Made by a program: the position numbers and the translations under genes. A stretch of 44,224 nt of DNA, taken from the NCBI GenBank assembly GCA_027065825.1, contig JAMONM010000033.1, positions 1 to 44,224 of the forward strand, written 5' to 3'. Shown one piece after another: positions 1 to 44,224 of the stretch; the stretch's first letter is position 1; each line of letters begins with the position of its first letter. Source of the DNA: Campylobacterales bacterium (lineage in GTDB: Bacteria > Campylobacterota > Campylobacteria > Campylobacterales > Nitratiruptoraceae). Below the pieces are notes generated by a model that had not been told where the DNA came from, did not search any database, and saw only the letters and a program-made list of their open reading frames with translations.

Positions 1-453
1 AAAACCAGAGCCCGCAAGGAGAACGATGTATGGTTTTTTTCGGTTTTGACGGCATATATATCTTTGGCGATCGCTCTAATTTGCGGCTTTTTATATCTGC
101 TGTCAGCCGATTACAGGCCTCTTTTATACGGGGCAGTTTGGCTGTTTTTTATCGGCTTTTTGGGATTTTTGATTAACGGCCATCTATTCAAGATAGTTCC
201 TTTTTTGGTATGGTTTCACAAATATTCCGACAAAGTAGGCAAAGAGAGGGTTCCTATGCTGAGCGAAATGTATCCTAAAAAGAGCGCTTACTATCAGTTC
301 GGTTTTTCATTGGCGGCGGCGGTGTTGGGGTTTTTGGCGCTGCTTGGCGGCAGCGGCTCTCTTTTCAAAGCCGCTGCGGCGTTTTTGTTTGTGGGAGCTG
401 TGTATATGGCGTTGGCTCTAAAATGGATGTTAAAATATCCGAACGAAATATAG
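1..453 (+). CDS. C-terminal part of a polytopic membrane protein, possibly heme-copper oxidase subunit I-like
   Basis: The frame is open to the left edge, so the gene starts outside the window; the TTG at 46 is not a convincing start. About 150 residues are visible, with four hydrophobic segments. Between the second and third lies the motif GHLFKIVPFLVW followed by a charged loop ending VPMLSEMYP. This histidine-containing pattern reminds me of CcoN/NorB-like proteins of unknown function found in Campylobacterota and Aquificota; I recognise it only by resemblance. The gene ends 13 bases before the DUF59 gene and is probably cotranscribed with it. A role in nitrogen-oxide or redox metabolism is inference from context. 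Confidence 0.6.
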   Translation, partial: KTRARKENDVWFFSVLTAYISLAIALICGFLYLLSADYRPLLYGAVWLFFIGFLGFLINGHLFKIVPFLVWFHKYSDKVGKERVPMLSEMYPKKSAYYQFGFSLAAAVLGFLALLGGSGSLFKAAAAFLFVGAVYMALALKWMLKYPNEI

Positions 454-466
454 GGGGAGTGCAGAA

Positions 467-775
467 ATGGCTACAGTAACCAAGGATCAGGTATACGAGG
501 CGATAAAAACCGTAATCGACCCGGAAGTCGGTTTCAATCTTGTGGATATGGGCCTGATTTACGATGTAGAGATAGACGAAAACAACGACGTGCATGTTAA
601 AATGACTCTTTCTACGAGGGGATGTCCTCTTCATCAAATGATGCAGCAGTGGGTGAAGGAGGCGGTTGAACGAATTCCTGATGTAGGCGAGGTGAGCGTC
701 GAGATCGTATGGGATCCGCCTTGGAACATATCGATGGCCAGCGAAAACGTTAAAAAGGCGCTGGGAGCAGGTTGA
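467..775 (+). CDS. DUF59/MIP18-family metal-sulfur cluster assembly factor
   Basis: A 102-residue protein with the DUF59 (PaaD/SufT/MIP18) fold signature: the N-terminal IDPEVGFNLVDMGLIYDV stretch and the conserved cysteine segment STRGCPLHQMM around residues 49-59, followed by a VEIVWDPPW strand near the C terminus. Family members help assemble or insert Fe-S clusters; the client here is unknown. The ATG at 467 is preceded by a purine-rich GGGGGAG site. It lies between a membrane protein gene and small hypothetical genes. DUF59, DUF1858 and DUF2249 proteins often occur together near nitrogen-oxide respiration genes, so maintenance or repair of nitrosatively damaged clusters is plausible inference. 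Confidence 0.9.
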   Translation: MATVTKDQVYEAIKTVIDPEVGFNLVDMGLIYDVEIDENNDVHVKMTLSTRGCPLHQMMQQWVKEAVERIPDVGEVSVEIVWDPPWNISMASENVKKALGAG

Positions 776-1003
776 TTGAAGGCTGTTTTTCGGGAGTTGA
801 GACATCTTTACGGAGCGTTGATTCTCTTTTTTTATTATATGAAATGGCCTATTTTGATCGGTTGGCCGCTGTTATATTTTTATCTGGATTTCGAGGATAA
901 TTTATATATGGATATTTTATGGGCGATCTCTTTGGTTTTGGCCCTAAAGGATATCGCCCTCATGTTTGTCAGATTTAAAAAAGGAGAGAGACTTTGGAGA
1001 TAA
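776..1003 (+). CDS. Small hypothetical membrane protein (75 residues)
   Basis: The TTG start at 776 directly follows the TGA of the DUF59 gene (773-775), so translational coupling is likely. The protein has an amphipathic start, a hydrophobic stretch at about residues 11-35, a second at about 42-63, and a basic C terminus (RFKKGERLWR). That suggests two membrane spans with a cytoplasmic tail. No motif or family was recognised. Its stop overlaps the start of the next gene by ten bases, so it belongs to the same operon. Confidence 0.65.
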   Translation: MKAVFRELRHLYGALILFFYYMKWPILIGWPLLYFYLDFEDNLYMDILWAISLVLALKDIALMFVRFKKGERLWR

Positions 1004-1503
1004 CTTTAAAGACAAAGATTTACGATCTGATTAGCCGTTATCCTTTTATGGAAGATAAGCTAATAGAGATCAATCCGAAATTCAAAAAATTGAAAAACCC
1101 TGTTTTAAAAAGAACCGTGGCGAAGATCGCATCCATCAAACAGGCGGCGAAAGTTGGAGGCATGGATCCTGTCGAGCTTTTGAATTTGATAAGGGCAGAG
1201 GTGGGACAGCCTCCCGTTACCCTATCTATAGATGATGAGCCGGAAGATATGGAGGTTCCAAAATGGGTTAGAGAGGTGCCAAAAGCCGAGTTCGACGGTA
1301 ACGAACTGCTGGACTCGGGCAAAAATCCTCTCGGCGAGATAACCGAGAAACTAAAAGAGTTGCCGGCAGGTTCTGTAGTGCTGCTAAGGACCGACTTTAA
1401 ACCGGAGCCCCTTATAGAGGAGATGAGAAAGAGGGGCTTCTCGGTATATTCCGATCGGGGTAGCGATGAGGAGTATCTAACCTATATTAAAAAAGAGAGT
1501 TAG
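994..1503 (+). CDS. DUF1858 plus DUF2249-like protein
   Basis: 169 residues with two recognisable modules. Residues about 5-68 match DUF1858: an N-terminal ISRYPFMEDKLIEINPKFK motif, then KNPVLKRTVAKIASIKQAA and a GGMDPVELL helix. Residues about 97-165 resemble DUF2249, a SirA/TusA-like fold, with FDGNELLD and PAGSVVLLRTDFKPEPLI. The modules are joined by an acidic linker. The TTG start at 994 follows an AAAGGAGAG ribosome binding site and overlaps the upstream gene by ten bases. These domains recur next to DUF59 and hemerythrin genes in denitrifiers, where a redox or NO-related role is suspected but unproven. The stop overlaps that of the convergent FmdE-like gene. Confidence 0.8.
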   Translation: MEITLKTKIYDLISRYPFMEDKLIEINPKFKKLKNPVLKRTVAKIASIKQAAKVGGMDPVELLNLIRAEVGQPPVTLSIDDEPEDMEVPKWVREVPKAEFDGNELLDSGKNPLGEITEKLKELPAGSVVLLRTDFKPEPLIEEMRKRGFSVYSDRGSDEEYLTYIKKES

Positions 1504-2099
1504 GAGATATCGATCATTCGTTCTCTTAACGAGAGATCGGTCAATATCCTTTCCACTCTCTCTTGCCAAAGACGTCTAAAGAGAGCCTCCTCCTCTTTGG
1601 TAGCTATGCCGCCAAGGCTCTTTTGCATTAACTCCTGTTGCCTTGGATCCGGAGCCACTGCCGGCGTATATGAGATATCCACGTAATCTTTCGTATCGAC
1701 TCTTTGGAGTCTGATCTCTTTTGGAATATTTTGGGAGTAGTGTAGCTTGCCGGCTCTGGAAAATCTGCCGCCTATGCCTTTGAATCCGCTTTCATCGTTT
1801 ACTCCGCAGATAAAAGCGATCGTATTTCCTATCACTCCGGTTACCCCTTCGGTTTTCGGGTTTTGTACCATTACGGCAACCTCTCCTCTAACGGGCAGAG
1901 TGTCGCGATAGAGCTTTTTAAGGCCTTCCATCGCCATCAGATAGGCTCCGGCTACCGTTGGACACGAATGTCCGGCGAACTTTACCACATCCAAATAACA
2001 GATCTCCATCTCGCCGTTTTCTACCGCTCCGAGAAAATCGGCTAACGGATCATATAGCTTTATTTTTTCGACTCTGTCGAAAAACTCCGGGTATTTCAT
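1500..2099 (-). CDS. FmdE-like protein
   Basis: 199 residues starting at an ATG preceded by a good AAGGAGAGG site. The stretch DVVKFAGHSCPTVAGAYLMA (about residues 38-57) is the FmdE-type Gly-His-x-Cys-Pro signature, here followed by a helix as in the family. FmdE is named for the molybdenum formylmethanofuran dehydrogenase operon, but most bacterial members are uncharacterised and are thought to bind a metal. The protein lacks the C-terminal zinc-ribbon extension of longer FmdE proteins. It is convergent with the DUF1858 gene, overlapping its stop by four bases, and divergent from the regulator at 2179. A link to Mo cofactor or nitrate reductase biology is speculative. Confidence 0.7.
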   Translation of the reverse strand: MKYPEFFDRVEKIKLYDPLADFLGAVENGEMEICYLDVVKFAGHSCPTVAGAYLMAMEGLKKLYRDTLPVRGEVAVMVQNPKTEGVTGVIGNTIAFICGVNDESGFKGIGGRFSRAGKLHYSQNIPKEIRLQRVDTKDYVDISYTPAVAPDPRQQELMQKSLGGIATKEEEALFRRLWQERVERILTDLSLRERMIDIS

Positions 2100-2144
2100 C
2101 GCCTCTCCTTGATTGAAATTTGGCTAATGATATCGAAAATGGGT

Positions 2145-2170
2145 TTTTGATATAATGACATACATCAAAA
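2145..2170 (+). promoter_or_regulatory. Inverted repeat over the promoter of the first Crp/Fnr regulator
   Basis: Arms TTTTGAT (2145-2151) and ATCAAAA (2164-2170) are perfect complements separated by 12 bases. The repeat overlaps a TATAAT -10 hexamer at 2151-2156 and ends eight bases before the ATG at 2179. The half-sites are Fnr-like TTGAT/ATCAA but with 12 rather than 4 bases between them, so this is not a standard Fnr box. It could be an autoregulatory operator or a 5' hairpin. Confidence 0.4.
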
Positions 2171-2178
2171 GGCGGGGT

Positions 2179-2841
2179 ATGACGAGAGAAGCAAAACTAG
2201 AGGATCTAAAGGGCCTATTTCTCTTTCGGAATCTTTCTGACGCTGAACTGCAAAAAGCCAAAGAGTTTATTTTAATAAAAGATTATGCCGCCAAAGATAT
2301 CATATATTACGAGAACGATCTAAAAAAGCAGCTATATTACCTAAAAAGCGGCCACGTCAAGGTATACAAAGTCGATCGATTCGATAACGAGATTTTTCTT
2401 TACGATATCGAAAGCGACAATATGATCACTAAAATCAGCTCCTTGGAAGACGACGCTATCAACTGCTTTGGCAATATAGAGTGCCTGGAGCCTTGCGAAG
2501 TACTGATTATAGATTACGAAGAGTTTAAAAAGTTCTGTATAGAGCATCCGCATATTCTTTTGAGGGTAGTGGAGATTTTCGCCAGAAGAAATCAGATTCT
2601 AGAATGTCTGATCAACAGAGAACTGGTTTACGACGGCGTGGCAAAGGTGGCTTTTTCTCTGATAAACGATCTTGATACTTTTAACAGGCTCAAAAAGCAG
2701 GAGATAGCCTACAGACTAAATATTCAGCCCGAGACTCTCTCTAGAATCTTGAAAAAACTGGTAAAAAAAGAGTTGATCAAAAGCGAACACGGAATAATAG
2801 AGATAATCGATCCTGAAGGCCTAAAAGAGATATACGAATAA
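2179..2841 (+). CDS. Crp/Fnr-family transcriptional regulator
   Basis: 220 residues from the ATG at 2179, chosen over an upstream in-frame start at 2155 because GGCGGGG lies just before it and the upstream start falls within the promoter. A cyclic-nucleotide-binding-type beta barrel fills the N-terminal half, a dimerisation helix follows, and a winged helix-turn-helix lies at about 170-200. Its recognition helix QPETLSRILKK keeps the E..SR pattern that in Fnr reads the TTGA half-site. The four-cysteine Fe-S motif of Fnr is absent, although scattered cysteines occur around residues 95-125 (NCFGNIECLEPC), so this is more Dnr/NnrR-like and might sense NO or redox state. It is followed after ten bases by the sensor gene and lies upstream of nap. 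Confidence 0.88.
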   Translation: MTREAKLEDLKGLFLFRNLSDAELQKAKEFILIKDYAAKDIIYYENDLKKQLYYLKSGHVKVYKVDRFDNEIFLYDIESDNMITKISSLEDDAINCFGNIECLEPCEVLIIDYEEFKKFCIEHPHILLRVVEIFARRNQILECLINRELVYDGVAKVAFSLINDLDTFNRLKKQEIAYRLNIQPETLSRILKKLVKKELIKSEHGIIEIIDPEGLKEIYE

Positions 2842-2851
2842 GGATTTTTCG

Positions 2852-4174
2852 ATGAAAAAGATAACCTCCCAGATCAAATTTATAGGCGGAGCCCTCTCGT
2901 TGGTAATCATAGCTATAGTCGCCTCCGTTATTTACATCAACCAAAAGAGCAAACACGACTCTGTGGTCATCAACGTTGCCGGCAAAGAGAGAATGCTAAC
3001 TCAAAAGATCAGCAAGGAGGTGTTCAGATTAAAGACCGCTACCAAAATCGATCTGAACGAGCTAAAAGAGGCCACGGAGCTTTTTGAAAGAAATCTCGAG
3101 GCTCTGATATCCGGGGACGAAAGCAGGGGTATATATCCGCCGCCCACTGCGGAGATAAAAGAGCAGTTGATCCGCGTAAAAAGGTTGTGGACTCCGTTTA
3201 AAAATCGAGTCGAAAGATTTCAACAATACCTTTTGCAGACCGAACAGGAAAAGAGTTTCGTATTTGAAAACAACGATTTTTTACTCGAGATCTCCGATAG
3301 AGTCGTCAAAGAGATGGTCAAGGCCCAGATAGAGCCCGGCTATGTGGATCTAGCCGGTAGGCAGCGGATGCTGAGTCAGAGGATGATGTATTTTTTGCTG
3401 CTTTATCTCAACGAACCGCAACCAAGTTTTTACAGAATCTTTTACGAAACCCTCCATCTGTACGAACAGACGATCAAACGCTTTCACGAGGATCCTTATT
3501 TGCTTGGGAACGAAGAGCTAAAAAAGGTTTTGGAGAACAATTTTGCTTTTTGGAAGGTCTACTCCTCCCACGCAAAGAGACTGATAGAGCTCCAGGCGAA
3601 ACTGAACGATACGGTAGGGTATATAGCTCAGTTTAACAACGTATTGTTAAACGGAATGGATCAGGCTGTTACCATGTATACGATCTATTCGGAAAAACAA
3701 AGAACTCTGTTGCAGGATATAGAGAATATTTTGGGAATGATAGCGATCGTGATCATGTTCTATTCTTTTTTCCTCATAAGAAACATCCAAAAACATTTCG
3801 AAGAGTTTTTAGAAAAGTCCAAAACTTTTGCCTCGATAGACAAAGAGGATCCAAAAATATGCGAACATGCGGACGAATTGACTATAGCCTCGAAGCGGCT
3901 TGAGAATTTTATAAAAAAGGTTGACAAAATGATCATAGACGCCAGAGAGGCTATCAAAACCTCTGAAACTCTGGCCAAAGAGCTGGGAGACGTGGGAGAG
4001 ATTATAGAAAAAAACACCGGAGTCATCGATCGCAAACAGAAAAATGAACTAGAAAAGTATCTCGACACCAGCGAGGATCTGGCCATTCAGTCTCTGGAAG
4101 ATCTGGAAAAGAGCGCCAAACTTTTGCAAAAGCTGCACGAAAATCTATCGAACATACTCGACAAAACCAAATAG
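2852..4174 (+). CDS. Membrane sensor with two NarX/PilJ-type sensing modules and no kinase domain
   Basis: 440 residues. A first membrane span lies at about 10-29 and a second at about 293-310, enclosing a periplasmic region. That region has two copies of the P-box-like motif: NVAGKERMLTQ (41-51) and DLAGRQRMLSQ (166-176). Such motifs bind nitrate/nitrite in NarX/NarQ and define the PilJ-type N-terminal domain. After the second span come about 130 helical, charged residues with no histidine-kinase, GGDEF or methyl-accepting signature visible. It lies ten bases downstream of the Crp/Fnr regulator and just upstream of napA, so nitrate or nitrite sensing is a reasonable inference. How it signals without an output domain is unclear. 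Confidence 0.8.
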   Translation: MKKITSQIKFIGGALSLVIIAIVASVIYINQKSKHDSVVINVAGKERMLTQKISKEVFRLKTATKIDLNELKEATELFERNLEALISGDESRGIYPPPTAEIKEQLIRVKRLWTPFKNRVERFQQYLLQTEQEKSFVFENNDFLLEISDRVVKEMVKAQIEPGYVDLAGRQRMLSQRMMYFLLLYLNEPQPSFYRIFYETLHLYEQTIKRFHEDPYLLGNEELKKVLENNFAFWKVYSSHAKRLIELQAKLNDTVGYIAQFNNVLLNGMDQAVTMYTIYSEKQRTLLQDIENILGMIAIVIMFYSFFLIRNIQKHFEEFLEKSKTFASIDKEDPKICEHADELTIASKRLENFIKKVDKMIIDAREAIKTSETLAKELGDVGEIIEKNTGVIDRKQKNELEKYLDTSEDLAIQSLEDLEKSAKLLQKLHENLSNILDKTK

Positions 4175-4251
4175 ACTCAGTTTTGTCACTGCGATGTCAT
4201 CAAACGAGATATAATTTATCTTAAATATTTTAATAATTTTCTATTATTATT

Positions 4252-4265
4252 TTGACTCAAGTCAA
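4252..4265 (+). promoter_or_regulatory. Fnr/Dnr-type box upstream of napA (TTGACTCAAGTCAA)
   Basis: Perfect inverted repeat TTGAC-TCAA-GTCAA. An AT-rich TATAAAAT run at 4286-4293 places a -10 element 27.5-29.5 bp from the box centre, as in activator-dependent class II promoters. The napA ATG is at 4348. It probably binds one of the two Crp/Fnr proteins in the window. Confidence 0.75.
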
Positions 4266-4347
4266 GGAGTAATCCATAAAAAATTTATAAAATCTTCCTT
4301 GTAAATCTAACAGTTGCCTTTTGGCAAATCTTCAAGAGGAGGAATAT

Positions 4348-7158
4348 ATGGCACTTAGTCGTAGAGATTTTCTAAAGAGTAGCGCCGCTGCCGCTGCTGC
4401 AAGTGCTGTGGGCCTGAGTGTCCCAAAAGAGCTGGAGGCCGCGAGCAAGAACGCGGAGTCCGGATGGAGATGGGACAAGGCTGTATGCCGATTCTGCGGT
4501 ACCGGATGCGGTATTATGATCGCTACTAAAGACGACCGGATAGTTGCGGTAAAGGGTGACCCGTTGGCGCCGGTCAACAGAGGTCTAAACTGTATCAAAG
4601 GTTACTTTACGGCCAAGATCATGTACGGAGCCGACAGGCTGACGACTCCGCTGCTTAGAGTCAACGAAAAGGGTGAATTTGACAAAAAAGGCAAATTCAA
4701 GCCAGTCAGCTGGAAAAGAGCCTATGACGAAATGGAAAAACAGTTCAAGAAAGCCTACAACGAGTTGGGACCCACCGGCGTTGCCTTTTTCGGTTCCGGT
4801 CAGTACACCGTCCAAGAGGGGTATGCGGCCGCCAAGCTGATGAAAGCCGGTTTTAGAAGCAACAACATCGACCCCAACGCGAGACACTGTATGGCCAGTG
4901 CGGTTGCCGGATTTATACAGACTTTCGGAATCGACGAACCTGCCGGATGTTACGACGATATCGAACTGACAGACACCATAGTGGCTTGGGGTTCGAATAT
5001 GGCCGAGATGCACCCGATTCTTTGGGCCAGATGTACCGATAGAAAACTATCAAACCCCGATAGAGTCAAAGTTGTCGTTCTATCTACCTATACTCACAGA
5101 AGCTGCGACCTGGCCGATGAGGTTATAATCTTTAAACCGAATACCGATCTTGCCATCTGGAACTATATAGCCAGAAGCATCGTTTACGATCATCCGGACG
5201 TAATCGACTGGGATTTTGTAAAAGAGTATACCGTTTTCGCTACCGGTTTCCCTGATATCGGTTACGGAATGAGAAATCCAAAACACGCAAAAGAGCTTGG
5301 ATACTCTTCAAAAGAGCTGCAGACTATCTCTAAACAGAGTGAAAAAGAGCTTAGCGACGCGGAGAGAGTCGCATTGAGTCCGTTGGGACTTGGAAATACC
5401 AAAAAACTCAAAATGAAACATGCCAAAAAGGCCGGAGCTCACTGGACGATCAGTTTCGAAGAGTTCAAAAAAGCTCTTGAGCCGTACACTCTAGACTACG
5501 TAGCCAGCGTGGCAAAAGGTGATCCGGACGAGAGTCTCGAAGAGTTCAAAAGAAAACTGAGAGTTCTAAAAGATCTTTACGTGGAAAAAGGCAGAAAGGT
5601 GGTCTCTTTCTGGACTATGGGTATGAACCAGCACACCAGAGGTACTTGGGTAAACGAACAGAGCTATATGGTTCATTTTCTCCTCGGAAAGCAGGCCAAA
5701 CCCGGCGACGGAGCCTTCAGTCTTACCGGTCAGCCGAGCGCGTGCGGTACCGCGAGAGAGGTTGGAACGTTCGCGCACAGACTGCCTGCGGATATGGTGG
5801 TAAAAAATCCTAAGCACAGAGCGATAGCAGAAAAAATATGGAAACTGCCAAAAGGTACGATCAATCCCAAAGTGGGTAGCCATATCGTCAAGATCATGAG
5901 AGATCTTGAAGACGGCAAAATCAAATTCGCTTGGGTTCACGTATGTAACCCGTGGCAAGATACCGCAAACGCCAATCACTGGATCAAGGCCGCAAGAACG
6001 ATGGACAACTTTATCGTCGTCAGCGACGGATATCCAGGTATCAGCGCCAAAGTTGCCGACCTGATTCTGCCTAGTGCCATGATTTACGAAAAGTGGGGAG
6101 CGTACGGTAACGCCGAAAGAAGAACTCAGCACTGGAGACAGCAGGTAACTCCGGTTGGAGACGCGATGCCCGATCTATGGCAATATATGGAATTTGCGAA
6201 AAGATTCAAGCTAAAAGAGGTGTGGAAAGAGCACAAACTACCCGACGGAACGGTACTGCCCAACGTTCTGGACGAGGCCAAAAAGATGGGTTACAGCCCC
6301 GAAGACACACTGTTTGACGTTCTTTTCGCCAACGACTATCTCAAGAGCTTCAAATGGCCGGATCCTATCGGTGAAGGATTCCAAAACACAGAAGCCGAAG
6401 GCGACAAGAGAAACGTTATCGGAACTGACGGCAAGCCGTTTAAAGGATACGGTTTCTTTATCCAAAAAGCGCTTTGGGAAGAGTACAGAAAATTTGGAGC
6501 CGGAAGAGCTCACGACTACGCGCCTTTTGACGTATATCATAAAGTCAGAGGACTCAGATGGCCTGTCGTTAACGGTAAAGATACTCCGTGGAGATTTAAC
6601 GTCAACTACGATCCTTACGCCAAGAAAGAGAAAGAAAAAGGCCATGTCAAAGGCGAATTCGCCTTTTACGGACACGCGCTCAAGGTTATTCCTCAGGGTA
6701 GCTTGACCGCACCGGATAAAAACAAACCTAAAGTTCATCTGGAGAACAAGGCTAAAATTTTCTTCAGACCTTATATGGAGCCGCCTGAAACTCCGGACAA
6801 AGAGTACGACACTTGGCTCTGTACCGGTAGGGTGCTAGAGCATTGGCACAGCGGTACTATGACTATGAGAGTTCCAGAACTCTACAGAGCGGTACCTGAA
6901 GCTCTTTGTTACATGCATCCCGAAGACGCCAAGAAAAGAGGAGTCAAAAGAGGAGATCTGGTTTGGGTTGAGAGCCGAAGAGGAAAAGTCAAAGCCAGAG
7001 TGGAAACCAGAGGTAGAAACAGACCTCCAAGAGGACTTGTGTTCGTGCCTTGGTTCGACGAGAGGGTATATATCAACAAAGTCTGCCTGGACGCCACTTG
7101 TCCTATCTCCAAGCAGACAGACTATAAAAAGTGTGCCGTAAAAATTTATAAGGCATAA
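4348..7158 (+). CDS. napA: Periplasmic nitrate reductase catalytic subunit NapA
   Basis: 936 residues from the ATG at 4348, with AGAGGAGG upstream; an in-frame TTG at 4321 lacks such a site. A twin-arginine signal SRRDFLK begins at residue 4. The [4Fe-4S] cluster cysteines are C47, C50, C54 and C82. The molybdenum ligand cysteine is C181 in NARHCMASA. The remainder is a typical bis-MGD domain ending in a C-terminal molydopterin dinucleotide-binding region. It reduces nitrate to nitrite in the periplasm with NapB as electron donor. The length matches NapA of Campylobacterota, which is about 100 residues longer than that of Proteobacteria. It opens the nap operon and is preceded by an Fnr-type box. 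Confidence 0.98.
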
Positions 7159-7179
7159 CGCGCAAAAGGAAGGATTGTT

Positions 7180-8025
7180 TTGAGCAATTCCGGACTTGAA
7201 AAGGGGGAGGCGATGGAAGAGAAGAAATCTTCGCAAATTAGCGAAAGAAGAAGATTTCTGATCCAGATGGCGCAAAACGTGGCGATAGCGGGAGTCGGAG
7301 GGCTCCTGTGGAGTGCCTACGTAGACGAGGCAAAGGCGGCTCCTCTGATTCTGAGGCCGCCGGGAGCCCGTCGAGAGGATGAGTTTATAAGTTTGTGTAT
7401 CAAATGCGGATTATGCGTGGAGGCGTGTCCGTACGATACCCTTTTGCTGGCGAAGCCGGGAGATAACCTACCGACCGGCACGCCATATTTTATACCTAGG
7501 GATATTCCCTGCTATATGTGCGAGGATATCCCTTGTGTTCCGCCGTGTCCCACCGGTGCTCTAAACGAGGATTCCGTTATGAGCATCAAGGACGGCGAAA
7601 AGGTCTTTGACATTACGAAAATGAGAATGGGCGTTGCTATCGTGGATATGAAATCCTGCATCGCCTATTGGGGAATTCAGTGTGACGCCTGTTACAGAGC
7701 CTGCCCTATTCTGGACAAGGCCATATATCTTGAGTATAGAAAGAACGAACGAACGGGAAAACATGCCTTTTTATTGCCTGTAGTCGATCCGGACCACTGT
7801 ACCGGGTGCGGACTCTGTGAACATGCCTGCGTAACAGAAAAGGCCGCGATCAGAGTTCTGCCCAGAGAGGTGGCGTTGGGCGAAGTGGGCAAACATTACG
7901 TAAAAGGATGGGACAAATCCGACGAGGCGCGTCTGAAGGGATCTGCGGGGATCGAAACCACCACTACCGAGCGCAGCAAGAAAAGCGCTATCGAATCTCT
8001 GAACGAAGGGATCGATTTTGAGTAG
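7180..8025 (+). CDS. napG: Ferredoxin-type protein NapG
   Basis: 281 residues from a TTG at 7180 with AAAAGGAAGG upstream; an ATG at 7213 behind AAGGGGGAGG is a possible alternative. A twin-arginine-like signal (ERRRFL) precedes a hydrophobic stretch. Four Fe-S motifs follow: CIKCGLCVEACP, CYMCEDIPCVPPCP, CIAYWGIQCDACYRACP and CTGCGLCEHAC. NapG sits on the periplasmic side with NapH and passes electrons from menaquinol towards NapB/NapA, replacing NapC, which is absent here. It is 21 bases after napA and overlaps napH by eight bases. Confidence 0.95.
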   Translation: MSNSGLEKGEAMEEKKSSQISERRRFLIQMAQNVAIAGVGGLLWSAYVDEAKAAPLILRPPGARREDEFISLCIKCGLCVEACPYDTLLLAKPGDNLPTGTPYFIPRDIPCYMCEDIPCVPPCPTGALNEDSVMSIKDGEKVFDITKMRMGVAIVDMKSCIAYWGIQCDACYRACPILDKAIYLEYRKNERTGKHAFLLPVVDPDHCTGCGLCEHACVTEKAAIRVLPREVALGEVGKHYVKGWDKSDEARLKGSAGIETTTTERSKKSAIESLNEGIDFE

Positions 8026-8857
8026 TCTGATATATAAACACAGATTCCTGATTTTGAGGCGCATCAGTCAAATAACCATTCTTTTGCTATATATAGGCGC
8101 GAATTTATGGGGCTGGAAGATTTTGCAGGGTAATCTCAGCTCCTCTTCGCTGTTCGAGACCGTTCCGTTGGCCGATCCTTATGCCCTGTTGCAGATATTT
8201 TCCACGGGCGCCATAGTCGCCATGGATGTGCTGGTAGGCGCCGTAATCGTCACCATATTCTATATGGTTTTCGGCGGAAGGGCATTTTGCAGCTACGTGT
8301 GCCCTGTGAATATGGTTACGGATCTTGCCAACTGGATCAGGAGAAGATACCAGTTTGACAAGGCCGAAAAAAAATGGTGGGCCAGCAGGAATATCAGATA
8401 CTGGGTTATGGGGTTGTCGTTTATACTCTCCTTTGCTCTTGGTACCGCGGCTTTTGAAATAGTCAGCCCGGTGTCCATGACCCATAGAGGATTGGTTTTC
8501 GGAATGGGATTCGGATGGGCGGCGATCGTTACTATTTTCCTGTTTGATCTGTTCGTTCTTAAAAACGGCTGGTGCGGTCATATATGTCCTTTGGGCGGAT
8601 TTTATTCCCTTATAGGCAGATTTAGCCTCTTTAGGGTGAAACATAACCAGCCAAACTGTACTCTTTGCATGAAGTGCAAGGATGTATGTCCTGAAAAAGA
8701 GGTTCTGTTTATGATAGGCAAAAGGAGTATGAGCGTCAATATGGGCGAGTGCACCTTATGCGGACGCTGCGTAGAGGTGTGCGACGATGACGCGTTGAAT
8801 TTCAGTATACGAGACTTTGTGAAAAAAGGAGAAGATTATGAAGTTGAGCAGAGTTAA
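8018..8857 (+). CDS. napH: Quinol dehydrogenase membrane subunit NapH
   Basis: 279 residues from a TTG at 8018 inside the end of napG. Four membrane spans are visible. Two CX3CP motifs (CSYVCPVNM, CGHICPLGG) face the cytoplasm in characterised NapH, and two ferredoxin motifs (CTLCMKCKDVCP, CTLCGRCVEVC) follow near the C terminus. NapH oxidises menaquinol together with NapG. It overlaps napB by 20 bases. It is paralogous to nosH at 30254 in this window. Confidence 0.95.
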   Translation: MSSLIYKHRFLILRRISQITILLLYIGANLWGWKILQGNLSSSSLFETVPLADPYALLQIFSTGAIVAMDVLVGAVIVTIFYMVFGGRAFCSYVCPVNMVTDLANWIRRRYQFDKAEKKWWASRNIRYWVMGLSFILSFALGTAAFEIVSPVSMTHRGLVFGMGFGWAAIVTIFLFDLFVLKNGWCGHICPLGGFYSLIGRFSLFRVKHNQPNCTLCMKCKDVCPEKEVLFMIGKRSMSVNMGECTLCGRCVEVCDDDALNFSIRDFVKKGEDYEVEQS

Positions 8858-9419
8858 AGGCTTGGGTTTCTCATTCGCTCTTGTAGCCGTAATGGCTGTT
8901 GGGAGTGCTTATGCCGGCGGCAAAATGATTGACGATACCCAGCTAAGCTATAGAAACGTTCCTTTGACAGATGAAAAAGACGTGGCTCCGCCTCCGGTCA
9001 AATTTATCGACGCGGCTCCCGGAACCGCTAAAAGATTTCAAAGGAGTTACGAAAACGCTCCACCGATGATTCCGCACAGCACCGACGGTCTGTTGCCTAT
9101 TACGAAGGATAACAACGCGTGCTTGAGCTGCCATTTGCCAGCTAATGCGAAAGAAGCGAATGCGACGCCGATTCCTCCTACTCATTTCAAGGACTTTTTC
9201 GCTTCTACGAAAGAGAAGCTCAAAAGTTTCAAAGGAGCGTCCCAGATTCATCAAGGCAAGGATGACATAGCTCCTCAGAGATTTAACTGTTCTCAGTGCC
9301 ACGCTCCTCAGGCAAACGTAAAGCCTTTGGTGGCAAACAAGTTCAAACCAGAGTTCAGAAATCCTGAGAACAGATTCAAGTCCAGTCTTCTGGATCAGTT
9401 GAACGAGGGCGTAAAATAG
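8838..9419 (+). CDS. napB: Di-heme cytochrome c subunit NapB
   Basis: 193 residues with a Sec signal peptide (hydrophobic core, then GSAYAGG cleavage region). Two c-heme motifs, CLSCH and CSQCH, lie at about 97 and 152. The HSTDGLLPITKDNNACLSCH region is typical of NapB. It transfers electrons to the NapA Fe-S cluster. The start lies inside the end of napH behind AAAAGGAGAAG, and its TAG overlaps the GTG start of napF. Confidence 0.96.
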   Translation: MKLSRVKGLGFSFALVAVMAVGSAYAGGKMIDDTQLSYRNVPLTDEKDVAPPPVKFIDAAPGTAKRFQRSYENAPPMIPHSTDGLLPITKDNNACLSCHLPANAKEANATPIPPTHFKDFFASTKEKLKSFKGASQIHQGKDDIAPQRFNCSQCHAPQANVKPLVANKFKPEFRNPENRFKSSLLDQLNEGVK

Positions 9420-9904
9420 TGAGCGGCAGACGCGAGTTTTTCAGGGCTTTGATAAGCCCTGCGACTCAAAGGGGGGAGGCGGAGTCGCTCCACCCTCCAT
9501 ATTTCAAGAACGAGGCCGATTTTGAAAAGTGCAGAGAATGCGAGGATAAAAAGTGTTATTTGGCATGTGAAGAAAAAATTCTAAAAATCCTCGAAGAAAA
9601 GCCGGTTCTGGATTTTTCAAAATCGGGTTGCACCTATTGCGACGAGTGCGCTTTAGCCTGCGATCACGGGGTGCTTGATGTGGAGTTTAGATCCGATATA
9701 GGAATCGCCTCTATCGAAATCTTGAAATGTATGGCTTGGAATCGGACGATATGCAGCATGTGCAACGACGTTTGCGATCAAAAAGCTATCAGATTCTCGG
9801 GTTTTTTCAATCCCCAGATCGATGAGGCGCTTTGCAACGGCTGCGGTTTTTGTATAGGGGTTTGCCCTTCGGCAGCGATAAAAGTCAAAAGGGGGGAGAA
9901 GTGA
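9419..9904 (+). CDS. napF: Ferredoxin-type protein NapF
   Basis: 161 residues from a GTG at 9419 that overlaps the napB stop. An N-terminal GRREFFRAL segment precedes cysteine clusters CRECEDKKCYLAC, CTYCDECALAC, CSMCNDVC and CNGCGFCIGVCP, so several [4Fe-4S] clusters are expected. The first clusters deviate from textbook ferredoxin spacing. NapF is a soluble or membrane-associated accessory protein implicated in NapA maturation or electron delivery. The gene order B-F-L-D matches nap operons of Wolinella and relatives. Confidence 0.92.
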   Translation: MSGRREFFRALISPATQRGEAESLHPPYFKNEADFEKCRECEDKKCYLACEEKILKILEEKPVLDFSKSGCTYCDECALACDHGVLDVEFRSDIGIASIEILKCMAWNRTICSMCNDVCDQKAIRFSGFFNPQIDEALCNGCGFCIGVCPSAAIKVKRGEK

Positions 9905-10854
9905 GAGGCTTTATTTTTGTTTTTATCATGTTTTTTGCTTTTATTCTCGAGGCCGGGAAAATAGAGCCTGTCGGTTCTGTTAAAATCAATGCCGCGGTTT
10001 TGGATATGGTGATTAGGCAGGATCGGCTTTATGTGGCGACGGACAAAAGTTCGGTTGTTATATATTCTTTGGATGGTCTAAAGGAGCTATCCGTCATCAA
10101 GGTTAGGCAGATTCACGATTTTGTAGGAGAGCTGATCGATGCCGACATTTACAGCGTAGACGTTTTGGACAACAAAATCTTATTATTGGCTCAAGCCGAA
10201 GACGGTTATAGCGAACTCTTCGTAAAAAAAGGCGAAAAGATCGAAAAAGTTCTGGACAAATCGGCTCAGCTCTACGCAAAAGCGGCAAAGTTCGTAGATA
10301 GCGACAAAGTGATCATGGCTCTAATGAGCGACGAGATTGTCTTATATGACATTAACGCCAAAAAGACTATTTATAGAAAGAGCGCCGGAGAGTATTTCTT
10401 TTCCGCTATGGCCATATCGCCGAGCAGAAGCGAAATCGCTGTAGGCGACGAGGGCGGAGAGGTGGTCGTACTGGATACCGCCACCGGAGACGTCATTAGA
10501 AGATTCGTAAACGTCAACAAAGACAAGATTTTGAGTCTGGATATTAACGAAGATTTCGTAGCCGCCGGCAGTAGAGACAAAAAGGTCGTCCTATACGACA
10601 TAGATATGCAAACCCACAAGGAAAAGAGAGGGGATTTTTTCGTATACGTCGTTGGAATATCGCCAAAAAGCGGCTATCTACTTTTTGGAGATAATGAACG
10701 GTTCGATTTGAAAATAGTGGACTCTATAACATTCGATACGAAATATATCCTCGTAGGACATAAAAATATAGTAAATAAAGCTGTTTTTATAGACGAGAAC
10801 AGACTGATAACGGGCTCCGAAAGCGGAGAAATCAAGATATGGAGGCTAAAATGA
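9901..10854 (+). CDS. napL: NapL, periplasmic beta-propeller accessory protein
   Basis: 317 residues from a GTG at 9901 in a GTGA overlap with the napF stop; the longer frame back to 9832 lies inside napF and is rejected. A signal peptide (FIFVFIMFFAFILEAG) is followed by WD40-like repeats, e.g. VLDTATGDVIRRF, VAAGSRDKKVVLYDI and a terminal LITGSESGEIKIWRLK. NapL is found in Campylobacterota nap operons; its function is unresolved, with a proposed role in NapA maturation or electron transfer. The gene overlaps napD in an ATGA. Confidence 0.9.
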   Translation: MRGFIFVFIMFFAFILEAGKIEPVGSVKINAAVLDMVIRQDRLYVATDKSSVVIYSLDGLKELSVIKVRQIHDFVGELIDADIYSVDVLDNKILLLAQAEDGYSELFVKKGEKIEKVLDKSAQLYAKAAKFVDSDKVIMALMSDEIVLYDINAKKTIYRKSAGEYFFSAMAISPSRSEIAVGDEGGEVVVLDTATGDVIRRFVNVNKDKILSLDINEDFVAAGSRDKKVVLYDIDMQTHKEKRGDFFVYVVGISPKSGYLLFGDNERFDLKIVDSITFDTKYILVGHKNIVNKAVFIDENRLITGSESGEIKIWRLK

Positions 10855-11201
10855 ATATATCAAGTTGCGTAATTAGATGTAATCCCGCCGATCTGGAAGC
10901 AGTTTTGGAGAGAGTCAAAAGAAGCGGCGTGTGCGATATTCATATGACCGACGAAAAAGGTTATATCATAGTAACGATAGAGGGTGACGGTATCGAAGAA
11001 GAGATAGAAAAATTAAAGACTTTGCAATTTCTCGAGGGAGTATTGAGCGCGGATCTGATCTATTCGTACAGTGAGGAGGAGCTGGATAAGGCCAGAGAGA
11101 ATTTCGAAAAGATCGACAACCCCGTCCCTGAGATACTCGAAAAAGACGTGCGCGCCGAAGAGATCGTATATAACGGCGATCTGAAGAAAAAGATAATCTA
11201 A
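10851..11201 (+). CDS. napD: NapA chaperone NapD
   Basis: 116 residues from the ATG at 10851, which overlaps the napL TGA and has GGAGG eight bases upstream; an in-frame ATG at 10839 is less well placed. The MNISSCVIRCNPADLEAV start and the ferredoxin-like beta-alpha-beta pattern (GYIIVTIEGDG) match NapD. This cytoplasmic chaperone binds the NapA twin-arginine signal and holds back export until the cofactor is inserted. The C-terminal extension after residue 80 is charged and longer than in E. coli NapD. Confidence 0.9.
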   Translation: MNISSCVIRCNPADLEAVLERVKRSGVCDIHMTDEKGYIIVTIEGDGIEEEIEKLKTLQFLEGVLSADLIYSYSEEELDKARENFEKIDNPVPEILEKDVRAEEIVYNGDLKKKII

Positions 11202-11212
11202 AAGAGGCGGTT

Positions 11213-11743
11213 ATGGATATAACGTACAATATGTTCATAGAGACAGAGGTGCCAAAAGACGAGATTATTATATCCAGAACCGATCTGAGGGGAATTATCA
11301 CCTACGCCAACGACACTTTTGCCGAAATCTCCGGTTACAAACCAGACGAGCTGGTAGGCAGACCTCATAGTATATTGAGACATCCAGATATGCCTTCGAG
11401 AGTTTTCAAAGAGCTATGGGACACTATTCAAAGGGGCGACATCTGGAGAGGGTATGTCAAAAATCTCAGAAAGGACGGAGGTTTCTACTGGGTTTATGCC
11501 GAAGTCAGCGGTGTATACAAAAACGGAGAGCTGGTAGAGTATAAATCTATGAGGAGCAGAGTCCCTAAAGATAAAAGAATTCAGATGCAAAAGCTTTATG
11601 ATGAAATTAGATTGGACGACAAAGAAAACATACGGGAAGTATCCTATATTCCCTTCGAGATTTATTACAAAATAGTGACAAAAGCGAGACAGGAAAATAT
11701 CGATCCTACCGAATGGTTGACTAATTTGATTAAAAGTGTGTAA
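11213..11743 (+). CDS. Stand-alone Aer/CetB-like PAS domain protein
   Basis: 176 residues. Residues about 10-115 form one PAS domain: TDLRGIITYANDTFAEISGY, then ELVGRPHSILRHPDMPS and GDIWRGYVKNLRKDGGFYWV. This is the Aer-type flavin-binding PAS pattern, as in Campylobacter CetB. The remainder is helical and no kinase, cyclase or methyl-accepting domain follows. It lies 11 bases after napD, so it is probably the last gene of the nap operon. By analogy with CetB it may feed a separate transducer for energy taxis; this is inference. Confidence 0.8.
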   Translation: MDITYNMFIETEVPKDEIIISRTDLRGIITYANDTFAEISGYKPDELVGRPHSILRHPDMPSRVFKELWDTIQRGDIWRGYVKNLRKDGGFYWVYAEVSGVYKNGELVEYKSMRSRVPKDKRIQMQKLYDEIRLDDKENIREVSYIPFEIYYKIVTKARQENIDPTEWLTNLIKSV

Positions 11744-11755
11744 AATACATGAAAA

Positions 11756-11769
11756 TTGACTTATGTCAA
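11756..11769 (+). promoter_or_regulatory. Fnr/Dnr-type box upstream of the porin gene (TTGACTTATGTCAA)
   Basis: Perfect arms TTGAC/GTCAA with four bases between. GATAATAT at 11790-11797 gives a -10-like hexamer 27.5-29.5 bp from the box centre. The porin ATG is at 11887. The site belongs to the same class as the napA and nor boxes. Confidence 0.72.
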
Positions 11770-11886
11770 TTATGTTTTATAATAGTTTTGATAATATTTT
11801 CGTATGCAGCGAGAGCTAAAATAAAAACCGGACATTAAATAAAGAGTTAAATGTCCAAATCAAACCAATCTTCTAAAGGAGCAAGA

Positions 11887-13143
11887 ATGAGAAAAGTTCA
11901 TCTAAGTCTGCTGACCGCGACTCTATTGAGTGCGGGGTTGACCTCTACAGCGAGCGCCAGTGCGCTGGAAAACATCCTTAGCGACGCAAAGTTCAGTGTA
12001 GAAATCAGACCGAGATACGAGTATGTCGACCAAGACAACACTCTTAAAAACGCCAAAGCATTCACTACCAGAACCGCATTGGGAATGAACGCTACTCTTT
12101 TTGGAGTAGAAGGCCTAAAAGGCGACATTCAGATTATCAACGTCGCTAACTTCGGTATTACTACTTACAATCCTGAAGATCCCAGATACTCTACAATCGC
12201 CGACGGTCCTCAGACCAGAGTGACTCAGGCCAACGTGTCCTATACGGTAAACGGCGCCACTTTGATCGCCGGTAGAAAAATGGTGGTTCTCGATAACGCC
12301 AGATTTATAGGTAACGTGGGCTGGAGACAGATGCCTCAAACTTATGATCTGTTCGCCGTCGCCTATAACGGAATCGAAAATCTGAGCCTATTGGGCGCCT
12401 ACGTAACCAGAGTCCACAGAATATTCGATAGAGACAATCCGACAAATCCTTTCTTGAGTACGCAGTTTGATACGGGATCGGTACTGTTGCACGCTACTTA
12501 TAAAGTTATGCCCGAACTGACTCTGACCGCATACGACTATATGATCCAAAACCTTTACGATCATATCGGTATTAGAGCAACCGGAAAAGTTGCCCTTGAT
12601 CAGGTTACTTTAAAATATACCGCCGAGTATGCGACTCAAAACGATCCATCTTTGGACGACAGCGACGAACCGGGCTACAGCGCCACAAGAAAAGAGGATG
12701 CCGATTACTATAATCTGGCGCTTGACGCGACGTTTGACGCAGTAACCGCCGGAGTCGGCTACGAAGTTCTCAGCGACAAGGGTGACGGCGATCATCCATT
12801 CTCCACGCCTTTGGCTACACTGCACGCTATGAACGGATGGGCCGATATGTTCTTGACTACTCCTGACGAAGGATTGAAAGATCTGACTTTCAAACTGGCC
12901 TTTAACGGCGGAGAATACGGCAAAATCATCGGAATCTATCACGATTTCAAGAGTGACAGCAAAAACGCCAACGGAGATGACGATCTCGGAAGCGAAATCG
13001 ACGTGGCTTATAAATACAAAATCAACAAAAATCTGGGACTGCTTCTTAAATATGCCGACTACAGCGCCGGCGATCAGTCTTTCGGATATGTGGATACCAC
13101 AAAATATTGGGTACAGCTAGACTATAAGTTCAAATCAGAATAA
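11887..13143 (+). CDS. Outer-membrane porin-like protein
   Basis: 418 residues from the ATG at 11887 with AAAGGAG upstream; the frame back to 11851 lacks a site. A Sec signal ends near TASASAL. The mature part has alternating beta strands with aromatic girdle residues (KFSVEIRPRYEYVDQ, KYKINKNLGLLLKYADYS) and ends with a strand YWVQLDYKFKSE, as in outer-membrane barrels. It resembles Campylobacterota porins of the OprD/major outer-membrane type, but its substrate cannot be read. The Fnr-type box upstream suggests induction with nitrate respiration, so anion (nitrate or nitrite) passage is a reasonable guess. Confidence 0.8.
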   Translation: MRKVHLSLLTATLLSAGLTSTASASALENILSDAKFSVEIRPRYEYVDQDNTLKNAKAFTTRTALGMNATLFGVEGLKGDIQIINVANFGITTYNPEDPRYSTIADGPQTRVTQANVSYTVNGATLIAGRKMVVLDNARFIGNVGWRQMPQTYDLFAVAYNGIENLSLLGAYVTRVHRIFDRDNPTNPFLSTQFDTGSVLLHATYKVMPELTLTAYDYMIQNLYDHIGIRATGKVALDQVTLKYTAEYATQNDPSLDDSDEPGYSATRKEDADYYNLALDATFDAVTAGVGYEVLSDKGDGDHPFSTPLATLHAMNGWADMFLTTPDEGLKDLTFKLAFNGGEYGKIIGIYHDFKSDSKNANGDDDLGSEIDVAYKYKINKNLGLLLKYADYSAGDQSFGYVDTTKYWVQLDYKFKSE

Positions 13144-13169
13144 CCGCAGTGGGCTTCGGCCCCTGGGTT
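13142..13169. terminator. Hairpin after the porin gene, between convergent genes
   Basis: A stem made of AACC/GGTT, CAG/CTG and GGGC/GCCC closes on a TTCG tetraloop, with single-base bulges on the left side. It begins at the porin stop codon and lies 15 bases from the stop of the leftward regulator gene. There is no long T-run, but position and stability suggest a shared terminator. Confidence 0.7.
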
Positions 13170-13183
13170 ATACTACTTTTATC

Positions 13184-13822
13184 TTACTCGTATAGCGATT
13201 TTAGACCTTCTTTGTTGAGTACTTTGAATCCCTCTTCGTCTTTTTCTATCAATTTCATCGTTTTGAATTTTTTCAAAATTCTGGAAAAGGTTTCCGGAGC
13301 TATGTGTAGAGTCTGAGCTATCTGGCTCTTTTTCATCTTTATGAAATCCTCTTCGTGTTCATATATGAATTTGGCCACCCTGGCGGTGGAGTTCATTACG
13401 ATATTGTTGGTTATAACGTCTTCTAAAAACTTTATTTTTTTGGTTAACGATTTTATGAACATGAAACTGATATCCGGATTTTTTAAAAACTCCTGTTCGA
13501 AAATTTCGTAATCGATCAAAACCGCTTCGCCGTCCGTTACAAATTCGGCGCTGGCGGGATAGGGGATCTTTTCGAGATTGACGATTTCGGCTATGAGCGA
13601 AATGGGATAGAAATGGTGTAAGATGATTTTGTTGCCTTTGGAGTCCGTTTTGTATACCTGGAGTATTCCGTCGGTTAACAAAATTAAGGATTTTGGTTCC
13701 TCTCCTTCGAAAAAGAGCATTCCGCCCTTTTTGAACGAAACCTTTTTCGAAATGGATTTAAGTCTGCGAAGCTCTTCTTCGCCGAGATTTTCGAAAAGAT
13801 AGTATTTTTTTAGATTTTCCAT
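13184..13822 (-). CDS. Crp/Fnr-family transcriptional regulator (cysteine-free)
   Basis: 212 residues with an N-terminal cyclic-nucleotide-type sensor barrel (FKKGGMLFFEGEEPKSLILL), a long dimer helix and a winged helix at about 160-190 (QIAQTLHIAPETFSRILKKF). The recognition helix keeps E..SR as in Fnr. No cysteine is present anywhere, so an Fe-S sensor is excluded; a heme-dependent NO sensor of the Dnr type is possible, since Dnr binds heme without cysteine. It reads away from nor and shares the 249-base intergenic region that holds the nor box. It is paralogous to the regulator at 2179. Confidence 0.88.
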   Translation of the reverse strand: MENLKKYYLFENLGEEELRRLKSISKKVSFKKGGMLFFEGEEPKSLILLTDGILQVYKTDSKGNKIILHHFYPISLIAEIVNLEKIPYPASAEFVTDGEAVLIDYEIFEQEFLKNPDISFMFIKSLTKKIKFLEDVITNNIVMNSTARVAKFIYEHEEDFIKMKKSQIAQTLHIAPETFSRILKKFKTMKLIEKDEEGFKVLNKEGLKSLYE

Positions 13823-13977
13823 GTTTTTTTCCGGTTTGATTTGTAACGAAATTATATTCGAATTAGCTTAAAAAACCGATACGAAAAGTTTTTACGGAGC
13901 CTAATAGTGACTTAAATGTGACATAAAAATTGAAGTAAATACCTTTTTTAAAAAAAATCGAGGTTTTTTTAAGATTT

Positions 13978-13991
13978 TTGACTAATGTCAA
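13978..13991 (+). promoter_or_regulatory. Fnr/Dnr-type box upstream of the nor-nir operon (TTGACTAATGTCAA)
   Basis: Perfect arms TTGAC/GTCAA. TATAAAAT at 14012-14019 supplies a -10 element 27.5-29.5 bp from the box centre. The first gene starts at 14072. The site is in the divergent region shared with the Crp/Fnr gene ending at 13822, but no matching -10 is visible leftwards. Confidence 0.75.
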
Positions 13992-14032
13992 AGAAAATTT
14001 TTATGGGTAGTTATAAAATTTGTATAACTTTT

Positions 14033-14053
14033 GGTTTAAGTAAATGTTAAACC
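14033..14053 (+). promoter_or_regulatory. Palindrome in the nor leader
   Basis: GGTTTAA (14033-14039) and TTAAACC (14047-14053) are perfect complements with a seven-base loop. A third copy, GGTTTAA, at 14055-14061 runs into the AAGGAGG ribosome binding site. It lies downstream of the inferred transcription start, so it may be an RNA hairpin near the ribosome binding site or an operator. Confidence 0.5.
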
Positions 14054-14071
14054 AGGTTTAAGGAGGAATAG

Positions 14072-14413
14072 ATGGAATACTACATACAAGATATTCCTCA
14101 CACCGATTTTTTGTCGATATTCGTCATATCGGCACTGATTATCTTTTTTGGCATGGGATATGCCGCGTTCTTTACTCTTGTCAAGTTGAAGTTGCTAAAC
14201 AGACTCTTTATGATAGCCGCATACTCCAGCTGGGTTTTGCTGGCTTTGAGTATGTATTATCTTGGAGAGCTGCTTAGGGTGGAGCCTTATACCCAAAAGG
14301 TATTAATAGGCGCCATGGTCGGGTATCTAATTTTCCCGCACGCGGTCTATTACATACTCGACAAGGTCCATAGCAGATTCGAACACGAAAACGAATCAAA
14401 CCAAATTCAGTAA
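14072..14413 (+). CDS. Unknown three-span membrane protein, first gene of the nor operon
   Basis: 113 residues; the ATG has AAGGAGG upstream. Three hydrophobic segments lie at about 13-36, 44-64 and 75-95, followed by a charged tail (DKVHSRFEHENESNQIQ). Histidines occur at the N terminus (DIPHTDF) and in the third span (FPHAVYYI). No family was recognised. It is nine bases upstream of norC with another strong ribosome binding site, so it is almost certainly cotranscribed with norCB and nirS. An assembly or structural partner of NO reductase is inference, supported by the lack of norQ/norD nearby. Confidence 0.8.
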   Translation: MEYYIQDIPHTDFLSIFVISALIIFFGMGYAAFFTLVKLKLLNRLFMIAAYSSWVLLALSMYYLGELLRVEPYTQKVLIGAMVGYLIFPHAVYYILDKVHSRFEHENESNQIQ

Positions 14414-14422
14414 GGAGGAGAG

Positions 14423-15133
14423 ATGGAGAACAGGCCGACATCAGTCTGGACCAGCAACCGCTTTTGGCGCAGGTCCGCAACATGGGTCACGGGTGTTGCT
14501 GCAGTCCTGTTGATTCTGTTGACGTTTGACTCAATGGGACAGATGCAGATGGGTACAGCGGAGGATATTCAGAACAAAGTCACCAAAAGAATTCCTTCGC
14601 CCGTGGTGATCAACTACAAGATCGACTACGTTTTGGATCCTTATAGGGGACACGAGGTGCCTGTTATAGGCGGACAGGAAGTAGACAGCGCAACAGGCAA
14701 GGTAAGCAGCAAGTTCGAAGAGAAAGAGAACTTTTTTGGAAGGAGCGACTGGAGTGAGGAAGAGGCCCGCGCTCTGATTCACAAAGGAAAATTGACCATT
14801 CAGGCGAAAAACTGTATGGATTGTCACACTCTGCTGGGCAACGGCGCCTATTACGCTCCTGATTTGACCAAGGCTTGGCTCGATCCAGCATGGAGTTCCG
14901 AAGGTCCTTTGCAGGCTATGACCGGTGCTTCTTCCAAAGAGGAAGCTATGGCGATATTTTTGCAAAATCCGGAAAAATATCCTACTCATGAAAGGATGAT
15001 GCCGAATCTCGGAATCACTCCTGAGGAGGCAAAAGCTGTTGTCGCATATCTAAAGTTTATGTCTGCTATCGATACGAACGGTTTCCCAAGAAACTTCGGC
15101 AAGATAAAAGGAGCGGTAGATGCAAGGAAATAG
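14423..15133 (+). CDS. norC: Nitric oxide reductase cytochrome c subunit NorC, with long insertion
   Basis: 236 residues. A membrane anchor lies at about 18-38. The heme motif is C131-M-D-C134-H135 in the NorC-typical context CMDCHTLLGNGAYYAPDL, with a distal methionine in ERMMPNLGITPEEA and a C-terminal FMSAIDTNGFPRN segment. NorC of Paracoccus or Pseudomonas is about 150 residues; here roughly 60 extra residues (about 45-105) sit between anchor and heme domain, including IPSPVVINYKIDYVLDPY. NorC passes electrons to NorB. Its 3' end overlaps the norB start by 14 bases. Confidence 0.94.
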   Translation: MENRPTSVWTSNRFWRRSATWVTGVAAVLLILLTFDSMGQMQMGTAEDIQNKVTKRIPSPVVINYKIDYVLDPYRGHEVPVIGGQEVDSATGKVSSKFEEKENFFGRSDWSEEEARALIHKGKLTIQAKNCMDCHTLLGNGAYYAPDLTKAWLDPAWSSEGPLQAMTGASSKEEAMAIFLQNPEKYPTHERMMPNLGITPEEAKAVVAYLKFMSAIDTNGFPRNFGKIKGAVDARK

Positions 15134-16553
15134 ACTCTATGAAGGACAGAGACTGGCACTGAAATATTTTACGGTAGCGGTGGTGCTTTTCGGTGCTCAA
15201 TTGCTGTTTGGCCTTATCGCGGCTATTCAGTATCTTTATCCCAGCTTTTTATATAACACCCTGGATTTTTCGATTGCCAGGATGGTGCATATCAATGCGC
15301 TCGTAGTATGGTTGCTCTATGCGATGATAGGTGCCGTTTATTGGCTGTTGCCGGACGAAGCCGGCGTAGAGGTTGTCGGGGTTAAACTGGGTACGATCGG
15401 TTTTTATATTCTGACTGCAGCCGTAGCGGTTGTGGTATTGGTCTATCTCTTTGTACAGGTTGGGCCCGGTACGGAGATGACACTATGGCTGATTACCGAG
15501 GGTAGAGAGTATATCGAGGCGCCTAGATGGGCCGATATCGGTATCGTTGCAGTCGTATTGGTTTTCCTGTATAACGTTTACGCGACTGTTATGAAGGGTA
15601 ATCATACGGGAATCTTGGTTGTTTTGATGGCTGACCTGATCGCTTTGGCGGGTCTTTATCTGGCTGGAATGTTTTATACCGACAACATCAGTATCGACCA
15701 GTTCTGGTGGTGGTGGGTCGTTCACCTCTGGGTTGAGGCTACCTGGGAGGTTTACGTTGCCGCAGTCGGCGGTTACATCCTGATCAAAACTCTCAACGCA
15801 AACAGACAGGTTGTAGAGATGTGGCTCTGGATTGAGGTGGCCATGATGTTCGGATCAGGAATCTTGGGACTCGGTCACCACTATTTCTGGATTGGTACTC
15901 CAGAGTATTGGTGGGAAATCGGTGCGCTCTTTTCAGCTCTTGAGCCTGTTCCTCTTGTTGGTCTGTTCGTACACGTACTATATGACTGGGGTAAAGAGAG
16001 AGGAAAAGGCAATACGATCAAAAACGTACCCGCTTTTGCCTGGTTGACCGTTGAGACTTTCGGTAACTTCCTCGGTGCCGGCGTTTGGGGATTTATGCAT
16101 ACTCTGCCTCAAATCAACCTATATACTCACGGTACTCAGTGGCCTGCCGCGCACGGACACCTTGCATTCTTCGGCGCTTATGTGGCCATCATGATTTCGG
16201 CTATATATATCGGCGTACAGGGTAAGGCAGGTCTGAAAGAGATGAAGATGACCAGAACAGGATGGTGGGCGATTTCGCTCATAACCGTCGGAGTGTTGCT
16301 GATGACAGTCTCCTTGACGCTTTCGGCTTATACTCAGACAATGGTTGAAAGGGGTATGCACGGAGCTACCTGGGAAGGCTACTTCATAGCTCAGGCCAAC
16401 AAGTGGTTCGTTCAAGGAATGGGTTGGAGACTTGCCGCAGGTCTTTCAGTGATTGCCGGTTATGCGGCGCTGGTTTACGATCTGTTGACGGTGACCAAAA
16501 AACAGCCTGAAGAGGTATACAAAGCCGAAGAGGCCGCGGCTCAGACCGCATAA
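15120..16553 (+). CDS. norB: Nitric oxide reductase catalytic subunit NorB
   Basis: 477 residues, twelve predicted spans. Heme and FeB ligands are in place: H57 (MVHINALVVW), H202 with E206 and E210 in HLWVEATWE, H253/H254 in LGHHYFWIGTPEYW, E275 in ALEPVP, H327, and H345/H347 in AAHGHLAFFG. The glutamates identify it as a cNOR-type NO reductase rather than an oxidase. With NorC it reduces two NO to N2O in the cytoplasmic membrane. Because NorB starts inside norC the two are translationally coupled. No norQ or norD maturation gene is present in the window. Confidence 0.97.
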   Translation: MQGNRLYEGQRLALKYFTVAVVLFGAQLLFGLIAAIQYLYPSFLYNTLDFSIARMVHINALVVWLLYAMIGAVYWLLPDEAGVEVVGVKLGTIGFYILTAAVAVVVLVYLFVQVGPGTEMTLWLITEGREYIEAPRWADIGIVAVVLVFLYNVYATVMKGNHTGILVVLMADLIALAGLYLAGMFYTDNISIDQFWWWWVVHLWVEATWEVYVAAVGGYILIKTLNANRQVVEMWLWIEVAMMFGSGILGLGHHYFWIGTPEYWWEIGALFSALEPVPLVGLFVHVLYDWGKERGKGNTIKNVPAFAWLTVETFGNFLGAGVWGFMHTLPQINLYTHGTQWPAAHGHLAFFGAYVAIMISAIYIGVQGKAGLKEMKMTRTGWWAISLITVGVLLMTVSLTLSAYTQTMVERGMHGATWEGYFIAQANKWFVQGMGWRLAAGLSVIAGYAALVYDLLTVTKKQPEEVYKAEEAAAQTA

Positions 16554-16565
16554 GCCCTTCTTCAG

Positions 16566-16604
16566 GTTTATATAAATAAAATTTAAAAAAAAGATTTATT
16601 AAAC
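16566..16604 (+). repeat. AT-rich inverted repeat between norB and the 50-residue gene
   Basis: An arm at 16566-16577 and a complementary arm ATTTATTAAAC at 16594-16604 pair except for one extra base on the left, leaving a 16-base A-rich loop. It lies directly before the AAAGGAGGAG site of the next gene. It is weak in stability but is the first of three inverted repeats between norB and nirS. Confidence 0.4.
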
Positions 16605-16620
16605 TTATAAAGGAGGAGCG

Positions 16621-16773
16621 ATGTTTGAACCGTGTCACGACGTGGTCTGCAGCTTCTGGTCGATGCTGAACCAGGGGCCTATGACGTTGACCATCATTTT
16701 GCATACTCTAATAGTACTGCCGATGGTCTGGATATATTTTGACGAAAAGAAAAAGTTGCAGCAAGGAGAGTAA
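16621..16773 (+). CDS. 50-residue single-span membrane protein between norB and nirS
   Basis: An ATG with an excellent AAAGGAGGAG site begins a 50-codon gene ending in TAA at 16771. The N terminus has MFEPCHDVVCSFW with two cysteines and a histidine. A hydrophobic span covers about residues 21-40 and includes a histidine (ILHTLIV). The C terminus is charged (FDEKKKLQQGE), which favours a periplasmic N terminus and cytoplasmic tail. No family was recognised. Size and topology recall small oxidase subunits such as CcoQ or CydX, so a small NorB partner is a reasonable hypothesis. Confidence 0.75.
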   Translation: MFEPCHDVVCSFWSMLNQGPMTLTIILHTLIVLPMVWIYFDEKKKLQQGE

Positions 16774-16787
16774 CGGCTCTTTGCTGC
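16758..16787 (+). terminator. Hairpin spanning the stop codon of the 50-residue gene
   Basis: GCAGCAA (16758-16764) pairs with TTGCTGC (16781-16787), and AGAG (16767-16770) with CTCT (16777-16780), with a two-base bulge and a six-base loop holding the stop codon. There is no T-run, so partial termination or RNA processing/stabilisation is more likely than full termination. Confidence 0.5.
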
Positions 16788-16791
16788 CTGC

Positions 16792-16824
16792 TTGAGATAG
16801 AGGGAAGGGGAACCTATATCTCAA
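16792..16824 (+). promoter_or_regulatory. Hairpin immediately before the nirS ribosome binding site
   Basis: TTGAGATA (16792-16799) pairs with TATCTCAA (16817-16824), and AGG (16801-16803) with CCT (16813-16815), each side having one mismatched base. The right arm ends one base before the run leading to AAGGAG (16826-16831) of nirS. It may protect the 5' end of a processed nirS message or affect its translation. Confidence 0.5.
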
Positions 16825-16837
16825 AAAGGAGTGGATG

Positions 16838-18502
16838 ATGAAGCTTAGAATAGGGTTGAGTGCAGTATTGGCCCTCGGGTTGATGGGTTCTTTGGCTACC
16901 ACGGCCAGCGCAGGCGTCTCTTTGAATAAAGAGGAGATGAAGAAGGCTACGCAGATCTATTTCGACAGATGTGCGGGTTGTCACGGAATGCTCAGAAAAG
17001 GTGCCCTGGGTCCGGATCTGTTGCCTAAAAAGACCAAAGAGATCGGTACGGACGCTCTTTATCAGATAATTTATAACGGTACGCCTGGCGGTATGCCAGA
17101 CTGGGGAGCATCCGGCGAGTTGAGCAAAGAAGAGACGATGCTGATGGCCAAATTTATCCAGCTGCCGCCGGTCTCTCCTCCTGAAAAATCGATGGCGGAT
17201 ATGAAAAAGAGCTGGAAACTGTTGGTTCCGCCCGAAAAGAGACCTTCTAAGCCTGAAACCGATAGAAATTGGGAGAACTATTTCGGTATCGTTCTTAGAG
17301 ACGTCGGTAAAGTTGCCATTGTCGACGGAGACACGAAAGAGCTCGTAAGCATCGTAAACTCAGGTTTTGCTACGCACATTCTCAGAACCAGTAAATCTGG
17401 ACGATATATGTATGCCATCGGTAGGGACGGCAAGGCGAGCGTTATAGATCTTTGGATGAAAAAACCGGAAAACGTGGCTGAAATTAGGGTATGTAACGAC
17501 GCCAGAAGTATAGACACCTCAAAAGCCAAAGGTTACGAAGACGAGTATGCGGTTGTTGGATGTTACTGGCCGCCTTCAATCGTTACGCTAAAAGGCGACA
17601 CTCTCGAGCCTATTCAGATCGTATCTACGGCTAGCTATACTTATGATACCGGCGAGTTTACCAGAGAGGCCAGAGTCGCTTCTATCGTGGCCAATCACCA
17701 CAAACCCGAATGGGTCATCAACGTTAAAGAGACCGGTCAGGTATGGTTGTACGACTACTCAGATCCTAGAAACCCGAACATTCATATGTTGATGTCCGAA
17801 AGATATCTGCACGATGGCGGTTGGGATCTGACCAAGAGATATTTCCTGGTCGCTGCTAACGCCAGAAACAAAGTGGTCGCTGTCGATACACAAGACGGTG
17901 AAGTGGCGGCTATTATACCTAGCGGCGGTGTTAAACCTCACCCAGGAAGAGGAGCCAACATCAACCATCCAAAATATGGTCCGCTTTGGGCGACAGGACA
18001 TATTGGTTCCAATGATATCAGCTTTATAGGAACCGATCCCACTTACCATCCTCAGTATGCTTGGAGAGTGGTCAAGAAAATCAGTCTGCCCGGCGTAGGC
18101 GGGGGTAACCTCTTTATTAAAACGCATCCGGCTTCCAAATATATAATTTGCGACAGACCGGTTAACCCCGATAGAAAACTGCAGACTCAGCTCTATGTAA
18201 TCGACAAAAACACTCTCGAGGTCGTAAAAACGATCAAGGTTCCCAGCAAATACGTAAAAGAGAGAACCGTTACTGTTAACGGTAAAAAGATCAAAGTCAA
18301 GCCAAGAGGTCCGGTCCATATCGAGTTCAACAAAGATGGGGATGAGTTCTGGGTAAGTATCTGGGGTCATAAACTCGTTCCATCCGCCATTTTGGTTTAT
18401 GATTCCAATACCCTCAAGCTCAAAAAAGCTATCGAGGGAGACTGGGTTAGAACTCCGACCGGTAAGTTCAACGTATTCAATACAAAATACGACATCTACT
18501 AA
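16838..18502 (+). CDS. nirS: Cytochrome cd1 nitrite reductase NirS
   Basis: 554 residues from the second of two tandem ATGs; it is six bases from AAGGAG, whereas the one at 16835 is only three. A Sec signal peptide ends near TTASAG. The c-heme motif C45-A-G-C48-H49 lies in an N-terminal cytochrome domain, followed by an eight-bladed d1 propeller. Its motifs match NirS: HHKPEWVINVKETG and KPHPGRGANINHP, which carry the two active-site histidines, FIKTHPASKY, and a terminal TPTGKFNVFNT. It reduces nitrite to NO in the periplasm. It is cotranscribed or closely linked with nor, which would couple NO production to removal. Confidence 0.97.
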   Translation: MKLRIGLSAVLALGLMGSLATTASAGVSLNKEEMKKATQIYFDRCAGCHGMLRKGALGPDLLPKKTKEIGTDALYQIIYNGTPGGMPDWGASGELSKEETMLMAKFIQLPPVSPPEKSMADMKKSWKLLVPPEKRPSKPETDRNWENYFGIVLRDVGKVAIVDGDTKELVSIVNSGFATHILRTSKSGRYMYAIGRDGKASVIDLWMKKPENVAEIRVCNDARSIDTSKAKGYEDEYAVVGCYWPPSIVTLKGDTLEPIQIVSTASYTYDTGEFTREARVASIVANHHKPEWVINVKETGQVWLYDYSDPRNPNIHMLMSERYLHDGGWDLTKRYFLVAANARNKVVAVDTQDGEVAAIIPSGGVKPHPGRGANINHPKYGPLWATGHIGSNDISFIGTDPTYHPQYAWRVVKKISLPGVGGGNLFIKTHPASKYIICDRPVNPDRKLQTQLYVIDKNTLEVVKTIKVPSKYVKERTVTVNGKKIKVKPRGPVHIEFNKDGDEFWVSIWGHKLVPSAILVYDSNTLKLKKAIEGDWVRTPTGKFNVFNTKYDIY

Positions 18503-18529
18503 GATCTCTCCGGCTTTTGCCGGAGGATC
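18503..18529 (+). terminator. GC-rich hairpin after nirS
   Basis: CTCCGGC (18508-18514) and GCCGGAG (18519-18525) form a perfect stem with a TTTT loop, extended by GATC on both sides with one unpaired base. It starts right after the nirS stop and has no T-run. It probably sets a boundary between abundant nirS message and the low-demand heme d1 genes. Confidence 0.65.
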
Positions 18530-18601
18530 CATATGCGATTTGATGGGTGAGAAGTGGCAAGGTTCCTTGCTATTTCCCACCCCTCGCAGGAGGGAGGAAA
18601 A

Positions 18602-20299
18602 ATGAAAAAAGCTCTTTTGATCGCTTCGATTGCTTTGTTGAATCTCTTTGCGCAATCCAGATTTGACAGCTTTTACGTGCATCAGTTAGAGAGCAAAGCG
18701 GAACTAAACGGAAAGTCGCTCTATGAGAGATACTGCGCCGATTGTCACCACAAGGACAGAATCGGAACCAGTGCGCCGCCTCTTTTGCCAGTCTTTTTAA
18801 AGCGAATGAGCGACGAGAGACTCAAAACCATTATAAAAAATTCGCTTCCTCAAACTCTCATGCCCAAATTCGATTTTTTGAGCGATTCTCAGATTGAAGC
18901 GATCGTGACCTATTTACGTCAGCCTCTAAACAAAAATGTAAAATGGGATCTGGAGAATATAAAAGGATCTGTAAAAACCTTTGAAACGGCGAGAAAAAAA
19001 CTGGGAATCCACGATATTCGAAACGTTACTCTCGTCGTTGAACGCGGGGCCGACAAAGTATGGATAATGGAGAACGAAAAGGTTTTGGACAGGTTCGATT
19101 TTTCAAACGTGCACGGCGGACTGAAATTCACTCTTGACGGTAAAAGTTTTTTCGTTCCTACAAGAGACGGTTGGATAGGCAGATACTCGCTCGAAGAGGG
19201 ACGATTGACAAAAAAGGTCAGAGCCTGCGTCAATTTGAGAAACGTCAGTGTAGAGAGAAACGGAAATTATCTTTTTGCCACCTGTTTGTTGCCTCAATCC
19301 GTAGTTATTTTTGAAACCAAAACTTTAAAACCGCTTAAAATGGTTCCGGTCAAGGGAAAAATAAGCGCACTGTATGAGCTATACAGCAAAGACGAAGCTA
19401 TCTTTACCTTTAGAGATCGTCCGAAACTTGTAAAGGTGGATACTAAAACGTTTCAATTTAAATATTACGATTTGAAACGGCCTATCGAAGATTTTTTTAT
19501 CGATCCTTTCGAGGAGTATATTATAGGTACCACCAGACGAGGCAGTAGGCTTTCTGTTTATAATTTGAAGGATCTAAAAGAGATATTTGAGTCTAAAATT
19601 GAAGGAATGCCCCATCTTTTTAGCGCTACCTACTGGTACCGCGACGGCAATTTCTATTTTGCGACGCCGCATTTGAGAAAGCCGTACGTAACCGTCTGGC
19701 GAATGTACGATTGGGCTCTCATAAAAAAAATCGACACCGACGGAGACGGATTTTTTGTAAAGACTCATCCGGCGTCCGCCTATCTATGGGCCGACAACTC
19801 TACCGATGAGCTGGTGTTGATCGATAAACGCGACTATAAAAAAAGAGTTCTTGTCCCCAAAAAGGGTAAAAGGTATATCCACACCGAATTTAGCGGCGAC
19901 GGCAGACTGGCCTATTTGAGTATATACGAGCCGGACGGCGCCCTTATGGTCTATGAGACAGACACTTTTAGAAAAATAAAAAAGTATCCGGCCAACGTTC
20001 CTGTAGGTAAATACAATTTTATCAACAAAAATAGAGTCTTTTATCCTAGACTTTTCGGAATGAGTATTTTCAAGGAGAAGTGTTGGGGTTGCCACCATCA
20101 GACTGCCGAGGCTTTCGGACCTCCCTTTAGCAAGATCGCAAAGCAAAGAAACGATGCGGAGATAATGGCGCAGATTGTCGATCCAGAACATACCTATAAA
20201 GATCTCGGTTACAAAAGAAATTCTATGCCCGCTTTCGATCTGAACGCAAAAGAGCTAAAGAGCATTGTCGAATATATAAAAAGCTTTAAGGGAGAGTAG
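18602..20299 (+). CDS. nirN: NirN-like heme d1 protein with cytochrome c domains at both ends
   Basis: 565 residues from the ATG at 18602, preceded by AGGAGGGAGG; the frame continues up to 18554 without a better start. A signal peptide is followed by a cytochrome c domain (C45-A-D-C48-H49, then LMPKFDFLSD), a cytochrome d1-type propeller with FVKTHPASAYLW and YIHTEFSGDGRLAYLS, and a second c-heme motif C494-W-G-C497-H498 in a C-terminal cytochrome domain. NirN of Pseudomonas has the N-terminal cytochrome and propeller and performs the last dehydrogenation of heme d1. The extra C-terminal cytochrome is not part of that layout. It could be a NirN variant or a second d1-binding enzyme. Position next to nirJ/F/E favours d1 maturation. 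Confidence 0.82.
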   Translation: MKKALLIASIALLNLFAQSRFDSFYVHQLESKAELNGKSLYERYCADCHHKDRIGTSAPPLLPVFLKRMSDERLKTIIKNSLPQTLMPKFDFLSDSQIEAIVTYLRQPLNKNVKWDLENIKGSVKTFETARKKLGIHDIRNVTLVVERGADKVWIMENEKVLDRFDFSNVHGGLKFTLDGKSFFVPTRDGWIGRYSLEEGRLTKKVRACVNLRNVSVERNGNYLFATCLLPQSVVIFETKTLKPLKMVPVKGKISALYELYSKDEAIFTFRDRPKLVKVDTKTFQFKYYDLKRPIEDFFIDPFEEYIIGTTRRGSRLSVYNLKDLKEIFESKIEGMPHLFSATYWYRDGNFYFATPHLRKPYVTVWRMYDWALIKKIDTDGDGFFVKTHPASAYLWADNSTDELVLIDKRDYKKRVLVPKKGKRYIHTEFSGDGRLAYLSIYEPDGALMVYETDTFRKIKKYPANVPVGKYNFINKNRVFYPRLFGMSIFKEKCWGCHHQTAEAFGPPFSKIAKQRNDAEIMAQIVDPEHTYKDLGYKRNSMPAFDLNAKELKSIVEYIKSFKGE

Positions 20300-21406
20300 G
20301 TGTTTAGGCTCTCTAATTTGATAAAATCGACGCTCAACGGGGTTTCTCAGCGAAGTCTGGACGGATCGATAGCGATTTGGAACTTTACCAACAGATGCAA
20401 TCTCTCATGTTTGCACTGCTACAGCAAAGCCTCTTTGGACGAGAGCGACAGGTTTACTACCCCAAAAGTGTTCGAAACTATAAAAGAGCTGAAAAAGGGC
20501 GGAGTGAAATTTATCATATTTTCCGGCGGAGAGCCACTAATTAGGAAAGATATATTCGATATAGCCGATGAGTGCAGAAAAAACGGCATATTTACCTATC
20601 TATCCACCAACGGACTCTATATTAATCCCTCCAACGTCGAGAGGATAATAGAGAGTTTCGGCTATATAGGAATCAGTATAGACGGCAAAGAGGAGGTTCA
20701 CGATCTCTTTAGGGGATTGCCCGGCTCATATCAAAAGAGCATGAAATCGATAGATCTGATTCACGAAAAAGGAGGAAAAGTCGGAATCAGATTTACGATA
20801 ACTTCTCAAACCTACGATTCATTGGAACATATTTTTGAGATCAGCGAGAAAAAAGGGATTGAGAAGATCTATATTTCGCATCTTGTCTATTCCGGTAGAG
20901 GTTATGAAAACTTGAAGATGGATATATCCAAACGGCAGCGAAAAGAGGCTCTCGATTTTATTATAAAAAAAGCTTTCGATTATTACAAAGAGGGTAAGGA
21001 TATAGACATAGTAACAGGAAATATGGAGATGGACGCCATCTATTTTTACGAAAAATTCGCTAAAAAGTTTCCCGAACGAGCCGCTGATCTGTATGAAAGA
21101 TTAAAAAAGTGGGGCGGCAATAGCGCGGGAAGGAACCTGGTGAACATAAACAGCGAGGGCGATGTTAGACCCGATCCGTTTTTCCCGGTAAAAATAGGAA
21201 ATATATTTGACGAAAGTTTTGAAAATATCTGGCTGAATGAAAAAAACGACATTTTAAGACTGCTGAGAAAGAGACCCAGAGATATCGGCGGCAAGTGTGC
21301 CGACTGTCCGCATATAGAGGTTTGCAACGGCGGCAGTCGACCGAGGGCATGGGCGATTTACGGAGATCTTTGGGCGGAGGATCCCAGCTGTTATATATAC
21401 GAATGA
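20300..21406 (+). CDS. nirJ: Radical SAM heme d1 biosynthesis protein NirJ
   Basis: 368 residues from a GTG right after the upstream TAG, with GGGAGAG as ribosome binding site. The radical SAM cluster is C33-NLS-C37-LH-C40, followed by FSGGEPLIRKD. A C-terminal cysteine set (GGKCADCPHIEVCNGGSRPRAW) provides a second, SPASM/twitch-type Fe-S cluster, as in NirJ and the heme synthase AhbD. NirJ removes two propionate side chains from didecarboxysiroheme during d1 formation. The surrounding nirN-like, nirF and nirE genes support NirJ rather than AhbD. Confidence 0.93.
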   Translation: MFRLSNLIKSTLNGVSQRSLDGSIAIWNFTNRCNLSCLHCYSKASLDESDRFTTPKVFETIKELKKGGVKFIIFSGGEPLIRKDIFDIADECRKNGIFTYLSTNGLYINPSNVERIIESFGYIGISIDGKEEVHDLFRGLPGSYQKSMKSIDLIHEKGGKVGIRFTITSQTYDSLEHIFEISEKKGIEKIYISHLVYSGRGYENLKMDISKRQRKEALDFIIKKAFDYYKEGKDIDIVTGNMEMDAIYFYEKFAKKFPERAADLYERLKKWGGNSAGRNLVNINSEGDVRPDPFFPVKIGNIFDESFENIWLNEKNDILRLLRKRPRDIGGKCADCPHIEVCNGGSRPRAWAIYGDLWAEDPSCYIYE

Positions 21407-21419
21407 CAAAGGATTGATA

Positions 21420-22493
21420 ATGAGAGTATTGATGATTTTGGCTTTCGCTGCGGCTCTGTTCGCGCACGAAAAGGTATTCGTGGTAGAGCGGGAAAATAGC
21501 GCGTTGGCGGTAATAGAAAACCATAAATTCAAAAACGAGATTAAAAATCTGCACAATTTCAATCATGCCGTCGTGAAGTTTATCGATTCGGACGGCTACG
21601 TGATAACAAGAGACGGATATCTCATAAAGTTCGATCCGCAAAAAGAAAAAAAGATCAAAGAGATCAAGGCCAGCGAAAGCGCTATAGGTTTTACCTTGGG
21701 TAAAAATTTCGTAGCCGTCGCAAATTACGCCAACAAAAACGTACAGATTTTTGACAGGGATCTAAATTTGCTGCAGACTGTCGATACCGGATCTAAAAAC
21801 GTCGGAATCAAGGTATACAAAGATTTGTTGGTTTTCGCATGTATGGACAGCGACGAACTCTGGGTTATGAAAAACATCTCAAGAGATACCAATAAGCCGT
21901 ATTTCAAAAGGATCAAAGTAGTTAAAGAGGCGGGCGAAGTTCCCTTTGATGCGATGATCAACGAAAATCTTTATGTTGTAGGTTTTTTCAACTCTCCTTT
22001 TGTGGGAGTTTTGGATCTGAATGACTTTACATATCGAAAAGTTCCCTTGAAGCTGGACAAAAAAGGCGTGGTTTTAAAGGTTCCGCACTTTGGGTTCTGG
22101 TCGATAATGAAGGACAAATTCTTTATACCGGCGGTAGGCGATAATAAAGTTTTCGTTTTTGATAGAAACTTTCGTTTTATCAAGGCTTTGGAAGTTGAGG
22201 GAAACCCGGTTTTTACCTCCTTGAGTCCGGACAGAAGATATCTGGCCGTAACCTTTAGCGGGAAAAAATTCCCGATAGTCCAGATAGTGGATACCGCGCG
22301 TTTAAAGATAATTAAAAGACTCGATTTCGGCGGAATGGTACTGCATGTGAGATGGAGCAGCGAAGAGCCTATTTTATATGTTTCAAACAATGCCGAAAGT
22401 AAAGTTTTGGGGGTTAATACCGATTCTTGGGAAGTGGATTTTGAAGTTACGGTTCCCAAACCCTCGGGAATATTTATATACAGGGTCAGATAA
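21420..22493 (+). CDS. nirF: Heme d1 biosynthesis protein NirF
   Basis: 357 residues from the ATG at 21420, six bases after AAAGGA; an in-frame TTG at 21414 overlaps that spacing. A short signal peptide (MILAFAAALFAHE) precedes a d1-type propeller without a cytochrome domain, which separates NirF from NirS/NirN. Visible repeats include KFPIVQIVDTARLKIIKRL and EPILYVSNNAESKVLGV. NirF acts in the periplasm on a late d1 precursor. It lies between nirJ and nirE with short spacers. Confidence 0.9.
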   Translation: MRVLMILAFAAALFAHEKVFVVERENSALAVIENHKFKNEIKNLHNFNHAVVKFIDSDGYVITRDGYLIKFDPQKEKKIKEIKASESAIGFTLGKNFVAVANYANKNVQIFDRDLNLLQTVDTGSKNVGIKVYKDLLVFACMDSDELWVMKNISRDTNKPYFKRIKVVKEAGEVPFDAMINENLYVVGFFNSPFVGVLDLNDFTYRKVPLKLDKKGVVLKVPHFGFWSIMKDKFFIPAVGDNKVFVFDRNFRFIKALEVEGNPVFTSLSPDRRYLAVTFSGKKFPIVQIVDTARLKIIKRLDFGGMVLHVRWSSEEPILYVSNNAESKVLGVNTDSWEVDFEVTVPKPSGIFIYRVR

Positions 22494-22502
22494 AGGATGA
22501 AC

Positions 22503-23237
22503 ATGGGAAAAGTCTACCTCACAGGAGCTGGTCCGGGAGATATAGAGCTGTTGACCTTGAAGGCGCTAAAAGTTATAAAAAAAGCGGACGTGATCGTTTA
22601 TGACAGACTGGCTAATCCCGATATCCTCAAAGAGTGTAAGAGCGGATGCGAGTTTATCTACGTAGGTAAAGAGGACGGAAAGCATATATTGCCTCAGGAG
22701 GAGATAAACAGGGTCTTGTTGGAGTGCGCCAGAAAGTACGATACGGTTGTTAGGCTAAAAGGGGGAGATCCTTTTGTTTTCGGCAGAGGAGGAGAAGAGG
22801 GGGCTTTTTTACATGAGCATTCGGTGGAATTTGAGGTTATTCCGGGAGTAACTTCGGCCATAAGCGTTCCAGCGTATGCCGGTATACCGGTTACTCATAG
22901 AGGAATCTCGGTCTCCTTTAGAGTCGTTACGGGTCACGAAGCTCCAAACAAAGAGGTTTCCCAGATTCCGTGGCAAAACTTTAAAACCGATGATACGATC
23001 GTATTTCTTATGGGACTGCACAATCTCGAAAAGATAGCGAAAAAACTGATAGAGATTGGAAAGCCCAAAGATTTTCCTGTAGCCGTCATCAGCAGGGGAA
23101 CGACTCCGGAGCAAAAGACAGTCGTTGGAACTTTGGAGAATATCTACCAAAAAGCGAAAGATCTTCCTACGCCGGCTTTGATAGTTGTGGGCAAAGTGGT
23201 TGAACTTAGAGAGAGCCTCAGATGGTTCCGAGACTGA
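22503..23237 (+). CDS. nirE: Uroporphyrinogen-III C-methyltransferase (NirE/CobA type)
   Basis: 244 residues from the ATG at 22503; an ATG at 22497 overlaps the AAAGGA site. SUMT motifs are complete: VYLTGAGPGDIELLTLKA, VVRLKGGDPFVFGRGGEE, VIPGVTSAISVPAYAGIPVTHR and FLMGLHNLEKIA. It methylates uroporphyrinogen III twice with SAM to precorrin-2, the first committed step towards siroheme and heme d1. Being last in the d1 operon favours a dedicated NirE, although a general siroheme role is possible. Confidence 0.94.
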   Translation: MGKVYLTGAGPGDIELLTLKALKVIKKADVIVYDRLANPDILKECKSGCEFIYVGKEDGKHILPQEEINRVLLECARKYDTVVRLKGGDPFVFGRGGEEGAFLHEHSVEFEVIPGVTSAISVPAYAGIPVTHRGISVSFRVVTGHEAPNKEVSQIPWQNFKTDDTIVFLMGLHNLEKIAKKLIEIGKPKDFPVAVISRGTTPEQKTVVGTLENIYQKAKDLPTPALIVVGKVVELRESLRWFRD

Positions 23238-23358
23238 ATACTATAAAATAAACTAATTTATTAAGCTTTTTTGGCCAAACGGCCGCGTCCATAAATTTTC
23301 TCCATTTCCGCGTAAAAACATAAATCTTCGATAAATAGGTAGCAAACAAGAAATCATA

Positions 23359-23382
23359 AGGTGAGTATAATTAATATCACCT
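23359..23382 (+). promoter_or_regulatory. 24-bp interrupted palindrome upstream of nosZ
   Basis: Outer arms AGGTGA and TCACCT and a central TAATTA are symmetric, with three unmatched bases on each side between them. It lies about 150 bases before nosZ in the 296-base gap 23238-23533. That gap also holds TATAAT at 23495-23500. No TTGA-N6-TCAA box is visible here, unlike at other respiratory promoters in the window. Confidence 0.4.
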
Positions 23383-23533
23383 AAATGTCACTATATTTAA
23401 GATTTGTCTTTAAAATATAATTGTGGATTATGAGATTTATAAAAATATGATAAAAATCCTTAGTTTTTTAAACTCTTGTTAAGGGTTAAACTTTTATAAT
23501 TGAATTAACACTAATTTAACAAAGGAGGATAGT

Positions 23534-26143
23534 ATGGGAGCTGCTAGAACGCTCAAAGGTTTGTTGAGCGCGGCGGCCGCTCTGTGTATGATCTCCGGTG
23601 TCGCTACCGCCCAGAGCGAACTGGAAAAGATCATGAAAGAGAGAGGCTTGACCCAAGACGACATTTTGGCCGCGGCCAAAACCTATACGCCCAGCGGCAA
23701 GAGGGACAAATATATAGTTTTCAGTTCCGGTGGTCAGTCGGGACAGGTGATGGTATACGGCGTTCCTTCGATGAGGATTTTGAAGTTTATCGGCGTTTTC
23801 ACACCCGAGCCTTGGCAGGGGTGGGGATATGACGACGATACCAAGAAAATTCTTGACGAGGGTTCCTACCGAGGAAAGAAGATTACCTGGGGAGATACTC
23901 ACCATCCGGCTATCTCCGAAACCAACGGTGTTTATGACGGGAAATGGCTCGTAATTAACGACAAGGCCAACCCGAGACTCGCCGTTATAGATCTAAAGGA
24001 CTTCGTTACTAAACAGATAGTTGTAAACCCTGTGTTTAAATCTGATCACGGTGGAGCGTTCTTTACTCCAAACAGCGAATATGTTCTCGAAGCGTGTCAG
24101 TACGCCGCTCCTTTTGATAACGAGTACCATCCGATAGAGGAGTATGCGGACGTCTACAGAGGCGGGGTTACCTGCTGGAAATTCGATCATAAAAACGGAC
24201 GCATCATTCCCGAGGAGTCGTTTACGATCGAGATGCCTCCGTATATGCAGGATTTGACCGATGCCGGTAAAGAACTGAGCTACGGATGGGGCTTTACCAA
24301 CTCATTCAACTCCGAAATGTACACTGGCGGTATCGAAAAGGGTCTTCCTCCGTTCGAAGCCGGAATGAGTAGAAACGATACCGACTATCTGCACGTATAT
24401 AACTGGAAAAAGCTGGCCGAACTGGCAAAAGATCCTAAAAACGTCAAAATAATCAACGGCCATAAGGTCATTCCGATTGAGGTGGCGGTTAAAAACGACT
24501 GCCTCTTTTTGATACCGGAACCCAAGTCTCCGCACGGCGTGGACGTGAGTCCTGACGGAAGATATATAGTCGTGGGCGGAAAGCTCGACACTCATGCCAC
24601 CGTTTACGATTTCAAAAAGATCATGGATCTGATCAAGAAAAAGGACTATGCGGGCAAAGATCCTTTCGGGATACCTATTTTGGATATGAAAAAGGCGATG
24701 CACTGTCAGGCGGAACTGGGTCTTGGACCTTTGCATAACCAGTACGGGCCTAAATGGAAAACAGAAGGCGAAATATATACCTCTTTGTACGTTGACAGCC
24801 AGGTGGTAAAATGGAACTATCTAACCTGTGAGGTGGTTGATAAAATCAACGTAAACTACAACATCGGACACCTCTGCGGAATGGAGGGTAAGACCAGAGA
24901 TCCGCAGGGCGAATACATTATAGCGCTGAACAAACTGGCCATCGACAGATTCAATCCTATCGGGCCTTTGCATCCTCAGAACCACCAGCTAATCGACATT
25001 AGCGGCAAAAAAATGCAGTTGCTGTACGATATGCCGGTACCTCTGGGCGAGCCTCACCAGGCGGTAGCCATAAGAGCAGAAAAGCTACATACCGAAGTGA
25101 GATATCCGATGGGTATCAATCCGTTTACCGGAAAGATTCACGAGGGTAAAACGCTCGCAGGACAAGAGAGAATTGTTAGAAAGGGTAATCACGTTTACGT
25201 ATACGGAACAGTTGTCAGAAGCCATATCAATCCGGAAAGAGTTACCGTCAACAAAGGGGATATCGTAACCTTCTATCTGACCAACCTCGAAAGAGCTGAG
25301 GACGAAACGCACGGATTTACCGTAGACTGGTACAACGTTCACGCGTCGCTCGAACCCGGTAAAACTGTTGCCGTTACCTTTAAAGCCGATCAAGAGGGCG
25401 TATTCCCTTATTACTGTACCGAGTTCTGTTCGGCTCTCCATTTGGAGATGATGGGTTATCTGATGGTAAAAGATCCGAACAAAAAGTATAAATCGGTCAA
25501 AAAGATCAAACTCAAAAAGATGAGCAAAGAAGAGCTCATGAAAGAGTACAACAAAACCGTGGCTCTGAACGAAGCGACTAAAAAAGTCATCCTGAGCGTC
25601 GTTAAATTCCTAAAAGACAACCATTACGAAAAATATCCGGTTGTCAAACAGTTGGTAGAAGACGCCATGGATCAGTTCAACAAAGTGCCCGCAGAAGAGA
25701 AAAAGGCTGAAGAAGCGCTCAAAAAAGGCGACATAGATACGGCTATCAACTTCCAGTATCAGGCATGGCAGTATCTGGTCAAAACTGCCGACGTTGGTAT
25801 CAGAGCCAAAGATCTGCTGGTTAAAAAGCTGGCTACTCCGATGAGCGAAGCGGCCAAGAGAGGCGAAGTGGCCTTTGCCGAAGGCGGATGTAACGGATGT
25901 CACGTAATAGGAAAAGTGAGCTCCGGACCCGATTTGGTCGGCGTTCTCAAAAGACATGAAAACGGCGAACAGTGGGTAGCCGACTTCATCAAGAATCCTG
26001 AAAAATATTACAACGATCCGTACGTGAAAGCGATGATCGACTACTTCAACCTCAGAATGCCTAACCAGCATATGAGCGATCAGGAGATCAAGGATATCAT
26101 CGAATATCTCAAATGGATCGACGAGAACGCTCACCTCTTCTAA
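23534..26143 (+). CDS. nosZ: Clade II nitrous oxide reductase with C-terminal cytochrome c
   Basis: 869 residues; the ATG follows AAAGGAGG. The signal peptide is Sec-type (GLLSAAAALCMISGVATAQ) without a twin-arginine motif, as in clade II NosZ. CuZ histidines lie in DTHHP, SDHGGAFF, KSPHGVDVSPDGRY, GKLDTHATV, LGPLHNQYGP, GHLCGMEG and LHPQNHQ. The CuA site is C628-TEF-C632-SAL-H636 with M639. A lysine-rich linker leads to a monoheme cytochrome c (C786-NG-C789-H790). This extra domain is characteristic of Campylobacterota. It reduces N2O to N2 in the periplasm and is followed by the nosB-led cluster. Confidence 0.98.
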   Translation: MGAARTLKGLLSAAAALCMISGVATAQSELEKIMKERGLTQDDILAAAKTYTPSGKRDKYIVFSSGGQSGQVMVYGVPSMRILKFIGVFTPEPWQGWGYDDDTKKILDEGSYRGKKITWGDTHHPAISETNGVYDGKWLVINDKANPRLAVIDLKDFVTKQIVVNPVFKSDHGGAFFTPNSEYVLEACQYAAPFDNEYHPIEEYADVYRGGVTCWKFDHKNGRIIPEESFTIEMPPYMQDLTDAGKELSYGWGFTNSFNSEMYTGGIEKGLPPFEAGMSRNDTDYLHVYNWKKLAELAKDPKNVKIINGHKVIPIEVAVKNDCLFLIPEPKSPHGVDVSPDGRYIVVGGKLDTHATVYDFKKIMDLIKKKDYAGKDPFGIPILDMKKAMHCQAELGLGPLHNQYGPKWKTEGEIYTSLYVDSQVVKWNYLTCEVVDKINVNYNIGHLCGMEGKTRDPQGEYIIALNKLAIDRFNPIGPLHPQNHQLIDISGKKMQLLYDMPVPLGEPHQAVAIRAEKLHTEVRYPMGINPFTGKIHEGKTLAGQERIVRKGNHVYVYGTVVRSHINPERVTVNKGDIVTFYLTNLERAEDETHGFTVDWYNVHASLEPGKTVAVTFKADQEGVFPYYCTEFCSALHLEMMGYLMVKDPNKKYKSVKKIKLKKMSKEELMKEYNKTVALNEATKKVILSVVKFLKDNHYEKYPVVKQLVEDAMDQFNKVPAEEKKAEEALKKGDIDTAINFQYQAWQYLVKTADVGIRAKDLLVKKLATPMSEAAKRGEVAFAEGGCNGCHVIGKVSSGPDLVGVLKRHENGEQWVADFIKNPEKYYNDPYVKAMIDYFNLRMPNQHMSDQEIKDIIEYLKWIDENAHLF

Positions 26144-26149
26144 ATCGTT

Positions 26150-26166
26150 CGGGGCGACTCGCCCCG
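26150..26166 (+). terminator. GC-rich hairpin after nosZ
   Basis: CGGGGCG (26150-26156) pairs with CGCCCCG (26160-26166) around a three-base loop, seven bases after the nosZ stop. There is no T-run. It likely separates or stabilises the nosZ message relative to the accessory genes. Confidence 0.65.
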
Positions 26167-26169
26167 GCG

Positions 26170-26265
26170 ATAATTTACATCTATCTTTATAACAAATAGA
26201 TTACAAAATATAGCTCCCCCTTAGAACTATAAAATCAATTAATTATAAAGATAAATGTAAATTAT
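26170..26265. repeat. 96-bp element with 23-bp near-perfect inverted terminal repeats
   Basis: The left arm 26170-26192 and the right arm 26243-26265 are complementary at 22 of 23 positions (one C/A mismatch). They are AT-rich and separated by 50 bases (26193-26242). The element sits between the nosZ hairpin and the nosB Fnr box. It could be a long RNA stem, a paired operator or a MITE-like relic. No target-site duplication is obvious at its edges. Confidence 0.7.
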
Positions 26266-26267
26266 AT

Positions 26268-26281
26268 TTGATTAAAATCAA
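26268..26281 (+). promoter_or_regulatory. Fnr box upstream of nosB (TTGATTAAAATCAA)
   Basis: Matches the canonical Fnr consensus TTGAT-N4-ATCAA exactly in both arms. TATAAT at 26304-26309 lies 29.5 bp from the box centre, the geometry expected for a class II site at -41.5. The nosB ATG is at 26341. This suggests separate transcription of the accessory genes from nosZ. Confidence 0.8.
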
Positions 26282-26340
26282 CATAATAGATTGTAAAAAA
26301 GAGTATAATCTAAAATAATGTAAAATCGAAAGGACGGAAG

Positions 26341-27147
26341 ATGCAAGGTTCGGCCATAAAATATAGGATATTCGCGTTTATCGCGTTTGCTATTTTGCTC
26401 TACTGGTTCGTAATTCCGGCTGTGATTACCCATAACGTTCCCGAACTGGCCAAAGAGGGTAAAGCCGACGCGATTCCTCCTTTGGCGTACAAAGTCTGGG
26501 ATTATTACCAAAAGGGCAGATACGTCAGCCCGAATACGCCGCCGGAGGCTCTTGACGAAAACAAGAATCCATCTTTGGAAAAGATGATACAAAGCAGTGC
26601 CGAAATAGGAGTGGCCAGCGCTCCGATCTGGTATGTTTCTCTGGAAGCCCCAAATTACCCAAAAGACGCCTTTCCAGAGGGTATTCCCGTCTATTACCAT
26701 TTTGACGGCTTTAGCGGCGACGTACATGAGATGAATACCATAAACCATTTTATAGGAATGGATCCGATGGAAAGAGGCGCTCCCTACCTAAGGGCTATTG
26801 CGCCGTATGTATTGGCGCTTTTGGCTTTTGCGTACGTTCTGTTTATGCTGTATGACTGGAAATGGCTAAATTACGTTATGTGGATAGCAGTACTGCTACC
26901 GGTTATATTCTTGGGATTTTACGCCTATTGGCTTTACTGGTTTGGACACCATATGCACGACTGGGGTGCGTTCAAAATCAAACCGTTTATGCCCACCGTA
27001 TTCGGCGACGGAAAAGTGGCCCAGTTTACCACGCACTCTTATCCGACTATCGGATTTTGGCTGCTCTTGGCGATCAGCTTTTTTACGCTTTTGGCTATAT
27101 TGTCCAAGAACAAATATCTAAAAAGTAGAGGCGAACAGCCAAAATGA
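26341..27147 (+). CDS. nosB: NosB, membrane protein of clade II nos clusters
   Basis: 268 residues with an N-terminal span (about 10-30), a periplasmic loop of some 130 residues (containing YYHFDGFSGDVHEMNTINHF), and three or more C-terminal spans. Histidine-rich motifs include WFGHHMHDWGAFKIKPFMP. It matches NosB, which directly follows nosZ in Wolinella and other clade II organisms and is thought to assist electron flow or maturation; its biochemistry is not settled. It overlaps nosD by four bases. Confidence 0.88.
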   Translation: MQGSAIKYRIFAFIAFAILLYWFVIPAVITHNVPELAKEGKADAIPPLAYKVWDYYQKGRYVSPNTPPEALDENKNPSLEKMIQSSAEIGVASAPIWYVSLEAPNYPKDAFPEGIPVYYHFDGFSGDVHEMNTINHFIGMDPMERGAPYLRAIAPYVLALLAFAYVLFMLYDWKWLNYVMWIAVLLPVIFLGFYAYWLYWFGHHMHDWGAFKIKPFMPTVFGDGKVAQFTTHSYPTIGFWLLLAISFFTLLAILSKNKYLKSRGEQPK

Positions 27148-28367
27148 GAAATTTTTTGGTGTTGATGGGTATTTGCTCGGCGCTGTTCTCTTCCGTTTTG
27201 CAAGAGGCCATAGACAGAGCCGAGCCGGGTTCTAAAATTGAACTGCCTGCCGGAATTTTCGAAGGAAATATACTCATTGACAAACCTCTCGTTATAGTTG
27301 GAAAAGGTTCAAAAACGGTAATTAGAGGAGAGGGGACCGGCACCGTGGTTAAAGTACGGAGCTCCAACGTTACCCTCGAGGGGCTGGTAATAGAAAATAG
27401 CGGCAGCCAATACGAGACGATCGACGCCGCTATTTCCATTAAGGACAGCAGATTCTGTACAGTCAGAAACTGCATTATCAGAGATACGCTCTTTGGCATC
27501 GATTTGCAAAACGTCAGCAATTCCGTCATAGAGAACAATACTATCAGCTCAAAAGATCTTGAACTCGGTCTAAGGGGCGACGGTATTAGGCTTTGGTACA
27601 GCAACGACAACGTTTTAAGAAACAACAGGCTCATTAAATCGAGAGATTTTGTGGTCTGGTACAGTCACGGAAATCTGATCGAAAAGAATAGAGGCGAATA
27701 CGGCAGATATTCGCTCCACTTCATGTATGCCGGCAAAAACATTGTCAGGAACAACTTTTACAGACACAACAGCGTAGGCATATTTTTTATGTATTCCAAA
27801 GACACAGTGGCAGAGAACAACGTTGTCATGAGTTCGGTAGGAACGACGGGTATAGGCATAGGTTTAAAAGACGCTTCCAATTTTACCCTCAAAAACAATA
27901 CCGTATTATATTGCGCCAAAGGTATGTATATAGACAGGTCCCCATATGAGCCGGGAACCGAAAATATTATCGAAAGCAACAAGATCATGTACAACTCCAT
28001 AGGAATACATTTCCATTCGGTCAGCGTTGCAAATTTGATTACTAAAAACGTTTTCAAAGGAAATATAGAAAACGTTTACGACGATTCCGGCAGAGAGATA
28101 ACCCATTCTGTTCAGAACAGATGGGTTATGAACTACTGGGACGATTATCAGGGGTTCGACAAGAACAGGGACGGAATAGGAGATACTCCGTATACTCTTT
28201 ATTACTACGCGGACAAGATGTGGATGTTAAATCCGAACGTCAAGTTCTTTTACGGATCTCCGGTTATATCGATTTTGAACTTTTTGGCGAAACTCGCTCC
28301 CTTTTCGGAGCCTTTGAAGCTGCTGAGCGATCCGAAGCCCTTAATGTACGAAAAGGAAGCCTCATGA
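27144..28367 (+). CDS. nosD: NosD, periplasmic protein for NosZ copper-site maturation
   Basis: 407 residues with a signal peptide and a right-handed beta-helix of CASH/NosD repeats, seen as recurring N-N-x-I/V turns (VIENNTISSKDLELGLRGDG, ENNVVMSSVGTTGIGIGLKD, LKNNTVLYCAKGMYI). The C-terminal VMNYWDDYQGFDKNRDGIGD motif is diagnostic of NosD. It works with the ABC transporter NosFY in assembling the CuZ centre. Its stop overlaps the start of nosG. Confidence 0.95.
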   Translation: MRNFLVLMGICSALFSSVLQEAIDRAEPGSKIELPAGIFEGNILIDKPLVIVGKGSKTVIRGEGTGTVVKVRSSNVTLEGLVIENSGSQYETIDAAISIKDSRFCTVRNCIIRDTLFGIDLQNVSNSVIENNTISSKDLELGLRGDGIRLWYSNDNVLRNNRLIKSRDFVVWYSHGNLIEKNRGEYGRYSLHFMYAGKNIVRNNFYRHNSVGIFFMYSKDTVAENNVVMSSVGTTGIGIGLKDASNFTLKNNTVLYCAKGMYIDRSPYEPGTENIIESNKIMYNSIGIHFHSVSVANLITKNVFKGNIENVYDDSGREITHSVQNRWVMNYWDDYQGFDKNRDGIGDTPYTLYYYADKMWMLNPNVKFFYGSPVISILNFLAKLAPFSEPLKLLSDPKPLMYEKEAS

Positions 28368-29149
28368 AAAAAGAAGATAAAAAAAGACGGGACTTCATAA
28401 AACAGATGGCCGGTCTCGGAGTTTTGGGGCTGGCCGCGGCTGGCGGAATTTTCGGCGCGAGATTTTTGAGCGCCGAGGAGAAGCTAAAGCTCAGACCTCC
28501 TGGCGCATTGGAGGAGGATAGGTTTTTGGCCCTGTGCATCAAGTGCGGCCAGTGTCTGCAGGTATGCCCTTATGATTCCATTTTGCTGGAGGATCTAGAG
28601 GGACTGGCCGGAGTCGGGACGGCTTATATCGATCCTGATAGAAGGGGATGTTATCTGTGCAAGGCGCTTCCTTGTATTTTGGCCTGTCCCAGCGGAGCGC
28701 TGGATCACGAAGTGGCCGATGACGTCCGAAAGATTCATATGGGTATGGCCGTTATTGAAAATCTGGACGCCTGCTTGGCTTTGGAACGAAGGCCTGTACC
28801 GGAGAGCTTTTTGGATGAGATGTTTGAACATACCAAGGTGTTGAGCGACCGGGAGAGAAAAGAGAGAAAAATTTTGCCTCTTGAGGTTCAAAGCGAAAAA
28901 AGAGAACTGCAGGTGGAGGTTTTGAAAAAGATTCAAGAGTCGGTGGGCAAGGAGTGTTCGTTGTGCGCCGATATGTGTCCCTATCCTTCTCCCTCTTTGG
29001 CGATAGGAATGGTTGAAAAAGATGGCGGCATGATGCCTCAGATCAGAGAAAAATGCGTAGGTTGCGGCGTATGCGTGGAAGTTTGTCCCACGGACGTTTT
29101 GAAAATAGTGCCAAGAGCCACTTATGACGAGATTTACAAAAAGGGGTAA
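28364..29149 (+). CDS. nosG: Ferredoxin-type protein NosG
   Basis: 261 residues from the ATG at 28364 (ATGA overlap with nosD, AAAAGGAAG upstream). The frame extends back to 28121, but that part lies inside nosD and is rejected. A twin-arginine-like KKRRDFIKQMAG start precedes cluster motifs CIKCGQCLQVCP, CYLCKALPCILACP and CVGCGVCVEVCP. The third cluster is interrupted: its first cysteine (CLALERR) is about 60 residues before CSLCADMCP, with a charged helical insert between. NosG is the paralogue of NapG and likely takes electrons from menaquinol via NosH. Confidence 0.92.
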   Translation: MKKEDKKRRDFIKQMAGLGVLGLAAAGGIFGARFLSAEEKLKLRPPGALEEDRFLALCIKCGQCLQVCPYDSILLEDLEGLAGVGTAYIDPDRRGCYLCKALPCILACPSGALDHEVADDVRKIHMGMAVIENLDACLALERRPVPESFLDEMFEHTKVLSDRERKERKILPLEVQSEKRELQVEVLKKIQESVGKECSLCADMCPYPSPSLAIGMVEKDGGMMPQIREKCVGCGVCVEVCPTDVLKIVPRATYDEIYKKG

Positions 29150-29151
29150 AA

Positions 29152-29715
29152 ATGAGGGGAATCCTTATTATCTGTTTGGGTGTCGCGCTTTTTTTGCTGA
29201 GCGGATGTGAAGAGAAACAAAAAACCGCCGAGGATATACGAAAAGGCGACGCTGGAGAGATCAAAATTACGGCCGGAGCCGTAGAGGAAAAGAGTGTCGA
29301 GAGCAAAAATCCGGATAAAGGAGAGTTTTACTACTCCTACAACAAAAAAGAGGAAAAAGCGGAGGAAGAAGATGAGAGCTATACTCCCATAGATGCCTAT
29401 AGAAGGGTTAGAAGCCCCTACGAAGAGGTTCAGATCTCCTTGTTGGCAAAAAAATTGAGCAAAGATTTTATCATTCACTGTTCGGCGTGCCATGACGATT
29501 ACGCAAACGGCATTATAGGGCCCTCTTTGCTGGATAAAAACGCCACGTTTATTTACGGTCGATTGATGGCGTACAAAAACGGCTCTAAAAACAACGTGCT
29601 CATGAAAGATCTGGTGAGTAGAATGAGTGATGAGAGACTAAAATCGTTAGCTGACGAAATCGCAAAATTCAATGAAAAGGTTCGAAAGATCAAAGCTGGT
29701 GAAAAAGTTGATTAA
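29152..29715 (+). CDS. nosC1: NosC1, lipoprotein-anchored monoheme cytochrome c
   Basis: 187 residues with a lipobox (FLLSGC), so the mature protein is probably attached to a membrane. An acidic, lysine-rich linker of about 80 residues leads to a cytochrome c domain with CSACH and the axial methionine candidate in NVLMKDLVSRM. It belongs to the NosC family of clade II clusters, proposed to carry electrons to NosZ. It starts two bases after nosG. Confidence 0.87.
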   Translation: MRGILIICLGVALFLLSGCEEKQKTAEDIRKGDAGEIKITAGAVEEKSVESKNPDKGEFYYSYNKKEEKAEEEDESYTPIDAYRRVRSPYEEVQISLLAKKLSKDFIIHCSACHDDYANGIIGPSLLDKNATFIYGRLMAYKNGSKNNVLMKDLVSRMSDERLKSLADEIAKFNEKVRKIKAGEKVD

Positions 29716-29725
29716 AGGATAGGAA

Positions 29726-30232
29726 ATGGTAAAGCATATTATCGCGACTATTGCCGGAATAGCTACCGCATGGGCTATATACTATATGGCCACCCTCGAT
29801 AGGGAAGTGGAGAAGATGAGACTGATCAAAGAGGTCATCGAAAAGTCCAAACTTGAGGTTCCGGTAGCCTCGACTCAGCAGCAACAGCAATCCCTTCCCG
29901 TAGAGAAGACGAAGAACGAAGAGGAGAGTGAGGCCGAAAAACAGCTCAAGATGCTAAAAGAGAAGGCCGGAACGGTTTCAGCCTTTGAGGTTAGTCCACT
30001 ATATAGAAGAAACTGCGCCTCGTGCCACGGAGTCAACGGTGAGGGTGCGGTAGGACCGAAACTGGTAGGAAAGAGCGAAGAGTATATTTTGAACTCTTTG
30101 CGCGATTTCAAAAGCGGCAAGAGAAAAAACTACGTTATGTACGGGTTGCTCAGCAATATGAAAGACGAGGATCTGATTTCGCTGGCTCGAGAGATAGCGA
30201 CATTTGAGGAAAAACTCAAAAACGCCAAATAG
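29726..30232 (+). CDS. nosC2: NosC2, membrane-anchored monoheme cytochrome c
   Basis: 168 residues with an uncleaved-looking N-terminal span (IIATIAGIATAWAIYYMATL), a glutamine/charged linker (STQQQQQS) and a cytochrome c domain with CASCHGVNGEGAVGP and YVMYGLLSNM. It pairs with NosC1 in gene order and design. Together they probably connect NosGH with the cytochrome domain of NosZ. Confidence 0.87.
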   Translation: MVKHIIATIAGIATAWAIYYMATLDREVEKMRLIKEVIEKSKLEVPVASTQQQQQSLPVEKTKNEEESEAEKQLKMLKEKAGTVSAFEVSPLYRRNCASCHGVNGEGAVGPKLVGKSEEYILNSLRDFKSGKRKNYVMYGLLSNMKDEDLISLAREIATFEEKLKNAK

Positions 30233-30253
30233 GCAATTTACAAGGAACCGATT

Positions 30254-31165
30254 ATGGATAGATACAACTGGAGCGTCAGAGAGCTGGTAAACGCCCCTTT
30301 GCTTTCCACCCTCTATTACAGAACTAGAGAGGGTAAAATAAGACCGACATGGAGATTTTGGAGGTGGCTCAGCGTCATAGTGATAAATTTGGCTTTTTTT
30401 CTGTCGTACCATATCGATATCCAGTTTCTGGAAGGAACTCTGACCGGTTCGAGGCTGTTGGGTTTTCACCTGATCGATCCCTTTGTGGCGTTGGAGATGC
30501 TGGCCGCCGAGCACCATATACATACCAATATCATTATCGGAACGTTGACGATAGTCGCTTTTTACTTCTTTGTAGGGGGCAAGGCCTTTTGCGGCTGGGT
30601 TTGTCCTTACGGACTGCTTAGCGAAATAGGGGAGAGAATACATCAGATACTGGTTAGCAAACATATAATCAAAGAGAGGAGCTTCAATCCCAGAGTTAGA
30701 TATCTTTTTTGGGTTATCTTTTTGGCGGCCGCGGCCGTCGACGGATATTTGGTATTCGAGATGATAAATCCGGTTGGTATACTCAGCAGGTTTATCGTAT
30801 ACGGGTGGAGTTTGGCGATCGTTTGGGTTTTGGTTATCTTGGCCATAGAAATTCTCTTTTCGAGACGGGCCTGGTGCAAGTACGTGTGTCCGATAGGAAC
30901 CACTTACAGTTTCATAGGCTGGGTCAGTCCGATGAAGGTTCAGTGGGATATGGACAAGTGCGACCACTGTATGGCCTGTTTCGCCGCATGTCCGGAGGAT
31001 CACGTTCTGGAGTTCGCAAAGCCGAAATATGACGAAAAGAGAAAAGAAAAGGGAGTAACGAAAGAGTTTGTTAAAGATGGTGATTGTATAATGTGTGCCA
31101 GATGTTTCGACGTATGCCACGAGGATGCGTACAATTTCGAGTTTAGGTTGAAAAATCTGATATGA
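30254..31165 (+). CDS. nosH: Quinol dehydrogenase-type membrane protein NosH
   Basis: 303 residues, four or five spans. Two CX3CP motifs (CGWVCPYGLL, CKYVCPIGTT) and two Fe-S motifs (CDHCMACFAACP, CIMCARCFDVC) match the NapH family. With NosG it should oxidise menaquinol, which explains the lack of nosR. The start lies 21 bases after nosC2 behind AAGGAACC, and the end overlaps nosF by four bases. Confidence 0.93.
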   Translation: MDRYNWSVRELVNAPLLSTLYYRTREGKIRPTWRFWRWLSVIVINLAFFLSYHIDIQFLEGTLTGSRLLGFHLIDPFVALEMLAAEHHIHTNIIIGTLTIVAFYFFVGGKAFCGWVCPYGLLSEIGERIHQILVSKHIIKERSFNPRVRYLFWVIFLAAAAVDGYLVFEMINPVGILSRFIVYGWSLAIVWVLVILAIEILFSRRAWCKYVCPIGTTYSFIGWVSPMKVQWDMDKCDHCMACFAACPEDHVLEFAKPKYDEKRKEKGVTKEFVKDGDCIMCARCFDVCHEDAYNFEFRLKNLI

Positions 31166-31803
31166 TCAGAATAGAGAAGGCTACGAAAAAGTTTATGGGC
31201 GCTACTGTTTTGGATTCGGTCAGCGTCACTTTTTTACCGGGAGACAAGGTGGCTTTGATGGGACCCAACGGAGCAGGAAAGACCACCTTGGTCAGATCCG
31301 TTTTGGGTTTTTATAGACTTGACGGCGGAGAGATAGAGGTTTTTGGAAACTCTCCCTATCAGAAAAGGACCGCCGTATTGGAAAGAATAGCTTTTATCCC
31401 CCAGACTCCGCCTCCTATAAAGCTATCAGTAAAAGAGCTGTGTGAATATATCTCCAAAAGTTCCGGAGTCGAGGTAGAACGTATAGCCGCGGAAGCCGAT
31501 AGAATGGACCTGGATTTAAAAGGAAACGGCGACAAGCCTTTTTTCAAGCTTAGCGGCGGAATGAAACAGAAGCTTTTGATAGCCATCGCTCTTTCGCGCA
31601 AAAGCGACATATTTATTTTTGACGAGCCGACAGCCAATCTGGACCCGAAGGCGCGCGAGCGGTTTTATGCGTTGTTAAAGGAGCTAAATCCCGAATCGAT
31701 CGCCGTTTATATTACCCATAGAATTGAGGAATTGGGAGATTTGGTAAACAGAACGGTATATATGGATTTGGGTAAAATTACCGAAGACAGAAGGATTGCA
31801 TAG
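31162..31803 (+). CDS. nosF: ABC transporter ATP-binding protein NosF
   Basis: 213 residues with Walker A (GPNGAGKTTLV), Q-loop region (FIPQTPPPIKL), ABC signature LSGGMKQKLLIA, Walker B with DEPTANLDP, and H-loop ITHRIEE. It pairs with NosY to power a step in NosZ copper-site maturation. It overlaps nosH upstream and shares its last base with the GTG start of nosL. Confidence 0.95.
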   Translation: MIRIEKATKKFMGATVLDSVSVTFLPGDKVALMGPNGAGKTTLVRSVLGFYRLDGGEIEVFGNSPYQKRTAVLERIAFIPQTPPPIKLSVKELCEYISKSSGVEVERIAAEADRMDLDLKGNGDKPFFKLSGGMKQKLLIAIALSRKSDIFIFDEPTANLDPKARERFYALLKELNPESIAVYITHRIEELGDLVNRTVYMDLGKITEDRRIA

Positions 31804-32246
31804 TGAATCCGAGAATAGTTTTTATAGGGTTGATGGCCCTTTTTGCTATTTTCGTCGCCGGATGCGAGAAAAAGGATTTTACAAAAACCGCGGCCAAGAT
31901 GCATTGGGACAGGGATATGTGCGAAAGATGCAAAATGGCCATCAGCGACAGAAAATTCGCCGTTCAGGCCGTTGGAGAGGATGGCAAACTCTACCGTTTT
32001 GACGATATAGGGTGTCTAATATTATGGCAGGCCAAAGAGCGTCCCGATCTGAAATTTAAAAAAATATGGATTACAGACGCTGAAACCGGCGAATGGATAG
32101 ACGCCGAAAGAGCTCTATATACAATGGATGCCCTAACTCCCATGGGGTACGGTTTTGCGGCATATAGTCGAAAAAACTTTCCAAAAGGCAAAAAGCCCTT
32201 GGATTTTGCCGAGGTTAAAAAGAGGATAATAAAGATAGGCAGATGA
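31803..32246 (+). CDS. nosL: NosL, copper-binding lipoprotein
   Basis: 147 residues from a GTG at 31803. A lipobox (IFVAGC, C21) anchors it. NosL motifs follow: DMCERCKMAISDRKFAVQ and FDDIGCLILWQ, carrying the conserved cysteines and methionine for copper, and WIDAERALYT. NosL is a Cu(I) chaperone for NosZ. It overlaps nosF by one base and nosY by four. Confidence 0.92.
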   Translation: MNPRIVFIGLMALFAIFVAGCEKKDFTKTAAKMHWDRDMCERCKMAISDRKFAVQAVGEDGKLYRFDDIGCLILWQAKERPDLKFKKIWITDAETGEWIDAERALYTMDALTPMGYGFAAYSRKNFPKGKKPLDFAEVKKRIIKIGR

Positions 32247-33070
32247 AAAACCTCTTTCTTGTGGCCAAACTGGATATCAAAGAGTCGCTGAGAAGTCGCT
32301 GGTTTTTGGTCTATCTGACGGTTTTTGGCGGTATGATGGCTCTTTTTTTCGTTACCGGAATTACCGACTCGGTAGTTATGGGTTTTACGGGGCTTAGCAG
32401 ACTGCTTTTGATATATATGCAGGTTACGGTGGTTATTTTGCCGATTTTTATATTGATCACCACTGTAAAATCGATCTCTCAAGACAGAGAGAGCGCCATT
32501 TTGGAGTATATGCTATCTTTCCCGGTCTCTCTTTTCGATTATTACTGGGGCAAGATGGCGGGCAGATTTTTTATCGTCTTTTTTCCCGTTGTTTTAGCTC
32601 TTGTTCTTGGCGTGGCGTGGGGGGCTCTCAAGGGTGGAGAGCTGCCTTGGAGTATGCTTTTGATATATAGCGCGTTGCTCTTTGCGATGTGCGCTGTTTT
32701 TTTGGGTATAGCCTTTTTTATTTCCACGCTGGTAAAGTCTCACGACGTGGCTCTGGGAGCCTCTTTTGTGGTTTGGATAACGCTGTTGGCTTTTATCGAT
32801 ATTGCCTTGATAGGTTTGATGCTGCAAAACAGATTCGATGATGAGATAATAATCTCTATAGCTCTTTTGAACCCTATGGAGGTTTTCAGAGTCGGAGCTG
32901 TTGCCCTGTTTGATCCTGAGCTTACCGTAATGGGTCCGGTAGCCTATTTTTTACTGGATAGTTTCGGCAGAACCAATCTTTTGGTTTACGCCTTTGTATA
33001 TCCCGTTGTATTGGGGATCTTTTTCGCCTGGGCTGGATATTGGTATTTTAGCCGAAAAGATCTGTTATAA
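32243..33070 (+). CDS. nosY: ABC transporter permease NosY
   Basis: 275 residues with six hydrophobic spans and the NosY motif SISQDRESAILEYMLSFPVS in the first cytoplasmic loop. It forms the membrane part of NosFY, working with NosD on sulfur or copper delivery for CuZ. The start overlaps the nosL stop, and it is followed after 13 bases by the second NosL-like gene. Confidence 0.93.
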   Translation: MKNLFLVAKLDIKESLRSRWFLVYLTVFGGMMALFFVTGITDSVVMGFTGLSRLLLIYMQVTVVILPIFILITTVKSISQDRESAILEYMLSFPVSLFDYYWGKMAGRFFIVFFPVVLALVLGVAWGALKGGELPWSMLLIYSALLFAMCAVFLGIAFFISTLVKSHDVALGASFVVWITLLAFIDIALIGLMLQNRFDDEIIISIALLNPMEVFRVGAVALFDPELTVMGPVAYFLLDSFGRTNLLVYAFVYPVVLGIFFAWAGYWYFSRKDLL

Positions 33071-33083
33071 GGAGGCTAAGATC

Positions 33084-33566
33084 GTGAGAGCGAGAGCGCT
33101 AGTTCTGTTTTATATCGCTGTTTCCGTTACGGCACTGTCCCTTTTTGGACAGATAAACGGAAAAAATATCGATCCGGTATATATGATCGACGTTAACAAA
33201 GATAAAAGATTCAACGCCAAAATAGAGCTGTCAGACGGCGAGAAGATACTCTTTTGCTGTCCCAAGGCGATGTTCGATCTTTACTTTCGACCGATGGATT
33301 ATCCAGAATACAAGATCAAAAGCGAAAACGACTTTAAAAAACTGATGGTAAAAGATTTTATAAGCGGCGAATGGATCGACGCCAAAAAGGCGTTTTATGT
33401 TTTCGGCAGTAGACTCCTGGGGCCAAAAGGCGACGATCTGATTCCTTTGGGATCCAAAAAAAACGTAGCTCTATTCAAGAACAGATACGGCGGTAGCAGG
33501 GTTTTGACCTTTGACGAGATAGTTAAAAAAGGCTACGGACTGATCAAATATCTCGATATGCCTTGA
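33084..33566 (+). CDS. Second NosL-family protein, non-lipidated
   Basis: 160 residues from a GTG at 33084 behind AAGGAGG; the frame extending to 32994 lies within nosY. A Sec signal (ALVLFYIAVSVTALSLFGQ) lacks a lipobox cysteine. The mature part has ILFCCPKAMFDLYF, with two adjacent cysteines, then GEWIDAKKAFYVFGS and RVLTFDEIVKKGYG, which match the C-terminal NosL fold. The metal-binding pattern differs from nosL at 31803. It is probably a periplasmic copper-handling partner for NosZ maturation. Its stop codon lies inside the next Fnr box. Confidence 0.82.
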   Translation: MRARALVLFYIAVSVTALSLFGQINGKNIDPVYMIDVNKDKRFNAKIELSDGEKILFCCPKAMFDLYFRPMDYPEYKIKSENDFKKLMVKDFISGEWIDAKKAFYVFGSRLLGPKGDDLIPLGSKKNVALFKNRYGGSRVLTFDEIVKKGYGLIKYLDMP

Positions 33567-33576
33567 TATAGATCAA
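33563..33576 (+). promoter_or_regulatory. Fnr box upstream of the di-heme peroxidase (TTGATATAGATCAA)
   Basis: Canonical TTGAT-N4-ATCAA arms overlapping the stop of the preceding gene. TAAAAT at 33598-33603 is a -10 candidate 28.5 bp from the box centre. The peroxidase ATG is at 33639. Confidence 0.78.
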
Positions 33577-33638
33577 TTTTTTTTCTCCCCAAACTGGTAA
33601 AATCGAAAGAGTATAAGTATATCTAATAAGGGGAGAAC

Positions 33639-34664
33639 ATGAGAGGTCTCCTTGTTTTTACTATCTCTATTTTGATCTCACTCGCTCTAAATGGCTCCTC
33701 TTTGAGAGAGACCGCATTCTCGAGAGGTCTATATCCCGTTCCTGCCGACCTGGACTCCCTAATAGCGCTTTATAAAGGCGATTTCGATATCGAAAAGGCC
33801 AGACTGGGCAAAGAGCTCTTTTTCGACCCTATACTCTCAAAAGACGGCAGCGTATCCTGCGCATCTTGCCACGATTTTGCAAAAGGAGGCGCCGACGCAA
33901 AAGCGGCGGCGGTGGGGATCGGCGGCGCCGAGAACCCTTTCCATCTAAATTCTCCTACCGTTTTTAACGCCGCGCTGGCCAAAATGCTGTTTTGGGACGG
34001 TCGCGCAAAGAGTCTGGCCGAACAGGCGGCCGGACCTATAACCGCTCCCTTTGAGATGGGATTGACTCCTAAAGAGGCGGTAGAGAAGGTGAGCGGTTCC
34101 TCATATTACGCACAACGTTTCGAAAAACTCTACAATAAAGCCGAAATAGAGTTTGAGGATATACTCGACGCTATAGCGATGTATGAAAAAACCCTGTTGA
34201 CTAGAGGCGATTTTGACCGATTTTTGGAGGGTGATGAAACCGCTTTGAACGAAAGGGCGAAAAGAGGGCTAAAACTGTTTATGTCGATAGGATGCAAAGG
34301 GTGTCATACCGGTATGAGCGTCGGCGGACAGAGCATACAGAAGTTTCCGCTGAGAAAATATAACTGGTTCAATCTAAAATATGAGGAAAAAAGAGGTCTT
34401 TATATAGACGATTCGCCGTATCCTTTTGAAAATCTGGGAGGTTTTTGGGGAAAAGACGGTGCATTGAGATTTAGGGTTCCGATTTTGAGAAACGTAACGA
34501 AAACGGCGCCATATTTTCATAACGGCAGTGTCAAGGAGCTGAAAAAGGCGGTTGAGATAATGGCCCGTCATCAACTGGGAAAAGAGTTGACAAAAAAGGA
34601 GATAGAAGATATCGTGGAGTTTCTAAAGAGCCTGGAAGGCTCTTTGGTAGATTACGGTATATAA
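33639..34664 (+). CDS. Di-heme cytochrome c peroxidase
   Basis: 341 residues with a signal peptide and two c-heme motifs, CASCH (about residue 72) and CKGCH (about 219). Family signatures are visible: LGKELFFDPILSKDGSVSC, LNSPTVFNAALAKMLFWDGR, and RVPILRNVTKTAPYFHNGS near the second heme. It reduces hydrogen peroxide in the periplasm with electrons from cytochrome c. Fnr control of such enzymes is common in microaerobes. A MauG-like maturation function is a less likely alternative. The ATG has AGGGGAG upstream. Its stop directly abuts the stop of the convergent gene. Confidence 0.92.
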   Translation: MRGLLVFTISILISLALNGSSLRETAFSRGLYPVPADLDSLIALYKGDFDIEKARLGKELFFDPILSKDGSVSCASCHDFAKGGADAKAAAVGIGGAENPFHLNSPTVFNAALAKMLFWDGRAKSLAEQAAGPITAPFEMGLTPKEAVEKVSGSSYYAQRFEKLYNKAEIEFEDILDAIAMYEKTLLTRGDFDRFLEGDETALNERAKRGLKLFMSIGCKGCHTGMSVGGQSIQKFPLRKYNWFNLKYEEKRGLYIDDSPYPFENLGGFWGKDGALRFRVPILRNVTKTAPYFHNGSVKELKKAVEIMARHQLGKELTKKEIEDIVEFLKSLEGSLVDYGI

Positions 34665-35045
34665 CTATTTTATATCGAAAAACTCTTTGATATACTTCTC
34701 TTCGGCTCTGTTTTTTAGCTTGATTTTTTTAACTGTTCTGTTTTGATCGTCCAGAACTTCTACGGTGTCGCCCGCCAATCGTATATGGGTTTTCCCCCAC
34801 TTTTTCATCAGTTCGTCGAATATCAGGTAGACTTTTGCGTTAGGCACGTCCAGATCTTTACCTGTTCTTTTGTCCACTATATCGAGTCCACCGAACTCTT
34901 TTTGTATCTCGTAGGGAAATGTTTCTAAAATCTGATTGTATACCCTTTTTTCCTTTTTTTGCGGCATATTGGTTAACAGAGCCATGACGCTGAGGAATAT
35001 AAATATAAACGCCAAAGCCCATAAAAGCTTTTTACTGAACATCAT
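34665..35045 (-). CDS. Unknown membrane-anchored protein in the precorrin-2 dehydrogenase operon
   Basis: 126 residues; two tandem ATGs (35045 and 35042) follow AAGGAAGG. An N-terminal span (about 6-25) is followed by a soluble, probably periplasmic domain with KVYLIFDELMKKWGKTHIRL and TVEVLDDQNRTVKKIKL. No family was recognised. It overlaps the upstream precorrin-2 dehydrogenase gene by 14 bases, so it is cotranscribed with a heme d1/siroheme step. Confidence 0.7.
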   Translation of the reverse strand: MMFSKKLLWALAFIFIFLSVMALLTNMPQKKEKRVYNQILETFPYEIQKEFGGLDIVDKRTGKDLDVPNAKVYLIFDELMKKWGKTHIRLAGDTVEVLDDQNRTVKKIKLKNRAEEKYIKEFFDIK

Positions 35046-35616
35046 ACCTTCCTTTGAAACTTTTTTCTATGAAATCCTTGGCTTTGGAGTCGAGGATTTT
35101 TTGCCTCTGTTTACCTTTAGGCAGTGAGAGTCTCAACTCTTTTAGCTCTTTTACGAAGCTTTCCAGCTCCTTTGGCAACATTTTCTCCACGGCTCTTCGC
35201 AGATATTTTGCCAAAGATGGCGAGGCCCCCGAGGTAGAGAACGCTATTACCAGATCGCCTCTTTTTATATACGAGGGGAAAATAAAATCGCAATACTCTA
35301 CGCTGTCTACGCTGTTACACAATATTCCTGATTTTTTGCACAAGAGATAAATTTCTTTTTGCAGATCTATATTGTCTACGGCTACCACCACAATCCCGAT
35401 ATTTTGCAAATCTTTGGGTTCAAACTCTCTTTGATATATTTTCAGGCCGAAATCTTGCGCTATTTTTTTTGTTTGGGAATTCACTTTTGGCGCGACTATC
35501 CTTATATCGGTGGTAAAGTCGATTAAACGCGAGAGCTTTTCGCAGGCTACGTTTCCGCCTCCTACGAGAAGAACGCTTTTTTTGCTCATGTCTATCATAG
35601 CAGGGAAAAAGCTCAT
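35032..35616 (-). CDS. Precorrin-2 dehydrogenase (CysG N-terminal/Met8 type)
   Basis: 194 residues with an N-terminal Rossmann fold (SVLLVGGGNVACEKLSRL), then IVVVAVDNIDLQKEIYLLCK, LCNSVDSVEYCDFIFPSYI and AFSTSGASPSLAKYLRR, the signature of siroheme synthase N-terminal domains. It oxidises precorrin-2 to sirohydrochlorin with NAD and in Met8-like enzymes also inserts iron. No separate chelatase is seen in the window, so a bifunctional enzyme is plausible. It lies divergent to the siroheme decarboxylase gene with an Fnr box between. Confidence 0.92.
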   Translation of the reverse strand: MSFFPAMIDMSKKSVLLVGGGNVACEKLSRLIDFTTDIRIVAPKVNSQTKKIAQDFGLKIYQREFEPKDLQNIGIVVVAVDNIDLQKEIYLLCKKSGILCNSVDSVEYCDFIFPSYIKRGDLVIAFSTSGASPSLAKYLRRAVEKMLPKELESFVKELKELRLSLPKGKQRQKILDSKAKDFIEKSFKGRYDVQ

Positions 35617-35669
35617 AAGGCTCCTTAAAACGGTTTGTTTAATAATATCATAAAAAAACTATAAGCGAT

Positions 35670-35683
35670 TTGATGGCTATCAA
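35670..35683. promoter_or_regulatory. Fnr box between divergent heme d1 operons (TTGATGGCTATCAA)
   Basis: Canonical TTGAT-N4-ATCAA arms. Rightwards, TACAAT at 35706-35711 is 29.5 bp from the centre. Leftwards, the complement of 35642-35647 reads TATTAT at the same distance. One symmetric site may therefore activate both the precorrin-2 dehydrogenase operon and the siroheme decarboxylase operon. Confidence 0.75.
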
Positions 35684-35741
35684 GGAAAATAGGGGCAAAT
35701 ATGACTACAATTGTAAAGATTAACTAAAAAGAGGTCGCAAT

Positions 35742-36731
35742 ATGGAGAAGGAGTTTTTAAATCTGATACAGAAATCTTTTCCCGTCGAGGAGAGGCCTTT
35801 TAAAAAACTGGCCGAGGAGCTAAACGTTACGGAAGAGCGTCTGATCGATCTTTACAAAGATCTAAAATCCCGCGGGATAATTAGACAGACTTCCGCTATT
35901 TTCGATACAAAATCTTTGGGATACGACTCATCTTTGGTGGCTTTTAAGGTAAAAGATATCGATCGGGCCGCCGCAATAGTCAACGAACATCCGGGAGTAA
36001 GTCACAACTATGAAAGAAATAACGAGTTTAATCTCTGGTTCACCATTGCCGTTGCGCCCGACTCTTCGCTAGGTTTGGAAAAAAGCGTCTCGATACTGGC
36101 CGAAATTGCCGGCGCGGACTCCTACCTGATTTTGCCTACAAAAAAGATGTTCAAGATCAAAGTTCAGCTGGATCTGACCGGAAAAGAGGAAAAAAAAGAG
36201 AGAGTTACGCGCAAAAAGAGACAAAATATGGAGCTAAAACCCTTTCATATAGAGTTGATCAAAGAGCTTCAACAAGATATTGAGCCTATCAAGGAGCCTT
36301 TTGGGAAGATTCTGGACAGATTGGGCATAGATATGTCCGAACTTAGGCATAACGTTTCAAAAATGGAACAAGCGGGTATAATGAGAAGGTTTGCCACTAT
36401 CTTGCATCATAGAAAAGCTGGATTCAAAGCAAACGCTATGGTGGTATGGAAAATTCCGCAAGAGCGCGCCGAGGAGATCGGCGAAGCGGTTGCCAGCTAC
36501 AGAGCGGTAAGCCACTGCTATCTAAGGCCCGTATATCCTGAGTGGCCCTATCCGCTCTTTTCTATGATACACGGCAAAAGCAGGGCAGAGGTTGAAAAAG
36601 TCGTAGAGGAGATATCCGAAGATATCGGAGTCAAAGAGTACGCCTATCTCTATTCTACGAGAGAGTTTAAAAAGGTGAGACTGCGCTATTTCAGTCCAGA
36701 ATTTTATGAATGGGAGAAGAGACATGGATAG
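35742..36731 (+). CDS. Siroheme decarboxylase, fused two-module NirDL/NirGH type
   Basis: 329 residues made of two AsnC/Lrp-like halves, about 1-150 and 170-329, joined by a basic linker (ERVTRKKRQ). Each half has a winged helix (EELNVTEERLIDLYKDLKSR; GKILDRLGIDMSELRHNV) and an alpha-beta domain with the Nir/Ahb motif: GVSHNYERNNEFNLWFTI and AVSHCYLRPVYPEWPYPLFS. NirD, L, G, H and archaeal AhbA/B remove two acetate carboxyl groups from siroheme, giving didecarboxysiroheme for NirJ. Here one gene supplies both halves. A true transcription factor is unlikely given these motifs. Confidence 0.9.
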   Translation: MEKEFLNLIQKSFPVEERPFKKLAEELNVTEERLIDLYKDLKSRGIIRQTSAIFDTKSLGYDSSLVAFKVKDIDRAAAIVNEHPGVSHNYERNNEFNLWFTIAVAPDSSLGLEKSVSILAEIAGADSYLILPTKKMFKIKVQLDLTGKEEKKERVTRKKRQNMELKPFHIELIKELQQDIEPIKEPFGKILDRLGIDMSELRHNVSKMEQAGIMRRFATILHHRKAGFKANAMVVWKIPQERAEEIGEAVASYRAVSHCYLRPVYPEWPYPLFSMIHGKSRAEVEKVVEEISEDIGVKEYAYLYSTREFKKVRLRYFSPEFYEWEKRHG

Positions 36732-37092
36732 TTTGGCCGGATTTTTTAAAGAGGAGGCGATATATATTATTATTTCCCTTTTCGTTTTTGCGATAGCTGC
36801 TATTGTTGTTACCAGACCTTTTGTAAAGCTCGATCCCAAGAAGGTTCTGCCGGGAGTGGCGCTCTTTTTGATTGCGGCTTTGCTTATTCATTACAATATG
36901 AGGATTTCTCATATCAAAAGCGTCAAAAAGGCCTTTGAAGATGGCAAAGAGATAATTTGTCTGGACAAAACCAACAAAATAGGGCATGTTCTTGTTAGAA
37001 AGGGCGAATGGAGACTGGAAGGGGATCTTTTTGTCAATCCCGCCTTTTATAGAGGATATAATATTCGTCAATGTCTGATTTCGGATGATTAG
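36724..37092 (+). CDS. Unknown membrane protein downstream of siroheme decarboxylase
   Basis: 122 residues from the ATG at 36724, inside the last codons of the decarboxylase gene, with GGGAGAAGAG upstream. Two hydrophobic spans (about 14-32 and 42-61) precede a soluble tail with GKEIICLDKTNKIGHVLV and RGYNIRQCLISDD. No family was recognised. Overlap with the decarboxylase suggests coupled translation. The stop overlaps that of the convergent tamB-like gene by four bases. Confidence 0.7.
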   Translation: MDSLAGFFKEEAIYIIISLFVFAIAAIVVTRPFVKLDPKKVLPGVALFLIAALLIHYNMRISHIKSVKKAFEDGKEIICLDKTNKIGHVLVRKGEWRLEGDLFVNPAFYRGYNIRQCLISDD

Positions 37093-39656
37093 TTTTCTAT
37101 CTGATAGATGATTTCCGCTCCGCTGTTTTCCGGCGAAAAGGAGGCTTCGGCTTTTAGATTCGGCGAGACGCGATATCTGAGGATAATTGAGGATATTTCG
37201 TCGTTTCTGTAAATAACCGTGATTTTTTTGCCTATATTTTTTCCAATCTCTATACCGAATCCCTTTGATGAGGTGATCAGCGAGAACCTGTCCAGCCTCA
37301 TTCCGAAAGAGGAGATCAGATCTTTTACAAAAAGGTTTCCAAGAGCCTTTGAAAAACTCTCTCCCAAAACCCCTTTTGCTAAAGCGGTAGAGGATATAGA
37401 ATCAAAAAGTAGCAGGGCCAGTATGTCGTTTTGGTTCAGATAAGGCTCGCTTCTAAACGTTATTACGGGATTTTTCAGTTCGCCGGCTATTTTTATGTAG
37501 ACTGTATAGGGCTCTTTTTTATAGACTATATCCAAATTTAAGAGCGGATTTTCGATTGGACCGTAAAAATCGAACTCTTTTCCTTTTATTCGGAAAGTTC
37601 TGTCTTTGAATCTGAAGACTCCTTTTTCAATTTTTACTACGCCCAGAAGCTCAGTAGGTTTTTGGTACTCTTTCCAAAGGGTTACGTCGCAGTCGATTTC
37701 GGCCTCAAGATATTTAAGTTGATAGATTAGGGTTTTTGAACTTTTTATTCTCAGATTCAAAATGAGATTTTGCGTAAACTCTTTTTTGCGGGGAGCGTCT
37801 ACCACCACGATATCGGGATCGGATATCTCCTTGTGTTTTTGAGGATCGTACCATACTGTACCTCCAAGGATTTCGATCTCTCCTTCTATGGCTATTTTAT
37901 CAGCCTCGATTTGCGCTTTTATATCGATTTTTGAATCAACCTTCCCTTCGGCAAAAGAGAATCGGTAAAGTTTTGAGCGAAGCTTTATGTGGGCGCAAAT
38001 TTTTTTCAGATCTATAAATCCGGTGGCCTTTATCTGATCTTCGATCCAGAGTCTTTTTATCACTATTTTTCCGTTTTCGAACAGGAATTGCGACTCTTTG
38101 GTGGCGTAAACGGCTCTATTGTTCGCGACTATGGCGTAGTAGTCCACAAATAGTGTCGAGCCCTCGGTTCTGCCTTTGATATTTATCAGTTGGATATCGC
38201 CGTTTTTGATCTTTAGATTCTGTGCCGTTATTTCAAAATTTGTCCTTACATAGTCGCTAAGCAGCGAAACTTTCATAGACTCTGCCTCGATGCGGTTTGG
38301 AACCCGGACTATTTTTTGAGCACTTTTTAAAAATCTTTTCGGATCGTAGATATCTATTGTTCCCCTTAGATACTTTTGCGCAATTTCGATAGCGGCTTTC
38401 GCTCCCTCGCCGTTTAGGTAAATTCTATATGGGTATTTGCTAAAATCGGCCTTTACGTTAAAAAGAGCGGAGGTGGATTGCAGTTTTTTGGTTTTGGGAT
38501 CGAATACGGCGTAGATAGGGAAGATGGCTTTTAATCTTTCTTCGGTCGTATCTTTTTGAGTAAAATAGATGCTTAAAACGTCGTTTCCGAATTCCCCGAG
38601 CGCGGTAAAAAGTTTGGAATCTATTTTAAACCCAAAGGAGCTCTTTTTGCCCCAAGCCTTCACAGAAAGAGATCCCAGCAGTTTCGCCGCTTGAGGATGA
38701 GGAAGCCGCAGATTTTTTGCCGCGACGTTGAATTCAAGCTCTCTATTAAGCGTAAAGTCGATTTTGTTTTTTGCGTTAAATATTGAGCCGATCAGAAGGT
38801 CGTCTTTTAGCGTTCCCGTAAAATCGACTCTGTCGGTCAATATAGGGAGCGATTTTTTTATATCCCGGACATATCCCTTTATATCTGCGTGAAGCTCTTT
38901 GTCGAACGTGGCTTTTGCCGTTGCGAAAATTTTTGCATTTTTTATCGATCCTGACGCCTTTATATCTGATGTGAGCGTTTTTTCCCGTATGTAGTAAAAT
39001 CCTTCGGCGTTTAGAAGCAGTTTTATGCTATCTTTTTCGTTTATATATTCGGTTGAGGCGTTGAACGCTATTTCTCTATCCCCAATTTCGGCTCTGAAAT
39101 TTACCGGTTTACGGAATTTATGAAGATTTATGGCTCCTTTTGCGTAAATTTTGGATTTTTTGGCTTTTGCGACGGCTGAGAGATTGAATTTCGAGGAGTT
39201 CAGCCGCAGATTGGCCAGTTTGAAAGAGTATTGGCGATCTATCTCTATATCTTTTACAGAGGCTTCGAGGTCGATTTTTTCAAAATATCCCTCTATTGAT
39301 AGATTTTCGATGAAAATAGATTTGTCAAATTCCTTTTTTTCTTGCTTTTGGCGCGTGGGGATGGCTTTTAGATTTAGAGCCGTAACGGTTATGCCGTTTA
39401 TGTAAATTTGATCCGAAAGGAGCGATAGCGGATTAAAAACGATCTCCGCCTTTTTTGCTATTATCGTTCCCTCTTTGCTGATATCGACGAATTTCCATCT
39501 GTTTAAACGGACCCATTTTATCTCTTTTGCTTCGATTTTATAGGACAAAAGGGCATCTTTGACCATTCGTTCTACGATAGAGGTTTTGTACTCCAAAAGA
39601 GCGGTACCCATGATCAAAATCAGTATAAGCCTTCCTATTAGCAAAAGGGTTCTCAA
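37089..39656 (-). CDS. tamB: TamB-like (DUF490) envelope protein
   Basis: 855 residues with one N-terminal span (TLLLIGRLILILIMGTALL) and a long run of amphipathic beta strands, as in AsmA/TamB proteins that form a hydrophobic groove bridging inner and outer membrane. The C-terminal region is the TamB domain: VKIEKGVFRFKDRTFRIKGK, then PVITFRSEPYLNQNDILALL and a final IGKNIGKKITVIYRNDEISS. E. coli TamB is about 1,260 residues, so this is shorter. It works with the adjacent BamA-family protein in outer-membrane protein or lipid transport. Start and stop overlap in an ATGA with that gene. Confidence 0.88.
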   Translation of the reverse strand: MRTLLLIGRLILILIMGTALLEYKTSIVERMVKDALLSYKIEAKEIKWVRLNRWKFVDISKEGTIIAKKAEIVFNPLSLLSDQIYINGITVTALNLKAIPTRQKQEKKEFDKSIFIENLSIEGYFEKIDLEASVKDIEIDRQYSFKLANLRLNSSKFNLSAVAKAKKSKIYAKGAINLHKFRKPVNFRAEIGDREIAFNASTEYINEKDSIKLLLNAEGFYYIREKTLTSDIKASGSIKNAKIFATAKATFDKELHADIKGYVRDIKKSLPILTDRVDFTGTLKDDLLIGSIFNAKNKIDFTLNRELEFNVAAKNLRLPHPQAAKLLGSLSVKAWGKKSSFGFKIDSKLFTALGEFGNDVLSIYFTQKDTTEERLKAIFPIYAVFDPKTKKLQSTSALFNVKADFSKYPYRIYLNGEGAKAAIEIAQKYLRGTIDIYDPKRFLKSAQKIVRVPNRIEAESMKVSLLSDYVRTNFEITAQNLKIKNGDIQLINIKGRTEGSTLFVDYYAIVANNRAVYATKESQFLFENGKIVIKRLWIEDQIKATGFIDLKKICAHIKLRSKLYRFSFAEGKVDSKIDIKAQIEADKIAIEGEIEILGGTVWYDPQKHKEISDPDIVVVDAPRKKEFTQNLILNLRIKSSKTLIYQLKYLEAEIDCDVTLWKEYQKPTELLGVVKIEKGVFRFKDRTFRIKGKEFDFYGPIENPLLNLDIVYKKEPYTVYIKIAGELKNPVITFRSEPYLNQNDILALLLFDSISSTALAKGVLGESFSKALGNLFVKDLISSFGMRLDRFSLITSSKGFGIEIGKNIGKKITVIYRNDEISSIILRYRVSPNLKAEASFSPENSGAEIIYQIEN

Positions 39657-41332
39657 AAGACCCCTCCCAGATAGATATGAAAGGCGTTTTGAGAGAATTC
39701 GTCCATCCTAAAACCGAAATCGGCTCTAAGCTCTCCTATGACGGTATCGTATCTCAGACCGATTCCAGCTGAATTGACGGCCTTCGACAATATGTCGTAA
39801 CTGCGGTTTTTTATTGCTGTTCTGTCCCAAAATAGCGCACCTTTGATTTTTTCGTAAAGAGGGAAATCGGCCTCCAGGGAGGTATCGAGTAAAATCTTTC
39901 CCCCTATTTTGCATGCAGTATCTGTCGCAGTGAGTCTGTTATAGGAGTAGGCTCTGTTGGAATTGGCTCCTCCGGCATACAGCAGCCATGAGACGGGCGG
40001 ATCTCCCGACAACTCGGCCAAAAAGGAGATGTCGGCCTTAAAAGATAGCCCTATTTTGTTGAAAGTTTTCAAAAACTTGGCTTTTGTTGCGTTTTTGACA
40101 AATCTGTTCTTTTGGTCAAATAGTGCAAATTTGGTTTTGTTTTTCAAATAGTAGCCGTTTTTCGGAGATAGTTTGGAGTCTCTGGCGTCAATAGCGAATT
40201 CTACCGTAGGATAGATCAGATTGAATCTGCCCGTTTTGATACAGAGCTCCTCGGAAGAGATATCTATCTGTTCAGTTCCCATCGACAATTTAATCGATCT
40301 TTTATAGTACTCTTTCGCTATCGATACCGAAAAAGAGCCTTTTTTCTCTCTGAAAATCTCATATTTTTCATCGCTGTACGATGCTGTGAAGATCGTATCG
40401 AATCTACGGTCGAACATAGATAGCGAGGGTACGAAAAGAGAGATTTTTGAAAGTTTGAGATTTTTTGAGCTCTTTAGCTCGAAATAGAGCTGTTTTGAAG
40501 AGATGTTTAGATTTTTATATGAAATTGACGCCTTTGGGCCGTGAAGAGTCTCAAAACCTGCCGAAATACGGTATATATTGTTTTTATCTTTCTCTTTCGT
40601 CTTTACGTTAACGAAGATTTGATTGTCGATCTTTTTGCTGTAATCGATATAGACCGATTCGAAATACTCCAAAGAGTAGAGCGATCGGTAGCTCTCTTCC
40701 ACTTTCTCCAAATAAAACGGCTCATTCGGTTTTAAAAAAATGTGATCTTTTATGACCTCCTCCTTGAGGGTTGTGTTGCCGCTGAGAGTTACGCTCTTGA
40801 TTTTACAAGGAGATCCTTTTTGCAAATAGTAGACCAAATATGCAGTTTTCCTTTTTACGAACAGATATGCCTTCGCATCCAAGTCGAAACTGCAGTAGCC
40901 GGCTTTTAACAAGGCCTTTTTGATTCTCTCTTTGCTGAGGGCGAACTCCTTGGCGTTGAATCTGTCTCCGTTTTTTAAATTAATTAGATTTTTTATCGGA
41001 AAGTCTGAGGTTATCTCGACGGAGGCTATCTTTATAGGTCTGGACTCTCTGATTGAGAATATCACTCTTGTTTTTTTAGTTACCGTTTTGATTTGGGTAT
41101 CCCAAAATCCCTCCTCTTTATAAAAAAGCAGCAGCTGCTCCTTTAGGGGATCGATCAGTTTTTTATCTATTTTTACCTCTCTTTTTCCTCGCAGTTTATC
41201 CCAAAAGGAGCGCTCAAAGCCGAGCTCTTGGTAGAGTCTGTCGTCGCTAAAGAATCTGTTGCCTTCAAAAACCAGTATATACTCGCCGGCCCATAGCAGC
41301 ATTGGTATCAAAATCAGAGAAAAAAACTTCAA
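39653..41332 (-). CDS. tamA: BamA/TamA-family outer-membrane protein
   Basis: 559 residues with a signal peptide (FFSLILIPMLLWAGE), about three POTRA domains up to roughly residue 245 (SVTLSGNTTLKEEVIKDHIF is a clear POTRA start), and a 16-strand barrel (surface antigen domain). The conserved loop motif appears as AGGANSNRAYSYNRL, with RAY in place of the usual RGY/RGF. The barrel ends in FHIYLGGVF with a terminal phenylalanine. It is cotranscribed with the TamB-like gene. No GTG/TTG alternatives matter here; the ATG at 41332 is the natural start. Confidence 0.88.
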   Translation of the reverse strand: MKFFSLILIPMLLWAGEYILVFEGNRFFSDDRLYQELGFERSFWDKLRGKREVKIDKKLIDPLKEQLLLFYKEEGFWDTQIKTVTKKTRVIFSIRESRPIKIASVEITSDFPIKNLINLKNGDRFNAKEFALSKERIKKALLKAGYCSFDLDAKAYLFVKRKTAYLVYYLQKGSPCKIKSVTLSGNTTLKEEVIKDHIFLKPNEPFYLEKVEESYRSLYSLEYFESVYIDYSKKIDNQIFVNVKTKEKDKNNIYRISAGFETLHGPKASISYKNLNISSKQLYFELKSSKNLKLSKISLFVPSLSMFDRRFDTIFTASYSDEKYEIFREKKGSFSVSIAKEYYKRSIKLSMGTEQIDISSEELCIKTGRFNLIYPTVEFAIDARDSKLSPKNGYYLKNKTKFALFDQKNRFVKNATKAKFLKTFNKIGLSFKADISFLAELSGDPPVSWLLYAGGANSNRAYSYNRLTATDTACKIGGKILLDTSLEADFPLYEKIKGALFWDRTAIKNRSYDILSKAVNSAGIGLRYDTVIGELRADFGFRMDEFSQNAFHIYLGGVF

Positions 41333-41380
41333 GATATCCCTTTTTACGGTACAAGTTCGAATATATTATATCAACAAAAA

Positions 41381-41427
41381 AGTGTCACAATTAAATCATC
41401 TTCTTTGGCTACAATTACTGTGACACT
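41381..41427. promoter_or_regulatory. Inverted repeat upstream of nrdD
   Basis: AGTGTCACA (41381-41389) and TGTGACACT (41419-41427) are perfect nine-base complements separated by 29 bases. They end 22 bases before the nrdD ATG at 41450. They may be paired operators or a leader hairpin. They do not match the NrdR box consensus I know. Confidence 0.5.
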
Positions 41428-41449
41428 CCAAAAGTCCCAAGGAGAATTG

Positions 41450-43585
41450 ATGAGACTTCCGCTGCCTAAACTGATCATAAAACGTGACGGATCTACAGAG
41501 GATTTCAAAGCCTACAAGATCGAAGACGCAATCAAGGCGGCTTTTGACAGTGTGCTGGTTCCTTACGATAAAAGAGTCTACGAAAGCGTTTTGATTAGAA
41601 TATCTTTCGATACCGTAAAAGCCGTAGAAGAGATTCAGGACATCATCGAATACGAGCTCTATAGAGCCGGCTATTTCGATGTCATGAAATCCTTTATAAC
41701 ATATCGCTTTTTGCACAAGATGCAAAGAGAGCATATCGCCGGCCTGAGCGACGATACGACTTATATCAACTCCACCCAGAGCGTGGAGGAGTATATAAAC
41801 AAAAGCGACTGGAGAATCAATGCCAACGCTAATACTGGTTATTCTAACGCCGGTCTGGTAAACAATCTGGCCGGCAAGGTAATAGCCAATTTCTGGCTGG
41901 ACAAGGTCTATTCCAAAGAGGAGGGTTACGCCCATAGAAACGCCGATATTCACATTCACGATCTGGACTGTCTGACCGGTTATTGTGCCGGATGGAGTCT
42001 GAGAATGCTGTTGAACGAGGGATTTAACGGAGTTAGAGGTAGGGTGGAGAGCAAACCGCCGAACCATTTCAGATCGGCTCTGGGTCAAATGGCCAATTTT
42101 TTGGGTATATTGCAGAGCGAATGGGCCGGGGCCCAGGCATTTAGTTCCTTTGATACCTATTTGGCTCCGTACGTTTTCAAAGATCAGCTTCCGTACGAAG
42201 AGGTAAAAGAGGCTATCAGAAGCTTTGTTTACAATCTAAACGTTCCTGCCAGATGGGGGCAGAGTCCGTTTACCAACATAACGATCGACTGGACAGTTCC
42301 GGACGATCTCAAAGATCAGATCCCAACAAAAAACGATCGACACCTTTTTGAAGAGATCAAAGAGGATCCCAAACTTCTGCGTTTGGCCAAAGAGCGGGGA
42401 GTAGATTCGTTGACGGCTATGACCTACGCCCATTTTCAGCATGAGATGAACATCATTAACAGAGCCTTTTACGAGGTCATGACCGAAGGCGATAAAAACG
42501 GGCAGCCCTTTACGTTTCCTATTCCTACGGTCAACATTACCGAGGATTTCGACTGGTACGGGGAAAATACCGATATACTTTTCGAGAATACGGCTAAAAT
42601 AGGCAGCAGCTATTTTCAAAACTTTATAGGTAGTCAGTATATAATCGACCCCGAAACCGGAGAGAAAAAACCGAATCCGGACAGCTACAAACCGAACGCG
42701 GTACGCAGTATGTGTTGCAGACTGCAGCTGGATCTGAGAGAGTTGTTAAAGCGCGGCAACGGGCTTTTCGGCAGTGCGGAAATGACCGGCAGTATAGGCG
42801 TGGTGACTATAAACATGGCGAGACTGGGATATCGGTTCAAAGGGGATAAAAAAGGTCTTTATAAGGAGCTGGTCAGACTGATGGATCTGGCCAAATCGAC
42901 GCTGGAGAAAAAGAGGGCATTTGTAAACGAGATGTTCAAACGAGGTCTATATCCCTATACGGCCAGATATCTGAAAAACTTCGACAACCATTTTTCCACT
43001 ATCGGCGTAAACGGTATGAACGAGATGATCAGAAATTTTACGGGGGACAGTTACGATATAACCGACGAGAGAGGAATTGAGTTCGCTCTGGAGATTTTGG
43101 ATTTTATGAGGGATAGGCTAAAACAATATCAGGAAGAGACCAAAAACCTATACAATCTAGAAGCCACCCCTGCCGAAGGTACTACCTACAGATTCGCAAA
43201 AGAGGATAAAAAGAGATTTCCGGATATTATACAGGCCGGTTTCGGGGAGAATATATACTATACGAACTCCTCACAGATACCGGTGGGATTTACCGACGAT
43301 CCCTTTGAGGCTCTGGAGCTGCAGGACGAGCTACAGTGCAAATATACCGGCGGAACGGTTTTGCATCTGTATATGAGCGAAAAGGTCAGTTCCGCCGAGG
43401 CCGCCCGTAGACTGGTCAAAGCCGTTATAGAAAACTATAAACTCCCTTATATTACCGTAACGCCGCTGTTTTCGGTTTGTCCAAAACACGGCTATTTAAG
43501 CGGCGAATATGAATACTGTCCCAAATGTGACGATGAGATAGTGGCAGAGTATTTACGACAACAAACTTTAAAGGAGGAACAATGA
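41450..43585 (+). CDS. nrdD: Anaerobic ribonucleoside-triphosphate reductase NrdD, lacking the glycyl-radical tail
   Basis: 711 residues from the ATG at 41450 behind AAGGAGAA; the frame extends to a TTG at 41405 that lies inside an inverted repeat. An ATP-cone starts at the N terminus (IIKRDGSTEDFKAYKIEDAI). The catalytic core has HDLDCLTGYCAGWSLRMLL, NVPARWGQSPFTNI and MTGSIGVVTINMARLG. The protein ends with a zinc site (CPKHGYLSGEYEYCPKC) and stops 17 residues later. In usual NrdD the glycyl-radical motif follows that zinc site in the same chain; here it is in the next gene. It makes deoxyribonucleotides without oxygen. Confidence 0.93.
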   Translation: MRLPLPKLIIKRDGSTEDFKAYKIEDAIKAAFDSVLVPYDKRVYESVLIRISFDTVKAVEEIQDIIEYELYRAGYFDVMKSFITYRFLHKMQREHIAGLSDDTTYINSTQSVEEYINKSDWRINANANTGYSNAGLVNNLAGKVIANFWLDKVYSKEEGYAHRNADIHIHDLDCLTGYCAGWSLRMLLNEGFNGVRGRVESKPPNHFRSALGQMANFLGILQSEWAGAQAFSSFDTYLAPYVFKDQLPYEEVKEAIRSFVYNLNVPARWGQSPFTNITIDWTVPDDLKDQIPTKNDRHLFEEIKEDPKLLRLAKERGVDSLTAMTYAHFQHEMNIINRAFYEVMTEGDKNGQPFTFPIPTVNITEDFDWYGENTDILFENTAKIGSSYFQNFIGSQYIIDPETGEKKPNPDSYKPNAVRSMCCRLQLDLRELLKRGNGLFGSAEMTGSIGVVTINMARLGYRFKGDKKGLYKELVRLMDLAKSTLEKKRAFVNEMFKRGLYPYTARYLKNFDNHFSTIGVNGMNEMIRNFTGDSYDITDERGIEFALEILDFMRDRLKQYQEETKNLYNLEATPAEGTTYRFAKEDKKRFPDIIQAGFGENIYYTNSSQIPVGFTDDPFEALELQDELQCKYTGGTVLHLYMSEKVSSAEAARRLVKAVIENYKLPYITVTPLFSVCPKHGYLSGEYEYCPKCDDEIVAEYLRQQTLKEEQ

Positions 43586-43752
43586 ACAAAGAGGAGATTT
43601 TAAAAAAGATGTCCGAATATAGGACAAAATGCATGGTCTATACCAGAGTCATGGGGTATCACAGACCGGTTGAGAGCTTTAATATAGGCAAAAAGGGCGA
43701 ACACAAAGAGCGAAGGCAGTTCAAAGAGGAAAAATGCCGACTGACGGTATAA
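43582..43752 (+). CDS. Separate glycyl-radical segment of class III ribonucleotide reductase
   Basis: 56 residues from an ATG that overlaps the nrdD TGA (ATGA), with AAAGGAGG ten bases upstream. Residues about 19-47 match the C-terminal end of class III NrdD: VYTRVMGYHRPVESFNIGKK, where G25 in MGY corresponds to the radical glycine, followed by a basic tail. A helical lead (NKEEILKKMSEYR) could dock on NrdD. The gene sits between nrdD and the activase gene, so it should act as a small subunit carrying the radical. Frameshifting to join the two frames is an alternative, but the ATG and its own ribosome binding site favour separate translation. Confidence 0.82.
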   Translation: MNKEEILKKMSEYRTKCMVYTRVMGYHRPVESFNIGKKGEHKERRQFKEEKCRLTV

Positions 43753-44224
43753 AAGTTTACTCCTATACCCCGTTTACTCTAATCGATTATCCCGACAGAC
43801 CGGCGGCCATAGTCTGGCTCGCCGGGTGCAATATGAGGTGTCCATACTGTCATAACCCGGATATAGTCTTTGGAAAAAACGGACTCGATTTTAGTGTTGT
43901 CAGCTCTTTTTTGCAAAAGAGAAAGAAGGTATTAGAGGGCGTGGTTATCAGCGGCGGAGAGCCTACGTTGCATCCCGATTTGGAAAAAATTTGTATTCGC
44001 ATCAAGAAAATGGGATACAAGATCAAACTAGACACCAACGGTACCGGGGTGCATGTTGTGGAAAATCTGGCCTCAAAAGGATTGATCGACTATGTGGCGG
44101 TGGATATCAAAGCTTCGCCGACCAAATACGCCGCGGTTAGCGGCAAGGATACTTTTACCGAGACTATAGAGACGATCAAAACAGCCATGAAATACGATCT
44201 TGATATAGAGGCCAGGACTACTCT
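43734..44224 (+). CDS. nrdG: Anaerobic ribonucleotide reductase activating protein NrdG (partial)
   Basis: The ATG at 43734 lies inside the preceding 56-codon gene and has AAAGAGGA just upstream. The frame stays open to the right edge, giving 163 residues so far. The radical SAM cluster motif is C32-NMR-C36-PY-C39, followed by VISGGEPTLHPDLEKI and KLDTNGTG. The start TPFTLIDYPDRPAAIVWLAG is typical of NrdG/pyruvate formate-lyase-type activases. It would generate the glycyl radical on the small NrdD segment. Confidence 0.9.
   Translation, partial: MPTDGIKVYSYTPFTLIDYPDRPAAIVWLAGCNMRCPYCHNPDIVFGKNGLDFSVVSSFLQKRKKVLEGVVISGGEPTLHPDLEKICIRIKKMGYKIKLDTNGTGVHVVENLASKGLIDYVAVDIKASPTKYAAVSGKDTFTETIETIKTAMKYDLDIEARTT

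Follow-up and report, generated by a model that had tools for sequence, protein, structure and literature searches.

A conserved single-span membrane protein encoded behind norB, a probable small subunit or assembly partner of NorH-type nitric oxide reductase in Campylobacterota

Identification of the small gene behind norB

The open reading frame at 16621-16773 of the window (the whole stretch of DNA that was analysed, 44,224 nucleotides) is a real gene and not a chance frame. Its product, protein X, matches no described family and was unnamed until now. X probably belongs to the NorHCB-type cytochrome c NO reductase (cNOR), either as its fourth subunit, with a single helix, or as a partner in its assembly; we infer both the binding and the function. 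The best explanation, which we rate as fairly likely, is that X is a small accessory subunit of the NorH-type cNOR, made from a norH-norC-norB-X cassette. The features of the locus were as follows.

13184-13822, minus strand: Crp/Fnr-type regulator
13978-13991, plus strand: Crp/Fnr (Nss/Dnr-type) box TTGACTAATGTCAA; the norH-like gene starts 94 bp further on
14072-14413, plus strand: likely norH homologue, three spans, 113 aa, directly upstream of norC (hhalign, HMM, cassette)
14423-15133, plus strand: norC, cytochrome c subunit of cNOR
15120-16553, plus strand: norB, catalytic subunit of cNOR, NorH-type lineage (57% identity to Thermus NorB, about 40% to canonical NorB)
16609-16618, plus strand: Shine-Dalgarno site of X, AAAGGAGGAG (read from the sequence)
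16621-16773, plus strand: protein X, 50-aa single-span membrane protein (conserved frame, purifying selection, always right behind norB)
16835-18502, plus strand: nirS, cytochrome cd1 nitrite reductase, a neighbour outside the conserved cassette

The gene starts with ATG and encodes 50 aa (MFEPCHDVVCSFWSMLNQGPMTLTIILHTLIVLPMVWIYFDEKKKLQQGE). A gap of 67 nt separates it from the norB stop codon, and one of 61 nt from nirS downstream. The preliminary description had reported a gene with a ribosome-binding site between norB and nirS, and both were found at these positions; the site of X is a perfect match, and an SD-like site was present upstream of X in 73/73 copies examined.

Relatives of X with 54-96% identity were detected in 42 GTDB contigs by a tblastn/phmmer contig scan. 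Within its own family, X was matched in 21 of the 22 genomes searched, and the match in G015 was weak (E=0.05). A tBLASTn check near norB in Campylobacterota had been proposed, and strong matches (E<=5e-13) were obtained in 72 of 397 genomes of this phylum, a count that leaves out two weak matches with in-frame stops. The reading frame was open throughout the counted copies, with lengths of 47-59 aa. Compared with its nearest relatives, X had a pN of 0.013-0.08 with saturated synonymous change, and the median dN/dS was 0.14 (321 closer pairs). The nucleotide entropy at codon positions 1, 2, and 3 was 0.59, 0.28, and 1.31, respectively. The codon-position pattern and dN/dS indicated that strong purifying selection acts on the X protein.

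These values also bear on the idea that the frame is a leader peptide or the by-product of a conserved RNA element, with a product that has no membrane function. In its favour, a stable hairpin at 16792-16824, between X and nirS, ends just 5' of the nirS ribosome-binding site (the region is a 67-nt stretch with -21.4 kcal/mol and a z of -2.3). However, third codon positions are free while the residues are fixed, with the low dN/dS given above; invariant residues are found across the whole span and over several families, and X is kept despite different downstream genes. The idea is thus scarcely credible. The hairpin itself might set the ratio of nor to nir expression.

Linkage of X to norB

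A norB of the same type (63-100% identity) was present in 73 of the 397 Campylobacterota genomes, and X was located 3-111 bp downstream of it on the same strand in 72 of the 73. The single genome without X behind norB was G233, whose contig ends inside norB. X never occurred without this norB, since every X-bearing genome among the 397 has it, and the presence of X matched that of the norB in 72/72 testable Campylobacterota genomes. In the same 397-genome draw, X was not found in Campylobacterota with only canonical norB (about 41% identity) or qNOR. In addition, a profile search did not find X at canonical norB loci or at the norCBH loci of Thermus and L209. The recurrent unit was a cassette of four genes, namely norH-like, norC, norB, and X.

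In the NorB tree, all 78 NorB with X behind, together with the truncated G233 sequence, formed one clade with a support of 0.92. The sister group consisted of Thermus NorB and the Thermus-like L209 NorB, both without X. L209 (G430:C195) belongs to a gammaproteobacterial-order MAG that has an X-type cNOR besides this Thermus-type norC-norB-norH cluster, which is devoid of X.

The cassette norHCB-X was also found in a few Gammaproteobacteria (orders reached via G408), and X was behind norB wherever the contig continues. Seven gammaproteobacterial genomes showed this arrangement (G408, G430, G425, G421, G481, G743, and G602), and the cassette was absent from most of the sampled Gammaproteobacteria and Pseudomonadota. 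The cassette, X included, has passed to or from Gammaproteobacteria. In another genome (G410, L119/L121), an X-type norHCB-X adjoins a canonical norCB in divergent orientation.

Many genomes, like the window, have X flanked by norB and nirS, a position that would suit a protein that serves the downstream NirS or couples NirS to NOR. However, the gene behind X varies: it was nirS, a divergent NirS-like gene with 25-30% identity, or neither. X was kept behind norB where nirS was not downstream (G346, G223, and G024), and the nirS clusters of Thermus and L209 have no X. A role as a partner of NirS was rejected as very unlikely; X tracks norB, not nirS.

The denitrification cluster around X

The consensus for the Nss/Dnr-type box was taken from a study of Nitrosophilus labii, in which the nor and nir genes share one transcription unit (PMC11539149). 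A second perfect Crp/Fnr-type box, TTGAC-N4-GTCAA, was located at 11756-11769, before a porin-like ORF at 11851. Beyond nirS, the cluster continued with a d1-type haem protein that also has cytochrome c domains, followed by nirJ, a second d1-type protein, and nosZ. The first of these proteins (18602-20299, plus strand) has its haem d1-type part between two cytochrome c domains, like a NirN-like fusion, and many of its relatives matched as two separate pieces or partially.

Relationship to NorH

The preliminary description knew of no small subunit of this kind for bacterial cNOR. This had to be corrected, as a passage of PMC5748679 that cites Bricio et al. 2014 gives NorH as the third subunit of Thermus cNOR. 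Furthermore, the Thermus enzyme was termed heterotrimeric in PMC5015936. A norH has been reported from Aquificota as well. The nearest characterised relative of the window NorB was this Thermus enzyme (57% identity), the operon of which has the order norC-norB-norH-nirS. Like X, Thermus NorH is a small protein of the membrane whose gene accompanies norC and norB, and the Thermus norH stands between norB and nirS, exactly where X stands. X is likewise encoded within the norCB operon. However, Thermus NorH has 98 aa and three spans, whereas X has 50 aa and one span. The alignment score of X against Thermus NorH was no better than those of shuffled sequences, and the profile comparison gave an E of 0.73 over 2 columns. 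X was therefore rejected as a NorH homologue.

The product of the gene at 14072-14413 is a likely, though not proven, NorH homologue. Its family (43 sequences) was aligned with Thermus NorH by hhalign over 81 columns with an E of 1.7e-4 and a probability of 49.5%, the latter being only this high because the Thermus side was one sequence. Moreover, when six-frame translations were searched with the HMM of this family, it picked the NorH ORFs of both Thermus and L209, and the gene was in the norHCB-X cassette throughout. The N. labii paper (PMC11539149) probably refers to this gene as norE.

Sequence, topology, and predicted structure of X

The segments of X considered below were as follows.

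16633-16650, plus strand: codons C5 to C10; in this probable periplasmic segment, the two Cys occur all-or-none (73 sequences)
16681-16743, plus strand: transmembrane segment, about residues 21-41 (hydropathy, positive-inside rule, AlphaFold2 helix)
16702-16704, plus strand: codon of the invariant His28, within the span (72-sequence alignment)

X had one hydrophobic segment, with the best 19-residue windows covering 20-41 in the hydropathy analysis. The mean number of K/R was 0.05 N-terminal to the span and 3.9 C-terminal to it. According to the positive-inside rule, the few K/R before the span and the many after it would place the N-terminus outside and the Lys/Arg-rich C-terminus inside. Ten residues were invariant in the 72-sequence alignment: D7, P20, L23, L27, H28, P34, M35, Y39, E42, and K43.

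A single-span protein with C5, H6, and C10 at the N-terminus and H28 within the span had been described, and the sequence confirmed it. The emphasis laid on these residues held for H28, which is conserved, but not for the other three, which are not general. Both Cys were present in 19/73 sequences, neither in 54/73, and a single one in 0/73, and H6 occurred in only 4/73. The carriers of the pair were f1, f11, part of f4, and the gammaproteobacterial G408. Since the Cys are present or absent as a pair, an optional disulfide fits better than a cofactor site. The N-terminal Cys/Cys/His was discarded as a conserved metal site, and a conserved cofactor site at this end of X seems unlikely.

In AlphaFold2 models of a NorB-X read-through (31, then 75 sequences), the X block had a moderate pLDDT of 58-77. 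Both models contained an X helix at 20-47 and a short helix at 12-16, which are predicted to be a long membrane helix and an interfacial helix, respectively. The NorB fold was recovered in the read-through model (Foldseek matches 4xyd/3o0r), and X was helical and not confidently docked on NorB. A haem shared between His28 of X and His90 of NorH was also considered and rejected, because G320 has a Tyr in place of the NorH histidine although its X retains His28, and because the two residues are predicted to lie at different depths.

Maturation without NorQD

In Paracoccus, cNOR requires NorQ and NorD for Fe_B insertion, and the docking site of NorD on NorB is the acidic pair D220/E222 (PMC9976466). 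The NorQ domain PF08406 was present in 15/15 Campylobacterota genomes with canonical norCB, adjoining norCB where coordinates were comparable. It was absent from 29/29 genomes with only X-type cNOR and from the genome of the window itself (0/30 in all), and also from two Thermus plasmids carrying the nor cluster. In the gammaproteobacterial X genomes, PF08406 genes were present on other contigs; these genes may encode CbbQ and not NorQ.

The docking pair was located by motif spacing and by the offset of 13 residues that usually separates the numbering of Paracoccus NorB from that of Pseudomonas NorB; we take D220/E222 to be an Asp-Arg-Glu motif, which precedes the Fe_B histidines by 25 residues. 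With this mapping, which is somewhat uncertain because the histidine number in PMC9976466 does not fit the 13-residue offset, the motif was DRE in 6/6 canonical NorB and PRR/PRK in two Thermus-type NorB, and both acids were found in 0/79 NorB with X behind (one truncated). The window NorB has the following residues at this place.

15801-15809, plus strand: Asn-Arg-Gln of NorB (residues 228-230) at the canonical Asp-Arg-Glu place (motif comparison)

The lack of both NorQ and the NorD-docking acids suggested that the X-type cNOR lineage probably matures without NorQD. In a rival reading, X only helps to assemble or mature NorB, for instance when Fe_B or haem is inserted; it is not retained in the finished enzyme and acts in a NorQD-independent route. 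The PF08406 distribution, the missing docking acids, and the NorQD requirement of the Paracoccus enzyme are all in line with this role. However, the Thermus-type NorB and the two nor plasmids also lack the docking pair and PF08406, yet have no X. As the Thermus cluster lacks all three, NorQD independence would predate X, and it is not in itself a reason to assign maturation to X. A pure maturation factor is thus possible but doubtful. We regard as unlikely, and a little less probable still, a combined role, in which a separate cNOR lineage, NorHCB-X, is defined by X as its fourth subunit, the Fe_B site is built without the NorQD AAA+ machine, and X is a built-in intramembrane chaperone that keeps NorB ready for iron insertion.

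Proposed role and significance

The accessory subunit reading is supported by the norB linkage, the transfer of the cassette with X, the single NorB clade, the persistence of X where nirS is not downstream, the dN/dS, the positive-inside topology, and the shared nor-nir transcription unit of N. labii. It is weakened by the AlphaFold2 read-through, which gave no usable docking of X, and by the Thermus NorCBH, which works without X, so that a NorH-type cNOR does not in general depend on X. The nearest alternative is a purely transient assembly factor, and operon linkage alone cannot separate it from a subunit. As an accessory subunit, X would be inserted so that the short N-terminal segment faces the periplasm. 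Its helix would pack on NorB and/or NorH via the invariant P20-L23-L27-H28-P34-M35-Y39, and the cytoplasmic E42-K43 patch would anchor it. X may then stabilise NorB after assembly, or the metal site of NorB, as is thought for CcoQ, CydX, and NorH in their own enzymes.

The product of cNOR is N2O, a greenhouse gas, and much of the sulfur-driven denitrification at vents, in sediments, and in wastewater is due to Campylobacterota. Should X be a subunit, the cNOR of this phylum would be a four-component complex, in contrast to the two subunits of the textbook enzyme or the three of the Thermus one, and heterologous expression or purification that omits the unannotated X gene may fail. In addition, the lack of NorQ and of the NorD-docking acids raises a testable question, namely how Fe_B enters a cNOR without NorQD.

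Comparison with known small subunits and accessory proteins

The hmmscan of X against Pfam and NCBIfam gave no NCBIfam match and only weak, unrelated Pfam matches below the cut-off. A Pfam scan of all 72 X members gave no credible family, and a profile search of the PDB with X gave no credible chain.

Accessory genes dedicated to cNOR have been described before. NorE/NorF and NorQD of the canonical norCBQDEF operons are such genes, as X is, and NorQ of these operons is absent from the genomes with only X-type cNOR. The CcoQ/FixQ protein of cbb3 oxidase (PF05545) has, like X, about 50 aa, one span, and a charged cytoplasmic tail, and its gene is beside that of the catalytic subunit of a haem-copper superfamily enzyme. 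However, CcoQ/FixQ belongs to a different enzyme with a ccoNOQP operon, whereas X is in a norHCB operon. PF05545 gave a best E of 0.15 in 1/72 X members, below the Pfam cut-off, and X was not regarded as a CcoQ/FixQ. The CydX/CydZ-type micro-subunits of cytochrome bd are also single-span proteins that are encoded beside the catalytic genes and missed by annotation. They belong to an enzyme superfamily other than that of cNOR, the partner of X, and CydX was not among the Pfam matches of X. The preliminary description had given X the size and topology of CcoQ- or CydX-type small subunits, and this likeness is borne out: X is a conserved single-span micro-protein tied to norB.
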